Positions 1 to 57,236 of a stretch of DNA of 57,236 nt are shown here, piece by piece (within the stretch, counting starts at the first letter, position 1; each line of letters opens with the position of its first letter). The notes under the pieces were generated by a model that saw nothing but the letters and a program-made list of their open reading frames with translations, searched no databases and had not been told where the DNA came from. The stretch is taken from the NCBI GenBank assembly GCA_035533595.1, contig DATLTN010000057.1:1-57236 (forward strand). The letters run 5' to 3'. Made by a program: the position numbers and the translations under genes. This DNA comes from Acidimicrobiales bacterium (GTDB lineage: Bacteria; Actinomycetota; Acidimicrobiia; Acidimicrobiales; Bog-793).

Positions 1-2
1 AT

Positions 3-422
3 GGTGAAGGACTCGACTACAGCAACTGGTACCACCGCGTGTGGGTGCCAGCCACGTTCAAGATCAAGCGACCCGGATTGCAGTTTCATGATCTCCGTCG
101 AACGAACGCGACCGCGCTCGTGCAAGAAGGAGTCGACGTGAAGACCGCGCAGGAACGACTCGGTCACTCCGATCCGCGACTCACGATCGGGCTCTACGCG
201 CAGGTCACTAAGGCAGGTGAGCGCGACGCGGCGAACCGTCTTGGTGATCGCTTTCGTCCAGGTCAATCCGCTGTTGTTCGTCCGGCGCGCGCGATGGACG
301 CGCGATGGCACGCTGGACAAAAGAACCAGGGCACCCCGAAAGGTGCCCTGAACAGGGAACAAATTGGTCGGGAAGGCGGGATTCGAACCCGCGACCTCAG
401 CGTCCCGAACGCTGCGCGCTAA
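3..422 (+). CDS. Tyrosine site-specific integrase, C-terminal part (5' end outside window)
   Basis: The frame is open from the first complete codon of the window, so this is the C-terminal piece of a longer gene. It carries the late catalytic motifs of phage-type tyrosine recombinases: HDLRR (His-x-x-Arg, His at 87-89), then LGHS, then the nucleophile in LYAQ (Tyr codon 194-196). Such enzymes cut and rejoin DNA at attachment sites to integrate or excise an element. The last codons run over a terminator hairpin and then antisense through the tRNA-Pro gene, and the stop codon lies inside the tRNA. This is what is expected where an element carrying int next to attP has integrated into the 3' end of a tRNA gene. 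The body of the element would lie to the left, outside this window. Confidence 0.85.
   Translation, partial: GEGLDYSNWYHRVWVPATFKIKRPGLQFHDLRRTNATALVQEGVDVKTAQERLGHSDPRLTIGLYAQVTKAGERDAANRLGDRFRPGQSAVVRPARAMDARWHAGQKNQGTPKGALNREQIGREGGIRTRDLSVPNAAR
318..350 (-). terminator. Rho-independent terminator of tRNA-Pro
   Basis: A perfect 9-bp stem (CAGGGCACC at 327-335 with GGTGCCCTG at 342-350) closes a 6-nt loop. On the minus strand it is followed by a short T-rich tract. It lies 15 nt past the encoded CCA end of the tRNA, as expected for its terminator. It falls inside the integrase reading frame of the other strand. Confidence 0.7.
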
Positions 423-442
423 CCAAGCTGCGCTACTTCCCG
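365..442 (-). tRNA. tRNA-Pro (anticodon CGG)
   Basis: On the minus strand the sequence folds as a cloverleaf. The 7-bp acceptor stem is CGGGAAG/CTTCCCG, the D arm GCGC/GCGC, the anticodon stem CAGCG/CGCTG with loop TTCGGGA (anticodon CGG), and the T arm GCGGG/CCCGC with loop TTCGAAT. Discriminator A and an encoded CCA follow (365-367). It decodes CCG proline codons. The antisense reading GGIRTRDLSVPNA is the familiar artefact of translating a tRNA. The 3' half is the probable attB site of the element whose integrase ends inside this gene. Confidence 0.95.
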
Positions 443-1243
443 TCAGCGGTCCGAGCCGCTCTCGCTGCCAATGGTAGTCGACGGTGTCTCGACGACGACC
501 TTGGCGATGCGTCGGCGGTCCATCTCGCTGATCTTGAAGGCGACACCCCGAAGTTCGCAGGTGTCGTTCACCTCGGGGATGTGTCCGAAGGCGTCGAGCA
601 GGTACCCGGCGATCGTCACGTACTCGCCGTCGGGGATGTCGACACCTAGCTCGGTGCGCGCCTCGGTCACCGAGGTCTGGCCATCGACGAGGAAGCGGTT
701 GGCGTCGATCCGCCGCACCGTCGGCGCCGGGTTGCGGTCGAACTCGTCGTGGAGCTCGCCGACGAGGGCGGAGACGAGGTCGTTGATCGTGATCACCCCT
801 GAGAGGCCGCCGTGCTCGTCGACGACGAGCGCGAAGCCGCGCCGGCCGCGACGCATGTCGGAGAGGATTTCGAGCGCCGGTCGCGACTCGGGAAGCAGAT
901 AGGGCTCCCGCCGCCGGCTCGTCACGTCGAGATCGGGGCTCACCTCGCCGCGGTCCTCACCGAGGAGGGGGAAGAGGTCCTTCACGAAGATCACTCCGAG
1001 CAGGTGGTCGAGATCGCCTTCGTAGACGGGGTAGTGGCTGCGACCGGAGCGCCGGACAGCCGCTGCGACGTCCGCGAGGTGGACGGGCGCCTCGAGCGCG
1101 ACGACGTCGACTCGGGGGGTCATCACCTCGAGGGCGGCCGCGTCGCGGAGCGACGCGAGCCGCGCGGTGATCAGGCGCTCCTGCTCGCTCGGCGCGCTGG
1201 CGGCCTCGTGGGGGTGCCGGTGGCCGCCGAAGAGCCGCCTCAC
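443..1243 (-). CDS. CBS-domain CorC/HlyC-family protein
   Basis: This 266-residue protein has two CBS domains (roughly residues 40-175, with MTPRVDVVAL and ITINDLVSALVGEL segments) and a C-terminal CorC_HlyC domain (about 185-260, ending in a FKISEMDRRRI strand). The family is linked to magnesium/cobalt efflux; CBS pairs usually bind adenine nucleotides. The N-terminal membrane domain (DUF21) of the CNNM/CorC group is absent, so this is the short soluble form, like bacterial CorC. It ends directly against the tRNA-Pro gene and follows the receiver protein on the same strand. The substrate is unknown. Confidence 0.85.
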   Translation of the reverse strand: MRRLFGGHRHPHEAASAPSEQERLITARLASLRDAAALEVMTPRVDVVALEAPVHLADVAAAVRRSGRSHYPVYEGDLDHLLGVIFVKDLFPLLGEDRGEVSPDLDVTSRRREPYLLPESRPALEILSDMRRGRRGFALVVDEHGGLSGVITINDLVSALVGELHDEFDRNPAPTVRRIDANRFLVDGQTSVTEARTELGVDIPDGEYVTIAGYLLDAFGHIPEVNDTCELRGVAFKISEMDRRRIAKVVVETPSTTIGSESGSDR

Positions 1244-1259
1244 CGGGGTGCTCGACGTC

Positions 1260-1676
1260 TCAGGAGCGGGCGATCGTCACGGGCCGGAAGGACTCGTCAC
1301 GGTAGGTGCCGCCGTCGAGCAGCGCCGCCGCCGCCCGCCGCAGGCGGATCGGGTCGAGCGGCTTCACGAGGTAGCCCTCGGCGAGCGCCCGCTTCGCGAG
1401 GAAGACGTCGGCACGGCGGTCGAGGGCGATGAGGACCGGGATCGCCGGTATGCGTCCCCCGGATTCCTCGAGCTTCAGGTCGTGGCAGATCGCGATCCCG
1501 CCCATGTTCTGCACCTGGCAGTCGGTGACCACGAGGTCCGGTGGGTCGGCGGCGACGGCGGCCCGCACGGCCTCGCCCGAGCGCAGCTCGCTGATCTCGT
1601 TGACCCCGTCGTCGAGGACCGCGCGGAAGTCCTCGAGGACCGTCTGCGCGTCGCTGACCAGGAGGATCTTCGCCAC
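1260..1676 (-). CDS. Single-domain response regulator receiver protein
   Basis: This 138-residue protein is a lone REC domain: ILLVSD near the N-terminus, the phosphoacceptor Asp52 in VVTDCQ, and the conserved Lys105 in YLVKPLDP. The usual acidic pair after the first strand is reduced to one Asp (SD). There is no output domain, so it may act by protein-protein contact. I chose the GTG at 1676, five bases after the stop of the ArsA-like gene, because REC homology begins exactly there; the longer upstream frame is low-complexity shadow sequence. It is probably co-transcribed with the two ATPases. No histidine kinase is nearby. Confidence 0.85.
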   Translation of the reverse strand: MAKILLVSDAQTVLEDFRAVLDDGVNEISELRSGEAVRAAVAADPPDLVVTDCQVQNMGGIAICHDLKLEESGGRIPAIPVLIALDRRADVFLAKRALAEGYLVKPLDPIRLRRAAAALLDGGTYRDESFRPVTIARS

Positions 1677-1680
1677 CTCG

Positions 1681-2745
1681 TCACGGTAGCGCCTCCCCGA
1701 TGAGCAGGCGAGAAAGCAGCCCAAGGGTGTCGAGGTCGTGGACGTCGTCCGAGAGGAGGGGGAGCTCGACGACGGTCGCGCCCTCGAGCGGTCCGAGGAG
1801 CTCGTCGAGCGCGCGCCGCTCCCCGCGGTGCTGGGCGACCAGCTCGTCGAGGTTCTCGACGAGCTCCGCCCAGTCGCCCGCACCACTGCCGGCTGCGAAT
1901 GGTGCGCCGAAGTCGGGGGTGACGCGGTTCACGACGACGGCGCTGACGCCGAGCGCGGCCTCCCCGAAGTGCGTCGCCAGGTAGGCGGCCTCCGCGAGCG
2001 CCTCGCGGCGGGGGGTGGTGACGAGGAGGTAGGCGGTCCCCTCGTCGCGCAGCAGCTTGCCGACCGCCCCGGCACGCTCGCGGAAGCCCTCCTCCATGCC
2101 GTCGAAGGCGCGGAAGAAGGCCATCGTGTCCTCGACGATCTCGCGTCCGGCGATCCTTCCGATCGTCCGGATGAAGAGCTGCGCCGCGGCCGAGAGCGCC
2201 CGGAGCGAGGCCTTGCCCGGGGCGACGAGCAGCCGGAAGAGGCGGTTGTCGAGGAACGAGGCGAGCCGCTCGGGAGCGGCGAGGAAGGCGAGGGCGTCGC
2301 GCGAGGGAGGGGTGTCGACGACGATGAGGTCGTACTCCCCGCCGTCGACGAGCTCGTAGAGGCGCTCGGTCGCCATGTACTCCTGGGTCCCCGAGAGCGT
2401 CGAGATGAGGCTCTTGTAGATGCGGTTGTCGAAGATGTGCCGCACCTGCTCGCGGTCGCGGGCGTAGCGCTCGACGAGGCGGTCAAAGGTGCTCGCCGGG
2501 TCGAGCATCACCGCGTCGAGCGTGCCCGGCCACGGCCCCTCGACGCGTCGCGCGAGGTCGGAGATCTCCCCGATGCCGAGGGCGTCGGCGAGGCGGCGCG
2601 CGGGGTCGACCGTGACGACGCAGACCCGACGACCGAGGCTCGCCGCCGCGAGGGCGACGGCCGCAGCGCTCGTCGTCTTGCCGACGCCGCCGGCGCCGCA
2701 GCAGACGATCACCGAGCGCCCGTCGGCGAGCTCGCGGAGGCTCAC
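1681..2745 (-). CDS. ArsA/Get3-like ATPase (second of pair)
   Basis: This 354-residue SIMIBI-class P-loop ATPase has the deviant Walker A GAGGVGKTT at residues 17-25, followed by VDPARRLADALG and the switch-like VDTPPSRDAL. It belongs to the ArsA anion-transporting ATPase family. Actinobacteria carry such ATPases as adjacent pairs (Rv3679/Rv3680 in M. tuberculosis). Its ATG overlaps the stop of the upstream partner by 4 bp, so the two are translationally coupled and probably act as a hetero-oligomer. There is no arsenite pump in the neighbourhood, so an arsenic role is not supported. Divergent whiB and the downstream hydrolase reproduce the mycobacterial whiB4 neighbourhood. Confidence 0.9.
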   Translation of the reverse strand: MSLRELADGRSVIVCCGAGGVGKTTSAAAVALAAASLGRRVCVVTVDPARRLADALGIGEISDLARRVEGPWPGTLDAVMLDPASTFDRLVERYARDREQVRHIFDNRIYKSLISTLSGTQEYMATERLYELVDGGEYDLIVVDTPPSRDALAFLAAPERLASFLDNRLFRLLVAPGKASLRALSAAAQLFIRTIGRIAGREIVEDTMAFFRAFDGMEEGFRERAGAVGKLLRDEGTAYLLVTTPRREALAEAAYLATHFGEAALGVSAVVVNRVTPDFGAPFAAGSGAGDWAELVENLDELVAQHRGERRALDELLGPLEGATVVELPLLSDDVHDLDTLGLLSRLLIGEALP

Positions 2746-3692
2746 AGCCGAGCGACCGCTTGTTCGAGCGCCGCGCTCAACGTCGTGAGCTCGGCGGGCC
2801 CGATGGCCCCCGCGGCGAGGAGCGGCAGGCGGAGCTGGGGGAGGGGGAGCTCGCTGGCAAGCCGCTCGAGGGCGCGTGACTGCAGCGAGATGCGTGCCCG
2901 ACGGAAGGCCGCGGCCGCGGCGACGCGCTCGAGGTCACCGACCTCCGCCGCGGCGCCCGCTTTCCGCGCCGCTTCGGCGGGCGCCGCGGCGAGCGCCGGG
3001 CGCTCGCGCTCACAGGCGTTCACGACGACCGCCCGCAGGGCGACCCCGATCTCGTCCTCGACCCGGTAGGCGGTCTCGATCACCTCGTTCACGGGGGTCT
3101 CCTCGGGGATCGTGGCGAGGAGCACCTGGCAGCGTTCGGGGTCGCCGAGAAGCGCCAGCACCTCCTCCGCCTGGCGGCGGAGGGGGCCGCCGCGCGAGGC
3201 CCCGGCGAGGCCCCCCGAGCTCGTGAGGAAGGAGAGCGCATGGCCGGTGGAGGGGGCGTCGAGGACGATCAGGTCGGCCGCCCGGTCGCGCTCGAGCTGC
3301 TTCACCTTGCCGAGCACCAGGACCTCGCGGATCCCGGGGATCGCCGTCGCGACGACGTCGAGGGCGCCGCTCTGCACGAGCCGGCGCGAGACGCGGCCGA
3401 GGCCGTGCGAGCCCAGGTACTCGAGCAGCGCCGCGTCGCTCGTCAGCAGGCGGGCGTCGACGGCACCGCCGCCCTCGGCTTCCCACAGCCGGGTGCCCGC
3501 GTAGTCGAGGGGCTCGTCGCGCCCGAAGAGCGGCGCGAGGTCGCCGCGCTCGTCCAGGGCGAGGAGCAGGACCTCGAGGCCGGCGCCGGCGGCCATGCGG
3601 GCAAGCGAGGCGGCGACGGTGGTCTTTCCGACGCCGCCCTTCCCGACGACGAGGACGAAGCGGCTCTGGCGGCAGAAGGCCTCGACGTCCAT
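2742..3692 (-). CDS. ArsA/Get3-like ATPase (first of pair)
   Basis: This 316-residue paralogue of the next gene has GKGGVGKTT at residues 17-25 and the ArsA-type DAPSTGHALSFL segment. The C-terminal third is Ala/Arg-rich and divergent from its partner. The pair overlaps by 4 bp. The start ATG at 3692 is preceded on the minus strand by a TAGTGT box (3707-3702), too close for a long leader, so the message may be nearly leaderless. A 23-bp dyad (3741-3763) lies between this start and whiB. Function follows the Rv3679/Rv3680 family; the substrate is unknown. Confidence 0.9.
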   Translation of the reverse strand: MDVEAFCRQSRFVLVVGKGGVGKTTVAASLARMAAGAGLEVLLLALDERGDLAPLFGRDEPLDYAGTRLWEAEGGGAVDARLLTSDAALLEYLGSHGLGRVSRRLVQSGALDVVATAIPGIREVLVLGKVKQLERDRAADLIVLDAPSTGHALSFLTSSGGLAGASRGGPLRRQAEEVLALLGDPERCQVLLATIPEETPVNEVIETAYRVEDEIGVALRAVVVNACERERPALAAAPAEAARKAGAAAEVGDLERVAAAAAFRRARISLQSRALERLASELPLPQLRLPLLAAGAIGPAELTTLSAALEQAVARL

Positions 3693-3740
3693 CCGGCGGC
3701 GACACTACCGCTGAGCAGGGCGGCACCGGGTTTGGCCGCC

Positions 3741-3784
3741 GCCTGACATGCCTCTTGTCAGGCTCTGGAGGTCGGCGGTAGCGT
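3741..3784 (+). promoter_or_regulatory. Dyad operator over the candidate whiB promoter
   Basis: A perfect 8-bp inverted repeat, GCCTGACA-N7-TGTCAGGC (3741-3763), sits in the divergent gap between the ATPase pair and whiB. Its right arm overlaps a -35-like TTGTCA (3755-3760), which is 18 bp from a -10-like TAGCGT (3779-3784). A dimeric regulator bound here could control both directions. The dyad is directly visible; the promoter assignment is inference. Confidence 0.5.
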
Positions 3785-3856
3785 CGAAATCACTCCGGGG
3801 GGCCGGGGTGATGCCTGAGTGCCACTGCGGACCGGCACCTGTGCAGGGGAGGGACC

Positions 3857-4120
3857 GTGGTCGCGAGCCATGTGGAGGAGAGCTGGCAGTTGAAGGCCGC
3901 CTGCCGAGGACCACAGGCAGCCGTCTTCTTCCCCCCGGCGCACGCCGAGCGACGTGAGGACCGCCAGGAGCGAGAGCGTGCCGCGAAGGCGATCTGTACG
4001 ACGTGCAGCGTGCGGTTGGCGTGTCGCGACTACTCGGTCCGCATCCGCGAGCCGCACGGGATCTGGGGCGGCCTCAACGAGCTCGAGCGCAAGCAGCTCA
4101 TCGACCGGCTCGCCGGCTGA
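3857..4120 (+). CDS. whiB: WhiB-family Fe-S transcriptional regulator
   Basis: This 87-residue protein has the complete WhiB signature: four cysteines (first in AACRG, then CTTCSVRLAC) that hold a redox-sensitive [4Fe-4S] cluster, followed by the GIWGGLNE turn and a basic tail. WhiB proteins bind sigma factors and respond to oxygen, NO or redox state. The start is GTG 3857 with a purine-rich AGGGGAGGGA 5' to it. Next to the ArsA-like pair and the metallo-beta-lactamase-fold gene it most resembles the whiB4 position of mycobacteria, but subfamily assignment from context is inference. Confidence 0.93.
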   Translation: MVASHVEESWQLKAACRGPQAAVFFPPAHAERREDRQERERAAKAICTTCSVRLACRDYSVRIREPHGIWGGLNELERKQLIDRLAG

Positions 4121-4140
4121 GCGCCGCGCGAGTCGGCGCG

Positions 4141-4992
4141 ATGGCTGACGCCGCCGACCCGGTCCTCGCAGAGCCGTTCTCCGGCGTCCGCCGCCTGCGG
4201 GCGCCCAATCCCGGCCCGATGACGGGGCGCGGGACCAACAGCTATCTCGTCGGCCGCGACGACCTCGTGCTCATCGACCCGGGCCCGGAGATCCCCGAGC
4301 ACCTCGACCGCCTCGTCGAGCTCGCCGGGGGGAACCTCCGCTACGTCGTCGTCACCCACACCCATCGCGACCACTCGCCGGGCGCCGCCGAGGTAGCCAG
4401 GCGCTGTGGCGCGACCCTCCTCGGCTTCGGGGCCCGCGACGGCTTCGAGCCGGCGGGCCCGCTCCGCGACGGCGACCGCGTGCAGGTCGCCGGCTACCGC
4501 CTCGACGTGCTGCACACGCCGGGTCACGCCTCGAACCACCTCTGTTACCTTCTCGACTCGCCCGAGGTCCCGGTCCGCGTGCTGTTCTCCGGCGACCACG
4601 TGATGGGCGGCTCGACCGTCGTGATCTCGCCCCCCGACGGCGACATGGCCGCCTACCTCGCGAGCCTCGAGCGGCTGCTCTCGATCAGGCCCGCGATCGG
4701 GGCCATCGCCCCCGGCCACGGCGGGGTGCTCGAGGACCCCGAGGGGGTGCTCCGCGGTTGCCTCGCCCACCGGCGTGACCGCGAAGCGCGCGTCATGACC
4801 CTCCTCGCCGACGGGCCGTCCACCCCGGCCGCCCTCGTCGCCACGATCTACCGGGACCTCGACCCCGCGCTCACCGAGGCGGCGGGCCGCCAGCTCTGGG
4901 CGCACCTCAGAAAGCTCGCCGCCGACGGTTTGGTCAGCTCGCCCGACGTCGACGACCTGGCGTCGACCTGGCGGCTCAGCTCGGCGCGCTGA
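4141..4992 (+). CDS. Metallo-beta-lactamase-fold hydrolase, LACTB2-like
   Basis: This 283-residue protein has the metal ligands THTHRDH, HTPGH and SGDH of the MBL superfamily and a C-terminal winged-helix segment (about 215-275), as in LACTB2-type nucleases. I chose ATG 4141, 20 bp after the whiB stop; the upstream extension in frame lies inside whiB. It corresponds by position and fold to Rv3677c of the M. tuberculosis whiB4 region. A ribonuclease or thioesterase-type hydrolase role is possible, and the exact substrate is unknown. Its 3' end overlaps the convergent mrp gene by 17 bp. Confidence 0.88.
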   Translation: MADAADPVLAEPFSGVRRLRAPNPGPMTGRGTNSYLVGRDDLVLIDPGPEIPEHLDRLVELAGGNLRYVVVTHTHRDHSPGAAEVARRCGATLLGFGARDGFEPAGPLRDGDRVQVAGYRLDVLHTPGHASNHLCYLLDSPEVPVRVLFSGDHVMGGSTVVISPPDGDMAAYLASLERLLSIRPAIGAIAPGHGGVLEDPEGVLRGCLAHRRDREARVMTLLADGPSTPAALVATIYRDLDPALTEAAGRQLWAHLRKLAADGLVSSPDVDDLASTWRLSSAR

Positions 4993-6124
4993 CCGCCTCG
5001 CGCGCCAGCCCGAAGAGGATCGCGCTGCAGTTGCTCATCTCGACGGCCGGCGCGATCTCGGTCGCGATCAGCTCGGCGATCGCCGCGAAGACCGCGCCGG
5101 AGGGGCTCGTCGAGTCGAGCGCCACCGGCCGCCCCTCGTCGCCGCCGGCGGCGACCGCGGCGTCGATCGGGATCTGGCCGATGAGGGGCACGCCGATCTC
5201 CTCGGCGAGGCGCTCGCCGCCGCCGCTCCCGAAGAGCGCGTACTCCTCCCCGTGGTCACAGACGAAGCTCGACATGTTCTCGATCACCCCGGCGACGCGC
5301 AGGTGGCCGCGCCGCGCCATGTCGGCGGCGCGCCCGGCGACCTTCTGGGCAGCGAGCGCCGGGGTGGTGACGAGCAGCAGCTCGCTGTGCGGGAGCATCC
5401 TCGCGAGCCCCATCTGCACGTCCCCGGTGCCCGGCGGGAGGTCGACCACGAGGTAGTCGAGCGCCCCCCAGGCGACGTCCTCCAAGAAGTGCTGGACGGC
5501 GCGGTTGAGGACGAGCCCGCGCCACATGATCGCCTCGTCCTCACCGGAGAGGAAGCCCATCGAGACGACCTTCAGCAGGCCGTCGTCAAGGGGCAGCTCG
5601 ATGGGCAGCATCTTGCCGGCGCGCACCTCGAGCTTGTCGTCGAGGCCGAGGAGGCGGGGGACCGAGAAGCCCCAGATGTCGGCGTCGAGGAGGCCGACGC
5701 GCGCGCCGCGGCGGGCGAGGCTGACGGCGAGGTTGACGGCCACCGAGGACTTCCCGACGCCCCCCTTGCCCGAGACGACGGCGAGCACGCGCGCCGTCGG
5801 TGGCACGCTCGAGCGGATCGGCCGCTGCTGGGCCTCGCGCCGGGCGATCGACATCAGCGCGGCCCGCTCCTCGCGGTCCATCGCGACCGTCGTGATCTCG
5901 ACCGACTCGATCCCCGGCACGTGGCGCAGCGCCCGCTCGACGTCGCCCTGCAGCTGGCTGCGCAGCGGACAGGCGGCGATCGTGAGCGCCAGCTCGACGC
6001 GCACCGTGGAGCCCTCGCGCACCGCGGCGCGGATCATCCCGAGCGTCACCACGTCGGTGCCGAGCTCGGGGTCGACGACGTGGCTGAGCGCCTCGGCGAG
6101 CTCTGCGTCGATGGCCTCGGTCAC
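4976..6124 (-). CDS. mrp: Mrp/ApbC Fe-S cluster carrier ATPase
   Basis: This 382-residue protein has an N-terminal DUF59/MIP18-like domain (about 1-80) and a P-loop ATPase with SGKGGVGKSS, DADIWGFS and DLPPGTGD motifs. Family members carry and deliver [4Fe-4S] clusters. The C-terminal CxxC found in many family members is reduced to one cysteine (FVCDHGEEY), so the bridging site is not obvious. GTG 6124 is preferred because GGGGA lies 7 nt upstream; a TTG at 6130 is possible but too close to it. It is divergent from the A-type carrier gene, with a shared dyad between them. Confidence 0.9.
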   Translation of the reverse strand: MTEAIDAELAEALSHVVDPELGTDVVTLGMIRAAVREGSTVRVELALTIAACPLRSQLQGDVERALRHVPGIESVEITTVAMDREERAALMSIARREAQQRPIRSSVPPTARVLAVVSGKGGVGKSSVAVNLAVSLARRGARVGLLDADIWGFSVPRLLGLDDKLEVRAGKMLPIELPLDDGLLKVVSMGFLSGEDEAIMWRGLVLNRAVQHFLEDVAWGALDYLVVDLPPGTGDVQMGLARMLPHSELLLVTTPALAAQKVAGRAADMARRGHLRVAGVIENMSSFVCDHGEEYALFGSGGGERLAEEIGVPLIGQIPIDAAVAAGGDEGRPVALDSTSPSGAVFAAIAELIATEIAPAVEMSNCSAILFGLAREAVSAPS

Positions 6125-6163
6125 CCTCAATTCCCCAGTTCAGGGGGCGTGATCACGCTGCCG

Positions 6164-6203
6164 ATCCTAACCGTGCGGCGCCTGACCACCGGCTGGTTAG
6201 GAT
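6164..6203. promoter_or_regulatory. Inverted GGTTAGGAT elements between mrp and the Fe-S carrier gene
   Basis: ATCCTAACC (6164-6172) and GGTTAGGAT (6195-6203) form a perfect 9-bp inverted repeat with a 22-nt spacer. Each arm contains TAGGAT, a good -10 box, pointing outward. This fits symmetrical divergent promoters for mrp (minus) and the A-type carrier (plus). No convincing -35 box is seen at the right spacing. Confidence 0.5.
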
Positions 6204-6234
6204 GTCCCCAGCGGAGTCCGAGGAGGATCGATTC

Positions 6235-6603
6235 GTGAGCATTGCCACCAGCACCGTGCAGATCGGGAGCCGTCCGAGCCCCGTGACGCTCACCGACGAG
6301 GCTGCCCGTAAGGTCGCTGAGCTGCTCTCCAGCGAGGAGGGCGGCGAGTCGTTGGCGCTGCGCGTCGCAGTCCGCCCGGGCGGCTGCTCCGGTTACAGCT
6401 ACGACATGTTCTTCGATTCCGAGTTCGCCGACGACGACATCGTCCGCAGTTTCGGCGAGGTCCGTCTGGTCATCGACCCGGACAGCGCGGCGCTGATCAA
6501 GGGCTCGACGCTCGACTACCGCGACGGGCTGCAGGGCGCGGGGTTCCACATCACCAACCCGAACGCCCAGCGCACCTGCGGGTGCGGCTCCTCCTTCAGC
6601 TAG
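6235..6603 (+). CDS. A-type iron-sulfur cluster carrier (HesB/IscA/ErpA family)
   Basis: This 122-residue protein shows the HesB/IscA fold with three conserved cysteines: one in RPGGCSGYSYDM and two in the C-terminal CGCGSSF. These proteins accept Fe-S clusters and insert them into target apoproteins. GTG 6235 is chosen because a strong GAGGAGGA lies at 6219-6226. The divergent mrp gene makes a two-gene cluster-delivery module. The 10-bp gap to the following RidA gene suggests co-transcription. Confidence 0.93.
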   Translation: MSIATSTVQIGSRPSPVTLTDEAARKVAELLSSEEGGESLALRVAVRPGGCSGYSYDMFFDSEFADDDIVRSFGEVRLVIDPDSAALIKGSTLDYRDGLQGAGFHITNPNAQRTCGCGSSFS

Positions 6604-6612
6604 CCACCGACC

Positions 6613-6984
6613 ATGGCCGATCAGGCACGGCCACCCACCCCGCTCGGCCCTTACACGCCGGTCACGCGCGCGGGCATGTGGGTGATCTGTTCGGGACAGC
6701 TCGGTCTTCGTGACGGCGAGCTCGTCGACGGCGTGGCCGCTCAGACGGCGCAGTCCGTCGCCAACCTCGCGGCGGCACTCGCCCTCGAGGGGGCGACCCT
6801 CGAGGACGTCGTGAAGACGACGGTCTTCCTCGCCGACATCGCCGACTTCGAGGAGATGAACGGCGCGTACGCAGCGGCCTTTCGCGGCCACCGCCCGACG
6901 CGCTCCTGCATCGGCGTGGCGGGGCTGCCACGCGGCGCACGGGTGGAGATCGAGGCGTGGGCACAGGCCGAGGCGCACTCGTGA
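6613..6984 (+). CDS. RidA/YjgF-family protein
   Basis: This 123-residue protein has the RidA fold: LGPYTPVTRAG, ICSGQLGL, DVVKTTVFLAD and a C-terminal TRSCIGVAGLPRGARVEIE. The Arg of TRSC matches the position used for imine hydrolysis in active RidA enzymes, which remove reactive 2-aminoacrylate. It is soluble, and a trimer is expected from the family. M. tuberculosis has a RidA-like gene (Rv3678c) in the same whiB4 neighbourhood; here it is separated from whiB by the Fe-S pair. Confidence 0.88.
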   Translation: MADQARPPTPLGPYTPVTRAGMWVICSGQLGLRDGELVDGVAAQTAQSVANLAAALALEGATLEDVVKTTVFLADIADFEEMNGAYAAAFRGHRPTRSCIGVAGLPRGARVEIEAWAQAEAHS

Positions 6985-6997
6985 GCACCGCCGCGTC

Positions 6998-8158
6998 TTG
7001 AGGGGCACCGCGACACCGCGGGGCCGACTGCTGCTCGGCCTCGGGGCGCTGCCGCTCGTGCTCGCGGCCTGCGGCTCGGGGCCGGCGAAGACGACCACCT
7101 CCTCGACCCTGCCGCCCCTCCCGCCGACGACGGTCGGCTACGTCACCCTCATCGGCAGCGCCAGCAACCTCGGGAGCGGGAACGGCCTCGAGGCGATCAA
7201 CTTGAGCGAGGGCGCGGGCGGCTCGACGCGCACCTTCACCGTCGGCACCTTCCCCGACGCCGCGGCGGTGACCCCCGACGGCAAGACCCTCTACGTCACG
7301 AACTACGCCTCGAACACCGTCACGCCGATCGCGGTCGCCACTGGCACCGTCGAGAAGGCGATCCCGGTGGGCGCCGGTCCGGCGGGGATCGCGATCGCCC
7401 CCAACGGCAAGACCGCCTACGTCACTGACGCCGGCTCGAGTCCGATCGGGGACACCGTCACCCCGATCAACCTGAAGACGCACAAGGCGCTCGCGCCGAT
7501 CACCGTCGGCGGTGGCCCGCAGGGCATCGTGATCACCCCCGACGGTGCGACCGCCTACGTGGCGAACGCCGGCGGCATCGTCACCGGGCAGAACGCCCCC
7601 CTCGGCCACACCGTGACTCCGATCGACCTGAAGAGCGGGAAGGCGGGGGCGCCGATCACCGTCGGCAACGCCCCGACGGCACTCGCCATGACCCCCGACG
7701 GCGCGACCGTCTACGTCGCGAACACCGGCTCGGGGAGCGTCACGCCGCTCACCGTCGCCGGTAACAGCGCGGGGGTCCCGATCACCGTCAACGGCTCGCC
7801 GCAGGCGCTCGCCGCGACCGCGACGACGGTCTACGTCGCCGATGACTCGGCCTCCTCGACCGCCGGCAACAACGTGACGCCGATCGCCCTCTCCTCCGGC
7901 AGCGCCGGCACCCCGATCGTCACCGGCGCCAACCCGACGGGGCTCGCCATCTCGCCGGACCGGAAGACCGCCTACGTCGTCTGCAACGGCACCGGCAAGC
8001 TCGAGTCGCTCGACCTCACGTCGAACACAGTGCTGAAAACGGCGACGGTCTCGGTCCCGGGCGGCGCCTACGCGATCGCCCTCGCGGGGGTGCCGGCCGC
8101 CGAGCTCGCGAGCGCCTTCGGCGTGAAGCCGGCGAAGAAGAAGGCCGTCACAGGCTGA
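6998..8158 (+). CDS. YVTN beta-propeller lipoprotein
   Basis: This 386-residue protein starts at TTG 6998 and has a lipoprotein signal peptide ending LPLVLAAC at about residues 18-25, so it should be lipid-anchored outside the membrane. A Thr/Pro linker is followed by about seven beta-propeller repeats with the pattern TPDGKTLYVTN, APNGKTAYVTD, TPDGATAYVAN. The YVTN family includes surface and periplasmic binding or sensory proteins; no catalytic residues are apparent. The tail is Lys-rich (KPAKKKAV). No function can be assigned. Confidence 0.85.
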   Translation: MRGTATPRGRLLLGLGALPLVLAACGSGPAKTTTSSTLPPLPPTTVGYVTLIGSASNLGSGNGLEAINLSEGAGGSTRTFTVGTFPDAAAVTPDGKTLYVTNYASNTVTPIAVATGTVEKAIPVGAGPAGIAIAPNGKTAYVTDAGSSPIGDTVTPINLKTHKALAPITVGGGPQGIVITPDGATAYVANAGGIVTGQNAPLGHTVTPIDLKSGKAGAPITVGNAPTALAMTPDGATVYVANTGSGSVTPLTVAGNSAGVPITVNGSPQALAATATTVYVADDSASSTAGNNVTPIALSSGSAGTPIVTGANPTGLAISPDRKTAYVVCNGTGKLESLDLTSNTVLKTATVSVPGGAYAIALAGVPAAELASAFGVKPAKKKAVTG

Positions 8159-8180
8159 GCACCGCCCGTTCGGTGCTCAG
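8155..8180. terminator. Bidirectional hairpin between convergent genes
   Basis: A perfect 9-bp stem (CTGAGCACC 8155-8163, GGTGCTCAG 8172-8180) with an 8-nt loop covers the stop codons of both the YVTN gene and the regulator gene. It has no T-tract on either side, so its efficiency as a terminator is uncertain. Confidence 0.5.
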
Positions 8181-8857
8181 GGCGCCCAGCGGGCCTTGCC
8201 GAAGCGGTAGCCGACGCTGCGGACGGTGTCGATGAGGTGGGCGTGCTCCTCGCCGAGCTTGGCCCGCAGCCGCCGGATGTGGACGTCGACGGTCCTCGCG
8301 CCGCCGAAGTACTCGTAGCCCCAGACCCGCGAGAGCAGCACCTCGCGGGTGAAGACGTTGCCGGGGTGGGCGGCGAGGAAGCGGAGCAGCTCGTACTCCA
8401 TGAAGGTGAGGTCGAGCGGCCGCCCGCCGATCACCGCCTGGTAGGTCTCGAGGTTGAGGGCGAGTGGCCCGTAGACGATCACGTCGTGGTGCTTGCCGCG
8501 GCCGGTGCGGAAGAGCAGGTGCCCGATGCGCGCATCGAGCTCGTCGGCGCTGATCGGGGCGACGATGAAGTCGTCGAAGGTCTCCTCGTGCAGCCCGAGC
8601 TCGGCGAGCTGGCCCTGCTCGACGAGGAGGAGGATCGGCGCGGGGGCCCCCTCGCGCTGGCGGACGGCGCGGGCGAAGGAGAAGGCGTCCTCGTGGTGCT
8701 CGCCGGCTGAGACGAGCACCGCCGTCCAGCCGTCGGTCGGCTCCTGGCGCGCGGCCTCCTCCGCGCTGCTCGCCTCGAGGTAGTCGTAGCCGGCGTCGAC
8801 GAGCACCTTTTGCAGCGCGGTTGCCACCGGCGCCGGGAAGCACAGGACCGGTTCCAT
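8177..8857 (-). CDS. Atypical OmpR-type regulator, GlnR-like
   Basis: This 226-residue protein has a degenerate N-terminal receiver domain and a C-terminal winged helix (about 130-223) with LTFMEYELLRFLAAHPG, VFTREVLLSRVWGYEYFGG and RTVDVHIRRLRAKLG. The receiver lacks the phosphoacceptor Asp: the third strand reads VLVSAG. That matches actinobacterial GlnR, an orphan phosphorylation-independent regulator of nitrogen assimilation. The ATG at 8857 lies 2 nt past the glnA stop codon, so it is translated from the glutamine synthetase message. The GlnR assignment rests on the degenerate receiver, the winged helix and the glnA linkage; a MtrA-like regulator is the alternative. Confidence 0.8.
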   Translation of the reverse strand: MEPVLCFPAPVATALQKVLVDAGYDYLEASSAEEAARQEPTDGWTAVLVSAGEHHEDAFSFARAVRQREGAPAPILLLVEQGQLAELGLHEETFDDFIVAPISADELDARIGHLLFRTGRGKHHDVIVYGPLALNLETYQAVIGGRPLDLTFMEYELLRFLAAHPGNVFTREVLLSRVWGYEYFGGARTVDVHIRRLRAKLGEEHAHLIDTVRSVGYRFGKARWAP

Positions 8858-8859
8858 GC

Positions 8860-10197
8860 TCACAGCGCCGGCAGGTACCGCGAGAGCTCGTAGGGAGTGA
8901 CCTCGCGGCAGTACTGCTCCCACTCGCGCCGCTTGTTGCGGATGAACCACTCGAAGACGTGCTCGCCGAGGGCCTCGGCGACGAGCTCGGAGCTCGCCAT
9001 CGCCGCCACGGCCTCGTCGAGGGTGCGCGGGAGGGGGGCGATCCCCGCCTTGCGGAGCTCGTCGTCAGAGAGCGTGTAGAGGTTGCGGTCGGCCTCGGGG
9101 GGGAGGTCGTAGCCGCCCTTGATGCCGGCGAGGCCGGCGGCGAGGATCACCGAGAAGGCGAGGTAGGGGTTGCAGGCCGGGTCGGCGGCGCGGTACTCAG
9201 CGCGCGTCGACTCGTACTTGTTGCGCTTCACGACCGGCAGGCGGACGAGAGCCGAGGAGTTGTTGTAGGCCCACGAGACGGTGACCGGCGCCTCGTAGCC
9301 CGAGACGAGGCGCTTGTAGGAGTTGACCCACTGGTTCGTGACGGCGGTGATCTCGCGGGCGTGCACGAGCAGCCCGGCGATGAACTGGCGGGCGACGGTG
9401 GACAGGCCACGGTCGGCGCCCGCGTCGTAGAAGGCGTTCTGGCCCTCGCTGAACAGCGAGAAGTGGGTGTGCATCCCCGAGCCCTGGACGTTGGCGAGGG
9501 GCTTCGGCATGAACGAGGCGTGCACCCCCACCTCCTGGGCGATCTCCTTCACGACGAGGCGGACGGTCATCACGGTGTCGGCCATCGTGAGGGCGTCGGT
9601 GTAGCGGAGGTCGATCTCGTGCTGGCTCGGAGCGTCCTCGTGCAGCGCGTACTCGACGGGGATCCCCATCTCCTCGAGCGTGAGCACCGTCTTCTTCCGC
9701 AGGTCGGTGGTGAGGTCGGCCACCGTGAGCTCGAAGTAGGTGCCGCTGTCGAGGGGCTTGGGGGGGCCGCTCGGGTCGGCGTCGGCGAAGTAGAAGTACT
9801 CGATCTCGGGGCTCGCGAAGAACGAGTAGCCGGAATCGTGCGCCCGCTCGAGCTGGCGGCGCAGCACGTGGCGGGGGCAGCCCTCGAAGGGGGAGCCGTC
9901 GAGGTTGGCGATGTCGCAGACGACCCGCGCCACCGGCGCCCCGCTCTTCTGGGTGAAGGGGAGGATCTGGAAGGTCTTCGGGTCGGGGATCGCGATGACG
10001 TCGCTCTCCTGGACGCGCGAGAAGCCGTCGATCGCCGAGCCGTCGAAGGTCATCCCCTCCGCGAGCGCGTCCTCGAGCTCCGCGGGGGTGATCGAGAAGG
10101 TCTTCGGGATCCCGAGCACGTCGGTGAACCACAGCTGGATGAAGCGGACGCCTCGCTCCTCGACGGTCTTCAGGACGTACTCGTGCTGGCTCTGCAT
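8860..10197 (-). CDS. glnA: Glutamine synthetase type I (GSI-alpha/GlnA2-like)
   Basis: This 445-residue enzyme makes glutamine from glutamate, ammonia and ATP. It has the beta-Grasp start (FIQLWFTDVLGIPKTF), SPEIEYF and GSGMHTHFSLF metal and substrate motifs, and NSYKRLVSGYEAPV. The length and the NNxSALVR...NKxxSTRxEYR pattern resemble the shorter, non-adenylylated GSI-alpha/GlnA2 class. The Arg normally found in the NRS(A/P) ATP-site motif is Ser here (WAYNNSSALVR, codon TCC), while the next Arg, in LVR, is kept. The start ATG is at 10197; a longer upstream frame lies antisense to nadE and is a shadow. It shares its message with the GlnR-like regulator. Confidence 0.93.
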   Translation of the reverse strand: MQSQHEYVLKTVEERGVRFIQLWFTDVLGIPKTFSITPAELEDALAEGMTFDGSAIDGFSRVQESDVIAIPDPKTFQILPFTQKSGAPVARVVCDIANLDGSPFEGCPRHVLRRQLERAHDSGYSFFASPEIEYFYFADADPSGPPKPLDSGTYFELTVADLTTDLRKKTVLTLEEMGIPVEYALHEDAPSQHEIDLRYTDALTMADTVMTVRLVVKEIAQEVGVHASFMPKPLANVQGSGMHTHFSLFSEGQNAFYDAGADRGLSTVARQFIAGLLVHAREITAVTNQWVNSYKRLVSGYEAPVTVSWAYNNSSALVRLPVVKRNKYESTRAEYRAADPACNPYLAFSVILAAGLAGIKGGYDLPPEADRNLYTLSDDELRKAGIAPLPRTLDEAVAAMASSELVAEALGEHVFEWFIRNKRREWEQYCREVTPYELSRYLPAL

Positions 10198-10296
10198 CGC
10201 TCTCCCGCGCACCGGTGGAGGCACAATTGTTCCAGACGGGGAGAGCCAGCGATTCCACGGGGCGCACGCCGGCTCTGAGGCGAATCCCGTGCTCAG

Positions 10297-10308
10297 TACC
10301 ATTGTCCC
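10297..10308 (+). promoter_or_regulatory. -10 box for a leaderless nadE transcript
   Basis: TACCAT at 10297-10302 is 6 nt from the nadE ATG, and no ribosome binding site is visible. This spacing puts the transcription start at the initiation codon, a common leaderless arrangement in actinobacteria. A -35 box is not evident. Confidence 0.35.
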
Positions 10309-12045
10309 ATGTCCCATCTGCGCCTGGCGCTCTGCCAGCTCGACGCCACCGTCGGCGATCTCGAGGGCAACACCGACAAGGTGATCGCGGCGCTCGCGGC
10401 GGCCGGCGAGCAGGGTGCGGACCTCGCGGTCTTCCCCGAGCTGATGCTCACCGGCTACCCCCCCGAGGACCTGCTCCTCGAGCCCGTCTTCGTCGAAGGC
10501 TCGCGGCGCGCCCTCGAGCGGGTCGCGGCGGCGAGCACCCGGTGCGCGGCGGTGGTCGGCTTCGTCGAGGGCGGCCGCGACCTCTACAACGCGGCCGCCG
10601 TCGTCGCCGGTGGCACGGTGCACGGGGTCTGGCACAAGGAGGAGCTGCCGAACTACGGCGTCTTCGACGAGCGACGCTGGTTCACCCCCGGTGACGGCGC
10701 CACGCCCCTCTTCTCGATCGCCGGGGTGACGGTGGGCGTCACGATCTGCGAGGACGCCTGGTCGCCCGTCGGCCCCGTCGCCCGCCAGGCGGCCGGTGGC
10801 GCCGAGCTCGTCGTCTCCCTGAACGCCTCCCCCTACCGCCGCGGCATCCTCGAGGAGCGGGAGCGGATGCTCGCCACCCGCGCCGCCGACGCCTCCTGCG
10901 CGCTCGCCTACGTGAACCTCGTGGGGGGCCAGGACGAGCTCGTCTTCGACGGCGCCTCGATGGTCTTCGACCTCGCCGGACGGCGCGTCGCCGCCGGGCC
11001 GCAGTTCGAGGAGACGACGGTCCTCGTCGACCTCGAGGTCCGCCACGCCTTCCGCAAGCGCATCCTCGAGCCCCGTGGCCGGCACCCCGCCTCCGCCCTG
11101 CCCGTCGTCGAGGTGAGCGCGCCGACGGACCGCCCCGGCGAGCGCCTCCTCCCCAACGCTCCCCGCCTCGACCCCGTCGCCGAGGTCTACGAGGCGCTCG
11201 TCCTCTCGACGGGCGACTACGTGCGCAAGAACCGCTTCAGCGACGTCGTCGTCGGCCTCTCGGGGGGCGTCGACTCCGCCCTCGTGGCGGCGATCGCCGT
11301 CGACGCCCTCGGCGCCGAGCACGTGCACGGCGTCGGCCTCCCCTCGCGCTTCAACGCCTCCTCCTCGCTCGCCGATGCCGAGCAGCTCGCCGTCAACCTC
11401 GGGATCGACTGGTCGGTGGTGCCGATCGAGCCGGTCCACCAGGCCTACCTCGAGCTCCTCGCGCCCGGCTTCGCCGGTCTCGCCCCCGACCTCACCGAGG
11501 AGAACCTGCAAGCGCGCATCCGGGGGACGGTGCTGATGGCGCTCTCAAACAAGTTCGGCTGGCTCCTCCTCACGACCGGCAACAAGAGCGAGATGGCGGT
11601 CGGCTACGCCACCCTCTACGGGGACATGGCGGGCGGCTTCGCGGTGATCAAGGACGTGCCGAAGATGCTCGTCTACGCCCTGTGCGATCACCGCAACGGC
11701 CGCGCCGGCAGCGACCTCGTGCCGAAGGCGATCCTTGTGAAGCCGCCCTCCGCCGAGCTCCGCCCCGAGCAGCGCGACGACGACTCGCTCCCAGCGTACG
11801 AGGTGCTCGACCCGATCATCGAGGGCTACGTGGAGCAGGACCTCGGGGTCGCCGAGCTCGTCGCGCTCGGCTACGACGACGCGGTGGTGCGGCGGGTGAT
11901 CGAGATGGTCGACCGCGCCGAGTACAAGCGCCGGCAGGCTCCCCCCGGGGCGCGGGTGACCTCGCGGGCCTTCGGGAAGGACCGGCGGATGCCGATCACC
12001 AACGCCTACCGCGCCGCGCACGAGCCCGGCTCCACCTCCGCGTGA
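10309..12045 (+). CDS. nadE: Glutamine-dependent NAD+ synthetase
   Basis: This 578-residue protein has an N-terminal nitrilase-type glutaminase domain (about 1-265): Glu in FPELMLTGYPPEDL, Lys in HKEELPNYGVFDE and nucleophile Cys in TICEDAW. The C-terminal synthetase domain has the P-loop SGGVDSALV and TTGNKSEMAVGYATLYGDM. It converts deamido-NAD to NAD using glutamine as ammonia donor. Divergent transcription from glnA places the glutamine producer and a glutamine user side by side. The stop codon overlaps the next gene by 4 bp (GTGA). Confidence 0.95.
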   Translation: MSHLRLALCQLDATVGDLEGNTDKVIAALAAAGEQGADLAVFPELMLTGYPPEDLLLEPVFVEGSRRALERVAAASTRCAAVVGFVEGGRDLYNAAAVVAGGTVHGVWHKEELPNYGVFDERRWFTPGDGATPLFSIAGVTVGVTICEDAWSPVGPVARQAAGGAELVVSLNASPYRRGILEERERMLATRAADASCALAYVNLVGGQDELVFDGASMVFDLAGRRVAAGPQFEETTVLVDLEVRHAFRKRILEPRGRHPASALPVVEVSAPTDRPGERLLPNAPRLDPVAEVYEALVLSTGDYVRKNRFSDVVVGLSGGVDSALVAAIAVDALGAEHVHGVGLPSRFNASSSLADAEQLAVNLGIDWSVVPIEPVHQAYLELLAPGFAGLAPDLTEENLQARIRGTVLMALSNKFGWLLLTTGNKSEMAVGYATLYGDMAGGFAVIKDVPKMLVYALCDHRNGRAGSDLVPKAILVKPPSAELRPEQRDDDSLPAYEVLDPIIEGYVEQDLGVAELVALGYDDAVVRRVIEMVDRAEYKRRQAPPGARVTSRAFGKDRRMPITNAYRAAHEPGSTSA

Positions 12046-12566
12046 GCGAGCCGCTCACCCTCCTCGACTCCGCCGCGCGCCTCGGGCACTACCGCTACGT
12101 CGAGCTGCGGGGCTTCGCCCGTCTCGGCGCGCGGGCCCCTCGGGCCGCACCCGCCCTCGCCGGCTTCCTCGCCGGCGCGGCGCGTGCGCACGCCCACCGC
12201 GCCGGCCTCCTCGAGGCGCGCCTCCCGCTCTCGATCGGCATCCCGCACGCGGCCGAGCTGACCGTCGCCCCCGACCTCGAGTCCGAGGGCCTTCTCGACG
12301 AGCTCCTCGGCGTTCCCGACGAGCAGCTTCTCGGCGCGCTCGTCGAGGGCCTCTACCCCTCGCTGCTCGCCGCCTACCGGGCACACCTCGGGCGTTGCTC
12401 GCCCTTCTCCGACCCCCCCGTCGCCCGCCTCCTCGGCCGGCTGATCGCCGACCTCGAGGGGGTCCTCGGCGAGGCCTCCGCCCTCGGGCCGGCCGCGAGC
12501 GGAGGGCCGGCGGCGCTCCTCGAGCGCCTCTCCGCACGCGGCGGGGTCCTCCCGAGCGCCCCCTAA
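12042..12566 (+). CDS. Unknown helical protein coupled to nadE
   Basis: This 174-residue protein starts at GTG 12042, overlapping the nadE stop. It is predicted mostly alpha-helical and rich in Ala, Leu and Arg. Spaced acidic/His motifs (HYRYVELRGF, HAHRAGLLEARLP, then a Tyr/Arg-rich helix) loosely recall ferritin-like four-helix bundles such as the MiaE tRNA hydroxylase group, but this is a weak resemblance and I do not assign a function. No signal peptide or membrane segment is seen. Coupling to nadE implies co-expression only. Confidence 0.7.
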   Translation: MSEPLTLLDSAARLGHYRYVELRGFARLGARAPRAAPALAGFLAGAARAHAHRAGLLEARLPLSIGIPHAAELTVAPDLESEGLLDELLGVPDEQLLGALVEGLYPSLLAAYRAHLGRCSPFSDPPVARLLGRLIADLEGVLGEASALGPAASGGPAALLERLSARGGVLPSAP

Positions 12567-12743
12567 CCCGAGCAGCGCGAAAAGCGCGGATCGCGTCCTC
12601 CCTGGTCAGCGCCTTGGCGGTGCCCCTTGACTCGATCGTTACACTGATCCAGTACTTGAAACTCCCCTGCGACGACGTAGGGAAGTTGGGTTCGACGCTG
12701 GATGCGCCACTTGTTTCCGAGGGGCTATCGGGCTCGGCTGAGG

Positions 12744-13700
12744 ATGGAGGGCCGCGGGGCATTGGCGAAAGAGCGAGTCGAGCGGGATGAAGAAGACCTC
12801 GTCCGTCTGTACCTCACCGACATCGGGCAGTATCCGCTGCTCACCAAGGACGACGAGGTTCGCCTCGCGCAGGCGATCGAATCCCGGTGGCAGGCCGAGG
12901 AGGAGCTGAAGAAGCCCGCCAAGGACGTCACGCCGACCCGCCGCCGCGAGCTGAAGCGCCAGGTGCGCCAGGGCGAGGAGGCCCAGCGCACCTTCGTGCA
13001 GTCGAACCTCCGGCTCGTGGTCTCGATCGCCAAGAAGTACCAGGCCTCCGGCCTCCCCCTCCTCGACCTCATCCAAGAGGGCAACCTCGGCCTGATGCAC
13101 GCCGTCGAGAAGTTCGACTGGCGGAAGGGGTTCAAGTTCTCGACCTACGCGACCTGGTGGATCCGCCAGGCGATCACTCGTGGCATCGCCAACACCGGTC
13201 GCACGATCCGCCTCCCCGTGCACGCCGGCGACACGCTCGCTCGTGTCCAGAAGGCGCAGGCACGCCTGGAGCTGAAGCTCGGCCGTCCCGCCACCCTCGC
13301 CGAGCTCGGCATCGAGGTCGAGCTCCCCGAGGACAAGCTCATCGAGGCGCTGCGTTTCCGCGCCGAGCCGCTCTCGCTCTCCGAGCCGCTTCGCGAGGAC
13401 GGCGACGCGGAGCTCGGTGACGTCGTCGAAGACCGCTCGGCTGAGTCGCCCTTCGAGATGGCCGCGACCGCCCTTCTCCCGATCGAGATCAACCGCCTCC
13501 TCGCGCCGCTCGATGAGCGCGAGCGAGAGATCCTCCGCCTGCGCTTCGGCCTCGACCGTGGTGAGCCCCGGACCCTCGAGGACGTCGGAGAGCACTTCAA
13601 CCTCACACGCGAGCGCATCCGCCAGATCGAGGCGCGGGCGATGTCCAAGCTCCGCCACCCCTCGAGCGACACCGGAGCGCGGGACCTTCTGACGGTCTGA
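12744..13700 (+). CDS. RNA polymerase sigma-70 factor, primary-like (SigA/SigB type)
   Basis: The protein has region 1.2 (DLVRLYLTDIGQYPLLT), region 2 (QSNLRLVVSIAKKY, LDLIQEGNLGLMHAVEKFD, FSTYATWWIRQAITR), region 3 and region 4 with LTRERIRQIEARAMSKLRHP. It lacks the long region 1.1, so at about 318 residues it resembles group 2 factors such as mycobacterial SigB (323 aa). ATG 12744 is used; ATG 12702 would add 14 non-conserved residues, and TTG 12762 is also possible. Two terminator hairpins follow. Confidence 0.92.
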   Translation: MEGRGALAKERVERDEEDLVRLYLTDIGQYPLLTKDDEVRLAQAIESRWQAEEELKKPAKDVTPTRRRELKRQVRQGEEAQRTFVQSNLRLVVSIAKKYQASGLPLLDLIQEGNLGLMHAVEKFDWRKGFKFSTYATWWIRQAITRGIANTGRTIRLPVHAGDTLARVQKAQARLELKLGRPATLAELGIEVELPEDKLIEALRFRAEPLSLSEPLREDGDAELGDVVEDRSAESPFEMAATALLPIEINRLLAPLDEREREILRLRFGLDRGEPRTLEDVGEHFNLTRERIRQIEARAMSKLRHPSSDTGARDLLTV

Positions 13701-13713
13701 CAAGTGACGCCCA

Positions 13714-13739
13714 CTTGTACCTGAAAAGGACAAGTTTTT
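13714..13739 (+). terminator. Rho-independent terminator of the sigma gene
   Basis: CTTGT...ACAAG (13714-13718, 13730-13734) and CCT/AGG form a stem with one bulged A and a GAAA loop, followed by TTTTT (13735-13739). It lies 13 bp past the sigma stop codon. Confidence 0.75.
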
Positions 13740-13794
13740 GGAACCGGCTGTGACAGCCGTTTGGACCCGCCAAGGGAACCAGCGGTGCCAACTT

Positions 13795-13888
13795 TTTGGA
13801 GCCGCTCCAGTGGCAGAAAGATGGAATTGACTTTCGCGGCCTTTGGAGCCGCTCCAGTGACAGAAAGATGGAACTGGCTTTCGCGGTC
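13795..13888. repeat. 47-bp tandem direct repeat (two copies)
   Basis: Units 13795-13841 and 13842-13888 match at 43 of 47 positions. Each begins TTTGGAGCCGCTCCAGTG, containing the near-palindrome GGAGC-C-GCTCC, then AGAAAGATGGAA. No gene uses it, and a shorter related TTTGGAACCGG motif lies just upstream. Its nature is unknown. Confidence 0.8.
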
Positions 13889-13901
13889 TGAGGGTGAACG
13901 C

Positions 13902-13938
13902 GAAGAAGGCGGAGGGGCTTCGTCCCTCCGCCTTCTTC
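13902..13938. terminator. Strong intergenic hairpin
   Basis: A perfect 15-bp stem (GAAGAAGGCGGAGGG 13902-13916 and CCCTCCGCCTTCTTC 13924-13938) with a 7-nt loop. There is no long T-tract. It separates the core block from the accessory block that follows. Confidence 0.65.
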
Positions 13939-14169
13939 ATTCGTCAGTTGAGGTTGCTAGCGCATCGCTTCGCGGATGTGATCGCGGAGTCCGTGCCGCG
14001 GCATCGCTCGCTGCAACTCAGTTCCGCGTTCGAAGCGGGTTCGTGGCGGTATTGGCCGCTCAGGCGCCATCGCGACGCGGCGGAGATCGATCGAGTGGAC
14101 CTCGCCCCCAGGCCGATGCTGCTTCGTGAGCTCGCGGGGCTTCGAAAGATGACGCATTGATGGTGCGGA
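13939..14169. other. Intergenic region without a supported gene
   Basis: About 230 bp with short frames on both strands but no recognisable domain, ribosome binding site or RNA gene. The plus-strand frame starting at 13894 begins by translating the hairpin and is rejected. The promoter of the following large gene should be here, but I see no clear boxes. Confidence 0.5.
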
Positions 14170-17100
14170 TTGGCCGTTTTAGGACCGTCCTCTTTTCTCG
14201 TTGCGACCATTTTGGAAACCGTCGATACTGCAGCCGTGCGCAGGAAAGGGTTCTTGTTCGGCAGCATCGTCGTCATTGCCGGTGCAGCGGTTGTGCCAAT
14301 CATCGCCTCGAGTAGCTCGCCGCCCGCCCGGTCCCAAGCGTCCAATCCCGCAGGAAATCGACCAGTTCCACCGTCGCGTTCGCACAGTTCGAACTCCACC
14401 ACGCCGATGTCGGGGATCCACATGGTCATCCCGGATACAACTCCGCAGGCGCCAACGACGTCTTCCGCGCTGAGGCTTACCTCTTCAAATCCCAACTCGT
14501 TCGCACCGACCACCACGACGACGGCACCCCCGACCAGACCCTCTCCGACGCCGACCGCGACGACCACTCCATCGCCGACATCGACTCCGACGACCACTCC
14601 ATCGCCGACGCCGACGACCACGACATTGCCCAGCCCGGCACCTGCCGGCGCAGGCCCGGAGATCTCCGGTGTCGCAATGAACGGTCCAGTCGTCGGGGCC
14701 ACGGTCTGCTTCTACTGGGTGGTCAACGGCGCGATGGGGGCACAGATCTCGGTCACCGCGGCTGCGGGGGACAGCGGCCACGCCGACGGCGCCGGTTGCT
14801 ACGTGACTGGCCTCGACGGCACCTACGACGTCGTCACCCCATCTGGGACGACCGGTGAGGTGTTGGTGGTCGCGACCGGTGGCACCTACTGCAGTGACGA
14901 GTCGCAGGAGTCCAGTGATGGCCGTTGCGGCACGGGCCAGTTGATCGATGCCACCGGTGACGCCCTGCAGACGTTTGTCCAGATCAGCGGGGACGCCGCG
15001 CCCCCGTCGGCGCCCGCCACGCCACTCACGACTGCCGCGGTCGATCAAGCGCTCGACGAGACGGGTGGACTGACCCCAGCGGACTTTGCGACGGCCTTCG
15101 GCGATCTCGTGCAACGAACGCTTGGAGCGTCTGGTGCTGGCATCACCCCGGCGACCTTGCCCTCTGACGGCCATGACGCGACGGCTGGTCAGTCCGCATA
15201 CTCAGCGTTGCTCGGCCAGTTGGCCGGTGCGGTGGTCTCCGGTGCGTCGCCGTCGACGCAGCTGACCGAGCTCGCATCCGGCAATTGGTTCGGGTCCGTG
15301 GTCGGCCTGCCGACGATCGACGCGCTGGCCATGGCGCCGCTCGTCCTGGAGAACACGTCCGCGACTCCTGCAAAGACGCTGGAGATCGACCACGCCGGTG
15401 ACATCACGATCGGCACCTCCGCGACAATGACGCCAAGCGACCTGTCGTCGGCGCAGATCCCTCATCTGGCGATCGCGATGCAGCCGAGCGGTGCCACCTG
15501 CGCGCTCAACGACAGCAGCGGTACCCCGTCGGTCCCCGACATCCAGATCGAGTGCGTGCCGTTCGTGCCCAACGGGTTGCCGACCGCCGCCCTGCTCTCC
15601 GGGCCGCCGACGACGCTCTCAGTGGGCAACTCCTCCTGCCCGAACGGTGGGACCGCCACCGAGTGGGGGGTCGATGCGAACGCCAACGGCACGTTGGATG
15701 TGGGTGAGGTGGACCCGGCGCTCACCACCTATTCGTGCACACCCGAGACCCAGACACTCGGTGGCGTCGTCTACTGGGAGGGCCGCGGTCCCGACGAGAC
15801 CGTCACGCTCGCCGATGGGAACGACGACAGCGCGACCGCCGAGTACAACGCGCAGACCACGGTGTCGACCTTCTCCTTCGCTCATCCGTTGACGGTCGGC
15901 CAGGCGTACGACCTGACAGTCAGCAAACAACCCGCCGACTGGGAGTGCCAGCCCATGTCCGGTGCGCCGGACACAGGGACGATGGGTCGGGCGGACCTCA
16001 CGACCCTCGCTATCGAGTGCATCTGGCAGACCGCCGTCTCCACCTCGTGGAGCGAACTCAACCCCGACCATGTGGTGCGCGACGCGGCGGGCGATCTCTA
16101 CTCCCTCTCCACGGGGGGCGACACCGTCGACAAGGTGGCGGCGACGGACGACTCGGTGTCGGTCTTCGTTTCCGGTCTCCACGGTGCGGCGGGGATCGCG
16201 ATCAACGGTGCCGGGGACGTGTACGTCGCCGACGCGGGCACCGGGACGGGCACCGGCGAGGTCCGTGAGTTCGACGCGAGCGGAACACAGATCGACGTGC
16301 CGGTCAGTGGTCTCGCGAGCCCGACCGCGCTGGCGGTCGACGGGAGCGGCGACTTGTTCGTCTCGGTTTCTACCGGTGCCCTCTACAAGGTCTCGGTCTC
16401 GGGACCGGTGGCCACGATTCTCCCGGCCGGGAGCGGTGACGTGTTCACCGCCATGGCGGTCGACGGCAGCGGCACACTCTTCGGCGCCGAGGCGACGGTG
16501 GAACACGACCCCACCAACACGGTCGACCCGGTCTACCAACCGATCCTCCAGATCTCGACCGCGTCCCAGGCCGTCGCGTTGACGAGTGTCGGATCGGCCA
16601 GCGCCGTCCAGGTTCGGCAACGCTTCACCGCGCCGGTCGACGTCCCCTTCAAGGGTTTCGCAGGAACGTCTGCCGACGTCACGATCAAGGAATCGTTCAT
16701 CCCGACGGGCGTCATCGTCATCGGCTCATCGATCTACGGGCCGAGCAATCCGAACCCGGTCCCGGCGGGCACGTTGGTGCCGGCCGCCTACGCGGTGAAC
16801 ATCCCCGCCAACATCGGTCTGCACATTCCCGCTGGATCCACCGTCCCCGTCGGGGTCATCACAGACGCGATCACCACCGAGGTGCCGCTTGCGTCAACGA
16901 CCGACACCCTCACTTTGAACGGGACGATCCCGGCGGGAACGGCGATCCCGGTGGGCACGCAGCTGGTCGCTTCCGACTCGGTCACGATCCCTGCGGGCGT
17001 CGTTCTCGACGAGAACGACGGCTTCTCGGAGGTCTACGACCTCGCGCTCGACAGTGGGTGCGTCTTCGCCGGAAGCACCACGTGCGCTCTCTACGTCTCA

Positions 17101-20094
17101 GGTCGGGTCGGCGTCACCGAGGTCCCGACGACCGGCGAGCAGCTGGTGCACACTTACACCGATCGGTTCCCGGCCTCGGGTTCGGTGGAGGGAGACCTCA
17201 ACGCGGGCGTCGCCGAGCCGCGCGGACTCGCCGTCGTGGGACACGACGACGTGCTCGTCGCGACGACAAGCGACAACTTCTACGAAGTCACGCCGACGAG
17301 CACCACAAAGCGCACCGTCTCGCCGACGCGCGCACCGGTCGCGGTGGCTGCCGCTCCCGGGGGCATTGTCTACTTCGCCGACCGCGCTGCGATCCGGATG
17401 CAGGACGCCGACGGCACCGTGTCGGCGTTCGCCGACGGCTTCACCGATGTCGTAGCGCTCGCGACGGATGCCGCGGGGGACCTCTTCGTCGCGGACGCCC
17501 AGGAGCAGGCGGTCTACGAATACACCCCAGCGGGAGTGGAGACGACGCCCGTCATCAACGTTGCCGGCATCCAGGCGATCTCGGTCGATGCTACGGGAGA
17601 CCTGTACATCGCGACCTCGGCCGGTGTGTTGGAGCTCTCTGCCGGCGCCGGGACTCCGACGATGATCGGCTCCGGTCACTACACGACGGACAGCTTCGGC
17701 GGCGTCGCGGTCGACGGCAACGGCGACGTCTTCGTCAGCGACGACACCACCGAACAGATCGATGAGTTCACGTCGGCGACTGGGTTCACCGTCCTCGCTG
17801 GCGACGGCGCGAACGGGTTCCTCGACGGGCGAGCGGACGTCGCGGAGTTCGACGCTCCGGGCGGCCTTGCCGTCGATGCTTTCGGTGACATCTACGTGGC
17901 CGATCGCGCCAACAACGCGATCCGGAAGATCTCCGCACCGAGCGCGTCGGTGTCGGGCCTGCTGGTGGCGACGTTGGCCGGTCCTCCCTCCTGTCTCACC
18001 CAGACGACCACGACATGCTCGGGGTCGGCCGGAACGAACATCACCGGCGTCTACGGCGGGGAGGCCGGTTACCAGGACGCGGAAGCGGACCTGTCGCTGT
18101 TCGACGTCCCGACGGCGCTCGCCCTCGACGCCAACGACACGGTCTACGTCGCGGACACAGACAACGGCGACGTGCGCGCCGTCCGTCAGCCCGCGAGCAC
18201 GGTGGAGATGGCGGGCTGGGACCTCGGCGACTCGCTCAGCGCGTTCTCGAGCGCAGCCTCCCTGATCAACTTCATCCACCACTCGATCTGGCCCGCGGAC
18301 ACGACCGACACCTATCCCGGCGACGCAGCGATCGTCGACTTCGCGTGGAACCTCTGCCTGGACAACGGCAACTGCTCCACGCCCAACCAGGCGATGAACC
18401 TGCTCCTTGACCGGGTGCTGCAGGACCACACCTACTTCGACATCCTCGCCGCGTGGCCGTCGATCAGTGCGAGTCCTGGATGGCAGGCGACCACGACGAC
18501 GCGTCAGTACTGCACGACGGACTACTTCTCGTCCGCGCTCGTGCACGCGGCCCCGCTCGCCAACACGTGCGCCGACCGGTACTCCGTGACGATCCCCGAG
18601 GACGTCGCGCAGACGGCGTGGGACTCGGTCGCGCTGCCGACCAACATCCTCGCCACGGCGGAACTGCTGAAGGGGCTCCTCGCTGTACTCCGGCCGGCGA
18701 GTGGCGGCAACCCTGCCGACCCCGGCTACGGAACGACCCTGGTCCAGGCGTTGTCCGATCTGGGCGCCGGCTGCGAGACCGCGCCGTCCACCCAGGGCTC
18801 GCCGAGCGTCGTCCGCAATCCCAATGGGACGGTCACGGTGACCGGGTACTCGTGGTCCGGAGCCGGATCGGACACCGTGCACCCGATCTCGTGCGGAGTC
18901 GAGTCGTACGTGTTGCTGCTCCAGGCCGAAGAGGATCTCTCGCTCGAACAGTCGGGAGCGACGCTCTCGCCGACCGCGCAGGCGTTCGAGCAGGGAGTGC
19001 TTCGGCAGATGCTCGGACAGGAGCAGGGCGCGAGGAACCAGGTCGAGCACGACTACAACCAGCTGAAGGCCGACACCCAGGTGACCGCCGCCGGCGGGTC
19101 CGGGAGTCAGCTCAGCCTGGGCTCCCTCTTCCAGATCGACCCTGCGCCGACGGGCGACCTCCAACAAGGCCTCCAGGCCTTGATGCTGCCCTCCGCCGGC
19201 TCGAGCGCGGTCGACAGCACCTCGGTGGTGCTGGAACGGCTCTTCGCCGCGATCGACTACTCGCGCAACGCCACCGATCAGCGAGTCGCCTTCGAAGACG
19301 GGCTCATTCCCGGCGGCAGCGGGACGTACGACCCCAACGACCTAGATGTCGGGCTCGGCCTGTCCGTCCCGCTCGCCTCCGCGGTCGCAGCGGTCGCGGC
19401 ATGGACCGCCTTCTTCAACATCTCGGGCGTGCTGGTGTACCCGGCGGACGGAGCTGCGGGTGCCGCGACCATCGTCCCGCGCGGGACGATCATGAACCGG
19501 CTCGGTATCGAGAAGCCGTACGCGCCCCGCGTCAACGTCGGTCAGCAGTACCAACAGGCCATCGACAACCCGACGCCGACCGAGTCCGCCGACGCGGCGA
19601 GCACGTGGCAGGACGGCACGTACGGGGACTGGCAGCTGACCAACACGCTGGACGCGCCTCCGTCGCCGGAGGCCGATCTCCCGGCGATCGACGCCATCGG
19701 CGAGGCAACTTCCTCCGGTGACACCGCCGGCGCAGCCACAGCTGCAGGTGAGGCTGGGACTGAGGTCGGCAACGCGACGACTGACGCGGTCACCACCGCG
19801 GCGACTGAGGCGGCGGCGACCGTCGCCGACGAGGCGGCGGCGACGATCACAGCCGCGATTGGGCCGATCGGGGTCATCGTCGGCGCGCTTGCGCTCATCG
19901 GCTCGGCAGCGGCGCAACAGGCGGAGGCCGACAACTTCACGAATGCACTCGCGAACGATCAGCAGTGGATCGATTCGATGCTTTCGAACATGCCGACGTT
20001 GGAACACTTCGAGGTCACCCTCGACCTCGCGAACACGCCTGCCGGCAACGCGCTCCAGATGCAGGTTGCGATCGCGAGCATGGTGGCGCAGTAG
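14170..20094 (+). CDS. Giant exported NHL/beta-propeller protein
   Basis: This protein of about 1974 residues has an N-terminal hydrophobic signal or anchor (GFLFGSIVVIAGAAVVPII, about 26-44). A Thr/Ser/Pro-rich stalk (about 60-165) follows, partly built from repeated TTTPSPT units, then a small Cys-containing beta domain (about 165-250). NHL-like repeats run from about 630 to 1330, with VDGSGDLFVS, VDGNGDVFVSD and VDAFGDIYVADRANNAIRKI. The propeller is interrupted at about 825-955 by a stretch of IPAGTxIPVGT-like repeats. The C-terminal third is unrecognised, with a helical Ala-rich segment near 1880. It probably stands on the cell surface. TTG 14170 or GTG 14236 may be the start; neither has a good ribosome binding site. 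Confidence 0.85.
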   Translation: MAVLGPSSFLVATILETVDTAAVRRKGFLFGSIVVIAGAAVVPIIASSSSPPARSQASNPAGNRPVPPSRSHSSNSTTPMSGIHMVIPDTTPQAPTTSSALRLTSSNPNSFAPTTTTTAPPTRPSPTPTATTTPSPTSTPTTTPSPTPTTTTLPSPAPAGAGPEISGVAMNGPVVGATVCFYWVVNGAMGAQISVTAAAGDSGHADGAGCYVTGLDGTYDVVTPSGTTGEVLVVATGGTYCSDESQESSDGRCGTGQLIDATGDALQTFVQISGDAAPPSAPATPLTTAAVDQALDETGGLTPADFATAFGDLVQRTLGASGAGITPATLPSDGHDATAGQSAYSALLGQLAGAVVSGASPSTQLTELASGNWFGSVVGLPTIDALAMAPLVLENTSATPAKTLEIDHAGDITIGTSATMTPSDLSSAQIPHLAIAMQPSGATCALNDSSGTPSVPDIQIECVPFVPNGLPTAALLSGPPTTLSVGNSSCPNGGTATEWGVDANANGTLDVGEVDPALTTYSCTPETQTLGGVVYWEGRGPDETVTLADGNDDSATAEYNAQTTVSTFSFAHPLTVGQAYDLTVSKQPADWECQPMSGAPDTGTMGRADLTTLAIECIWQTAVSTSWSELNPDHVVRDAAGDLYSLSTGGDTVDKVAATDDSVSVFVSGLHGAAGIAINGAGDVYVADAGTGTGTGEVREFDASGTQIDVPVSGLASPTALAVDGSGDLFVSVSTGALYKVSVSGPVATILPAGSGDVFTAMAVDGSGTLFGAEATVEHDPTNTVDPVYQPILQISTASQAVALTSVGSASAVQVRQRFTAPVDVPFKGFAGTSADVTIKESFIPTGVIVIGSSIYGPSNPNPVPAGTLVPAAYAVNIPANIGLHIPAGSTVPVGVITDAITTEVPLASTTDTLTLNGTIPAGTAIPVGTQLVASDSVTIPAGVVLDENDGFSEVYDLALDSGCVFAGSTTCALYVSGRVGVTEVPTTGEQLVHTYTDRFPASGSVEGDLNAGVAEPRGLAVVGHDDVLVATTSDNFYEVTPTSTTKRTVSPTRAPVAVAAAPGGIVYFADRAAIRMQDADGTVSAFADGFTDVVALATDAAGDLFVADAQEQAVYEYTPAGVETTPVINVAGIQAISVDATGDLYIATSAGVLELSAGAGTPTMIGSGHYTTDSFGGVAVDGNGDVFVSDDTTEQIDEFTSATGFTVLAGDGANGFLDGRADVAEFDAPGGLAVDAFGDIYVADRANNAIRKISAPSASVSGLLVATLAGPPSCLTQTTTTCSGSAGTNITGVYGGEAGYQDAEADLSLFDVPTALALDANDTVYVADTDNGDVRAVRQPASTVEMAGWDLGDSLSAFSSAASLINFIHHSIWPADTTDTYPGDAAIVDFAWNLCLDNGNCSTPNQAMNLLLDRVLQDHTYFDILAAWPSISASPGWQATTTTRQYCTTDYFSSALVHAAPLANTCADRYSVTIPEDVAQTAWDSVALPTNILATAELLKGLLAVLRPASGGNPADPGYGTTLVQALSDLGAGCETAPSTQGSPSVVRNPNGTVTVTGYSWSGAGSDTVHPISCGVESYVLLLQAEEDLSLEQSGATLSPTAQAFEQGVLRQMLGQEQGARNQVEHDYNQLKADTQVTAAGGSGSQLSLGSLFQIDPAPTGDLQQGLQALMLPSAGSSAVDSTSVVLERLFAAIDYSRNATDQRVAFEDGLIPGGSGTYDPNDLDVGLGLSVPLASAVAAVAAWTAFFNISGVLVYPADGAAGAATIVPRGTIMNRLGIEKPYAPRVNVGQQYQQAIDNPTPTESADAASTWQDGTYGDWQLTNTLDAPPSPEADLPAIDAIGEATSSGDTAGAATAAGEAGTEVGNATTDAVTTAATEAAATVADEAAATITAAIGPIGVIVGALALIGSAAAQQAEADNFTNALANDQQWIDSMLSNMPTLEHFEVTLDLANTPAGNALQMQVAIASMVAQ
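14510..14640 (+). repeat. Degenerate tandem repeat encoding the Thr/Pro stalk
   Basis: Repeated CCGACG/CGACGACCACTCC blocks encode TTTPSPT-type units inside the giant gene. Such sequences often vary in copy number between strains. Confidence 0.6.
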
Positions 20095-20125
20095 CGCTCC
20101 CGGCCGAGTTCCGCTGACGGCCCGA

Positions 20126-21067
20126 CTACTGCAGCGATCGCGACCAGGCTCGGCCGAGCGTGAAGCGGTTCGTCACGTCGAACGCCTGCATGGCCTCGGT
20201 CACCCGCCGCCGGACGGTCCGTGCGGAAACGTTCAGCCTTTTCGCGATCTCCTCGTCGGTGAGGCCCTCGTCGAGCAACCGCATGATCGGCGCCCACGGT
20301 TGACCATGAACCTCGATCTCGACGGCGTAGCGCCAGAGGAGTTCGTAGTAACCACGCAGGAGATCGGCGATCACGGGATTCCGGACGAGCAGCACCCGCT
20401 GCGGCCACGGATCGCCCCACCTCGCCGGTAGTGCCGCCACGCGGTCGCCGTCGGCGATGAACCAGCTCGGTGGGTTCGCGAGCACGCGGAAGTGGAGCCC
20501 GATCACGCGGAGCGCGTCGACGACCGGCCGGCTCTCCTGGTCCAGGGTGTTCGGGTCGATGATGATCCGGATGCCCCCGGTGTCGGGCCCGACGAACGCC
20601 GAGAGGCGCGCGGCGTCCTCGGGCGGGACCCGGAGGAAGGCGTGGGCGTCGGGAGCGATGCAGACCGTCGAGATCGGTTGACTGCGGTCCACGTACCGCC
20701 ACCACGCGTCGATGATCGCCGTCGGCCCCTCGATGACCTCTGCCGGGATCGAGCTCGCCTCCCCGGGACGTCCCCACTCCCAGTCGCGAATGAGCGAAGG
20801 GAGCTCGGCGAGGGTCCGTCCGAGCTCAGTTGCGGTCCTCGCCTGTGCGGCGAGCGCGTCGACAGCGACCTTTACTACAGAGTCCTGCGGGGGATCCAGG
20901 ATGTCACCTGCGGCGTTCGTCGACAGTAGCCCCCGGTCGCGCAGGTGCTCGATCGCCGCACGAACCTCACGTTGCGGACGTCGCAAGGCCGTCGACAGGT
21001 ATGCGACGTCCAGCGCGCGGGAGCGGAACACCGCTTGGAGCAGTACGACCTCGTCGGCGGTCAGCAT
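20126..21067 (-). CDS. LuxR-type HTH regulator with N-terminal winged-helix-like domain
   Basis: This 313-residue protein starts with a short DNA-binding-like domain (about 1-50, YLSTALRRPQREVRAAIEHLRDRG) resembling TrmB or sugar-specific regulators. A central effector-like region has a phospholipase-D-like strand (GIRIIIDP), and a LuxR-type HTH closes it (about 262-295, GLTDEEIAKRLNVSARTVRRRV). The layout matches actinobacterial one-component TrmB/LuxR hybrids. It ends 31 bp from the giant gene (convergent) and is divergent from the redox operon, so it is a candidate regulator of either. Confidence 0.85.
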   Translation of the reverse strand: MLTADEVVLLQAVFRSRALDVAYLSTALRRPQREVRAAIEHLRDRGLLSTNAAGDILDPPQDSVVKVAVDALAAQARTATELGRTLAELPSLIRDWEWGRPGEASSIPAEVIEGPTAIIDAWWRYVDRSQPISTVCIAPDAHAFLRVPPEDAARLSAFVGPDTGGIRIIIDPNTLDQESRPVVDALRVIGLHFRVLANPPSWFIADGDRVAALPARWGDPWPQRVLLVRNPVIADLLRGYYELLWRYAVEIEVHGQPWAPIMRLLDEGLTDEEIAKRLNVSARTVRRRVTEAMQAFDVTNRFTLGRAWSRSLQ

Positions 21068-21400
21068 GGGCGCACCATAGGTGGATCGCTACCTCGGCGG
21101 TCGTCTCCGGTTAAGGAGGGCATCCGCCCTGTTCCATTCGATGTTTGTGGACGACGCGCTTTCGTTTGGACCGGCCATCGGTTCCATTTGGGAGCGACCC
21201 GGGTCCCCCGCCCTTTTGAGCAACGCTCTCGCGGTTTGCGCGCCGTCGAGGGGCTACTGACGCACCGCCCTGGCATCCGCCAGACGGCGACCGGGATCTC
21301 CAGAAGATGAGCAGATACTCATCTTCAGCTCACGAACCAATTAGATCGCTCCTCGATACTGCCGGCGAGGTCCTCTCGACGCGGATCGCAAGGAGTGGAC
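21068..21400. promoter_or_regulatory. Intergenic control region with a 24-bp dyad
   Basis: This 333-bp gap separates the LuxR-type regulator from the redox operon. It contains a perfect 9-bp inverted repeat, GAAGATGAG-N6-CTCATCTTC, at 21303-21326, 75 bp before the first start codon. GATACT at 21355-21360 could be a -10 box. No gene is supported in the gap. Confidence 0.6.
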
Positions 21401-21919
21401 ATGGAACATTCGCACCGGTGGGTCGGACTGCTCGGGCTGAGCGCATGCGTCGTTGGCGCAGTCGGAGCGCTGTCGATTGTGGTGCCTCGGGCGAACAAGA
21501 CCGCAGCCGTGGTCGTCGTACGTCGGCCGGCCGCGACGTCGGCCAGCCGCTCCGAGAGGAACGCCACCCAAGCTGTCATCCGGGCAGCGAACGGACTCAC
21601 GGTGTCGATCGCGAATGCGAGGACAGAGACAGCCACCGTCCTCGCCACCTCGTTCGCGGCCCTCGCCCGTTCGCAGGCCGCGATCGGGTCAGAGCGTTCC
21701 CAGTTGGCCGCCGAGCAACGTCAGATCGTGACTGAGACCGAGCAGCTTGCGGCGCGTGCCGCTGCGCTCTCGGCAGAAGGCGTCACCTTGCAGCGGGAGT
21801 CCGCTGTGCTCAAGGCAGCGCAGGCCCGCGCCGCAGCGCAGGCCAGCGCCGTTGCAACCCGGCAGCAAGTGGCGCCGAGCGCGGGGTCTTCGTACGGAGG
21901 TGACCATCATGACGACTGA
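21401..21919 (+). CDS. Small membrane protein with coiled-coil domain
   Basis: This 172-residue protein has one N-terminal membrane segment (about 8-30, WVGLLGLSACVVGAVGALSIV). A long Ala/Gln/Glu-rich extracytoplasmic coiled coil follows (about 65-150, SERSQLAAEQRQIVTETEQLA). The tail is His/Asp-rich (GGDHHDD). ATG 21401 has AAGGAGTGGAC just before it, a good ribosome binding site. It is the first gene of the redox operon and overlaps the next by 11 bp. No family is recognised; a scaffold or adaptor is possible, and the tail may bind metal. Confidence 0.8.
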   Translation: MEHSHRWVGLLGLSACVVGAVGALSIVVPRANKTAAVVVVRRPAATSASRSERNATQAVIRAANGLTVSIANARTETATVLATSFAALARSQAAIGSERSQLAAEQRQIVTETEQLAARAAALSAEGVTLQRESAVLKAAQARAAAQASAVATRQQVAPSAGSSYGGDHHDD

Positions 21920-22436
21920 TTTCGACCCGTATGCCGACACTTCCCAGGAAATCCTCCCCGATGAGCTCCTCGCGGCACGGGACCGTGTCGCACAGGGCCG
22001 GGCCAAGGCGGCGCGCACGATCGGACGAGCGCGGAACAGGCATCGCGTCCTTCCCTCCGCCATCGTGGGCTCCGCACTCCTCGTCACCGCCGGGCTCGCC
22101 GATCGGTTTGTGCAATCGACCCTCACGCACGCGACCGCCGCGGTGACCACCACAACAACGCTTCCGGCGACGTCATCGAACGCTGCAGCATTGGCGAAGG
22201 TCACCCGGACGCTCGCTGCGGACCAACAGGCGATCACAGCGCTCGCCAAGGCGCAGAGCCAGCTCGCCCGTTCCGCCGCAGGCGACGGGGGATCGGTTTC
22301 ATTGCCGAACGTCGTGCTGCCGAGCCTTCCGAGCCTGCCTCCGGTTCCGTCGATCGCGCCGATCTCGAGCCCGACGGTCGCCACGCCCGCCCCGACCACC
22401 CACGCGACCACGGGAGCCTCCGTTGTCGTCCCTTGA
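21909..22436 (+). CDS. Small membrane protein with Thr/Pro tail ending in TTGAS
   Basis: This 175-residue protein starts at ATG 21909 with GGAGGT 7 nt upstream. One membrane segment (about 45-65, LPSAIVGSALLVTAGLADRFV) is followed by a TTTTTLP stretch, a short helix and a Pro/Ser/Thr-rich tail. The tail ends ATTGASVVVP, and TGAS fits the minimal [S/T]-G-A-[S/T] motif used by ApbE to attach FMN. There is no FMN_bind domain, so this is only a hint. The gene lies directly before apbE and overlaps it by 14 bp. Confidence 0.78.
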   Translation: MTTDFDPYADTSQEILPDELLAARDRVAQGRAKAARTIGRARNRHRVLPSAIVGSALLVTAGLADRFVQSTLTHATAAVTTTTTLPATSSNAAALAKVTRTLAADQQAITALAKAQSQLARSAAGDGGSVSLPNVVLPSLPSLPPVPSIAPISSPTVATPAPTTHATTGASVVVP

Positions 22437-23436
22437 CGTCCTGGCGTCGACGTCTGAGGAGGCCGCAGCGCAATGCGCGACGGGTGATCTAGTCGTCACC
22501 ACTCGAGCGATGGCGACGCGCGTCACGGTCACGGTCCCAAGTCATGAATGCACTGCAGGGGCCACAGAGCGCCTCCACAGCGCCATTGCAGCGGCAACCT
22601 CGGTCTTCCACGAAGTCGACCGGGCATGCACCCGGTTCGTCCCAACGAGCCCGTTGATGGAGTCGAACCGATCGCCGCACCGGTGGCACCACGTTCCCGA
22701 GACCCTCTTTCGTGCCATTGCGGAGGCAAAGCAGGCACACGACATCACGGGAGGCCGTTTCGATCCCCGGGTGCTGCGCCGGCTCGTCGCCCTCGGCTAC
22801 ACCCGGACGCTTCCGTTCGGCAACGGGGACCTCTCGGTGAGGGCCGAACCGCTCCGGGGCGGCCACGCCGCATCCATGCCGTGGCGTCCTCGGCTGCGCC
22901 ACGCATCGCTCGAGGTGCTGCTCGGGGCCGATCCGATCGACCTCGGCGGGATCGGAAAGGGCCTTGCAGTCCGCTGGTCGAGCGAGATCCTTGCGAAATC
23001 GGTCGCGAGCTTCCTCGTCGAGGCGGGAGGCGACTGCTACTGCGCGGGCCTCGCCGACGATGACGAGCCATGGCGGATCGCGGTCGAGGACCCGACCGGG
23101 AACCTCGAGCCCATCGCTGTCCTGTCGGTACGCGACCGAGCGGTAACCACCTCTTCGACCCGGCTCCGCCGCTGGGTTGCCGGCTCACGGCGCGTCCACC
23201 ACCTGATCGACCCGGCCACCGGAGAGCCGGGTGGGCGTGGTCTCGTTGCCGTAACCGTCGTCGGTCGTGATCCGGCGCGCTCGGAGGTCTGGAGTAAGGC
23301 GCTGTTCATCAGCGGTCGATCCGAGATCGCTGCGGTTGCTCACCGGCACGCGATCGCGGCGCTGTGGATCGACGAGGAAGGGTCACTGGCGATGAGCAAA
23401 GCGATGGAGAGGTACGTCCAGTGGCGACGCACGTGA
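22423..23436 (+). CDS. apbE: FAD:protein FMN transferase (ApbE family)
   Basis: This protein of about 337 residues attaches FMN covalently to Ser/Thr of extracytoplasmic redox proteins. Family features include TTRAMATRVTVTV, ITGGRFDPRVLRRLVALGY, DLGGIGKGLAV, FLVEAGGDCYCAG and HHLIDPATGEPGGRGLVAVTVV. No signal peptide or lipobox is visible, so it may act on the inside or use an atypical route. TTG 22423 (GGGAG 6 nt upstream) is used; the conserved part begins near residue 25. It lies between small membrane proteins and the FRD-type cytochrome, which makes them candidate partners. Its 3' end overlaps the next gene by 16 bp. Confidence 0.92.
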   Translation: MSSLDVLASTSEEAAAQCATGDLVVTTRAMATRVTVTVPSHECTAGATERLHSAIAAATSVFHEVDRACTRFVPTSPLMESNRSPHRWHHVPETLFRAIAEAKQAHDITGGRFDPRVLRRLVALGYTRTLPFGNGDLSVRAEPLRGGHAASMPWRPRLRHASLEVLLGADPIDLGGIGKGLAVRWSSEILAKSVASFLVEAGGDCYCAGLADDDEPWRIAVEDPTGNLEPIAVLSVRDRAVTTSSTRLRRWVAGSRRVHHLIDPATGEPGGRGLVAVTVVGRDPARSEVWSKALFISGRSEIAAVAHRHAIAALWIDEEGSLAMSKAMERYVQWRRT

Positions 23437-24164
23437 CCCCGAGTGGATACGAGAAGGTGGTTTCGGGGGCATCGCGACTGCTCGCGAGCGCCGTCGCGAT
23501 CACCCTCCCGCTCGCAGGCGGATTCGTCTTCGCGTGGGCGCTCGCGCCCACGATCCATACGCGGAACTTCCCCTGGATCACCGGGCGTGCGCTGGGCGTC
23601 GCCGGCTACCTGGCCTTGTCGGCGCTCGTCGCGCTGGGGCTGTGGATGCGGCATCCCTGGCGGCTCCGGTTTGGCGGGGGCCACCCGGAGAGCCGCCTGC
23701 ACGCGCACGCGGCGCTCGGTGTCGCGGTGGTGGCGCTCATCGTCGGACATCTCGCTTTTCTCGCGAGCGATCACTACGCCGGAGTCGGATGGGTCGGCGC
23801 GTTCGTCCCCGGTCTCTCGCACTACCGACGCGTTGCGGTCGGAGTCGGGGTCGGGGCGTTCGAGCTGATGGTGCTCATCGCCGCCACGGCGCGCTTCGCT
23901 GGGCGCGCGGTCACGCGGCACTGGCTCGTGATCCATCGGCTCGCATTGCTGACCTTCGCGATGACCTGGTTCCACGGCGTGCTTGCAGGGACCGACACCG
24001 CGGCGCTGCGCATCGTCTACGTGGTCACCGGTACCTCCGTGGCGTTCCTCTACGCGACGCGCACCTTTGCTGGCCGGGGCGAGGGCGCGCCTGTCGCGTT
24101 GGAGCCCTCGGTCCGTCGTTTCGATCGTCGTGATGACCGCGATCTGCTCGGAACGTCGCGATGA
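23421..24164 (+). CDS. Ferric-reductase-like transmembrane cytochrome
   Basis: This protein of 247 residues has about six membrane segments. Histidines placed as heme b ligands occur in ESRLHAHAALGVAVVALIVGH (two or three His) and in VTRHWLVIHRLALL...TWFHGV. This matches the ferric reductase-like TM domain (FRD), which carries electrons across the membrane through two b hemes. No FAD/NAD-binding reductase domain is attached, so the electrons must come from another subunit; the NuoF-like protein and ferredoxin just downstream are the obvious source. GTG 23421 overlaps the apbE end; the stop overlaps the next ATG (ATGA). Confidence 0.85.
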   Translation: MATHVTPSGYEKVVSGASRLLASAVAITLPLAGGFVFAWALAPTIHTRNFPWITGRALGVAGYLALSALVALGLWMRHPWRLRFGGGHPESRLHAHAALGVAVVALIVGHLAFLASDHYAGVGWVGAFVPGLSHYRRVAVGVGVGAFELMVLIAATARFAGRAVTRHWLVIHRLALLTFAMTWFHGVLAGTDTAALRIVYVVTGTSVAFLYATRTFAGRGEGAPVALEPSVRRFDRRDDRDLLGTSR

Positions 24165-25507
24165 CGTCGCTGTCGATCGAGTCGATGCGATCGGGGTCGC
24201 TCGATCCAGATGGGAACCGAGGGGGCGCGCCGTCGTTCGCGGTCCTCGGCGGACCAGGTGCGCGACTGCTCGCAGGACCGCCACACGCCGGAGGGACAGA
24301 GAGCCTCGTCGACCACAACCGCCGCCTCAACCCGCTTGAGCTCGACGCAGTTGATCCCGCGGAGCTTCGGGCGATCATCGAGCGAAGCGGGCTTCTCGGG
24401 CGGGGCGGGGGACAGTTCCCCATCGCGACCAAGTGCGCAGTTGCCGCGGAATCCCCGGGCGTCGCGGTCGTTGTGGTCAATGCATCCGAAGGTGAGCCCG
24501 CGAGTCGCAAAGATCGCACGCTCATCGAGATGCGCCCGCATCTGGTCATTGACGGCGCGATGGTCGCGGCTCGGGCGATCGGGGCAGACGAGATCGTCTT
24601 CTACCTCCACGAGGGCCGAGGGCCGTCGATCGCAGCGCTGCAAGGCGCGATCTCCGAGCGAGGCAACGATGCCGTGCCGGTCCGCCTCGTCGAGGCGCCC
24701 GCTCGGTACGTCGCGGGCGAGACGAGTGCGGTGATCTCGTACCTAGAAGGTTCGGGGGCCTTGCCCCGCCACCGCTCGGTGCCCGCGGCGGCGTCGGGGC
24801 TCTTCGGTCGTCCGACGACGGTGAACAACGCCGAGACCATCGCGCACCTCGCCCTCGTCGCGAGGTATGGGTCGCGCTGGTTCGCCGAGGCCGGAGATCG
24901 CTCGTCGCCCGGCTCGACGCTGGTGACCCTCGCAGGAGAGGTGACGGTGCCCGGAGTCGTCGCAGAGGTGCTCGAGCCCGTTCCTCTCGGCGCGCTCCTC
25001 TCGACGGTCGGGGGGCTCGACGAAGCCCCGCGGGCAGTCCTGATCGGGGGATACGAGGGGATCTGGCTCGACGGCAAGATCGCCCGCGTGACGCCGCTCA
25101 GTCGAGGATCGCTCTTCCGGGCAGGGGTGTCGATCGGATGTGGACTCGTTGCTGTCTTGGGAGGGCGGTCATGTGGCGTTGCCACGACTGCCCGAATCGT
25201 CCGCTGGCTCGCCGGTGAATCCGCAGGTCAGTGTGGCCCATGTGCCTCCGGGCTCCCGGCGATCGCCGACGTGCTCGACGCGCTGGGCGGCGGGGCCGCG
25301 ACCCGCCGCGACCTGCGCAGGCTCCGTCAGCTCTGTGCGGCGGTGGCCGGACGAGGAGCGTGCGGCCACCCGAGCGGCGTGGTCTCGTTGGTCGAGAGCG
25401 CCCTCGACACGTTCGCACCTGAGGTCGATGAGCATCTCGCCGGCCGATCGTGCGCGCCGAGTGCGCTGGGATTTCCGCTCCCCAGGCGGGCCGGGTCGAA
25501 GCGGTGA
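24161..25507 (+). CDS. NuoF-like NADH dehydrogenase flavin/Fe-S subunit
   Basis: This 448-residue protein has the complex I 51-kDa fold: the FMN/NADH site GRGGGQFPIATK and NASEGEPASRKDR, an SLBB-like domain, and a C-terminal 4Fe-4S site (SAGQCGPCASG plus GRGACGHP). It should oxidise NAD(P)H through FMN and pass electrons to the ferredoxin encoded next. It stands alone without NuoE, NuoG or membrane complex I subunits. It is coupled by 4-bp overlaps on both sides. Confidence 0.9.
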   Translation: MTSLSIESMRSGSLDPDGNRGGAPSFAVLGGPGARLLAGPPHAGGTESLVDHNRRLNPLELDAVDPAELRAIIERSGLLGRGGGQFPIATKCAVAAESPGVAVVVVNASEGEPASRKDRTLIEMRPHLVIDGAMVAARAIGADEIVFYLHEGRGPSIAALQGAISERGNDAVPVRLVEAPARYVAGETSAVISYLEGSGALPRHRSVPAAASGLFGRPTTVNNAETIAHLALVARYGSRWFAEAGDRSSPGSTLVTLAGEVTVPGVVAEVLEPVPLGALLSTVGGLDEAPRAVLIGGYEGIWLDGKIARVTPLSRGSLFRAGVSIGCGLVAVLGGRSCGVATTARIVRWLAGESAGQCGPCASGLPAIADVLDALGGGAATRRDLRRLRQLCAAVAGRGACGHPSGVVSLVESALDTFAPEVDEHLAGRSCAPSALGFPLPRRAGSKR

Positions 25508-25764
25508 GGCAAGAGCAGGTGCGCTGGCGCCTCGAGGTCGACGCCTCGATCTGCGATGCGCACGGCATCTGTGCGCGGTGTTGCCCTGAACGGGTCGGGC
25601 TCGACCAGTGGGGATATGCGTCGGTGAGCTCTGAGCTGATCATCGACCACAGGACGCTCGCACGCGCCCGTCGCGCTGTCTCGGCCTGTCCGGAGCGGGC
25701 GTTGGAGTTGCGATCGCCCGCCGTCGGGGCCGCGCGACCGTCGGGCCGCGCAGCTTCGAGATGA
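25504..25764 (+). CDS. Small ferredoxin
   Basis: This 86-residue protein starts at GTG 25504, overlapping the NuoF-like stop. It binds one cluster through CDAHGICARCCPE and a distant CPE (SACPERALEL). The CxxHGxC spacing resembles actinobacterial 3Fe-4S/4Fe-4S ferredoxins that serve P450s and reductases. In this operon it probably links the NuoF-like dehydrogenase to the membrane cytochrome. Its stop overlaps the ATG of the next gene. Confidence 0.87.
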   Translation: MRQEQVRWRLEVDASICDAHGICARCCPERVGLDQWGYASVSSELIIDHRTLARARRAVSACPERALELRSPAVGAARPSGRAASR

Positions 25765-26294
25765 CCGGGAGAGAGAATGATGCAATGGCGGCGCGCGCGA
25801 ACCGACGACCGAACCGTCCCCAGGCCTCGCGTGACCAGGCGCACCGGGGCTGGGGCGATGTGATCGGGCGGTCCGGCATGTTCGTCGGCCTCGGACTCGT
25901 GGGGGCGGCGTCCGCGTTGGCGTTCGTGCTGACAAGTTCGACCGTGGCCCGCACTGAGCTCCCGCGCCACCTCGATATCGCCGTCACCACGGCGGCGACG
26001 ATTCCTTCGATGCCGACCACGGTGCCGCCGCGGACCACAACCCCCACCATCGCTACGACTTCGTCTTCACCCGTTGCGTCGACGACCTCGACGAGCGTGC
26101 CGCGTGCGACCATCACCTCCTCGACGCTGCCTCGTGCGACGGGTGTGTCCGGGAGCGGCGGGAGCGAATCGACGACGGTCGTCACCCCCATCCGCCCTGT
26201 GCACGTCGAAGATGACCACGGCGATTCCACCGACAGCGAGGGAGTGGAGGCGGTCTCGGGCACGACCGACCATGAGAACAAGGGTGACCGTTGA
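25761..26294 (+). CDS. Small membrane protein with Thr/Ser/Pro stalk
   Basis: This 177-residue protein has a basic N-terminus, one membrane helix (about 36-58, GRSGMFVGLGLVGAASALAFVL) and a long Thr/Ser/Pro stalk. The tail is acidic and contains EAVSGTTDHEN. The architecture matches the anchor and stalk of actinobacterial FMN-binding proteins, but the FMN_bind domain is absent. SGTT differs by one residue from the SGAT flavinylation motif. It is the last redox-module gene before the two-component system. Confidence 0.75.
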   Translation: MTGRENDAMAARANRRPNRPQASRDQAHRGWGDVIGRSGMFVGLGLVGAASALAFVLTSSTVARTELPRHLDIAVTTAATIPSMPTTVPPRTTTPTIATTSSSPVASTTSTSVPRATITSSTLPRATGVSGSGGSESTTVVTPIRPVHVEDDHGDSTDSEGVEAVSGTTDHENKGDR

Positions 26295-26361
26295 TCAGCT
26301 CGGTCGGTCGAACGTACCGTCGACCGACGCGACGGTGCTGTAGTGACCAGACATCGGCCCC

Positions 26362-27789
26362 GTGAAGCTCCGGAAGTTGCGGCTGCACCGCGTCGGTTCC
26401 GCTGGCCGCCTCGCGGCCTTTCACGCGGTCGTGCTCGCGACGGCGATCGGCGTCGTCACCGTCGCCTTACTCCGCAGCTTCTCGGCCAGCTATGAGGCGG
26501 CCGCTGCCTCCGAGATCGGCGTTCAGCTCCGCCAGTTCGGGCAGGCGGCGCAGGCCCGACCGGCAAGTGAGAGCTTCCGCACCTTTTCCATCCGGTTTCT
26601 CCAGACCCATTCGCTCGCTGCGGGCGACTCGGTCGTGGTGGCAGTCGTCGGTGCGGGGCTCGTCGTCACGGGCGACTCGGACCGCTTGGTCCACGATCCC
26701 CAGATCGCGCGCTGGTTTGTGACGCCACCGTTTGCGACCGACACCTTCTCCGCGACCGTCGGTCGGACACCGCTCGAGATCGTCGCGGCACCCATCTGGT
26801 CGGGAGGGACGGCGATCGGCACCTACATTGCCGCAACCGATCTCGGACCCTTCGCGTCGGAGCGATCGAGGGTGCTCGCGCTCTCGCTCGCCGAAGGTGC
26901 AGTCGCCCTGCTCGTGGGGGTGGCCAGTGCGTTCTTCCTACTGCGGCGCCTCCTGCGCACGGTCGGCAGGATCACCGAAGCGGCCGAGGAGATCGGTAGC
27001 GGCGATCTCGACCAGCGCCTCGGTGATCCGCAGATCGATGACGAGGTGGGGGAGCTGGCAAGGACCTTCGATTCGATGCTCGACCACCTCCAAGCGGCGA
27101 TGATTGGCCAACGACGTCTGCTCTCGGACGTCTCCCACCAGCTCCGCACGCCGCTCACCGTCGTCCGTGGTCATCTCGAGGTCCTCGGGCGAACCGGCAC
27201 GAACGACGCGGCTGCGGTCCGAGAGACGGTGATGCTCGTGATCGACGAACTCGACCGTATGGCCGTGCTCATCGAACGGCTCTTGATGTTGGGACGCGCG
27301 ATGGAGCCCGATCTGCTCAAGGTCGCCGCGATCGACCTGCGTGAGTTCCTCGGTTCGATCGTCGAGTCCGTGGCCGTCCTCGCTCCCCGACGGTTCATCC
27401 TGGCAGCGATGCCGCGGCTCGCGATCGCTGCAGACCCCGAGCAACTGCGCGGGGCAATCGTGAATCTGCTCGAGAACGCGATCCACGCCACTGGGCAAGA
27501 CGACGCGATCGCCCTCGGAGCTGAACAAGATCCCTTCTCCGGCGACGTCTCCGTCGTCGTCGAAGACTCCGGAGGAGGGATACCCGAATCCGAGCGGGAG
27601 GCGGCGCTCGAGCGGTTCGCGCGGCCCGGTGCGCGCACCGCGGGTGGATCCGGGCTCGGGCTCGCGATCGCGAAAGCAGTCGCGATCGCTCATGGAGGCG
27701 AGATCTCCGTCGATGAGTCACCGACGTTCGGGGGTGCGCGCGTCGCGATCGTGCTCCCACGCACGAGCGTCCTCACCTCGATGCGCTAG
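26362..27789 (+). CDS. HAMP-domain sensor histidine kinase
   Basis: This 475-residue protein has two membrane segments (about 20-38 and 173-193) flanking an extracytoplasmic sensor of about 135 residues. HAMP (about 194-245) is followed by HisKA with the phospho-accepting His259 in DVSHQLRTPLT and an HATPase_c domain (NLLENAIHA, DSGGGIPE, GSGLGLAIAK). GTG 26362 starts about 65 bp after the previous stop, and the response regulator follows directly. It is the likely sensor for the redox module; the ligand is unknown. Confidence 0.92.
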   Translation: MKLRKLRLHRVGSAGRLAAFHAVVLATAIGVVTVALLRSFSASYEAAAASEIGVQLRQFGQAAQARPASESFRTFSIRFLQTHSLAAGDSVVVAVVGAGLVVTGDSDRLVHDPQIARWFVTPPFATDTFSATVGRTPLEIVAAPIWSGGTAIGTYIAATDLGPFASERSRVLALSLAEGAVALLVGVASAFFLLRRLLRTVGRITEAAEEIGSGDLDQRLGDPQIDDEVGELARTFDSMLDHLQAAMIGQRRLLSDVSHQLRTPLTVVRGHLEVLGRTGTNDAAAVRETVMLVIDELDRMAVLIERLLMLGRAMEPDLLKVAAIDLREFLGSIVESVAVLAPRRFILAAMPRLAIAADPEQLRGAIVNLLENAIHATGQDDAIALGAEQDPFSGDVSVVVEDSGGGIPESEREAALERFARPGARTAGGSGLGLAIAKAVAIAHGGEISVDESPTFGGARVAIVLPRTSVLTSMR

Positions 27790-28467
27790 ATGCACATCCT
27801 CGTCGTCGAAGACGATGCCCGGATCGTCTCGTTCATCGAGAAGGGCCTCGCGGCCGAGGGATACGCGACCTCGGTTGCGCGAGACGGCGAGTCCGCATCA
27901 GGGCTGTTGGCGCGCGCCGACGCCTCCTTCGACCTGGTCCTGCTCGATCTCGGCCTCCCCGGCGTCTCCGGGGAGGAGGTCCTGCGGTCGGTCCGCTCCC
28001 GTGCCTCTCGACTCCCGGTCATCGTCCTCACCGCTCGGGCCGAGACCGAGGACAAGGTGCGCGTGCTCAATCTCGGTGCGAACGACTACGTCACCAAGCC
28101 GTTCTCCTTCGAAGAGCTGCTCGCTCGTATCCGGTCGGCGGTGCGGGTGAGCACTCAACAGGTCGCAACTGAGCTCACGGTTGGCGACCTCGTCCTCGAC
28201 CTGTTGACCAAGGTCGCCCGACGCGGCGACCGGCAGATCGAGCTGGCGCCACGAGAGTGGGCGCTCCTCGAGCTCTTCATGCGCCACCCCACCCACGTCA
28301 TGACGCGGACGCGGATCATGAACGACGTGTTCGGCTATGACTTCGACACCGGCACCAATGTCGTCGACGTCTACGTCGGTTATCTCCGGCGCAAGATCAA
28401 CGCACCGGGTGAGGAGACCTACATCAAGACCGTACGAGGAGCCGGATACCGGTTCACCACCCCATAG
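27790..28467 (+). CDS. OmpR/PhoB-family response regulator
   Basis: This 225-residue protein has a complete receiver (EDD, phosphoacceptor Asp53 in VLLDLGLPG, Lys in VTKPFSFEELLAR) and a winged helix (LAPREWALLELFMRH, VVDVYVGYLRRKI, RGAGYRF). ATG 27790 directly follows the kinase stop. Unlike the GlnR-like protein at 8177, this regulator keeps all phosphorylation residues. It should act on promoters of the same operon or the giant gene. Confidence 0.93.
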   Translation: MHILVVEDDARIVSFIEKGLAAEGYATSVARDGESASGLLARADASFDLVLLDLGLPGVSGEEVLRSVRSRASRLPVIVLTARAETEDKVRVLNLGANDYVTKPFSFEELLARIRSAVRVSTQQVATELTVGDLVLDLLTKVARRGDRQIELAPREWALLELFMRHPTHVMTRTRIMNDVFGYDFDTGTNVVDVYVGYLRRKINAPGEETYIKTVRGAGYRFTTP

Positions 28468-28751
28468 CGACGGTCTGGCCCAGCGCGAAGGGCCGCCGCC
28501 CGCTGCTTCGCCGAACTCGCCGGCGCGCCGGGAAGGTGATCCTCGCCGCAGCGTCTCGTTCACGGGCCTCAGATCGGCTTCGTCGCCTCGGTCACGGGCA
28601 CCTCGCATTGGCTGAGCCGGGCGACCCGCCCCGAGCCGGTTGGAGCAGGTGGCGGGGACGATTCAGCTTGGCGCTCGGCGAGCAGGGGCTCCGCCTCAGC
28701 GAAGTGCGTCGCGCCCGGAGCGTCAGCCCGGGCGGCGGGTAGCATCACGGC
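28468..28751. other. Gap after the response regulator
   Basis: About 280 bp with only short overlapping frames and no recognisable domain or RNA. It marks the right edge of the accessory block. Confidence 0.5.
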
Positions 28752-28829
28752 ATGTTGAAGAAGCTCATCATCCTGCTCGCCCTCGTCGGCCTGGGCGTTG
28801 TCGCCGCGCGGCGACTTCGCACCGACTGA
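28752..28829 (+). CDS. Putative 25-residue membrane microprotein
   Basis: MLKKLIILLALVGLGVVAA followed by RRLRTD: a Lys-Lys start, one hydrophobic helix, and a basic end. It resembles the first half of actinobacterial DLW-39 family proteins but lacks their acidic DLW tail. The ribosome binding site is weak. The gene ends 6 bp from the convergent HAD gene. Confidence 0.45.
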   Translation: MLKKLIILLALVGLGVVAARRLRTD

Positions 28830-28835
28830 GCGCAC

Positions 28836-29681
28836 TCAGCCACTTCGCCTGACTCGGGCATTGCTGCCCAGCCACCAGCCGAGCACGAGCGCTGCCGCTC
28901 CGATCACGCAGGCACCGAGGCTGATTGCGACGACCGGCGGTGACACGCGTACGTGTCCCCGCACCCGGTCGCGCAGGCGCACGGGGGAGTTGAAGTGGCG
29001 GCTCTCCCAGCCCCGCTCGCGCGCGAGGCGGCCAAGGACGCGATCGGCGTTCACCGCCACGGGGTGGCCGACGCTCTCGAGCATCGGCACGTCGGTGTAC
29101 GAGTCGCTGTAGGCGTAGGACTCGGCGAGGTCGACCCCGTGCTCGGCCGCATGGCGACGGAGCGCCTCCGCCTTGTAGGGGCCGTAGGCGTAGAACGCCA
29201 TCTCCCCCGTGTAGCGCCCGCGCGCGTCGAGCGCGGCGCGCGACGCGATCGCCTCGGTGACCCCGAGGTGGCGGGCGAGGGGGAGGACGATCTCCTCGGG
29301 TGAGGCAGAGACGATCACCACGCGGTGGCCCGCCTCGCGGTGCGTGTCGATGAGGTCCATCGCCTCTGCGTAGATGATCGGCTCGACCACCCGCTCGAGC
29401 GCCTCCTCGACGATGACGCCGACCCGTTCGGCCGACCAGCCGCGGCTGAGGGTGAGGATCACCTCGCGGATGCGCGCCTGGCGATGTTCGGCGGCCCCGA
29501 GGTGGAGGTAGACGATCTGCGCGAAGGCGGCGCGCACGAGGGCCCGCCGGTCGAGGAGCCCTCCGGAGTAGAGCGGACCGCGGAAGGCCGCCATCGAGGC
29601 CTTGGCGATGACCGTTTTGTCGAGGTCGAAGTAGGCCGCGACCTGCCCTTTGGCGCTCGCCCCGTCGTGCGCCGCTGTCAC
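28836..29681 (-). CDS. HAD-IB family phosphatase with C-terminal membrane anchor
   Basis: This 281-residue protein has the HAD motifs FDLDKT (nucleophile Asp), VIVSASPEEI, Lys in YGPYKAEAL and SDSYTDVPML. It belongs to the HAD-IB (SerB-like) group acting on phosphoserine or related phosphomonoesters. A hydrophobic segment near residues 250-272 would tether it to the membrane. Its ATG overlaps the stop of the TrkA-type gene upstream, so it is part of that operon. Substrate unknown. Confidence 0.88.
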   Translation of the reverse strand: MTAAHDGASAKGQVAAYFDLDKTVIAKASMAAFRGPLYSGGLLDRRALVRAAFAQIVYLHLGAAEHRQARIREVILTLSRGWSAERVGVIVEEALERVVEPIIYAEAMDLIDTHREAGHRVVIVSASPEEIVLPLARHLGVTEAIASRAALDARGRYTGEMAFYAYGPYKAEALRRHAAEHGVDLAESYAYSDSYTDVPMLESVGHPVAVNADRVLGRLARERGWESRHFNSPVRLRDRVRGHVRVSPPVVAISLGACVIGAAALVLGWWLGSNARVRRSG

Positions 29682-30340
29682 GTGGCGACGAAGAGGACGC
29701 GCACCTCCTCTTCGGACTCCTCGGTGAGCAGCAGCACCACCTCGTCGCCGACGAGCACGCGGGTGTCACCGCGGGGGACGACGAGGCGCCCCTCGCGCAC
29801 GATCGCCACGATGGTCGCGCCGCGGGGCAGGTTGAGGTTCTCGAGGCTCGTCCCCGCGGAGGGGGAGCCGGCGTCGAGGGTCACCTCGACGAGCCGGGTG
29901 TTGCCCCCCTCGAAGGAGAGGAGCTGCACCATCGAGCCGACCGAGACTGCCTCCTCGACGAGAGCGGAGAGCAGGTGCGGCGTCGAGACCGCGATGTCGA
30001 CGCCCCAGGTCTCGTTGAACAGCCAGTGGTTGCGGGGGTGGTTGACCCGGGCGATCACCCGCGGCACCGCGAACTCCTGCTTGGCGAGGAGGGAGATGAC
30101 GAGGTTGTCCTCGTCGTCCCCCGTCGCCGCCACGACCACGTCGGCCTTGTCGAGCTCCGCTGTCTGCAGGACGTCCACCTCGCAGGCGTCGGCACGCACC
30201 AGGCGGATTCGGGGGTCCTCGGGGAGCTGCTCGATGGCGCTCGGGTTCTTCTCGATGAGGAGCACCTCGTGGCCACCCGCGGCGAGGTCGTCCGCGAGGA
30301 AGGTGCCCACCGCGCCGGCACCGGCGATGACGACCTTCAC
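29678..30340 (-). CDS. TrkA-family potassium channel/transporter subunit (CeoC-like)
   Basis: This 220-residue protein has an N-terminal Rossmann RCK domain (VIAGAGAVGTFLADDL, Glu in LLIEKN) and a C-terminal RCK_C domain (about 135-215). It binds NAD(H) or nucleotides and gates potassium uptake. GTG 30340 overlaps the stop of the first TrkA gene (GTGA). Such pairs occur as ceoB-ceoC in mycobacteria. No Trk membrane subunit is in the window. Confidence 0.88.
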   Translation of the reverse strand: MKVVIAGAGAVGTFLADDLAAGGHEVLLIEKNPSAIEQLPEDPRIRLVRADACEVDVLQTAELDKADVVVAATGDDEDNLVISLLAKQEFAVPRVIARVNHPRNHWLFNETWGVDIAVSTPHLLSALVEEAVSVGSMVQLLSFEGGNTRLVEVTLDAGSPSAGTSLENLNLPRGATIVAIVREGRLVVPRGDTRVLVGDEVVLLLTEESEEEVRVLFVAT

Positions 30341-31023
30341 GAGCGGGCCACCCTCGCCTCCTCGTGCGCCTCGTGGAAGGCCTCGCCGACGCGCTCGCGG
30401 CTGAGGGCGTTCACCGCCAGGTGCAGGACGTCGCCCTCCTGGCCGACGAGTTCGCCGGCGCCGACGCGGGCGATGCCGGCGCGCGTCACGGCGACGACCT
30501 GCGCGCCCGTCTCGCCCTCGATCTGCTGGAGGCGCCGGCCGCACCAGGAGAAGGGGATGGCGCGCTCGATGAGCTGCACCTGCCCGGAGGGGTCGGTCCA
30601 CTCGGTGATCGTCTCGGTCGGGAAGAGGCGCCGCTGCACCTGCTCGATGGTCCAGGTCACGGTGGCGACGGTGGGGATGCCGAGACGCTGGTAGATCTCG
30701 GCGCGGCGGGGGTCGTAGATGCGGGCGACGACCGCGGGGATCTCGTAGGTCTCGCGCGCGATCCGGGCGCAGAGGATGTTCGAGTTGTCGCCGTTCGTCA
30801 CCGCCGCGAGCGCCCCCGCACGCTCGGCGCCGGCCTCGTCGAGGGTGTGACGGTCGAAGCCCATGCCGTGGATCGCGCGGCCCCCCCAGTCAGCGGGCAG
30901 CCGCCGGAAGGCGGGCTCGGACTTGTCGATGATCACCACGCTGTGCCCCGCTCGCACGAGCGCGATGCCGAGACTCGAGCCGACTCTTCCGCAGCCGACC
31001 ACGACGATGTGCACGGCATCCAT
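30337..31023 (-). CDS. TrkA-family potassium channel/transporter subunit (CeoB-like)
   Basis: This 228-residue RCK protein has VVVGCGRVGSSLG, Asp in VVIIDKSE and a C-terminal RCK_C domain. It differs from its partner in the nucleotide-site acid (Asp against Glu), as expected for a hetero-pair. ATG 31023 is preferred over the GTG 27 bp upstream because homology starts there. It is divergent from the APC permease, the same order as Rv2690c-ceoB-ceoC. Confidence 0.88.
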   Translation of the reverse strand: MDAVHIVVVGCGRVGSSLGIALVRAGHSVVIIDKSEPAFRRLPADWGGRAIHGMGFDRHTLDEAGAERAGALAAVTNGDNSNILCARIARETYEIPAVVARIYDPRRAEIYQRLGIPTVATVTWTIEQVQRRLFPTETITEWTDPSGQVQLIERAIPFSWCGRRLQQIEGETGAQVVAVTRAGIARVGAGELVGQEGDVLHLAVNALSRERVGEAFHEAHEEARVARS

Positions 31024-31117
31024 CGAACACGCCCATTCCGCCGCGCACAACTCATTCCGCCGGGCGGGGCGCCGGCGCCGGCTGACACGTCAGTTGGCAA
31101 TTGGGCAGACTACGGCG

Positions 31118-33469
31118 ATGTCCGAGCCATCGGTACCGCTCGGGCTCTCCGGCCCCCGACCGGCGCCGCCGCGCGTCGTCCTCCCCGAGCCGCTCGGCTA
31201 CCGTTGGAAGCGCCGCCTCCTCGGGCCGCCGCTCGTGACCGAGCGCCTCGCCGACGAGCGCCTCGCGAACCCCATCGCCCTCGGCGTGCTCGCCCCAGAC
31301 TGCATCTCCTCGACCGCCTACGGCTCGGAGGAGATCCTCACCGAGCTGATCCCGGCGGTCGGCGTCGCCGCCTTCAGCCTCCTCGTCCCGATCACCTTCG
31401 CGGTGATCGCGGTGCTGATCTTCATCACCCTCTCCTACCGAGAGGTCGTGATGGCCTACACCAAGGCGGGCGGCGCCTACGTCGTCGCGCGCGAGAACTT
31501 CGGGCCGCGCGTCGCCCAGGTGGCGGCGGTCGCGCTGATCATCGACTACGTCGTCACGGTCGCGGTGCAGATCTCGGCGGGGACCGACGCGGTGACCTCG
31601 GCCTTCCCGGCGCTCTCCCCCTACAACGTGGCGATCTGCCTCGGCGTGGTGGTGCTCATGTGTTACGGGAACCTTCGGGGGATCCGCGAGGCGGGGCGGA
31701 TGTTCGCCCTCCCCACCTATCTGTTCGTCACCGCCTGCGCGCTCGTGATCGTCTTCGGCATCGTCCGCAGCGCCCTCGGCGAGCTCCACCACCACAGCGT
31801 CCACATGGCCGGGGCCGTCCCCGCCGGCCATCCCGGGAGCGGCCTGCTCTACGGGGCGTCGTTGTTCATCATCCTCCGCTCGTTCGCGAACGGCGGCTCC
31901 TCGCTCACCGGCCTCGAAGCGATCTCCAACGGGGTCGCCACCTTCCGCCCCCCCGAGGGGCGCAACGCCCGGCGGGTGCTCGTCGTGATGTCGGTGACCC
32001 TCGGCTCGCTCGTCCTCGGCGTCTCGTTCCTTGCGACGGTGACCCACGCCGTCCCGTTCATGACCGGCAGCCCGACAGTCCTCTCCCAAGAGGCGCGCTA
32101 CGTCTTCGGCAGCGGGCTGTTCGCGAAGGTCGGCTACTACTTCGTGCAGGGGGCGACGATGCTCATCCTCTACACAGGCGGCAACACGAGCTTCAACGGC
32201 TTCCCCAACCTCGCGAGCTTCGTCGCCGAGGACGCCTTCCTCCCCCGTCAGCTGACGCGGCGCGGCCACCGCCTGGTCTTCTCGAACGGGATCCTCATCC
32301 TCGCGGCCCTCTCGGCGATCCTGCTCGTCATCACCCAGGCGCGGGTGAACTCTCTCGTCTCGGTGTATGCGATCGGCGTCTTCACCGGCTTCACGATGGC
32401 CGGGGCGGGCATGGTCCGCTACCACCTCGCGCACCGCCCGCCCGGTTGGCGGCACCGCCTCGTGGTCAACGGCTTCGCCTCGGGCCTCGCCTTCATCGTC
32501 GTGCTGATCCTCGCCGTCGCGAAGTTCACCGAGGGCGCCTGGGTCGTGGTCGTGCTCTTCCCGGTGCTCGTCGCGGTGCTGATCCGCATGCACCACGTCT
32601 ACGCCGAGGAGAAGGCGGAGCTGCAGGAGAACGTCACCCGCGCCGCCGAGGCGCCGATGCTCCGCCGCCACGTCATCTTCCTGTTCATCGGCGCCTTCGA
32701 CCTCGCTGCCGCGAGGGCCCTCCAGTACGGGAGGACCCTCGGTGCCGGCGAGCCGCGCGTCGTGCACTTCGTCCTCGACACCACCGCGGCGCGCGAGCTC
32801 GAGGTGCAGTGGTCGACGCTCGGCATCTCGCGCGTCCCGCTGGAGCTGATCGAGTGCCCCGACCGCCGCCTCGGGCGCGCCGCGATGGAGCTCGTCGCGG
32901 CCGCGGCGGCGGACGGCGAGACCGAGGTCACCGTGCTGCTGCCGCGGCGCGTGTCGGACGGCGTGCTCCGACGCTTCCTCCACGACCGCACCTCGGAGCG
33001 CATCGCCGCTCTCGTCGGCGAGATCCCGAACGCGGCGGCGACGATCGTCCCCTTCCTCCTCGGCCGCCGTCACCGCCTCCGCCCGGGGCGCGAGCGCGGC
33101 CCGTTCCTCGAGGAGGGCACCGCTCCTCTCGCCGCGCCGGAGGGTGGCGCCCTCCCGGCACCCGAGCCGAGCAGCGGCACGACGCCGATCGGGAGCCTCC
33201 GCTGGCGGGAGCGGGCGCGCGCCGGCGGGCGGGTGCACGCGGTGCGGGTGCAGCCGGGCTCGGGGCTCTCGAGCCTCGAGTGCGTCCTCGTCGACGCGAG
33301 CGGAGAGCTGCTCGTCGTGTTCCAGGGGCGCCGCTCCCTCCCCGGCATCGTCCCCGGCGCCCACCTCCTCGTCGAGGGGACCGTCGGCGAGCGCGGGGGG
33401 CGGGTGGCGATGCTCAACCCGAGCTATACGATCCTCGCGAGAGCCGTCGAGGAGCGGCCGCCGGGCTGA
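31118..33469 (+). CDS. APC-family permease with C-terminal OB-fold-like domain
   Basis: This 783-residue protein has 12 membrane segments of the APC amino-acid/potassium permease type (about 45-500: CISSTAYGSEEIL, YTKAGGAYVVARENFG). A cytoplasmic domain follows (about 505-660). A C-terminal segment of about 90 residues (688-783) has the pattern of an OB-fold: GGRVHAVRVQ, LECVLVDASGELLVVFQGRRSLPG, LLVEGTVGE, LNPSYTIL. In mycobacteria and streptomycetes an OB-fold gene is separate but near the TrkA pair, so this looks like a fusion. ATG 31118 begins the conserved part; the upstream frame is shadow. Confidence 0.87.
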   Translation: MSEPSVPLGLSGPRPAPPRVVLPEPLGYRWKRRLLGPPLVTERLADERLANPIALGVLAPDCISSTAYGSEEILTELIPAVGVAAFSLLVPITFAVIAVLIFITLSYREVVMAYTKAGGAYVVARENFGPRVAQVAAVALIIDYVVTVAVQISAGTDAVTSAFPALSPYNVAICLGVVVLMCYGNLRGIREAGRMFALPTYLFVTACALVIVFGIVRSALGELHHHSVHMAGAVPAGHPGSGLLYGASLFIILRSFANGGSSLTGLEAISNGVATFRPPEGRNARRVLVVMSVTLGSLVLGVSFLATVTHAVPFMTGSPTVLSQEARYVFGSGLFAKVGYYFVQGATMLILYTGGNTSFNGFPNLASFVAEDAFLPRQLTRRGHRLVFSNGILILAALSAILLVITQARVNSLVSVYAIGVFTGFTMAGAGMVRYHLAHRPPGWRHRLVVNGFASGLAFIVVLILAVAKFTEGAWVVVVLFPVLVAVLIRMHHVYAEEKAELQENVTRAAEAPMLRRHVIFLFIGAFDLAAARALQYGRTLGAGEPRVVHFVLDTTAARELEVQWSTLGISRVPLELIECPDRRLGRAAMELVAAAAADGETEVTVLLPRRVSDGVLRRFLHDRTSERIAALVGEIPNAAATIVPFLLGRRHRLRPGRERGPFLEEGTAPLAAPEGGALPAPEPSSGTTPIGSLRWRERARAGGRVHAVRVQPGSGLSSLECVLVDASGELLVVFQGRRSLPGIVPGAHLLVEGTVGERGGRVAMLNPSYTILARAVEERPPG

Positions 33470-33541
33470 CCGGCGAGGCGGTGGTCAGCGCCGCCCCACG
33501 CAGTCGTTATCCTTCGCCTCCGTCGCGATCCAGGTAGGAGC

Positions 33542-36334
33542 ATGCCGAAAGCCCTCGTCATCGTCGAATCGCCTGCCAAGGCGCGCACCATCGCGCGCTT
33601 CTTGGGCAGCGGCTACGTCGTCGAGCCCTCGATCGGCCACATCCGCGACCTTCCCCGTTCCGCCGCGGAGGTCCCCGCCGCCTACAAGGGCGAGAGCTGG
33701 GCGCGCCTCGGCGTCGATGTCGACAACGACTTCAAGCCCCTCTACGTCGTCGCCAAGGAGCGCCAGGAGCAGGTCCGCAAACTGCGCGCGCTGGTGAAGG
33801 ACGCGAGCGAGGTCTACCTCGCGACCGACGAAGACCGCGAGGGCGAGTCGATCGCCTGGCACCTGCTCGAGGTGCTCGCGCCGCGCGTGCCGGTGAAGCG
33901 GATGGTCTTCCACGAGATCACCCCCTCGGCGATCGAGCACGCGATCGCCAACCCCCGCGAGCTCGACCGCCGCCTCGTCGACGCCCAGGAGGCGCGGCGC
34001 ATCCTCGACCGCCTCTACGGCTACGAGCTCTCGCCGGTGCTCTGGAAGAAGGTGATGGCCGGCCTCTCCGCGGGCCGGGTGCAGAGCGTCGCGACGCGCA
34101 TCGTCGTCGAGCGCGAGCGCGAACGGATGCGCTTCCGCTCCGCCGCCTGGTGGAGTCTCAGCGGGCAGTTCCGCACCGCGGCGGCCGAGTCCTTCGACGC
34201 CGAGCTGCGCCTCCTCGGCGATCGCCAGCTCGCCGACGGCGGCGACTTCTCCGAGGCCGGGGAGCTCAGTCGCGAGGGCGTCCTCGTCCTCGACGACGCG
34301 CACTCCGCAGAGCTGGCCGCCGCCCTCGAGGGGGCGAGCTTCGCGGTGGCGGCGGTCGAGGAGCGCCCCTACCGCCGCTCGCCGGCGGCGCCCTTCATCA
34401 CCTCGACGCTCCAGCAGGAAGCGGCGCGCAAGCTGCGCTTCTCCCCGCAGCGCACGATGCAGGTCGCGCAGCACCTCTACGAGCAGGGCTTCATCACCTA
34501 CATGCGGACCGACTCGACGACGCTCTCGGACACCGCGTTGCGCGCCGCGCGCGCGCAGGCGACCGCCCTCTACGGCGCCGAGGCCGTCGCCAACGCGCCG
34601 CGCACCTACGACCGGCGGGTGAAGAACGCGCAGGAGGCCCACGAGGCGATCCGCCCGGCGGGCGACGAGTTCCGCCTGCCCTCCTCGCTCTCGCTCGGTC
34701 GCGACGAGCAGCGCCTCTACGAGCTCGTCTGGCAGCGGACGGTCGCCTCGCAGATGACCGACGCCACCGGGGTCACAGCGCGCCTGCGCATCACCGGCGA
34801 GACGGTCCGGGAGTGCTCGGTGGCGGCCGCCCGCACGACCGCGGAGTTCCACGCCTCGGGGACGGTGATCACCCGGCCGGGCTTCCTGCGCGTCTACCGG
34901 GAGGACGACGACTCCGAGGAGGAGCGGCGCGCCGAGGACGTCCGCCTGCCGCAGCTCGCCGTCGGTGACGCCCTCGACCTCACCGGCCTCGAGCGCGAGG
35001 AGCACGCCACCAAGCCCCCCGCCCGCTTCACCGAGGCCTCGCTCGTGAAGCGCCTGGAGGAGCTCGGCGTCGGCCGTCCCTCCACGTACGCGAGCATCCT
35101 GCAGACGATCCAGGACCGCGGCTACGTCTGGAAGAAGGGGAGCGCGCTCGTCCCCTCCTTCACCGCCTTCGCCGTCGTCGGCCTGCTCGAGACGAACTTC
35201 CCGAAGCTCGTCGACTACGGCTTCACGGCGAGCATGGAGGACGACCTCGACGAGATCGCGAGCGGCACCGAGGAGGCGGTCCCCTGGCTCGAGCGCTTCT
35301 ACTTCGGCGGGCCGCGGCCCCGCCCGACTGACGCCGCCGGCAATGGCGGCGGCGACGGCCTGCAGCAGGCGGTCCTCGACCGCCTCGGGACGATCGACGC
35401 CCGCGAGGTGAACTCGATCCCCCTCGGGGTCACCGACGACGGCGAGATGGTCGTCATCCGCGTCGGCCGCTACGGCCCCTACCTGCAGCGCGGTGAGGAG
35501 CGGGCCTCGATCCCAGAGGACCTCGCCCCCGACGAGCTGACGATGGCGCGCGCCGAGGAGCTGCTCGCCGCCCCCTCCGGTGACCGCGAGCTCGGGGTCG
35601 ACCCCGACAGCGGCGAGACCGTCGTCGTCCGCAACGGCCGCTACGGCCCCTACGTGCAGGCGGGGGAGGCCGGTGGAGGCGACAAGCCGCGCACCGCCTC
35701 GCTCTTCAAGTCGATGTCCCCCGAGACCGTCACCCTCGACAACGCGCTGCAGCTGCTGCGCCTGCCGCGCGTCGTCGGCAGCGACCCCGAGGGCGGCGAG
35801 GAGATCGTCGCCCGCAACGGCCGCTACGGCCCGTACCTGCAGAAGGGGAGCGACTCGCGCAGCGTGGAGGGCGAGGAGCGCCTCCTCGAGATCACCCTCG
35901 AGGAGGCGCTCGCGCTCTTCGCGCAGCCGAAGGAGCGACGCTTCGGGCGCCAGGCGGCGGCGCCGTTGCGCGAGATCGGCACCGACCCGGCGACCAACTC
36001 CCCGATCGTGCTCCGCTCGGGGCGCTTCGGCCCCTACGTCACCGACGGCACCGTGAACGCCTCGCTGCGACGCGGCGACGACGCCGACAGTCTCACCCTC
36101 GACCGCGCCGCCGAGCTCCTCGCCGACAAGCGCGCCGCTGGGCCCTCCCCGGCCCGCGGGCGGGGCGCGAAGAAGGCAGCGGGCGCGAAGCGCCCGGCGA
36201 AGAGGGCCGCCGCCAAGAAGGCCGGGGCGAAGAAGGCCACCGTGAAGAAGGCGGCGGCGAAGAAGGCGGCGGCGAAGAAGGCCACGGCGAAGAAGGCCGC
36301 CGTCCGCAAGGCAGCAGCGCCCGCGCCGGAATGA
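33542..36334 (+). CDS. topA: DNA topoisomerase I (type IA)
   Basis: This 930-residue enzyme relaxes negative supercoils. It has the Toprim domain (VIVESPAKARTI, DEDREGE), the catalytic Tyr320 in FITYMRTDST, and four C-terminal repeats marked by GRYGPY or GRFGPY. It has no zinc ribbons, as usual in actinobacteria. A tail of about 45 residues is built from KKAAAKKA-type units for DNA binding and processivity. ATG 33542 has GTAGGAG upstream. It heads a topA-tmk-holB order. Confidence 0.96.
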   Translation: MPKALVIVESPAKARTIARFLGSGYVVEPSIGHIRDLPRSAAEVPAAYKGESWARLGVDVDNDFKPLYVVAKERQEQVRKLRALVKDASEVYLATDEDREGESIAWHLLEVLAPRVPVKRMVFHEITPSAIEHAIANPRELDRRLVDAQEARRILDRLYGYELSPVLWKKVMAGLSAGRVQSVATRIVVERERERMRFRSAAWWSLSGQFRTAAAESFDAELRLLGDRQLADGGDFSEAGELSREGVLVLDDAHSAELAAALEGASFAVAAVEERPYRRSPAAPFITSTLQQEAARKLRFSPQRTMQVAQHLYEQGFITYMRTDSTTLSDTALRAARAQATALYGAEAVANAPRTYDRRVKNAQEAHEAIRPAGDEFRLPSSLSLGRDEQRLYELVWQRTVASQMTDATGVTARLRITGETVRECSVAAARTTAEFHASGTVITRPGFLRVYREDDDSEEERRAEDVRLPQLAVGDALDLTGLEREEHATKPPARFTEASLVKRLEELGVGRPSTYASILQTIQDRGYVWKKGSALVPSFTAFAVVGLLETNFPKLVDYGFTASMEDDLDEIASGTEEAVPWLERFYFGGPRPRPTDAAGNGGGDGLQQAVLDRLGTIDAREVNSIPLGVTDDGEMVVIRVGRYGPYLQRGEERASIPEDLAPDELTMARAEELLAAPSGDRELGVDPDSGETVVVRNGRYGPYVQAGEAGGGDKPRTASLFKSMSPETVTLDNALQLLRLPRVVGSDPEGGEEIVARNGRYGPYLQKGSDSRSVEGEERLLEITLEEALALFAQPKERRFGRQAAAPLREIGTDPATNSPIVLRSGRFGPYVTDGTVNASLRRGDDADSLTLDRAAELLADKRAAGPSPARGRGAKKAAGAKRPAKRAAAKKAGAKKATVKKAAAKKAAAKKATAKKAAVRKAAAPAPE

Positions 36335-36381
36335 CCCCGGCGGGCGGCCCCGCGGTCGCGGTCCGGCCGTAGTCTGCGCCG

Positions 36382-37005
36382 GTGGCGTCGCGCGGCAGGT
36401 TCATCGTCTTCGAAGGTGGTGAGGGGACGGGCAAGTCGACCCAGGCCGAACGCCTCGCCCGCCACCTCGGGGCGCTCCTCACCCGCGAGCCCGGGGGGAG
36501 CGCGCTCGGCGACGCCGTGCGCGCGCTGTTCCTCGGGGAGGCGGTCGGAGTGATCTCACCGCGCGCCGAGCTGCTGCTCGTGGCCGCGGCTCGCGCCCAG
36601 CACGTCGTCGAGCTGATCTCCCCGACGCTCCTCGCGGGGCGCGACGTGGTCTGCGACCGCTTCTCCGGCTCGACCCTCGCCTACCAGGGCCACGGGCGGG
36701 GCCTCCCCCTCGAGGACGTGCTGGTGGCGAGCGAGCTCGCGACCGCCGGCCTGCAGCCCGACCTCACCGTGCTGCTCGACCTCGACCCCGCGGTCGCGAA
36801 GGCGCGGCGCAAGAGCGAGGCCGACCGCATCGAAGCCGAGGGGGACGCCTTCCACGAGCGGGTCTTCGCCGGCTTCCGGGCGATCGCCGCCGCCGACCCC
36901 CGCGGCTGGGCGCTCCTCGACGCGAGCGGCAGCCCGGACGAGGTCGAGGGTCGCGTCCGGGAGGTCGTCACGGCGCGTCTCGGGCCACCGGCGGTGCCGG
37001 CGTGA
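36382..37005 (+). CDS. tmk: Thymidylate kinase
   Basis: This 207-residue enzyme phosphorylates dTMP to dTDP. It has P-loop FEGGEGTGKST, the REPGGS dTMP-site motif and the DRFSGSTLAYQG segment. The start is GTG 36382, and the gene overlaps holB by 4 bp. The tmk-holB pair is widespread in bacteria. Confidence 0.95.
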   Translation: MASRGRFIVFEGGEGTGKSTQAERLARHLGALLTREPGGSALGDAVRALFLGEAVGVISPRAELLLVAAARAQHVVELISPTLLAGRDVVCDRFSGSTLAYQGHGRGLPLEDVLVASELATAGLQPDLTVLLDLDPAVAKARRKSEADRIEAEGDAFHERVFAGFRAIAAADPRGWALLDASGSPDEVEGRVREVVTARLGPPAVPA

Positions 37006-38078
37006 CGGCCGGCGCGACGCCGGCCCCTCCGGTCTTCGGGCGGGTCATCGGCCAACCGCACGCCGTCGACCTGCTCGCCGCCTCGGCGGCGAGCCCGCTG
37101 CACGCCTACCTGTTCCTCGGCCCTCCCGGATCGGGCAAGCGCCGCGCCGCGACCGCCTTCGCGGCGGCGCTGCTGTGCCCCGAGGGTGGCTGCGGTGATT
37201 GCCCGTCGTGCCGCGACGTCCTCGCCGGCCGCCACCCCGACGTCACCTTCGTCGAGCGCCAGGGGGCCGCGATCAGCGTCGATCAGGCGCGCGAGGTGGC
37301 GAGGATCGCCCAGCGGGCACCTGCCGTCAGCCGGCTGCAGCTGGTCGTCCTCGTCGACTTCCACCTCGTCGAGGAGGCCGCTCCGGCGCTGTTGAAGACG
37401 ATCGAGGAGCCGCCCGCTTCCACGGTCTTCGTCGTCCTCGCCGATGCGCTCCCCCCTGAGCTGGTGACGATCGCGAGCCGCTGCGTGCCGGTGCACTTCG
37501 CGGCGCTCGACGAGGGCAGCATCGAGGCGCTGCTCCTCGAGGGCGGCGTCGAAGCGGGGGTCGCCACGGCCGCGGCCGCCGCCGCGCACGGTCGCTTCGA
37601 CCGGGCTTCGCTCATCGCCGCGGACCCGCAATTCGCGGCGCGCCAGGCGCGCTGGCGGGCGGTCCCCGAGGCGCTCGACGGCACCGGCGCGACCGTGGCG
37701 AGGACCGTCGCGGAGCTCCTCTCCGGTGCCGAGCAGCTGCTCGCCGTGGTGCGGGAGCGCCAGGAGGCCGAGCTCGCGGTGCTCGCCGAGGAGGCGACGC
37801 GCCGCGGCGACCGGACCATCGCCGGCCGCCAGCAGATCGAACAGCGCCACCGCCGTGAGCAACGCCGCCTGCGCACCGACGAGCTGCGCGCCGGCCTCGC
37901 GACCCTCGCCGCCGCCTACCGGGCGCGCCTCGACGCCCCGAACCTCCCGCCCAGGCGGGCAGCGGGACTGGTGCGCGCCTGTGAGCGCATCGACGAGGCG
38001 GCGAAGTGGGTCGAGCGGAACCCGAGCGAGCCGCTCCTCCTGCAGGCGCTGCTGCTCGATCTCGACAAGAGCGGCTGA
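37002..38078 (+). CDS. holB: DNA polymerase III subunit delta'
   Basis: This 358-residue clamp-loader subunit has the AAA+ core: GPPGSGKRRAA (Walker A without the usual Ser/Thr after Lys), a four-Cys zinc module (CPEGGCGDCPSCRD) and KTIEEPPASTVFVV. A second, helical collar region forms the C-terminal half. GTG 37002 overlaps the tmk stop. Confidence 0.93.
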   Translation: MTAGATPAPPVFGRVIGQPHAVDLLAASAASPLHAYLFLGPPGSGKRRAATAFAAALLCPEGGCGDCPSCRDVLAGRHPDVTFVERQGAAISVDQAREVARIAQRAPAVSRLQLVVLVDFHLVEEAAPALLKTIEEPPASTVFVVLADALPPELVTIASRCVPVHFAALDEGSIEALLLEGGVEAGVATAAAAAAHGRFDRASLIAADPQFAARQARWRAVPEALDGTGATVARTVAELLSGAEQLLAVVRERQEAELAVLAEEATRRGDRTIAGRQQIEQRHRREQRRLRTDELRAGLATLAAAYRARLDAPNLPPRRAAGLVRACERIDEAAKWVERNPSEPLLLQALLLDLDKSG

Positions 38079-38079
38079 C

Positions 38080-39201
38080 TCAGCCGGGCGCGGAGGGGAG
38101 CGGCGGCGCCTGCGCGCCGAGCGCCTTCATCTTCAGCTTGCCCGGGGGCTTCGGTGCCCGCGGCGCGCTCGGAAGCTTCGGCGCCGGCGCTCGTGGTGGC
38201 TGGCGGGGCGGGAGCTGGCCCCTCGACATCGCCTTCATCTTCAGCTTGCCGGGCGGCCGCGGCGGCCCTCCGGAGCCCGCATGTGGTGCCTTGGCCGCGC
38301 TGGGGAGCTTCGCGGCCGGCCCCCCCGCCGCAGCGCCCGCGCCCCCGGCGGCGGGGAGCTTCGGCGCGGCCTTGGTCGGCGGCGTCGCCTTGCCCTTGGC
38401 CATCGCCTTCATCTTCAGCTTGCCCGGGGGGCGCTTGCTCGCGAGCTTCGGCGCGGCGAGCTTCTTCGCGTCCTTCGCCCCGGGGAGCGCCTTGGCCGCT
38501 GGCAGCTTCTTGGCGGGCAGCTTCTTGGCGGCGATCTTCGGAGGCGCCACCTTCTTGCCGCCCGCCTTCGGGGGGGCGAGCTTCTTCGCCGGTGGCCGCT
38601 TCGGGAGCTTCTTCACCTTCGGGAGCTTCTTCGCCGCGGCCTTGGGGGCCTGCTGCTTCTTCGCCAGCTGCTCGGAGTGCTTGAGACGCGCCTTCTTCGC
38701 CCCGGTGAGCTTCTTTACCGAGAGCTTCTTCTGCGCCTTCAGCCGTCTCGCGGCGAGCTTCTGCTTCCCCATCTTCTTCTGCGCGGGGAGCTTCGGCCCC
38801 TTCAGCTTCTTCGCCGACTGCCGGCCGACCGGGACCTTCTTCCCCGCGGGGGCCTTCGGGAGGGCGAGCTTCTTGCCCCCGGGGACCTTCGGGGCGGCGA
38901 GCTTCTTCGCCCCCGGCGCCTTCGGAGGGGCGAGCTTCTTCACCCCGGGCAGCTTCGGGCCGGCGAACTTCTTCGCGCCGGGGGCCTTCGGGGGCGCGAT
39001 CTTCTTCCCCCCGGGGAGCTTCGGGCCGGCGAGCTTCTTCGCCGCGGGGAGCTTGGCCGCGGGGAGCTTCGCCCCCGCCGCCTTTGGGAGCGCGAGCTTC
39101 TTCGCCGTCGGCAGCTTCGGCCCCGCGGGCCGCTTCCCGCTCGGAAGCTTCGGGCCGGGGAACTTTCTCGCCGAGGGGAGCTTCGGGACGCGGGGCGGCA
39201 C
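38080..39201 (-). CDS. Lys/Pro/Ala-rich 11-residue repeat protein
   Basis: This 373-residue protein is almost entirely low complexity. From about residue 20 to 120 it repeats an 11-residue unit (PKLPGGKKIAP, PKAPGAKKFAG, PKLPGVKKLAP and variants). The middle is Lys/Ala-rich, and the last 120 residues contain three copies of PPGKLKMKA. It should be strongly basic and unfolded, like histone H1-type or lysine-tailed nucleoid proteins; a nucleoid or RNA-binding role is inference. The opposite strand is also open, encoding Phe/Gly/Ser-rich repeats, but that product is less plausible. Convergent with holB, it ends 2 bp from it. Confidence 0.65.
   Translation of the reverse strand: MPPRVPKLPSARKFPGPKLPSGKRPAGPKLPTAKKLALPKAAGAKLPAAKLPAAKKLAGPKLPGGKKIAPPKAPGAKKFAGPKLPGVKKLAPPKAPGAKKLAAPKVPGGKKLALPKAPAGKKVPVGRQSAKKLKGPKLPAQKKMGKQKLAARRLKAQKKLSVKKLTGAKKARLKHSEQLAKKQQAPKAAAKKLPKVKKLPKRPPAKKLAPPKAGGKKVAPPKIAAKKLPAKKLPAAKALPGAKDAKKLAAPKLASKRPPGKLKMKAMAKGKATPPTKAAPKLPAAGGAGAAAGGPAAKLPSAAKAPHAGSGGPPRPPGKLKMKAMSRGQLPPRQPPRAPAPKLPSAPRAPKPPGKLKMKALGAQAPPLPSAPG
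38150..39150. repeat. 33-bp-period coding repeat array
   Basis: Tandem units of about 33 bp (GGGGAGCTTCGGGCCGGCGA-type on the plus strand) encode the 11-residue repeats of the minus-strand gene. Units are degenerate toward the 3' side of the gene. Copy number may vary between strains. Confidence 0.65.
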
Positions 39202-39261
39202 GCGCCCGACGCTACTTTCGCCCCGCCCCCGGCGGGGGGTGCCGGCCCGGGAGCGCCGGTG

Positions 39262-41244
<1,983 letters not shown>

Positions 41245-41342
41245 CTCCCCTCCTTGTCCAGCGCCAATCTAAACGCCGCCCCGGCGCGGACCGCCCACCC
41301 GCTCCCGGCCCTCTGGCACGATGGGCCCCCGAGGGAGGTCCG

Positions 41343-41861
41343 ATGCGCGAGCGCGCCGCAGCCGAGGAGACGAGGAGCGCGCGCGACGGCGCGCCGGTCG
41401 CCCTCGGACCGCTGCGCGACGACGAGCACGCGGCGCTGTTCTCCCTCTTCGCCGACGTCGTCACGGCAGGCGAGGGCTACCCGCACGCCCCGCCGCTCAC
41501 CCGCCAGGTCTTCGAGGAGACCTGGGTGCGGCCGGTGACGACGGTGATCGCGGCCCGCCTCGGGGGCGAGCTGGCGGGCGCCTACTACCTGAAGCCCAAC
41601 TCGCCCGGGCGCGCCGCGCACATCGCCAACGCCGGCTACCTCGTCGCCGCGCCTGAGCGCCGGCGGGGCATCGGGCGCCTGCTCTGCGAGGACTCGATCT
41701 GGCGGGCGCCGCTGCTCGGCTTCGACGCCGTGCAGTTCAACCTCGTCTTCGTCGACAACCCGGCGCGGGCGCTCTACGAGGAGCTCGGCTGGGCCGAGAT
41801 CGGGCGCGTCCCGCGCGCCGTCGAGGGCCGGGACGCGATCATCTACTGGCGAGCGGTGTAG
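41343..41861 (+). CDS. GNAT-family N-acetyltransferase
   Basis: This 172-residue protein has the acetyl-CoA loop in APERRRGIGRLLCEDSI and the closing VDNPARALYEELGWAEIGRVP strand. GGGAGG lies 5 nt before ATG 41343. Substrate unknown. It is divergent from acs and 22 bp ahead of the next gene. Confidence 0.87.
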   Translation: MRERAAAEETRSARDGAPVALGPLRDDEHAALFSLFADVVTAGEGYPHAPPLTRQVFEETWVRPVTTVIAARLGGELAGAYYLKPNSPGRAAHIANAGYLVAAPERRRGIGRLLCEDSIWRAPLLGFDAVQFNLVFVDNPARALYEELGWAEIGRVPRAVEGRDAIIYWRAV

Positions 41862-41883
41862 GCCGCCGCGGAGAGGACGGACC

Positions 41884-42474
41884 ATGGACCACGGACGCCT
41901 GCACTGGTACGAGCCGGGAGAGCTCAACGAGGACCAGCGCCGTGTCTACGACGCGATCACCGGCGGCCCCCGCTCGGTCGGCCCGCAGGCGATCCAGCGC
42001 CTGGACGAGGAGGGCCGCCTGTTCGGCCCCTTCAACGCGATGCTCGTCGATCCCGGCGTGGGGGAGATCCTGCAGGCGCTCGGCGCCGCCATCCGCTACC
42101 GCACCGAGATTTCGGGCCGCGCCCGCGAGATCGCGATCCTCGAGGTGGCGCGGGCGCACAAGAGCGAGTTCGAGTGGTACGCCCACCGCGAGACCGGCTA
42201 CCTCGCGGGGCTCAGCGCGGACGAGGTGGAGGCGATCCGCACCGGTGGTGAGGCGGCGAGCCTCTCCGAGGAGGAGCGGCGCATCCGCGAGCTGGTGCAG
42301 GCGCTCGTGCGCGACCGGGATCTCTCCGACGCGCAGTACGCCCAGGCGCACGAGTCCCTCGGCCTGCAGCTCGTCACCGACCTCGTGTACCTCACCGGTT
42401 ACTACGAGGCGCTCGCCCTCAGCCTGAACGTCTTCCGCGTCCCGCTGCCGCCGGGGGTGGCGCCCGCCTTTTGA
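41884..42474 (+). CDS. Carboxymuconolactone decarboxylase/AhpD-family protein
   Basis: This 196-residue helical protein has the EFEWYAHRETGYLAGLS motif of the CMD family and a second helical half ending TGYYEALALSLNVF. It lacks the CxxC of AhpD peroxidases, so a redox function is not supported; decarboxylase-like or uncharacterised members lack it too. Probably co-transcribed with the GNAT gene. Confidence 0.87.
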   Translation: MDHGRLHWYEPGELNEDQRRVYDAITGGPRSVGPQAIQRLDEEGRLFGPFNAMLVDPGVGEILQALGAAIRYRTEISGRAREIAILEVARAHKSEFEWYAHRETGYLAGLSADEVEAIRTGGEAASLSEEERRIRELVQALVRDRDLSDAQYAQAHESLGLQLVTDLVYLTGYYEALALSLNVFRVPLPPGVAPAF

Positions 42475-42488
42475 GCGACGGCCGCGTC

Positions 42489-43919
42489 CTACCAGTCGGC
42501 GCGGCGCTCGGGGACGGTGAAGATGAGCGGCGAGACGAGGACGATGAGCACCGCGAAGGCGATGAAGCAGTGCGAGAAGGTCGCCCCTGCATCGCCGCGG
42601 TGGTAGGTGACGAAGGCGGTCGTCACCGAGATCGCGACGATGCCACCGAGCTGGCGGATCGAGCCCCGCAGCCCGGCGATCGAGGCGACGTCGCCCGGCG
42701 CGAGGGCGAGCACGGCGTTGTTCGTCGCCGGGGCGGCGATGCCGTTGCCGATCCCCATGAGGGCCGAGCCGATGGCGAGCCAGGCGTAGACCGAGACGGC
42801 GGGCGGCCCGATGGCGAGGAGGACGAGGCCGCACACCGCGACGCCGAAGCCCACCGCCATCGGCAGGCGGTAGCCGATGCGCCGCAGCGCGAACGAGGTG
42901 AGGCCGGCGACGATGACCGCCCCCGCCGAACGGGCGGTGAGCAGCGTCCCCGCCTGTAGGGAGTTGATGCCGTAGCGGACCTGGGCGTAGAGGGGCACGA
43001 GCGCCCCGAAGCCGACGACGCTGCCGCCGAAGATGAAGTTGAGGAGGTTCATCGTCCCAAAGGCGCGGGTCGAGAGGAGCTTGAGGGGGATGAGCGGCTC
43101 GGCGGTCCGGCCGAGGTGGCGGACGAAGGCGACGAGGAAGACGACGAAGGCCACGGCGCAGGTGAGGAAGACCGGGGAGACCAGTGCCGAGGAGAAGGTG
43201 CCGGTGGCGTTGCCGAGCACCGTGATCGCCGTCATCAGGGCGCCGGTGAACGCGGCGAGCAGGGCGATGCCGCCGAAGTCGGCGCGGCGGGCGGAGCGGC
43301 CGCGGCCGTCGGGGAGGTTGCGCAACGCGAGCAGCAGCAGCACCGCCCCGATCGGGACGTTGATGAGGAAGATCTCCCGCCACGAGCCGTAGGTGATGAT
43401 GATCCCGCCGAAGATCGGCCCCGCCAACGAGCCGATCGGGAACATGCTCGTGAACATCCCGATCGCCCGGTCGCGGTCTTCGCGAAAGACGTCGGAGACC
43501 ATCCCCGTCGCCGAGGGCATGAAGCCGCCGCCACCGAGCGCCTGCACGACGCGCAGCGCGACGAGGACGTAGATGTCGGGGGCGAGGCCGCAGGCGAGCG
43601 AGGCGAGGGTGAAGATCAGGATGCAGGCGATGAAGACCCGCCGCCGGCCGAACTGGTCGCTCATCCTCCCCATCACCGGCTGGGCCAGGATCGTGCCGAG
43701 CTGGTAGCCGGTGATCGTCCAGGCCGTCCAGGCGACCGAGGAGTGCAGCTCGTGGCCGACCGTGTGGAAGGCCGTGGCGACGATCGTCTGGTCGATCGAG
43801 GACATCATCAGGCTGACCGAGACCGTGGCGAAGATCGTCCAGCGCTTGCGCCGCGAGTAGAGCGGACGCTCCTCTGCCGGCGCGACGGCTGGCGGCAGCG
43901 CGGCGCCCGGAGTGCTCAT
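42489..43919 (-). CDS. MFS multidrug exporter, DHA2 (14-TM) type
   Basis: This 476-residue membrane protein has the MFS motifs GRMSDQFGRRRVF and a motif C-like PIGSLAGPIFGG segment, and about 14 predicted helices. Family members export drugs and lipophilic compounds using the proton gradient. Convergent with the CMD gene and immediately downstream of the F420-type LLM gene on the same strand, with which it may form an operon. Confidence 0.9.
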   Translation of the reverse strand: MSTPGAALPPAVAPAEERPLYSRRKRWTIFATVSVSLMMSSIDQTIVATAFHTVGHELHSSVAWTAWTITGYQLGTILAQPVMGRMSDQFGRRRVFIACILIFTLASLACGLAPDIYVLVALRVVQALGGGGFMPSATGMVSDVFREDRDRAIGMFTSMFPIGSLAGPIFGGIIITYGSWREIFLINVPIGAVLLLLALRNLPDGRGRSARRADFGGIALLAAFTGALMTAITVLGNATGTFSSALVSPVFLTCAVAFVVFLVAFVRHLGRTAEPLIPLKLLSTRAFGTMNLLNFIFGGSVVGFGALVPLYAQVRYGINSLQAGTLLTARSAGAVIVAGLTSFALRRIGYRLPMAVGFGVAVCGLVLLAIGPPAVSVYAWLAIGSALMGIGNGIAAPATNNAVLALAPGDVASIAGLRGSIRQLGGIVAISVTTAFVTYHRGDAGATFSHCFIAFAVLIVLVSPLIFTVPERRADW

Positions 43920-43950
43920 TGGCGCCCGCTGTTGTGCGGCCGCCGCGCCC

Positions 43951-44799
43951 TCAATCGAGCACCGAGCGGGCCTCGCGGAGCGCCTCGAGGTGGCCCTCCA
44001 CGTCCCCGCGGCCGGTGCCCATCGTGTTCAGCGAGAGGTGGCTCGCGCCGGCCGCCCGCCAGGCGGCGACGCTTTCGGCGAGGGAGTCGTCGACGCGCGC
44101 CCGCCCCTCCATGCCGAGGTCGCCCGGCGCGCGCCCGGCGTCGCTCGCCGCCCCGTCGACGATCGCCTTCGCCTCCTCGAGGCCGTCGCCCGGCTTGCGC
44201 TGGGGGAACCAGCCGTCGCCGAGCGCGCCAGCGCGCCGGAGCGCGGGCTCGCTGTTGGCCCCGAACCAGATCGGGATCGGCTGCTGCACCGGGAGCGGGC
44301 GGAGGCCCGCGCCGTGCACGGTCTCGAAGCGCCCCTCGAAGCTCACGCTCTCCTCGGTGAAGAGCCGGCGCAGCAGCGCGACCTGCTCGACGACGCGCGC
44401 GCCGCGGTCCGAGAAGTCCTTGCCGAGCGCCTGGTACTCGACGGCGTTCCACCCGAGGCCGATGCCGAGACGGAAGCGGCCCCCCGTGAGCAGGTCGATC
44501 TCGGCGGCCTGCTTGGCGGCGAGCACGGTCTGGCGCTGCGGGAGGATGATGATCCCGGTCACGAGCTCGAGGCTCGTGAAGGCGGCGAGGTAGCCGTAGA
44601 GGACGAAGGGCTCGTGGAAGGTGCTGTGCAGGTCGTAGGGGCCGGACCACCCCTCGTGCACCTCGCGGTCGGCGCCGACGACGTGGTCGTAGGCCAGGAG
44701 GTGGCGGTAGCCCAGCTCCTCGGCGCCCGTCGCGTAGGCGCGTACGGCGCCGGGGTCGTTCCCGATCTCGGTTTGGGGGAAGACAACACCGATCTGCAC
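43951..44799 (-). CDS. LLM-class F420-dependent oxidoreductase
   Basis: This 282-residue protein has the luciferase-like barrel: HLLAYDHVVGAD, TGIIILPQRQTVLAAKQAAEIDLLTGGRFRLGIGLGWN and the ADGWFP-like GDGWFPQ. This type uses coenzyme F420 and is common in actinobacteria. The substrate is unknown. It is followed by the MFS exporter 31 bp downstream. Confidence 0.9.
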   Translation of the reverse strand: MQIGVVFPQTEIGNDPGAVRAYATGAEELGYRHLLAYDHVVGADREVHEGWSGPYDLHSTFHEPFVLYGYLAAFTSLELVTGIIILPQRQTVLAAKQAAEIDLLTGGRFRLGIGLGWNAVEYQALGKDFSDRGARVVEQVALLRRLFTEESVSFEGRFETVHGAGLRPLPVQQPIPIWFGANSEPALRRAGALGDGWFPQRKPGDGLEEAKAIVDGAASDAGRAPGDLGMEGRARVDDSLAESVAAWRAAGASHLSLNTMGTGRGDVEGHLEALREARSVLD

Positions 44800-44977
44800 G
44801 GGATCGGGTCTACCACGGTGCCCGCTGCGGCGGGGAGCTGTCAGCCTTCGGGTGGGGAGGCGTCCCCGGCCCGGCTCCGGCGCCCAACGGGGTGCGGGGG
44901 TACCGCAGCCTCGTCGGATTGCCGGATGTGACGCCGCCGGTCGGCGGCGGGACTGCGCGAGCGGCGTAGCGGCGGGG
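44800..44977. other. Short intergenic region
   Basis: GC-rich with several small hairpins (GCCGCCGGTCGGCGGC near 44930-44950) that may terminate the 67-residue gene. No gene is supported. Confidence 0.4.
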
Positions 44978-45181
44978 TCAGAACGTCTCGGGGGAGTCGT
45001 TGCGCAGCACGAGGGCGAGTACCTCCCAGGTGGAACGCAGCGTGTTGCGGGCGATGTCGCGGATGCCGGCGTAGTTGGTGCCGCCGCTCCGTGCCTCGAG
45101 CTCGGGGTCGTTCGGGATGTAGGCCCCGAAACGAGCGGTCTCGAACACCCGGTTGCTGTATTCGTTGTTGGCGTTGGTCAT
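44978..45181 (-). CDS. 67-residue protein of unknown function, strongly expressed by prediction
   Basis: The protein starts MTNANNEYSNRVFETARFG and ends NDSPETF; it has no Cys, no signal peptide and no membrane helix. The middle (YIPNDPELEARSGGTNY) is polar and the last 30 residues look helical. A perfect AGGAGGTGA (45188-45196) sits 6 nt before ATG 45181, and a TTGACA-N17-CACAAT promoter lies above it. No family is recognised; a RiPP-type precursor or small regulator cannot be excluded. The divergent MarR gene suggests controlled expression. Confidence 0.8.
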   Translation of the reverse strand: MTNANNEYSNRVFETARFGAYIPNDPELEARSGGTNYAGIRDIARNTLRSTWEVLALVLRNDSPETF

Positions 45182-45215
45182 TGTCTGTCACCTCCTCTGC
45201 TGTGGCGTTGGAACC

Positions 45216-45244
45216 ATTGTGCTCCTACTGGGTCTATCTGTCAA
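45216..45244 (-). promoter_or_regulatory. Promoter of the 67-residue gene
   Basis: On the minus strand a consensus -35 TTGACA (45244-45239) is followed after exactly 17 nt by CACAAT (45221-45216). The start would be near 45209, giving a leader of about 28 nt with the AGGAGGTGA site. Confidence 0.65.
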
Positions 45245-45249
45245 ACTGT

Positions 45250-45283
45250 TTTAAAGAATACGTATGATCGATTATACAGATCA
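45250..45283 (+). promoter_or_regulatory. marR promoter and candidate MarR operator
   Basis: TTTAAA (45250-45255), 17 nt, then TATACA (45273-45278) could drive marR. The inverted repeat TGATC-N9-GATCA (45265-45283) covers this -10 box and is typical in size for a MarR site. It lies 21 bp from the -35 of the opposite promoter, so one dimer could affect both directions. Confidence 0.45.
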
Positions 45284-45388
45284 CCCGCGAGGGAACAGCG
45301 CGACAGACATGACGCGACAGACATGAAATGTGTAGCCGGTTCCCGTGCAAATCCTCATCAGGCGTGCAAGCGTATGGTGAGAAACGAG

Positions 45389-45865
45389 ATGCCCCCGCTC
45401 CCTGATACCGACGGATTGCTTGCGGAGCTGTCGGAGGCCTTCCTCGAAGTGACGAGGGTGATGGCCGAGATCGCGGCGCGCACCCTCGCCGCCCAGGAAG
45501 AGCTCACCGTCCTTCAGTACCGGGCCCTCGTCGTGCTCGCGGAGTCGGGGAGCAGCCGCGTCGCCGCCCTCGCCGAGGCGCTGCACGTCAGCCCCTCGAC
45601 GGCGACGCGGCTCTGCGACCGGCTCGTCGCGAAGCAGCTCATCGGCCGCAACCGCTCCGTCGAGGACCGCCGAGAGGTGCAGGTCGCCCTCGCCGACAAC
45701 GGCCGCTTCCTCGTCGAGGAGGTCACCCGCGGACGCCTCGGTGCGATCCGCGCGATCCTCGCCGAGATCGACGAGGAGCGCTACCCGGCGCTGCTCGAGG
45801 CGATCGCCTCCTTCGCCAACGCGTCGCGCGAGTTAAGCCCCTTCGGAGTCCCCGCCGGGCGGTGA
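45389..45865 (+). CDS. MarR-family transcriptional regulator
   Basis: This 158-residue winged-helix protein has LTVLQYRALVVLAESGSSRVAALAEALHVSPSTATRLCDRL and the wing VEDRREVQVAL. MarR dimers usually repress divergent or adjacent genes and release DNA on binding small aromatic compounds. ATG 45389 is chosen because GGTGAG lies 7 nt upstream; in-frame ATGs at 45374 and 45323 would lengthen it. Its likely targets are itself, the 67-residue gene and perhaps the downstream LLM/MFS genes. Confidence 0.87.
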   Translation: MPPLPDTDGLLAELSEAFLEVTRVMAEIAARTLAAQEELTVLQYRALVVLAESGSSRVAALAEALHVSPSTATRLCDRLVAKQLIGRNRSVEDRREVQVALADNGRFLVEEVTRGRLGAIRAILAEIDEERYPALLEAIASFANASRELSPFGVPAGR

Positions 45866-45895
45866 CCGCCGCCCGCCTCTTCTAAGGTCGGGCAG

Positions 45896-47629
45896 GTGGC
45901 GGGGTTCCCTGGCGGTGTTGCGGGGGCGGAGGGGCAGATCTTCGAGAGCGCCCGTCCGCTCTCCCAGTCGGTGCTCTGGCGGGCGCAGAACCGCTACTAC
46001 GAGGGCGCCGGCCAGCAGGCGTGGGCCTCGGGGGAGGTGCCCCACACCCTCACCACCGGCCCGATCCTCGCCCGCAGCTATGCCCGCCTGATCGAGTCCT
46101 TCGTCGCGGACTGCCGCGCCGGGGTGATGGGGCCGGTCGACCCGGCAGCCCCCCTCTACGTCGTCGAGGTCGGCTCCGGCTCGGGACGCCTCGCCTTCGA
46201 GGTGCTGTTGGCGCTCGACCGGGAGGCCCTCGCCCCCTTCCACGTCGTCTACGTCCTCACCGACCGCGTCGCCGAGAACATCGCCAGCTACCCGGCCCAC
46301 CCGATGCTCGCCCCGCTGATCGCCGCGGGCGAGGTCGACTGGGCGTACTTCGAGGCGGGCACCTCGACGGCCCTCCGCCGCGAGGGCTCGGGCGCGCCCC
46401 TCGACGAGGTGGTGAACCCGCTCGTCCTCGTCGCCAACTACCTCTTCGACGTCATCCCCCAGGACCTCTTCACCACGGCCGGGGGAGCGCTTCGCGAGGA
46501 GCTCGTCACGACCTGTGCCGAGACCCCCTTCCCCGAGCTCGGCGACCCCGACTTCTTCCGCCGGGTCTTCCTCTCGACGACGCCCGTCGAGGTCCCGCCC
46601 GGGCGTTACGAGGAGGCGCGCATCGACGGGCTGCTCCGCGAGTGCGCGGCCGCGCGACCCGAGGGGCGCTTCCTCTTCCCGGCCGACGCGCTGCGGACCC
46701 TCGACACCTTCCTCCGGCTCTCGGGCGGCCGCCTCCTCTGTTTGATCGGTGAGCGGCCGGGCCGTGTCCCCCTCGCCAACCCCGAGGCTTCGGCCGTCGA
46801 CGAGGCGATCAAGGCCGACCCGGCGGTCCGCCCCGGCCCCGCGGTGCTCCCCGCCGGCGGGGCCACCGCCCACCGCCCCGGCGCCCTCATCGCGATGGGC
46901 GTGCACGGGGGCTCGATGTCGCTCCCCGTCGACCTCTCGATCCTCGCCCGCGCCGCCGCGCCGCGCCGCGTGCTGCTTCCCGAGGCCCCGCCCACGGCGC
47001 TGCTCGTCGCGGCGCTGTGCTTCGGCGAGGAGGCGCCGGCCGCCGCGCTGCGCCGCTGCTACGCCCGCGTCGTCGGCGAGGCCGGCCCCGAGGACATCTA
47101 CCTGCTGGTGAAGGCGGCGCTCGGCGAGGGGGAGCGTCGCCCGGTCCACGCCGAGCACCTGGCGGTCCTCCGCCTCGGCGGCTACGACCCCTACCTGCTC
47201 CGCCTCAGCGTCGACGGCTTCGCGAAGGAGGACGACGTCCTCGACGACGCCGAGCTCGAGGAGCTGGCGCGGGTGCTCGGGCGCACCTGGCTGCACGACT
47301 TCCCGATCGACGACACCGACCTCGCCTACGGGATCGCGGCGATCCTCGCCCCGGCGGGCGCGTACGCGGCGGCGCTCGAGTACTTCGGGCGCTCGATCGA
47401 GCGGACCGGCCCACGCGCCAACACGTGGTACAACGCCGCCCTCTGCGAGCTGCACCTCGGGCGGGTGGAGGACGCCATCACCTCGCTGCGGTCGGCGCTC
47501 GCCCTCGACGCGGCCTACGAGCCGGCAGAGACCCTCCTCGAGCAGGTGCTCGGCGAGCAGGAACGCGACCGCGCACGCGCGGCCGGCGACACACCCGACG
47601 GCGGCGCTCTACCATCGGCTCTCCGATGA
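45896..47629 (+). CDS. SAM-dependent methyltransferase-like protein with C-terminal TPR region
   Basis: This 577-residue protein starts at GTG 45896 (AAGG 8 nt upstream). The N-terminal half has a class I methyltransferase fold: VVEVGSGSGRLAFEVL for SAM and ANYLFDVIPQDLF at strand 4, resembling MidA/NDUFAF7-type enzymes. A variable middle (about 250-420) is followed by TPR-like helices (about 470-560, YGIAAILAPAGAYAAALEYF, NAALCELHLGRVEDAITSLRSAL). A protein methyltransferase role is possible; the substrate is unknown. Confidence 0.75.
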   Translation: MAGFPGGVAGAEGQIFESARPLSQSVLWRAQNRYYEGAGQQAWASGEVPHTLTTGPILARSYARLIESFVADCRAGVMGPVDPAAPLYVVEVGSGSGRLAFEVLLALDREALAPFHVVYVLTDRVAENIASYPAHPMLAPLIAAGEVDWAYFEAGTSTALRREGSGAPLDEVVNPLVLVANYLFDVIPQDLFTTAGGALREELVTTCAETPFPELGDPDFFRRVFLSTTPVEVPPGRYEEARIDGLLRECAAARPEGRFLFPADALRTLDTFLRLSGGRLLCLIGERPGRVPLANPEASAVDEAIKADPAVRPGPAVLPAGGATAHRPGALIAMGVHGGSMSLPVDLSILARAAAPRRVLLPEAPPTALLVAALCFGEEAPAAALRRCYARVVGEAGPEDIYLLVKAALGEGERRPVHAEHLAVLRLGGYDPYLLRLSVDGFAKEDDVLDDAELEELARVLGRTWLHDFPIDDTDLAYGIAAILAPAGAYAAALEYFGRSIERTGPRANTWYNAALCELHLGRVEDAITSLRSALALDAAYEPAETLLEQVLGEQERDRARAAGDTPDGGALPSALR

Positions 47630-47698
47630 GGCGCGCCACGGCCCTGCGACGTTCCGTCGGCGGCGCGCGGAGGGACCGGTGAGGCGGGGGAGGCGGCG

Positions 47699-48868
47699 GT
47701 GAGCACCCCGCTTCGTCACGGCATCTTCCTCGCCCCGTTCCATCAGGCGCACGAGAACCCGACGCTCTGTCTGGAGCGGGACTTCGAGCTCGTCGAGCTC
47801 CTCGACCGCCTGGACTTCCAGGAGGCGTGGATCGGCGAGCACCACTCCGCGGGCTTCGAGACGATCAGCTCGCCCGAGCTCTTCATCGCTGCTGCGGCGT
47901 CCCGCACCCGCCATCTCCGCCTCGGCACCGGCGTCGTCTCCCTCCCGTATCACAACCCTTTGATGGTCGCGAACCGCATCGTCCAGCTCGACCACATGAC
48001 GCGCGGGCGGGTGATGTTCGGCGCCGGCCCTGGGCTGCTCGCCTCGGACGCCTTGATGCTCGGCATCGACCCGATGGTGCAGCGGGACCGGATGGCCGAG
48101 TCCCTCGACGTGATCCTGCGCCTGTTCCGCGGCGAGGTCGTCACCGAGGAGACCGACTGGTACTCCCTGCACGACGCACGCCTCCACCTCCTCCCCTACA
48201 CCCGCCCCTTCCCCGAGGTCGCGGTGGCGAGTGCGGTCACCCCCTCCGGCGGTCGCCTTGCCGGCCGCTACGACCTCGGGATGCTCTGTGTCGCGGCGGG
48301 CGAGCGCGCCGGGTTCGACGCGCTGGCCGTGAACTGGCAGATCGCCTGCGAGGTCGCCGCCGAGCACGGGCGGCAGATGGACCCCAGCCGCCTCCGCCTC
48401 GTCGTGCTGATGCACCTCGCCGAGAGCCGCGAGCAGGCCGCGCTCGATGTCCGCTTCGGCCTCAAGGCCTTCGTCGACTACTTCAACAACAACATGCCGC
48501 GGATCTTCGTCCCCGAGGGGGCCGACACCGTCGACTGGTACATCGAGCAGCAGATCGCGGTGATTGGCACCCCCGACGACGCGATCGCCCGCATCGAGCA
48601 GCTGCAGGACAAGCAGGGCGAGTTCGGCGCGGTCCTCCTGCAGGCGCACAACTGGGCGGACTGGGAGGCGACGAAGCGCTCCTACGAGCTCTACGCCCGC
48701 TACGTGATGCCGCACTTCAGCGGGGCGAACAGCGCCCGCGAGGACTCCTACCGCTGGGTGAGCGAGCGCACCGCCGAGCTGAGCGAGCTCCGCCGTGCAG
48801 CCGCGCAGGGGATGTTCGACAAGCACGACGCCGAGCGGCGCGCCCGCGGCGAGGGCGCGCCGGGCTGA
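47699..48868 (+). CDS. LLM-class flavin-dependent monooxygenase
   Basis: This 389-residue luciferase-like enzyme has EAWIGEHHSAGFE, LGTGVVSLPYHNPLMVANR and LDHMTRGRVMFGAGPG. This longer FMN-dependent branch (limonene monooxygenase-like) differs from the F420 enzyme at 43951. GTG 47699 starts it 69 bp after the methyltransferase. Substrate unknown. Confidence 0.9.
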   Translation: MSTPLRHGIFLAPFHQAHENPTLCLERDFELVELLDRLDFQEAWIGEHHSAGFETISSPELFIAAAASRTRHLRLGTGVVSLPYHNPLMVANRIVQLDHMTRGRVMFGAGPGLLASDALMLGIDPMVQRDRMAESLDVILRLFRGEVVTEETDWYSLHDARLHLLPYTRPFPEVAVASAVTPSGGRLAGRYDLGMLCVAAGERAGFDALAVNWQIACEVAAEHGRQMDPSRLRLVVLMHLAESREQAALDVRFGLKAFVDYFNNNMPRIFVPEGADTVDWYIEQQIAVIGTPDDAIARIEQLQDKQGEFGAVLLQAHNWADWEATKRSYELYARYVMPHFSGANSAREDSYRWVSERTAELSELRRAAAQGMFDKHDAERRARGEGAPG

Positions 48869-48909
48869 GCCGGACGTCGCGGTACGGCCCGCGGGCCCAT
48901 ACTCGTGCC

Positions 48910-49440
48910 GTGGAGGGCGTCGAGATCCGGAGCGCTGCGAGCGAGGACTTCGCGGGCTGGTTCAGCCTCTTCTCCGAGGTCGCCGCGGAGGGGAAGTGGG
49001 TCGGGAGCGAGGCGCCGCTCGACCAGGAGGCGCGCCGAGAGCGGTTCCAGCGTTCACTCGACTCGGCCGACCAGGAGACCTTCCTTGCTCACCACGGTGG
49101 GCGCCTGATCGGCGTGCTCGGGATGGAGCTCTCCCGGGGGCTCGCCGAGCTCGGGATGCTGGTCGACGCCGCGTGGCGGCGCCGGGGTGTCGGCTCGCAG
49201 CTCATGGAAACGGGGATCGCCTGGGCGCGCGAGCGCGGCGCCCACAAGGTCGTGCTCGAGGTGTGGCCGCACAACACCGCGGCGCAGGCGCTGTACCGGA
49301 AGTTTGGCTTCGCCGAAGAGGCGGTCCTCCGCCGGCACTACCGGCGGAACAACGGCCAGCTGTGGGACGCGATCGGGATGGGCCTCGTCCTCGACCACGA
49401 CTCCCCGGGAAGCCCGTTCACGCCGTCGTCGGACGGATAG
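48910..49440 (+). CDS. GNAT-family N-acetyltransferase
   Basis: This 176-residue protein has LVDAAWRRRGVGSQLMETGIAWARE for acetyl-CoA and NTAAQALYRKFGFAEEAVLRRHYRR at the C-terminus. GTG 48910 follows a CATACT box by 6 nt and has no ribosome binding site, so it may be leaderless. The longer upstream frame overlaps the LLM gene and is rejected. Substrate unknown. Confidence 0.85.
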   Translation: MEGVEIRSAASEDFAGWFSLFSEVAAEGKWVGSEAPLDQEARRERFQRSLDSADQETFLAHHGGRLIGVLGMELSRGLAELGMLVDAAWRRRGVGSQLMETGIAWARERGAHKVVLEVWPHNTAAQALYRKFGFAEEAVLRRHYRRNNGQLWDAIGMGLVLDHDSPGSPFTPSSDG

Positions 49441-49510
49441 CGGCTGTCGACGATCAGCAGGTACTGCGTCACCGCTCAGCTCAGGGCGGAGGCCCTCGTC
49501 GGCGGTGTCA

Positions 49511-50242
49511 TCACGCTGCGTCGTGGAGCAGGATGCCGAGCGTGAAGCGCCGACCGGAGCGCACCACCGAGACGCCGTGGCGGACGGGTGCTGCCGACCA
49601 GCCGCGCTGGGTGGCGATCGGCCGATCCCGGGTTGTGAAGACCAGCCCCTGAAGGTAGGGGAGAGTCGTTGATGTGCCGCGCGACTGCGCTCGTGGCCGC
49701 TGCTCGGCCAGGAGGAACTCGCCGCCGGTGTGGTCCTTGCCCGGCTCGGTCAGGTTGATGACCACCTGCAGCGGGAAGACGAGGTCGCCGTAGAGGTCGC
49801 GGTGAAGGGCGTTCCAGTCGCCCGGCCCGTACTTCAAGATGAGCGGCGTCGGCTTTGTCTGCCCGGCGCGGTGGCACTGGTCGAGCCACTCGCCAAATGT
49901 GTCCGGCCACGGCGTCGGACGCCCGAGCTTTTCGTACCAGTCCCGCGCGATCGGGAGCAGGTGCGGGTAGAGCGCGTGGCGCAGCTCGTTGACGGCCACT
50001 GGGAGCGGCGCAGCCAGGTAGCGGTACTCGCCCTCGCCGAAGCGGTGGCGCCCCATCACCACCGTCGAGCGGAAGGCGTCGTCGCGGTCGTAGAGCTTGA
50101 TGAGGTCCCGGGCGTCGGCTGCGGTCAGCAGCCGCGGAAGGAGAGCGCAACCGAGCTCGTCGAGTTCGGTTGCGACCGCCGTCCAGTCGGCGCCGTCGAC
50201 GCGGCGACGGTACGCCGACGCCGTCTCGGCGGCCGGGCTCAT
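49511..50242 (-). CDS. 2-oxoglutarate/Fe(II)-dependent dioxygenase family protein
   Basis: This 243-residue protein has a jelly-roll oxygenase signature: iron ligands His-x-Asp in NALHRDLYGDLVFPLQVVIN, a distal His in VRHGVSVV, and a 2-oxoglutarate-binding Arg in RSGRRFTLGILLHDA. It is closer to the uncharacterised COG3826/prolyl-hydroxylase-like group than to AlkB itself. ATG 50242 overlaps the ogt stop. The operon with ogt suggests alkylation-damage repair. Confidence 0.8.
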   Translation of the reverse strand: MSPAAETASAYRRRVDGADWTAVATELDELGCALLPRLLTAADARDLIKLYDRDDAFRSTVVMGRHRFGEGEYRYLAAPLPVAVNELRHALYPHLLPIARDWYEKLGRPTPWPDTFGEWLDQCHRAGQTKPTPLILKYGPGDWNALHRDLYGDLVFPLQVVINLTEPGKDHTGGEFLLAEQRPRAQSRGTSTTLPYLQGLVFTTRDRPIATQRGWSAAPVRHGVSVVRSGRRFTLGILLHDAA

Positions 50243-50862
50243 CGGTGCGCCTCGAGGTCGAGCAGCTGGTGCTTGACCTCCGCCCCGCCGAGGTAGGCAC
50301 CGAGCTGCCCATCCGAGCGGATGACCCTGTGGCACGGGATGACTACCGGCAACGGGTTCGTCGCGCAGGCCGTGCCGACCGCCCGCACCGCCTTCGGGTT
50401 GTCCACCGCGGCGGCGACGGATTGGTAGCTCGCCGTCTCGCCGTAGGCGATCGCCGGCAGGTACGTCAGCACCGAACGGCGGAAGCCGGCCGACAGGCTG
50501 AGGTCGATCGACAGCTCGAACGCTGTCCGCTGTCCCGCGAAGTACTCGTCCAGCTGGCGGGCAACCTCGTCGAGCCGCCGCGGGGTCTCGAGGATCCGCG
50601 GGCTGACCTTGTCGGCGAGGGTGTTGAGCACCGTGTCGAGCCCTTCGCGCTCGTAGGCGACCCGGACGAGGCCGGCCGGGGTAGCGGCCAGCAACAGGGC
50701 GCCGACCGGGGTGTCGAGTGTGCGGTAGGCGAGGTCGAGCAGCCCCTCGGAATCGGCACGGTCGACGAGTTGCGCGTACAGCGGCGCGAGCTCGTCCTCA
50801 CCAGGCGATGGGCCGAACAACTCGGCGAGGTCCTTGTCTGGTTGTTCGATGGTCATCGTCAT
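50239..50862 (-). CDS. ogt: Methylated-DNA-protein-cysteine methyltransferase
   Basis: This 207-residue protein has the active-site VIPCHRVI with the acceptor Cys, and AYGETASYQSVA with RAVGTACATNP before it. It takes methyl groups from O6-methylguanine in a suicide reaction. The N-terminal 45 residues before the usual Ogt domain are unusual. It lies second in an ECF sigma-ogt-dioxygenase operon with 4-bp overlaps on both sides. A truncated second ogt lies about 540 bp away. Confidence 0.93.
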   Translation of the reverse strand: MTMTIEQPDKDLAELFGPSPGEDELAPLYAQLVDRADSEGLLDLAYRTLDTPVGALLLAATPAGLVRVAYEREGLDTVLNTLADKVSPRILETPRRLDEVARQLDEYFAGQRTAFELSIDLSLSAGFRRSVLTYLPAIAYGETASYQSVAAAVDNPKAVRAVGTACATNPLPVVIPCHRVIRSDGQLGAYLGGAEVKHQLLDLEAHR

Positions 50863-51362
50863 TACACCGGTCCTTCCGTCTCGTGTCTGGATGTGCGGGC
50901 CGTGCGGGCCGTGCGGAGGTTGGCGATTCCGTCGGCTGCGGCCCGGCGTGCGGCGACGGTGCTCCCGCCCATCACGGCGGCGACTTCCGCGTAGGGAAGG
51001 CCGCCGAGGTAGTGGTAGACGACGGCGGACCGCTGTCGGTCTGGGAGCCGGGCGAGCAACTGAGGAAGGTCCAGTGCGCCGCCGAGGTCGAGTTCGGTGG
51101 TCGTCGCAGGGACCTCTGCCACCGGCGTCGGGGTGCGCTTGGTCTTGCGCAGGATGTCGATGGAGCGGCGGTGGGCGATGGTCACGAGCCAGGCCTCGAC
51201 GTTGGCGTCGGCCGGGAGACCGGGGTACGCCCGCAGCGCTGAAAGAAAGGTCTCGGACCAGGCATCGTCAGCGTCCACCGCGCCGACGATGGTCCTGCAC
51301 ACTCGCAGGACGGTCGGGCCGTGCACCGAGACCACCTCAGAGAAGGGTTGCTTGTCGGTCAC
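50862..51362 (-). CDS. ECF sigma-70 family factor
   Basis: This 166-residue protein has sigma region 2 (VDADDAWSETFLSALRAYP, WLVTIAHRRSIDILRK) and region 4 (LPDRQRSAVVYHYLGGLPYAEVAAVMGGSTVAARRAAADG). No anti-sigma gene follows; ogt overlaps its stop. Such sigma-ogt-dioxygenase operons may form a DNA-damage response in actinobacteria. Confidence 0.88.
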   Translation of the reverse strand: MTDKQPFSEVVSVHGPTVLRVCRTIVGAVDADDAWSETFLSALRAYPGLPADANVEAWLVTIAHRRSIDILRKTKRTPTPVAEVPATTTELDLGGALDLPQLLARLPDRQRSAVVYHYLGGLPYAEVAAVMGGSTVAARRAAADGIANLRTARTARTSRHETEGPV

Positions 51363-51404
51363 GGTCCGTAGACGCCCGGCCGATGCGAAACGTGAGGTCG
51401 CATC

Positions 51405-51566
51405 TCAGAACAGCCGCCAGGGCCACCCGAGCTCCTCGGCCTCGAGATCGAGGAGACGTTGCTTGCGAGCGAGTCCTCCGGCATACCCCGTCAACTTTCC
51501 GCCGGCACCGACCACCCGGTGGCACGGCACGAGGATGCAGACCGGGTTGCGGCCTAGTGCTGCCGA
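51405..51566 (-). pseudogene. C-terminal fragment of a second ogt
   Basis: Only the last 53 or so codons remain: [22 protein letters not shown] through [22 protein letters not shown] and a stop. The N-terminal domain is missing and homology ends abruptly at 51566. It differs from the intact copy, so it is not a recent duplication. The open frame upstream of 51566 is antisense to the GNAT fragment. Confidence 0.8.
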
Positions 51567-51927
51567 GGTGGGCGGGACGTGGCTGGCGGCCAGCGTCCAG
51601 CGAACGGGCGTCAACACCGAGACAAAACTGCTCATGCTCGCCCACGCTTTTGAGGCTTGGGGCGTTCGCCGGGTGACGCTCAAGACCGACGCGTGCAATG
51701 TCCAGTCTCGCACCGCCATCGAAAGGATCGGTGCGAGAGCTGAGGGAATTCGGCGGGCCCACATGCCAGCGCTCGACGGGACGATCCGCGACAAGGCCTA
51801 CTACTCGATCATCGCCGCAGAATGGCCCATGATTCGACAACATCTCCGCCAACTGCTCGACGGCGAAAACCACCTCCACCCGCTCGACGGAGGCGACCGT
51901 TGCCAGATCAGTCCTGAGGCGGTGTGA
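51565..51927 (+). pseudogene. C-terminal fragment of a GNAT acetyltransferase
   Basis: The conserved part begins [19 protein letters not shown] and continues [21 protein letters not shown]...[20 protein letters not shown], matching RimJ/RimL-type GNATs without their N-terminal half. The join with the ogt fragment is at 51560-51570. The stop is at 51925-51927. Confidence 0.75.
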
Positions 51928-51928
51928 C

Positions 51929-52276
51929 ATGAACCAGGAACCGACCAACGACACGGCCACCGTGGCGGACCACGATGGCACACAGATCGCGTATTCGCGG
52001 GCATCGCGACGTTCCGCAAGCTTGCGCTGCTTCTACACCCATTCGTCTGATTTACGCGCCGGCCTACGCGACCAACCTCGTCGAGAACTCGTTCAGCCGT
52101 CTACGTCGAGGCGACTGGTGGGTCCAGCCCGGTGACATCACCCGATCGGTGGTGCTGATGCGGTTCTGCTCAATGACGAACGCGTGTTGTGCACCTCGCG
52201 GCGCATCGCCGAGCCAGTACCTGTGTCGAACCGCTCATGACGAGTGGCCTCATTAGTCAGCAGGTCGCGATCACGT
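51929..52276 (+). other. Degraded region: possible hydrolase N-terminus and transposase remnant
   Basis: A frame from ATG 51929 gives MNQEPTNDTATVADHDGTQIAY, like the start of an alpha/beta hydrolase, and then loses sense near 52000. In another frame (52035-52158) RLIYAPAYATNLVENSFSRL recalls the C-terminus of IS630-type transposases. Both are weak resemblances. No intact gene is present. Confidence 0.35.
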
Positions 52277-53890
52277 TCAGCCGTAGTGACGCAGCGCCTG
52301 CCAGACCGAGGGCCAGGAATGGCGCAGTCCCGTACAGAGGTAGATGTGGCCACCCCATTCCTGGTTGTGCAGCCCAGCATCGTTGGCGACCGTCGCCAGG
52401 GTGCGCACCGAGGAGAAGAAACCCAGCAAGTAACCCCGGAAACCGGTCACATCTCCCGGCCCGGGCGCGATGGCGACGACCGCGTCGGGGCGCATCCCGG
52501 CGGGCATCCACCACCACCCGCTGTTTTGGTCTCCGAAGACGACGGGCAGCCCACTCGAGTGGCCGAGTTCGTTGATCGCCCCGGCCTCGCCGTAGTTCTG
52601 GGCGATGAGCACCGATCGCGCTCGAGTCGCCGCGGGAAGGCCGTGCCAAGCGGCGGCAACCGTGCCGACGAATCCGGGCCAGCCGACTGACTCGGCAAGA
52701 GCCTGGTTGACGCCGTAGGTCCATCCGATGTCGTCGGCCGGCAGCACCGGAAGGACGAGCGGCACAGCAGCGACCGTTGTGAGGGCCGTCGCGGCGAGCA
52801 GCTTGCGCAATCGATGCCCGACGGCGAGCCAGCCCTCGAGGGCGACGGCGCCAGCCGCCAGCAGGTAGACGTAGGCGCCGAGCAGGTAGTAGATCTTCGA
52901 GCCGGTCGTGAGGGCGAAGAAGACGAGCAGCAGGGCGTACGCCCACGCGAGGCCCTTCCACGCCGGTCGGCCTGAGCGCCAGAGGAAGCGGACCCCCGTC
53001 GCCCACACCGGCACGAGCGCCAACGAGGCCATGATCACCTGGCCGACGACGAAGTTGGCAATCCTGCCCGCTCCGCCGTTCTCGACGTTGAGATTGCGGG
53101 TCATCGTCACCGTCGCCCAGCCGTGTCCTGCCTGCCAGACGAGATCTGGGATCGTGAATACGCTGGCGAGGACCGCGCCTGCCACGAACCAGCGGTTGCA
53201 CATCAGTCGCCAACCCCCGGATAGCACGGTGCCGATGATGAGCGCGAGGGCGAGGAACGCGATGCTGTGCTTGTTGGTGAGCCCGAGCCCGACCACAGCT
53301 CCGCCGGCCAGCCACCAGCGGGGATCGCCGGTGCGCCCGATGCGCACCGCGATCAGGGCGAGCCCGGACCAGGCCAGCACGTCGAAGGCGGTCGGGCCGG
53401 TGAGGTGGTCGGCGGCGAGCAGCGCCGGCATGGTGGCGACGCCAATTGCGGCCATCAGCTGAGCGCGCTGGCCGCCGCCGAGCTCACGAGCGAGCAGCCC
53501 GCCGAGGATGACCGTGCCGAAGCCGGCAAGCGCCGCCCATAGGTGCAGGCCGACGAGGGAGAGTCCGAACAGCGCCAGCGAGAGCCTGGCGATCAGTGGC
53601 GTGAAGACGGGCTGGTCGACGTAAGAAGCTTGTAGGTGCCGAGCGGAGTCGAGGAAGTAGAGCTCATCGCGGTGGAACCCGTAGCGTGCGGAGAACGCCA
53701 TAAGCACGGAAAACAGCGTCAATGCGACGACGATCACGCGACGGTCGAAGCGGGCTCGGCTCGCCTCGCCGCGCCCGGCCGCAGGCATCAGCATCGTCGA
53801 GGGCGCCAACAACGAAGCGACTCCGCCTCGGCCCGAGGGCGTCGAAGTGGCGCCCCCGAGGAGTGCGCTGTCCGAGCCAGTACCTTCCAT
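52277..53890 (-). CDS. GT39/ArnT-like membrane glycosyltransferase
   Basis: This 537-residue protein has about 11-12 membrane helices after a 50-residue cytoplasmic lead. The first loop has YGFHRDELYFLDSARHL and YVDQPVFTPLIARLS, a typical GT39/83 (ArnT/PMT-like) pattern with the catalytic Asp in HRDEL. It should transfer sugars from a lipid carrier at the membrane. ATG 53890 has AGAGAGG upstream on the minus strand. Acceptor unknown. Confidence 0.88.
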   Translation of the reverse strand: MEGTGSDSALLGGATSTPSGRGGVASLLAPSTMLMPAAGRGEASRARFDRRVIVVALTLFSVLMAFSARYGFHRDELYFLDSARHLQASYVDQPVFTPLIARLSLALFGLSLVGLHLWAALAGFGTVILGGLLARELGGGQRAQLMAAIGVATMPALLAADHLTGPTAFDVLAWSGLALIAVRIGRTGDPRWWLAGGAVVGLGLTNKHSIAFLALALIIGTVLSGGWRLMCNRWFVAGAVLASVFTIPDLVWQAGHGWATVTMTRNLNVENGGAGRIANFVVGQVIMASLALVPVWATGVRFLWRSGRPAWKGLAWAYALLLVFFALTTGSKIYYLLGAYVYLLAAGAVALEGWLAVGHRLRKLLAATALTTVAAVPLVLPVLPADDIGWTYGVNQALAESVGWPGFVGTVAAAWHGLPAATRARSVLIAQNYGEAGAINELGHSSGLPVVFGDQNSGWWWMPAGMRPDAVVAIAPGPGDVTGFRGYLLGFFSSVRTLATVANDAGLHNQEWGGHIYLCTGLRHSWPSVWQALRHYG

Positions 53891-53976
53891 GATCCGACCT
53901 CTCTGCTCGCGGGTATGCCAAATGACGATGCGCCTGCGTCGCGTGACGATCGTGGTTCGGGTCAACAGGAGGAGTA

Positions 53977-54717
53977 ATGGCAGCCTGAGGCCCTTCGCCG
54001 AGGGGCCGCCATAGGCTTCGACTAATCGACGTCTGCCACTCGCAGCAACGAATCGACTCGTTCTACGGGCGAGCGACGCCGGGGGATCATCGGCCCTCGT
54101 TTACGACGGGGAGCGACCTTGGCGACTACCTCGAGGCGCTCTGGCCGCCCGGCCCGGGCGAGGCGGCCGGCGAGGTGGACGGCTGGCTGGCACACCGGTT
54201 CGCTCGTCGACGTCTCAACGGCATCGCCAGGTTCAGCGCGCGATTCGAGAACGGCCGCTGGACAGCTGCCATCCGGCTGCGTCCCGACGCGGACGAAGCG
54301 GCGATCCACGAGGCTGCGGCACCCATCGAGCTCGAGGTCACCTACACCGACTCCATACCCCTCGACTTCGACCAAGGTGCTCGGGGTCGAGCGCGCCAGA
54401 ACGGACGCTGCCAACGCGGCGTAGCTTCTCCATCACTTTGGTATCTCTCGAGGGTCGAGGGCTTGGACGGTTTCGGCCCGCCCGAGGAGGATCCTCCTCG
54501 GCCCCGTCCAGTCGCAAAGCCCTTTCGCCTCTCGGCCCGCTCAGCGACCGGCCGGACTCGACGTCGAGACGCCGGTCGCGATTCGTCACGGCGAGCCCTG
54601 GGCGGTGCTCAGCGGGCGAACAATCTGGCCCGAGGGTACGCGACAAGTTCTGGCACAAGTTCCCAAACATGGCGGGCCGCCGGAACCGGCGAAATCTCAG
54701 GTAGGTCGAAAATGTAG
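53977..54717 (+). pseudogene. Broken unidentified gene
   Basis: AGGAGGAG (53967-53974) precedes ATG 53977, but that frame stops after three codons. The same frame is open from 53989 to 54717 and reads protein-like at 54031-54370 (FYGRATPGDHRPSFTTGSDL, WLAHRFARRRLNGIARFSAR, PIELEVTYTDSIPLDFD). The last third is low complexity. It has no recognised domain; an internal start at GTG 54175 is possible. Confidence 0.4.
54482..54501. repeat. Perfect 20-bp palindrome
   Basis: CCGAGGAGGATCCTCCTCGG is an exact palindrome within the broken region. It may be an operator, an element end or chance; no partner copy is seen in the window. Confidence 0.6.
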
Positions 54718-54944
54718 GGCAGGACGTTCTTCGCGTCCGCCCGAGGACCCGTCGGCAACGGGGGCGCGGGGCGCGGCCCCGGTGATGCCCGCGTCCTCAG
54801 GCCGCGTCTCCGCGCGCTGGCTCTGGCGGCGATTCAGACAGACGACGAACGCCGCCGTGACCGCGCGGACTCGGTTCGGAACAACTCCGAGCGCATTCTG
54901 CGGTCGCCTGTAACTTCTGAGGCCGAGCGGATGTAAGTGGAGTG
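54718..54944. promoter_or_regulatory. Upstream region of the ECF sigma gene
   Basis: There is no gene here. GGAAC at 54878-54882 followed after 18 nt by CGGTC (54901-54905) resembles an ECF-type promoter and would allow autoregulation. The spacing is slightly long, so support is weak. Confidence 0.3.
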
Positions 54945-55562
54945 ATGAGCGAACAATCCGACGAGCAACGCTTCACCGCGATCTTCGACGCGTTCCGAGC
55001 GCCTGTCCTTGCCTATGCACGCCGTCGCGTTGGCGACGACTCGGCACAAGACATCGTGGCCGATACGTTCCTCGTCGCTTGGCGGAATCTGGACGACGTG
55101 CCAGCTTTTGCGCTGCCCTGGCTGTATCGCGCTGCCGCGTTTCAGGTGAGCAACTGGCGGCGGTCGCTGGCGCGATCGGAGGAGCGGGCACCAGTTCGCC
55201 TCGCACCGGAACCGGTAGGACCAGACCCGAGCGAGGAAGTCGTCGAGCTGGATAGTTGGGCCACTGCGTTTCGTCGTCTGAGCGAATCCGATCGGGAGGT
55301 GCTGCGCTTGATCGCCTGGGAGTCGCTCAGTGCAGCGGACGCCGCATTCGTTCTCGGATGCTCTCTGCCCACGTTCAAAGTCCGCGTCCACCGAGCGCGT
55401 CGCCGTCTTCTTCGACTGCTTGAACTGGAAGACGCGCCGGAATCGCAATCGACCTCGGATGCCAGACGGTTGTCAAAGAGCAGTCCGAACGAAACGCCCG
55501 TGATCCGGGCCGTTCGCGCCGGTGAGACCAGTTCGTTGTCAATTCAAGGAGAGTCACTATGA
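54945..55562 (+). CDS. ECF sigma factor
   Basis: This 205-residue protein has region 2 (GDDSAQDIVADTFLVAWRNLDDVP, WLYRAAAFQVSNWRRS) and region 4 (LSESDREVLRLIAWESLSAADAAFVLGCSLPTFKVRVHRARRRL). A tail of about 40 residues after region 4 is unusual. ATG 54945 (or GTG 54942) starts it. It overlaps the next gene by 4 bp. Confidence 0.88.
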   Translation: MSEQSDEQRFTAIFDAFRAPVLAYARRRVGDDSAQDIVADTFLVAWRNLDDVPAFALPWLYRAAAFQVSNWRRSLARSEERAPVRLAPEPVGPDPSEEVVELDSWATAFRRLSESDREVLRLIAWESLSAADAAFVLGCSLPTFKVRVHRARRRLLRLLELEDAPESQSTSDARRLSKSSPNETPVIRAVRAGETSSLSIQGESL

Positions 55563-56836
55563 AGTCGCCAAACGTCCTCGACGACCTTGCCGTGCGCAAT
55601 CCGGCCCGATCGGACTCGGGCGACGAGGCGTCAGCGGATGACCACGCCCTGCTCTCGTCAATCCTGGCGACATCGCGCCACGAAGCCCGCGTCGCGTGGC
55701 ACCCTCGGCGCTCACGTCAGCGGCGACGGATGGCCGCTGGTGCGTTGCTCGCCGCGTGCGCGGCGGCGGCCTTGATCATTGCAATCGACGTTCCCCAACC
55801 ATCCTCCCCGCGTCAGGCTGCGTCGACCGGACACAGCCAGTCACCGTCCCATGCCAGCGTCGTTGTGTTCTTGACCGACGCCGCGAAGGTCGCTGCGCAG
55901 ACGACGAGCGTTCCGACGCTTGCGCCCGGCCAGTACTTCTACGAAAAGAACATCGTCACAAGTCGTACAACCTGTCAGTTGACGACGGTCGCTTCCGGAC
56001 AAGCGAGTGTCTCCGCGGGCTCTGCTGGCAGTTCGACGCCTGCGAGCACGATTGCTCCGTCCGATTCCGCGACAACTACCTCCCCGTCGCAGCCAACGAC
56101 CTCGACAGCCTTCGCGTACACCCAACCGCTGTTTCGCGAGGAGTGGCAGAACGATGACTTCGCTGGTGGTCTTCAAGAGAGCGTGGATGGGACCGGAACC
56201 TTCGGCTCTCCGAGCGAGGAACAAGCGTGGCAAGCGGCGGGTTCGCCGTCACTGCAGCTCTGTGCCTATCCCGTCCTGTCGCAACTCAACACATTCGACG
56301 AATCGGCGAAGAGCGGCGAGGTCATCGTCTCCCTGCCAACCGACCCAGAGAAGCTCGGCGCACTGATCGCGGCGGGCCGCGTCAACGACATTGGACAGGT
56401 GCTTCCGGCCAGCGGCCGGTGCCCATCGAAGGCAGGTGACGCTCAGGAAGTCTTCCCACCCGGAGCCGTCTGCCCTGTCTCGGCACAGTTCGACATCGCG
56501 GAGAACCTGCTGGGTGCGCCGCAAGGACCAGCGCTCCTCGGCCCCGCGCTCTATAACCTGCTTGCCCAGCTCCCCGGCGTCGAGAACGTCGGCACGGTGA
56601 CAGACGCGCTCGGTCGATCAGGCACAGCGATCGAGGACCCGAGCACCGGCAAGGTGTTCGTGATCAACCCATCCACCGGGCAACTCCTCGAACAGGAGGA
56701 AGTCAGCGGGTCGAGCACCACCTCCGACAATCCGCTCGGAACGGTCGACTATTCGACGACCTTCGGACCGCTCTCAGTTGTGAACGGTGTAGGTGCCCGT
56801 CCGTCTGAGGGCAGCTCGGGAGCAGGTACCAGCTGA
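55559..56836 (+). CDS. Membrane-anchored extracytoplasmic protein, CU044_5270-like partner of the ECF sigma factor
   Basis: This 425-residue protein has a cytoplasmic N-terminus (about 1-58, basic RRSRQRRR just before the membrane), one helix (about 59-77, MAAGALLAACAAAALIIAI) and a large outer domain with LAPGQYFYEKNIV and a Thr/Ser-rich insert. This is the layout of actinobacterial CU044_5270-type proteins found beside ECF factors. It may act as an anti-sigma-like sensor, but no anti-sigma domain is seen. AAGGAGAG precedes ATG 55559. Confidence 0.8.
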   Translation: MKSPNVLDDLAVRNPARSDSGDEASADDHALLSSILATSRHEARVAWHPRRSRQRRRMAAGALLAACAAAALIIAIDVPQPSSPRQAASTGHSQSPSHASVVVFLTDAAKVAAQTTSVPTLAPGQYFYEKNIVTSRTTCQLTTVASGQASVSAGSAGSSTPASTIAPSDSATTTSPSQPTTSTAFAYTQPLFREEWQNDDFAGGLQESVDGTGTFGSPSEEQAWQAAGSPSLQLCAYPVLSQLNTFDESAKSGEVIVSLPTDPEKLGALIAAGRVNDIGQVLPASGRCPSKAGDAQEVFPPGAVCPVSAQFDIAENLLGAPQGPALLGPALYNLLAQLPGVENVGTVTDALGRSGTAIEDPSTGKVFVINPSTGQLLEQEEVSGSSTTSDNPLGTVDYSTTFGPLSVVNGVGARPSEGSSGAGTS

Positions 56837-57236
56837 CGTTGGCCGCGACGATGCGGCAATCGTTACTCCCGCGTGGCATACGCGAGGCACTGTTGAGCGA
56901 CACGTTGCCTGCTCACGATGAGCAGCTGGAGCGTCAATGAGCGTGATGACGACCTGACGCATCCTTGGTGATTGCGTTGTCGCCTCTCGCGGCGACAACG
57001 TGAAGGGGTCCGAGAAAGACAAGGACCCCCCTCGCTCACAATCTCTTGGCAGAGCGGTCCTCTGGATCGCCGGAGGCGTCTGTTGTTTTATGGCTCCTGA
57101 CGAGGCTGTCGCACAGTTCCTCAGGGCGCCGAGCGGCCCGATCCCCGGCGATCTGCGATCTGTGTGTCGGTAGACGCCGGCTTCCCGCCGGACGGTCTCA
57201 GATCACGGCCAATCGATGCCTCCGGACCTTCAGGAG
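56837..57236. other. Right-end intergenic region
   Basis: About 400 bp with no supported gene. A short frame from ATG 57090 (MAPDEAVAQFLRAPSG, 27 residues) has no homology I recognise. The two hairpins below are the main features. Confidence 0.5.
56975..57029. terminator. Two successive hairpins
   Basis: A 10-bp stem (CGTTGTCGCC 56975-56984, GGCGACAACG 56991-57000) is followed by a 7-bp stem (GGGGTCC 57005-57011, GGACCCC 57023-57029). There is no T-tract. They probably end the ECF operon transcript. Confidence 0.45.

Follow-up and report, generated by a model that had tools for sequence, protein, structure and literature searches.

We identified an orphan gene in the 57,236-nucleotide contig analysed here (the window), and we consider it most likely, with a probability of roughly 0.55, that this is a real, lineage-restricted gene whose product, by analogy with other bacterial polycations, would be a mostly disordered Lys-rich chain binding DNA non-specifically, like H1-like tails. 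In the list of open reading frames the gene encodes 373 amino acids, beginning at a GTG and ending at a TGA. The protein carries 88 Lys and 14 Arg against only two acidic residues (one Asp and one Glu), which gives a computed net charge of about +100, a pI of 12.0 and a mass of 37.7 kDa, and five residues dominate its composition (K 23.6%, A 20.6%, P 19.0%, L 10.5%, G 9.7%). Acidic residues are nearly missing outside the 11-residue repeat array as well, and no signal-peptide-like or membrane-like hydrophobic stretch was found in the protein, the maximum 15-residue Kyte-Doolittle mean being 0.75. The product is therefore Lys-rich, acid-poor, of low complexity and mostly without a predicted fold, the traits from which our working analogy to a bacterial H1-like polycation is drawn. 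The coordinates of all features are given in Table 1.

Table 1 Features of the orphan locus and HU genes of the source genome (residue numbers refer to the orphan protein)
Feature	Coordinates	Strand	Evidence
Orphan Lys-rich protein gene	38080..39201	-	ORF; codon-position GC, codon usage, frame plot
acsA, acetate-CoA ligase, upstream neighbour, same strand and reading frame	39262..41244	-	Profile matches, frame plot
holB, DNA polymerase III delta prime, convergent neighbour	37002..38078	+	Profile matches
TAGCGT hexamer 7 nt before GTG, speculative -10 element (leaderless transcript)	39209..39214	-	Inspection
11-residue (33-bp) array, residues 6-125	38827..39186	-	Autocorrelation, unit listing, DNA repeats
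Lys/Gln-rich basic segment, residues 139-191, two modelled helices	38629..38787	-	AlphaFold2 single-sequence model, block pLDDT up to 83
PPGKLKMKA copy 1, residues 258-266	38404..38430	-	Motif search
PPGKLKMKA copy 2, residues 316-324	38230..38256	-	Motif search
PPGKLKMKA copy 3, residues 352-360	38122..38148	-	Motif search
HU gene of source genome (L106)	G000:C6:82215-82481		
HU gene of source genome (L092)	G000:C28:6572-6841		

Open frames are abundant in high-GC DNA. In the orphan ORF, GC at the three codon positions (0.69/0.57/0.95) follows the same pattern as in topA, tmk, holB and acsA, Lys is encoded by AAG in 88 of 88 cases with codon choice matching the neighbours, and in the frame plot the minus-strand phase of acsA runs on from 39.9 kb to about 38.1 kb. 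When a synonymous codon score was trained on five neighbour genes, the orphan frame came out at the top of six (0.142), with its antisense mirror at 0.075 and the true frame of holB at 0.159, the contrast between frames being moderate. Codon-position GC, frame plot and codon score, together with the fit of the ORF between acsA and holB, favour the minus strand, and they provide strong evidence, short of proof, that the orphan ORF is probably a protein-coding gene on this strand. The plus strand is also open here in two long frames (38006-39691 and 37726-41538), either of which might be the real gene with the orphan ORF as its shadow, and the second-best codon score does belong to the mirror frame. 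However, both plus-strand frames extend deep into the neighbours (antisense to acsA, and into holB) without any Pfam match, their products would have an implausible composition (A/F/G or L/R), and the interval keeps the minus-strand codon phase of acsA, which makes such a shadow very improbable. Expression of the opposite strand, named in the initial annotation as grounds against the gene, is thus disfavoured by the codon evidence.

The orphan gene starts 60 bp beyond the end of acsA on the same strand and is convergent with holB, the two stops lying 1 bp apart. It had been described as lying next to replication genes; tmk and holB are nearby, but both are convergent on the other strand, and the upstream neighbour on the same strand is acsA. 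At the holB loci of 29 relatives, neither acsA nor a Lys-rich ORF was found within 1.5 kb or less downstream. Given this and the convergence with holB, proximity is not evidence for a replication role: the replication-gene neighbourhood looks incidental, and the suggested link is unsupported. On inspection, no Shine-Dalgarno or other ribosome-binding sequence was evident before the GTG, and a consensus scan returned no promoter; inspection of this one site did reveal a TAGCGT hexamer that could, speculatively, serve a leaderless transcript as its -10 box.

Between acsA and the orphan gene, the frame is interrupted by no stop other than the TGA of acsA itself, which 20 sense codons follow. This and the shared reading frame, together with the missing Shine-Dalgarno sequence, would suit a stop-codon readthrough product, that is, an acetate-CoA ligase with a cationic tail of which the orphan ORF forms the C-terminal part. 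We regard this as extremely unlikely, because two genes share a frame by chance one time in three, alignments with AcsA relatives reach the same C-terminus and no Lys-rich ORF flanks acsA at their loci, and the fold of the junction is no better than that of shuffles (z +1.7).

Elsewhere in the window, a 1057-aa open frame without a Pfam match lies just upstream of topA (30364-33537, plus strand), and long frames on both strands overlap it. At 13795-13886, a 47-bp unit is present in two tandem copies (93% matches), each with a short palindrome-like TTTGGAGCCGCTCCA, and a strong GC-rich inverted repeat (GAAGAAGGCGGAGGG...CCCTCCGCCTTCTTC) follows at about 13904-13940.

The initial annotation presented the product as a highly basic protein built of 11-residue repeats. 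The ORF, the basicity and the period are all borne out, but the array is confined to residues 6-125 and does not span the whole protein. It comprises nine 11-residue units of the form PK-x-PG-x-KK-L-A-x and one irregular 21-residue unit, and PK-x-PG-x-KK is fitted exactly by five of the nine. The 11-residue period is far above chance: identity at lag 11 is 0.307 for the whole protein versus 0.156 +/- 0.018 in 2000 shuffles (maximum 0.224), and reaches 0.529 for residues 1-130 versus 0.159 +/- 0.032 in shuffles. No clear 11-residue period was found in residues 131-373 (0.203 versus 0.154 +/- 0.023). At the DNA level, the array consists of 33-bp repeats whose copies are 60-82% alike to the reference stretch. 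Substitutions between units are spread over the codon positions as 107/111/106, and with no excess at third positions the array gives no evidence of purifying selection on its exact residues. The scarcity of acidic residues would agree with selection on overall charge.

The AlphaFold2 single-sequence model has a mean pLDDT of 53.9 and a pTM of 0.20, and its only helical region is the basic segment at residues 139-191; elsewhere pLDDT is near 50, which in a low-confidence model of this kind is weak evidence for disorder only. The C-terminal tail is rich in Pro, Ala and Lys and does contain the three PPGKLKMKA motifs reported before, beginning at residues 258, 316 and 352. Their DNA is nearly identical, and they are scattered over an otherwise diverged tail; the repeats may be putative short binding motifs.

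When we searched 59 further genomes from the family and order for relatives of the protein, three weak matches were obtained (E 8e-5 to 5e-4), all of them K/A low-complexity proteins or tails. None of the other genomes searched, 34 in the family and 396 in the order, contained the PGKLKMKA DNA pattern. Across 84,980 species genomes it occurred at 12 places, once each and never in a Lys-rich repeat ORF, which we take as matches only by chance, and viral contigs gave at most single chance matches, none in a Lys-rich repeat ORF. The 11-mer pattern, which matches the orphan gene five times, gave a single isolated match when 118 further genomes of the class were scanned. No match to the orphan protein came from plasmids, viral contigs or PHROGs, or from the sequences and folds of the PDB. 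Homologues carrying PPGKLKMKA, for which the initial annotation had proposed a search, were thus found neither in the family nor in the order nor among the species genomes. Absence of the frame from relatives, which it had counted against the gene, was indeed seen; but the source genome is the only one of its genus among the genomes searched, so the absence points to a lineage-restricted orphan rather than to a false ORF. From these searches, the gene is apparently restricted to its species or genus, and it may be genus-wide.

The gene might also be young and lineage-specific, having grown through tandem duplication of a 33-bp unit that codes for Lys and Pro, and its product might be translated yet serve no specific function. 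This reading would agree with the lack of a homologue at motif, protein or locus level and with the equal divergence of the repeat units at the three codon positions. We consider this improbable, given 373 stop-free codons with neighbour-like usage, the scarcity of acidic residues beyond the array, and three nearly identical PPGKLKMKA motifs in a tail that has otherwise diverged.

A long, flexible and acid-poor chain with regularly spaced Lys would bind polyanions by charge, and the analogy with Hc2 and with the tails of AlgP and TopA makes DNA the most likely target. In the DNA-binding polycation that we favour, a flexible Pro/Gly backbone would present regularly spaced Lys and KK doublets that neutralise phosphate charge, the Lys-rich chain could bridge or compact DNA as bacterial H1-like tails do, and the basic helical segment and the three PPGKLKMKA motifs might act as extra contact points. 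Here we infer polyanion binding from charge, and likewise DNA as the main target, compaction and a role of PPGKLKMKA. Against the favoured reading we count the lack of homologues whose conservation could point to a function, the HC2 and H1-like matches below cut-off, the missing third-position excess among the repeat units, and the Lys/Ala-tailed HU and Lys-tailed TopA already encoded in the source genome.

Charge alone cannot choose DNA over RNA or polyphosphate, and the orphan protein might serve as a polycation for another polyanion. This could be RNA or ribosomes, or else polyphosphate or storage granules that would be attached to the nucleoid in the way suggested for AlgP and PhaF. The Lys/Pro/Ala-repeat protein AlgP is found at polyphosphate granules and has repeat peptides that bind DNA (PMC9239181). 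We nevertheless think another polyanion rather unlikely as the target, as the orphan protein has neither KPAA repeats nor any other Pfam domain; the tethering of PHA granules in particular was rejected, because no match to PHA synthase (PF07167) was found in the 96%-complete source genome. We also propose, only tentatively, that the orphan protein might compact DNA or another polyanion, be specific to its lineage and represent a sequence type undescribed before, in which a Pro/Gly-broken cationic array of 11-residue units is combined with a basic helical segment and with a PPGKLKMKA motif that is present three times and would recruit a partner.

If confirmed, the orphan protein would be one more bacterial H1-like cationic protein that seems to have originated independently, here in a lineage already equipped with Lys-tailed forms of HU and TopA. 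It would then suggest that short repeats expand into H1-like proteins that have no ancestor in common. The present support reaches as far as a well-supported orphan gene, and the importance is modest.

Among known systems, the orphan protein resembles chlamydial Hc2, which PF07382 groups with relatives from Bordetella and Burkholderia, in being Lys-rich and repeat-built and in giving a weak, order-dependent profile match. It matched Pfam HC2 (PF07382) with 27.6 bits (E 3.7e-6), below the curated cut-off of 40, and NCBIfam hist_H1_lk_Burk (NF038053) with 25.7 bits, below the equivalog cut-off of 80. That the HC2 match reflects pure composition was rejected, as four same-composition shuffles scored nothing; residue order must matter, probably through the KK doublets. 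The Lys tail of TopA also matches HC2 (23.4 bits), and the match is hence no proof of homology. In Hc2, Lys-rich pentamers and hexamers make up elements of 36 residues, and the protein varies by repeat number (PMC2848022). This build is not seen in the orphan protein, whose clear period is 11 residues and in which AAKK occurs only three times; it differs from Hc2 in its Pro/Gly/Leu-containing units and in its PPGKLKMKA motifs. On profile comparison, it is a member of no named family tested. A basic and possibly DNA-binding protein, as the initial annotation implied, fits the composition and the lack of a confident fold and of homologues. Its statement that the protein resembles no known nucleoid protein agrees with the lack of any homologue or family assignment, but is too strong in view of the order-dependent H1-like matches, albeit below cut-off.

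AlgP and PhaF of Pseudomonas carry KPAA repeats, and the repeat region of AlgP, a protein with a net charge of +55, is predicted to be disordered (PMC9239181). The orphan protein shares a Lys/Pro/Ala-rich repeat region with predicted disorder. It differs in having no KPAA at all, in an N-terminus formed by the 11-mer array rather than by a helical domain, and in Lys-rich sequence that spans the whole protein.

No HU domain (PF00216) was found in the orphan protein. Two HU genes are present in the source genome, both located elsewhere than the orphan locus; the product of one bears a long tail rich in Lys and Ala, and that of the other is tailless. Of the family relatives examined, most have a single HU, which carries such a tail. 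In one relative, the HU (L088, G014:C48:881-1150) bears a long regular tail of VAKAAVKKAPVAKK-like units, a similar repeat expansion on a folded protein, while an unrelated-looking protein of another (L005, G045:C1:820045-820509) ends in a long TAKKTAAKKTTAKK tail; such tails recur on different proteins within the order. The lysine repeats of Streptomyces TopA make the complex of the enzyme with DNA more stable (PMC7398561). The Lys/Ala tail noted earlier on TopA of the same window is present, but it is typical of actinobacterial TopA and is no evidence about the orphan protein. The HU and TopA tails, taken with the GC content, suggest an actinobacterial source genome. Both tails resemble the orphan protein in being cationic and of low complexity, whereas they are nearly pure K/A and attached to folded DNA-binding proteins, and the orphan protein stands alone, with 19% Pro, 10% Leu and 10% Gly.
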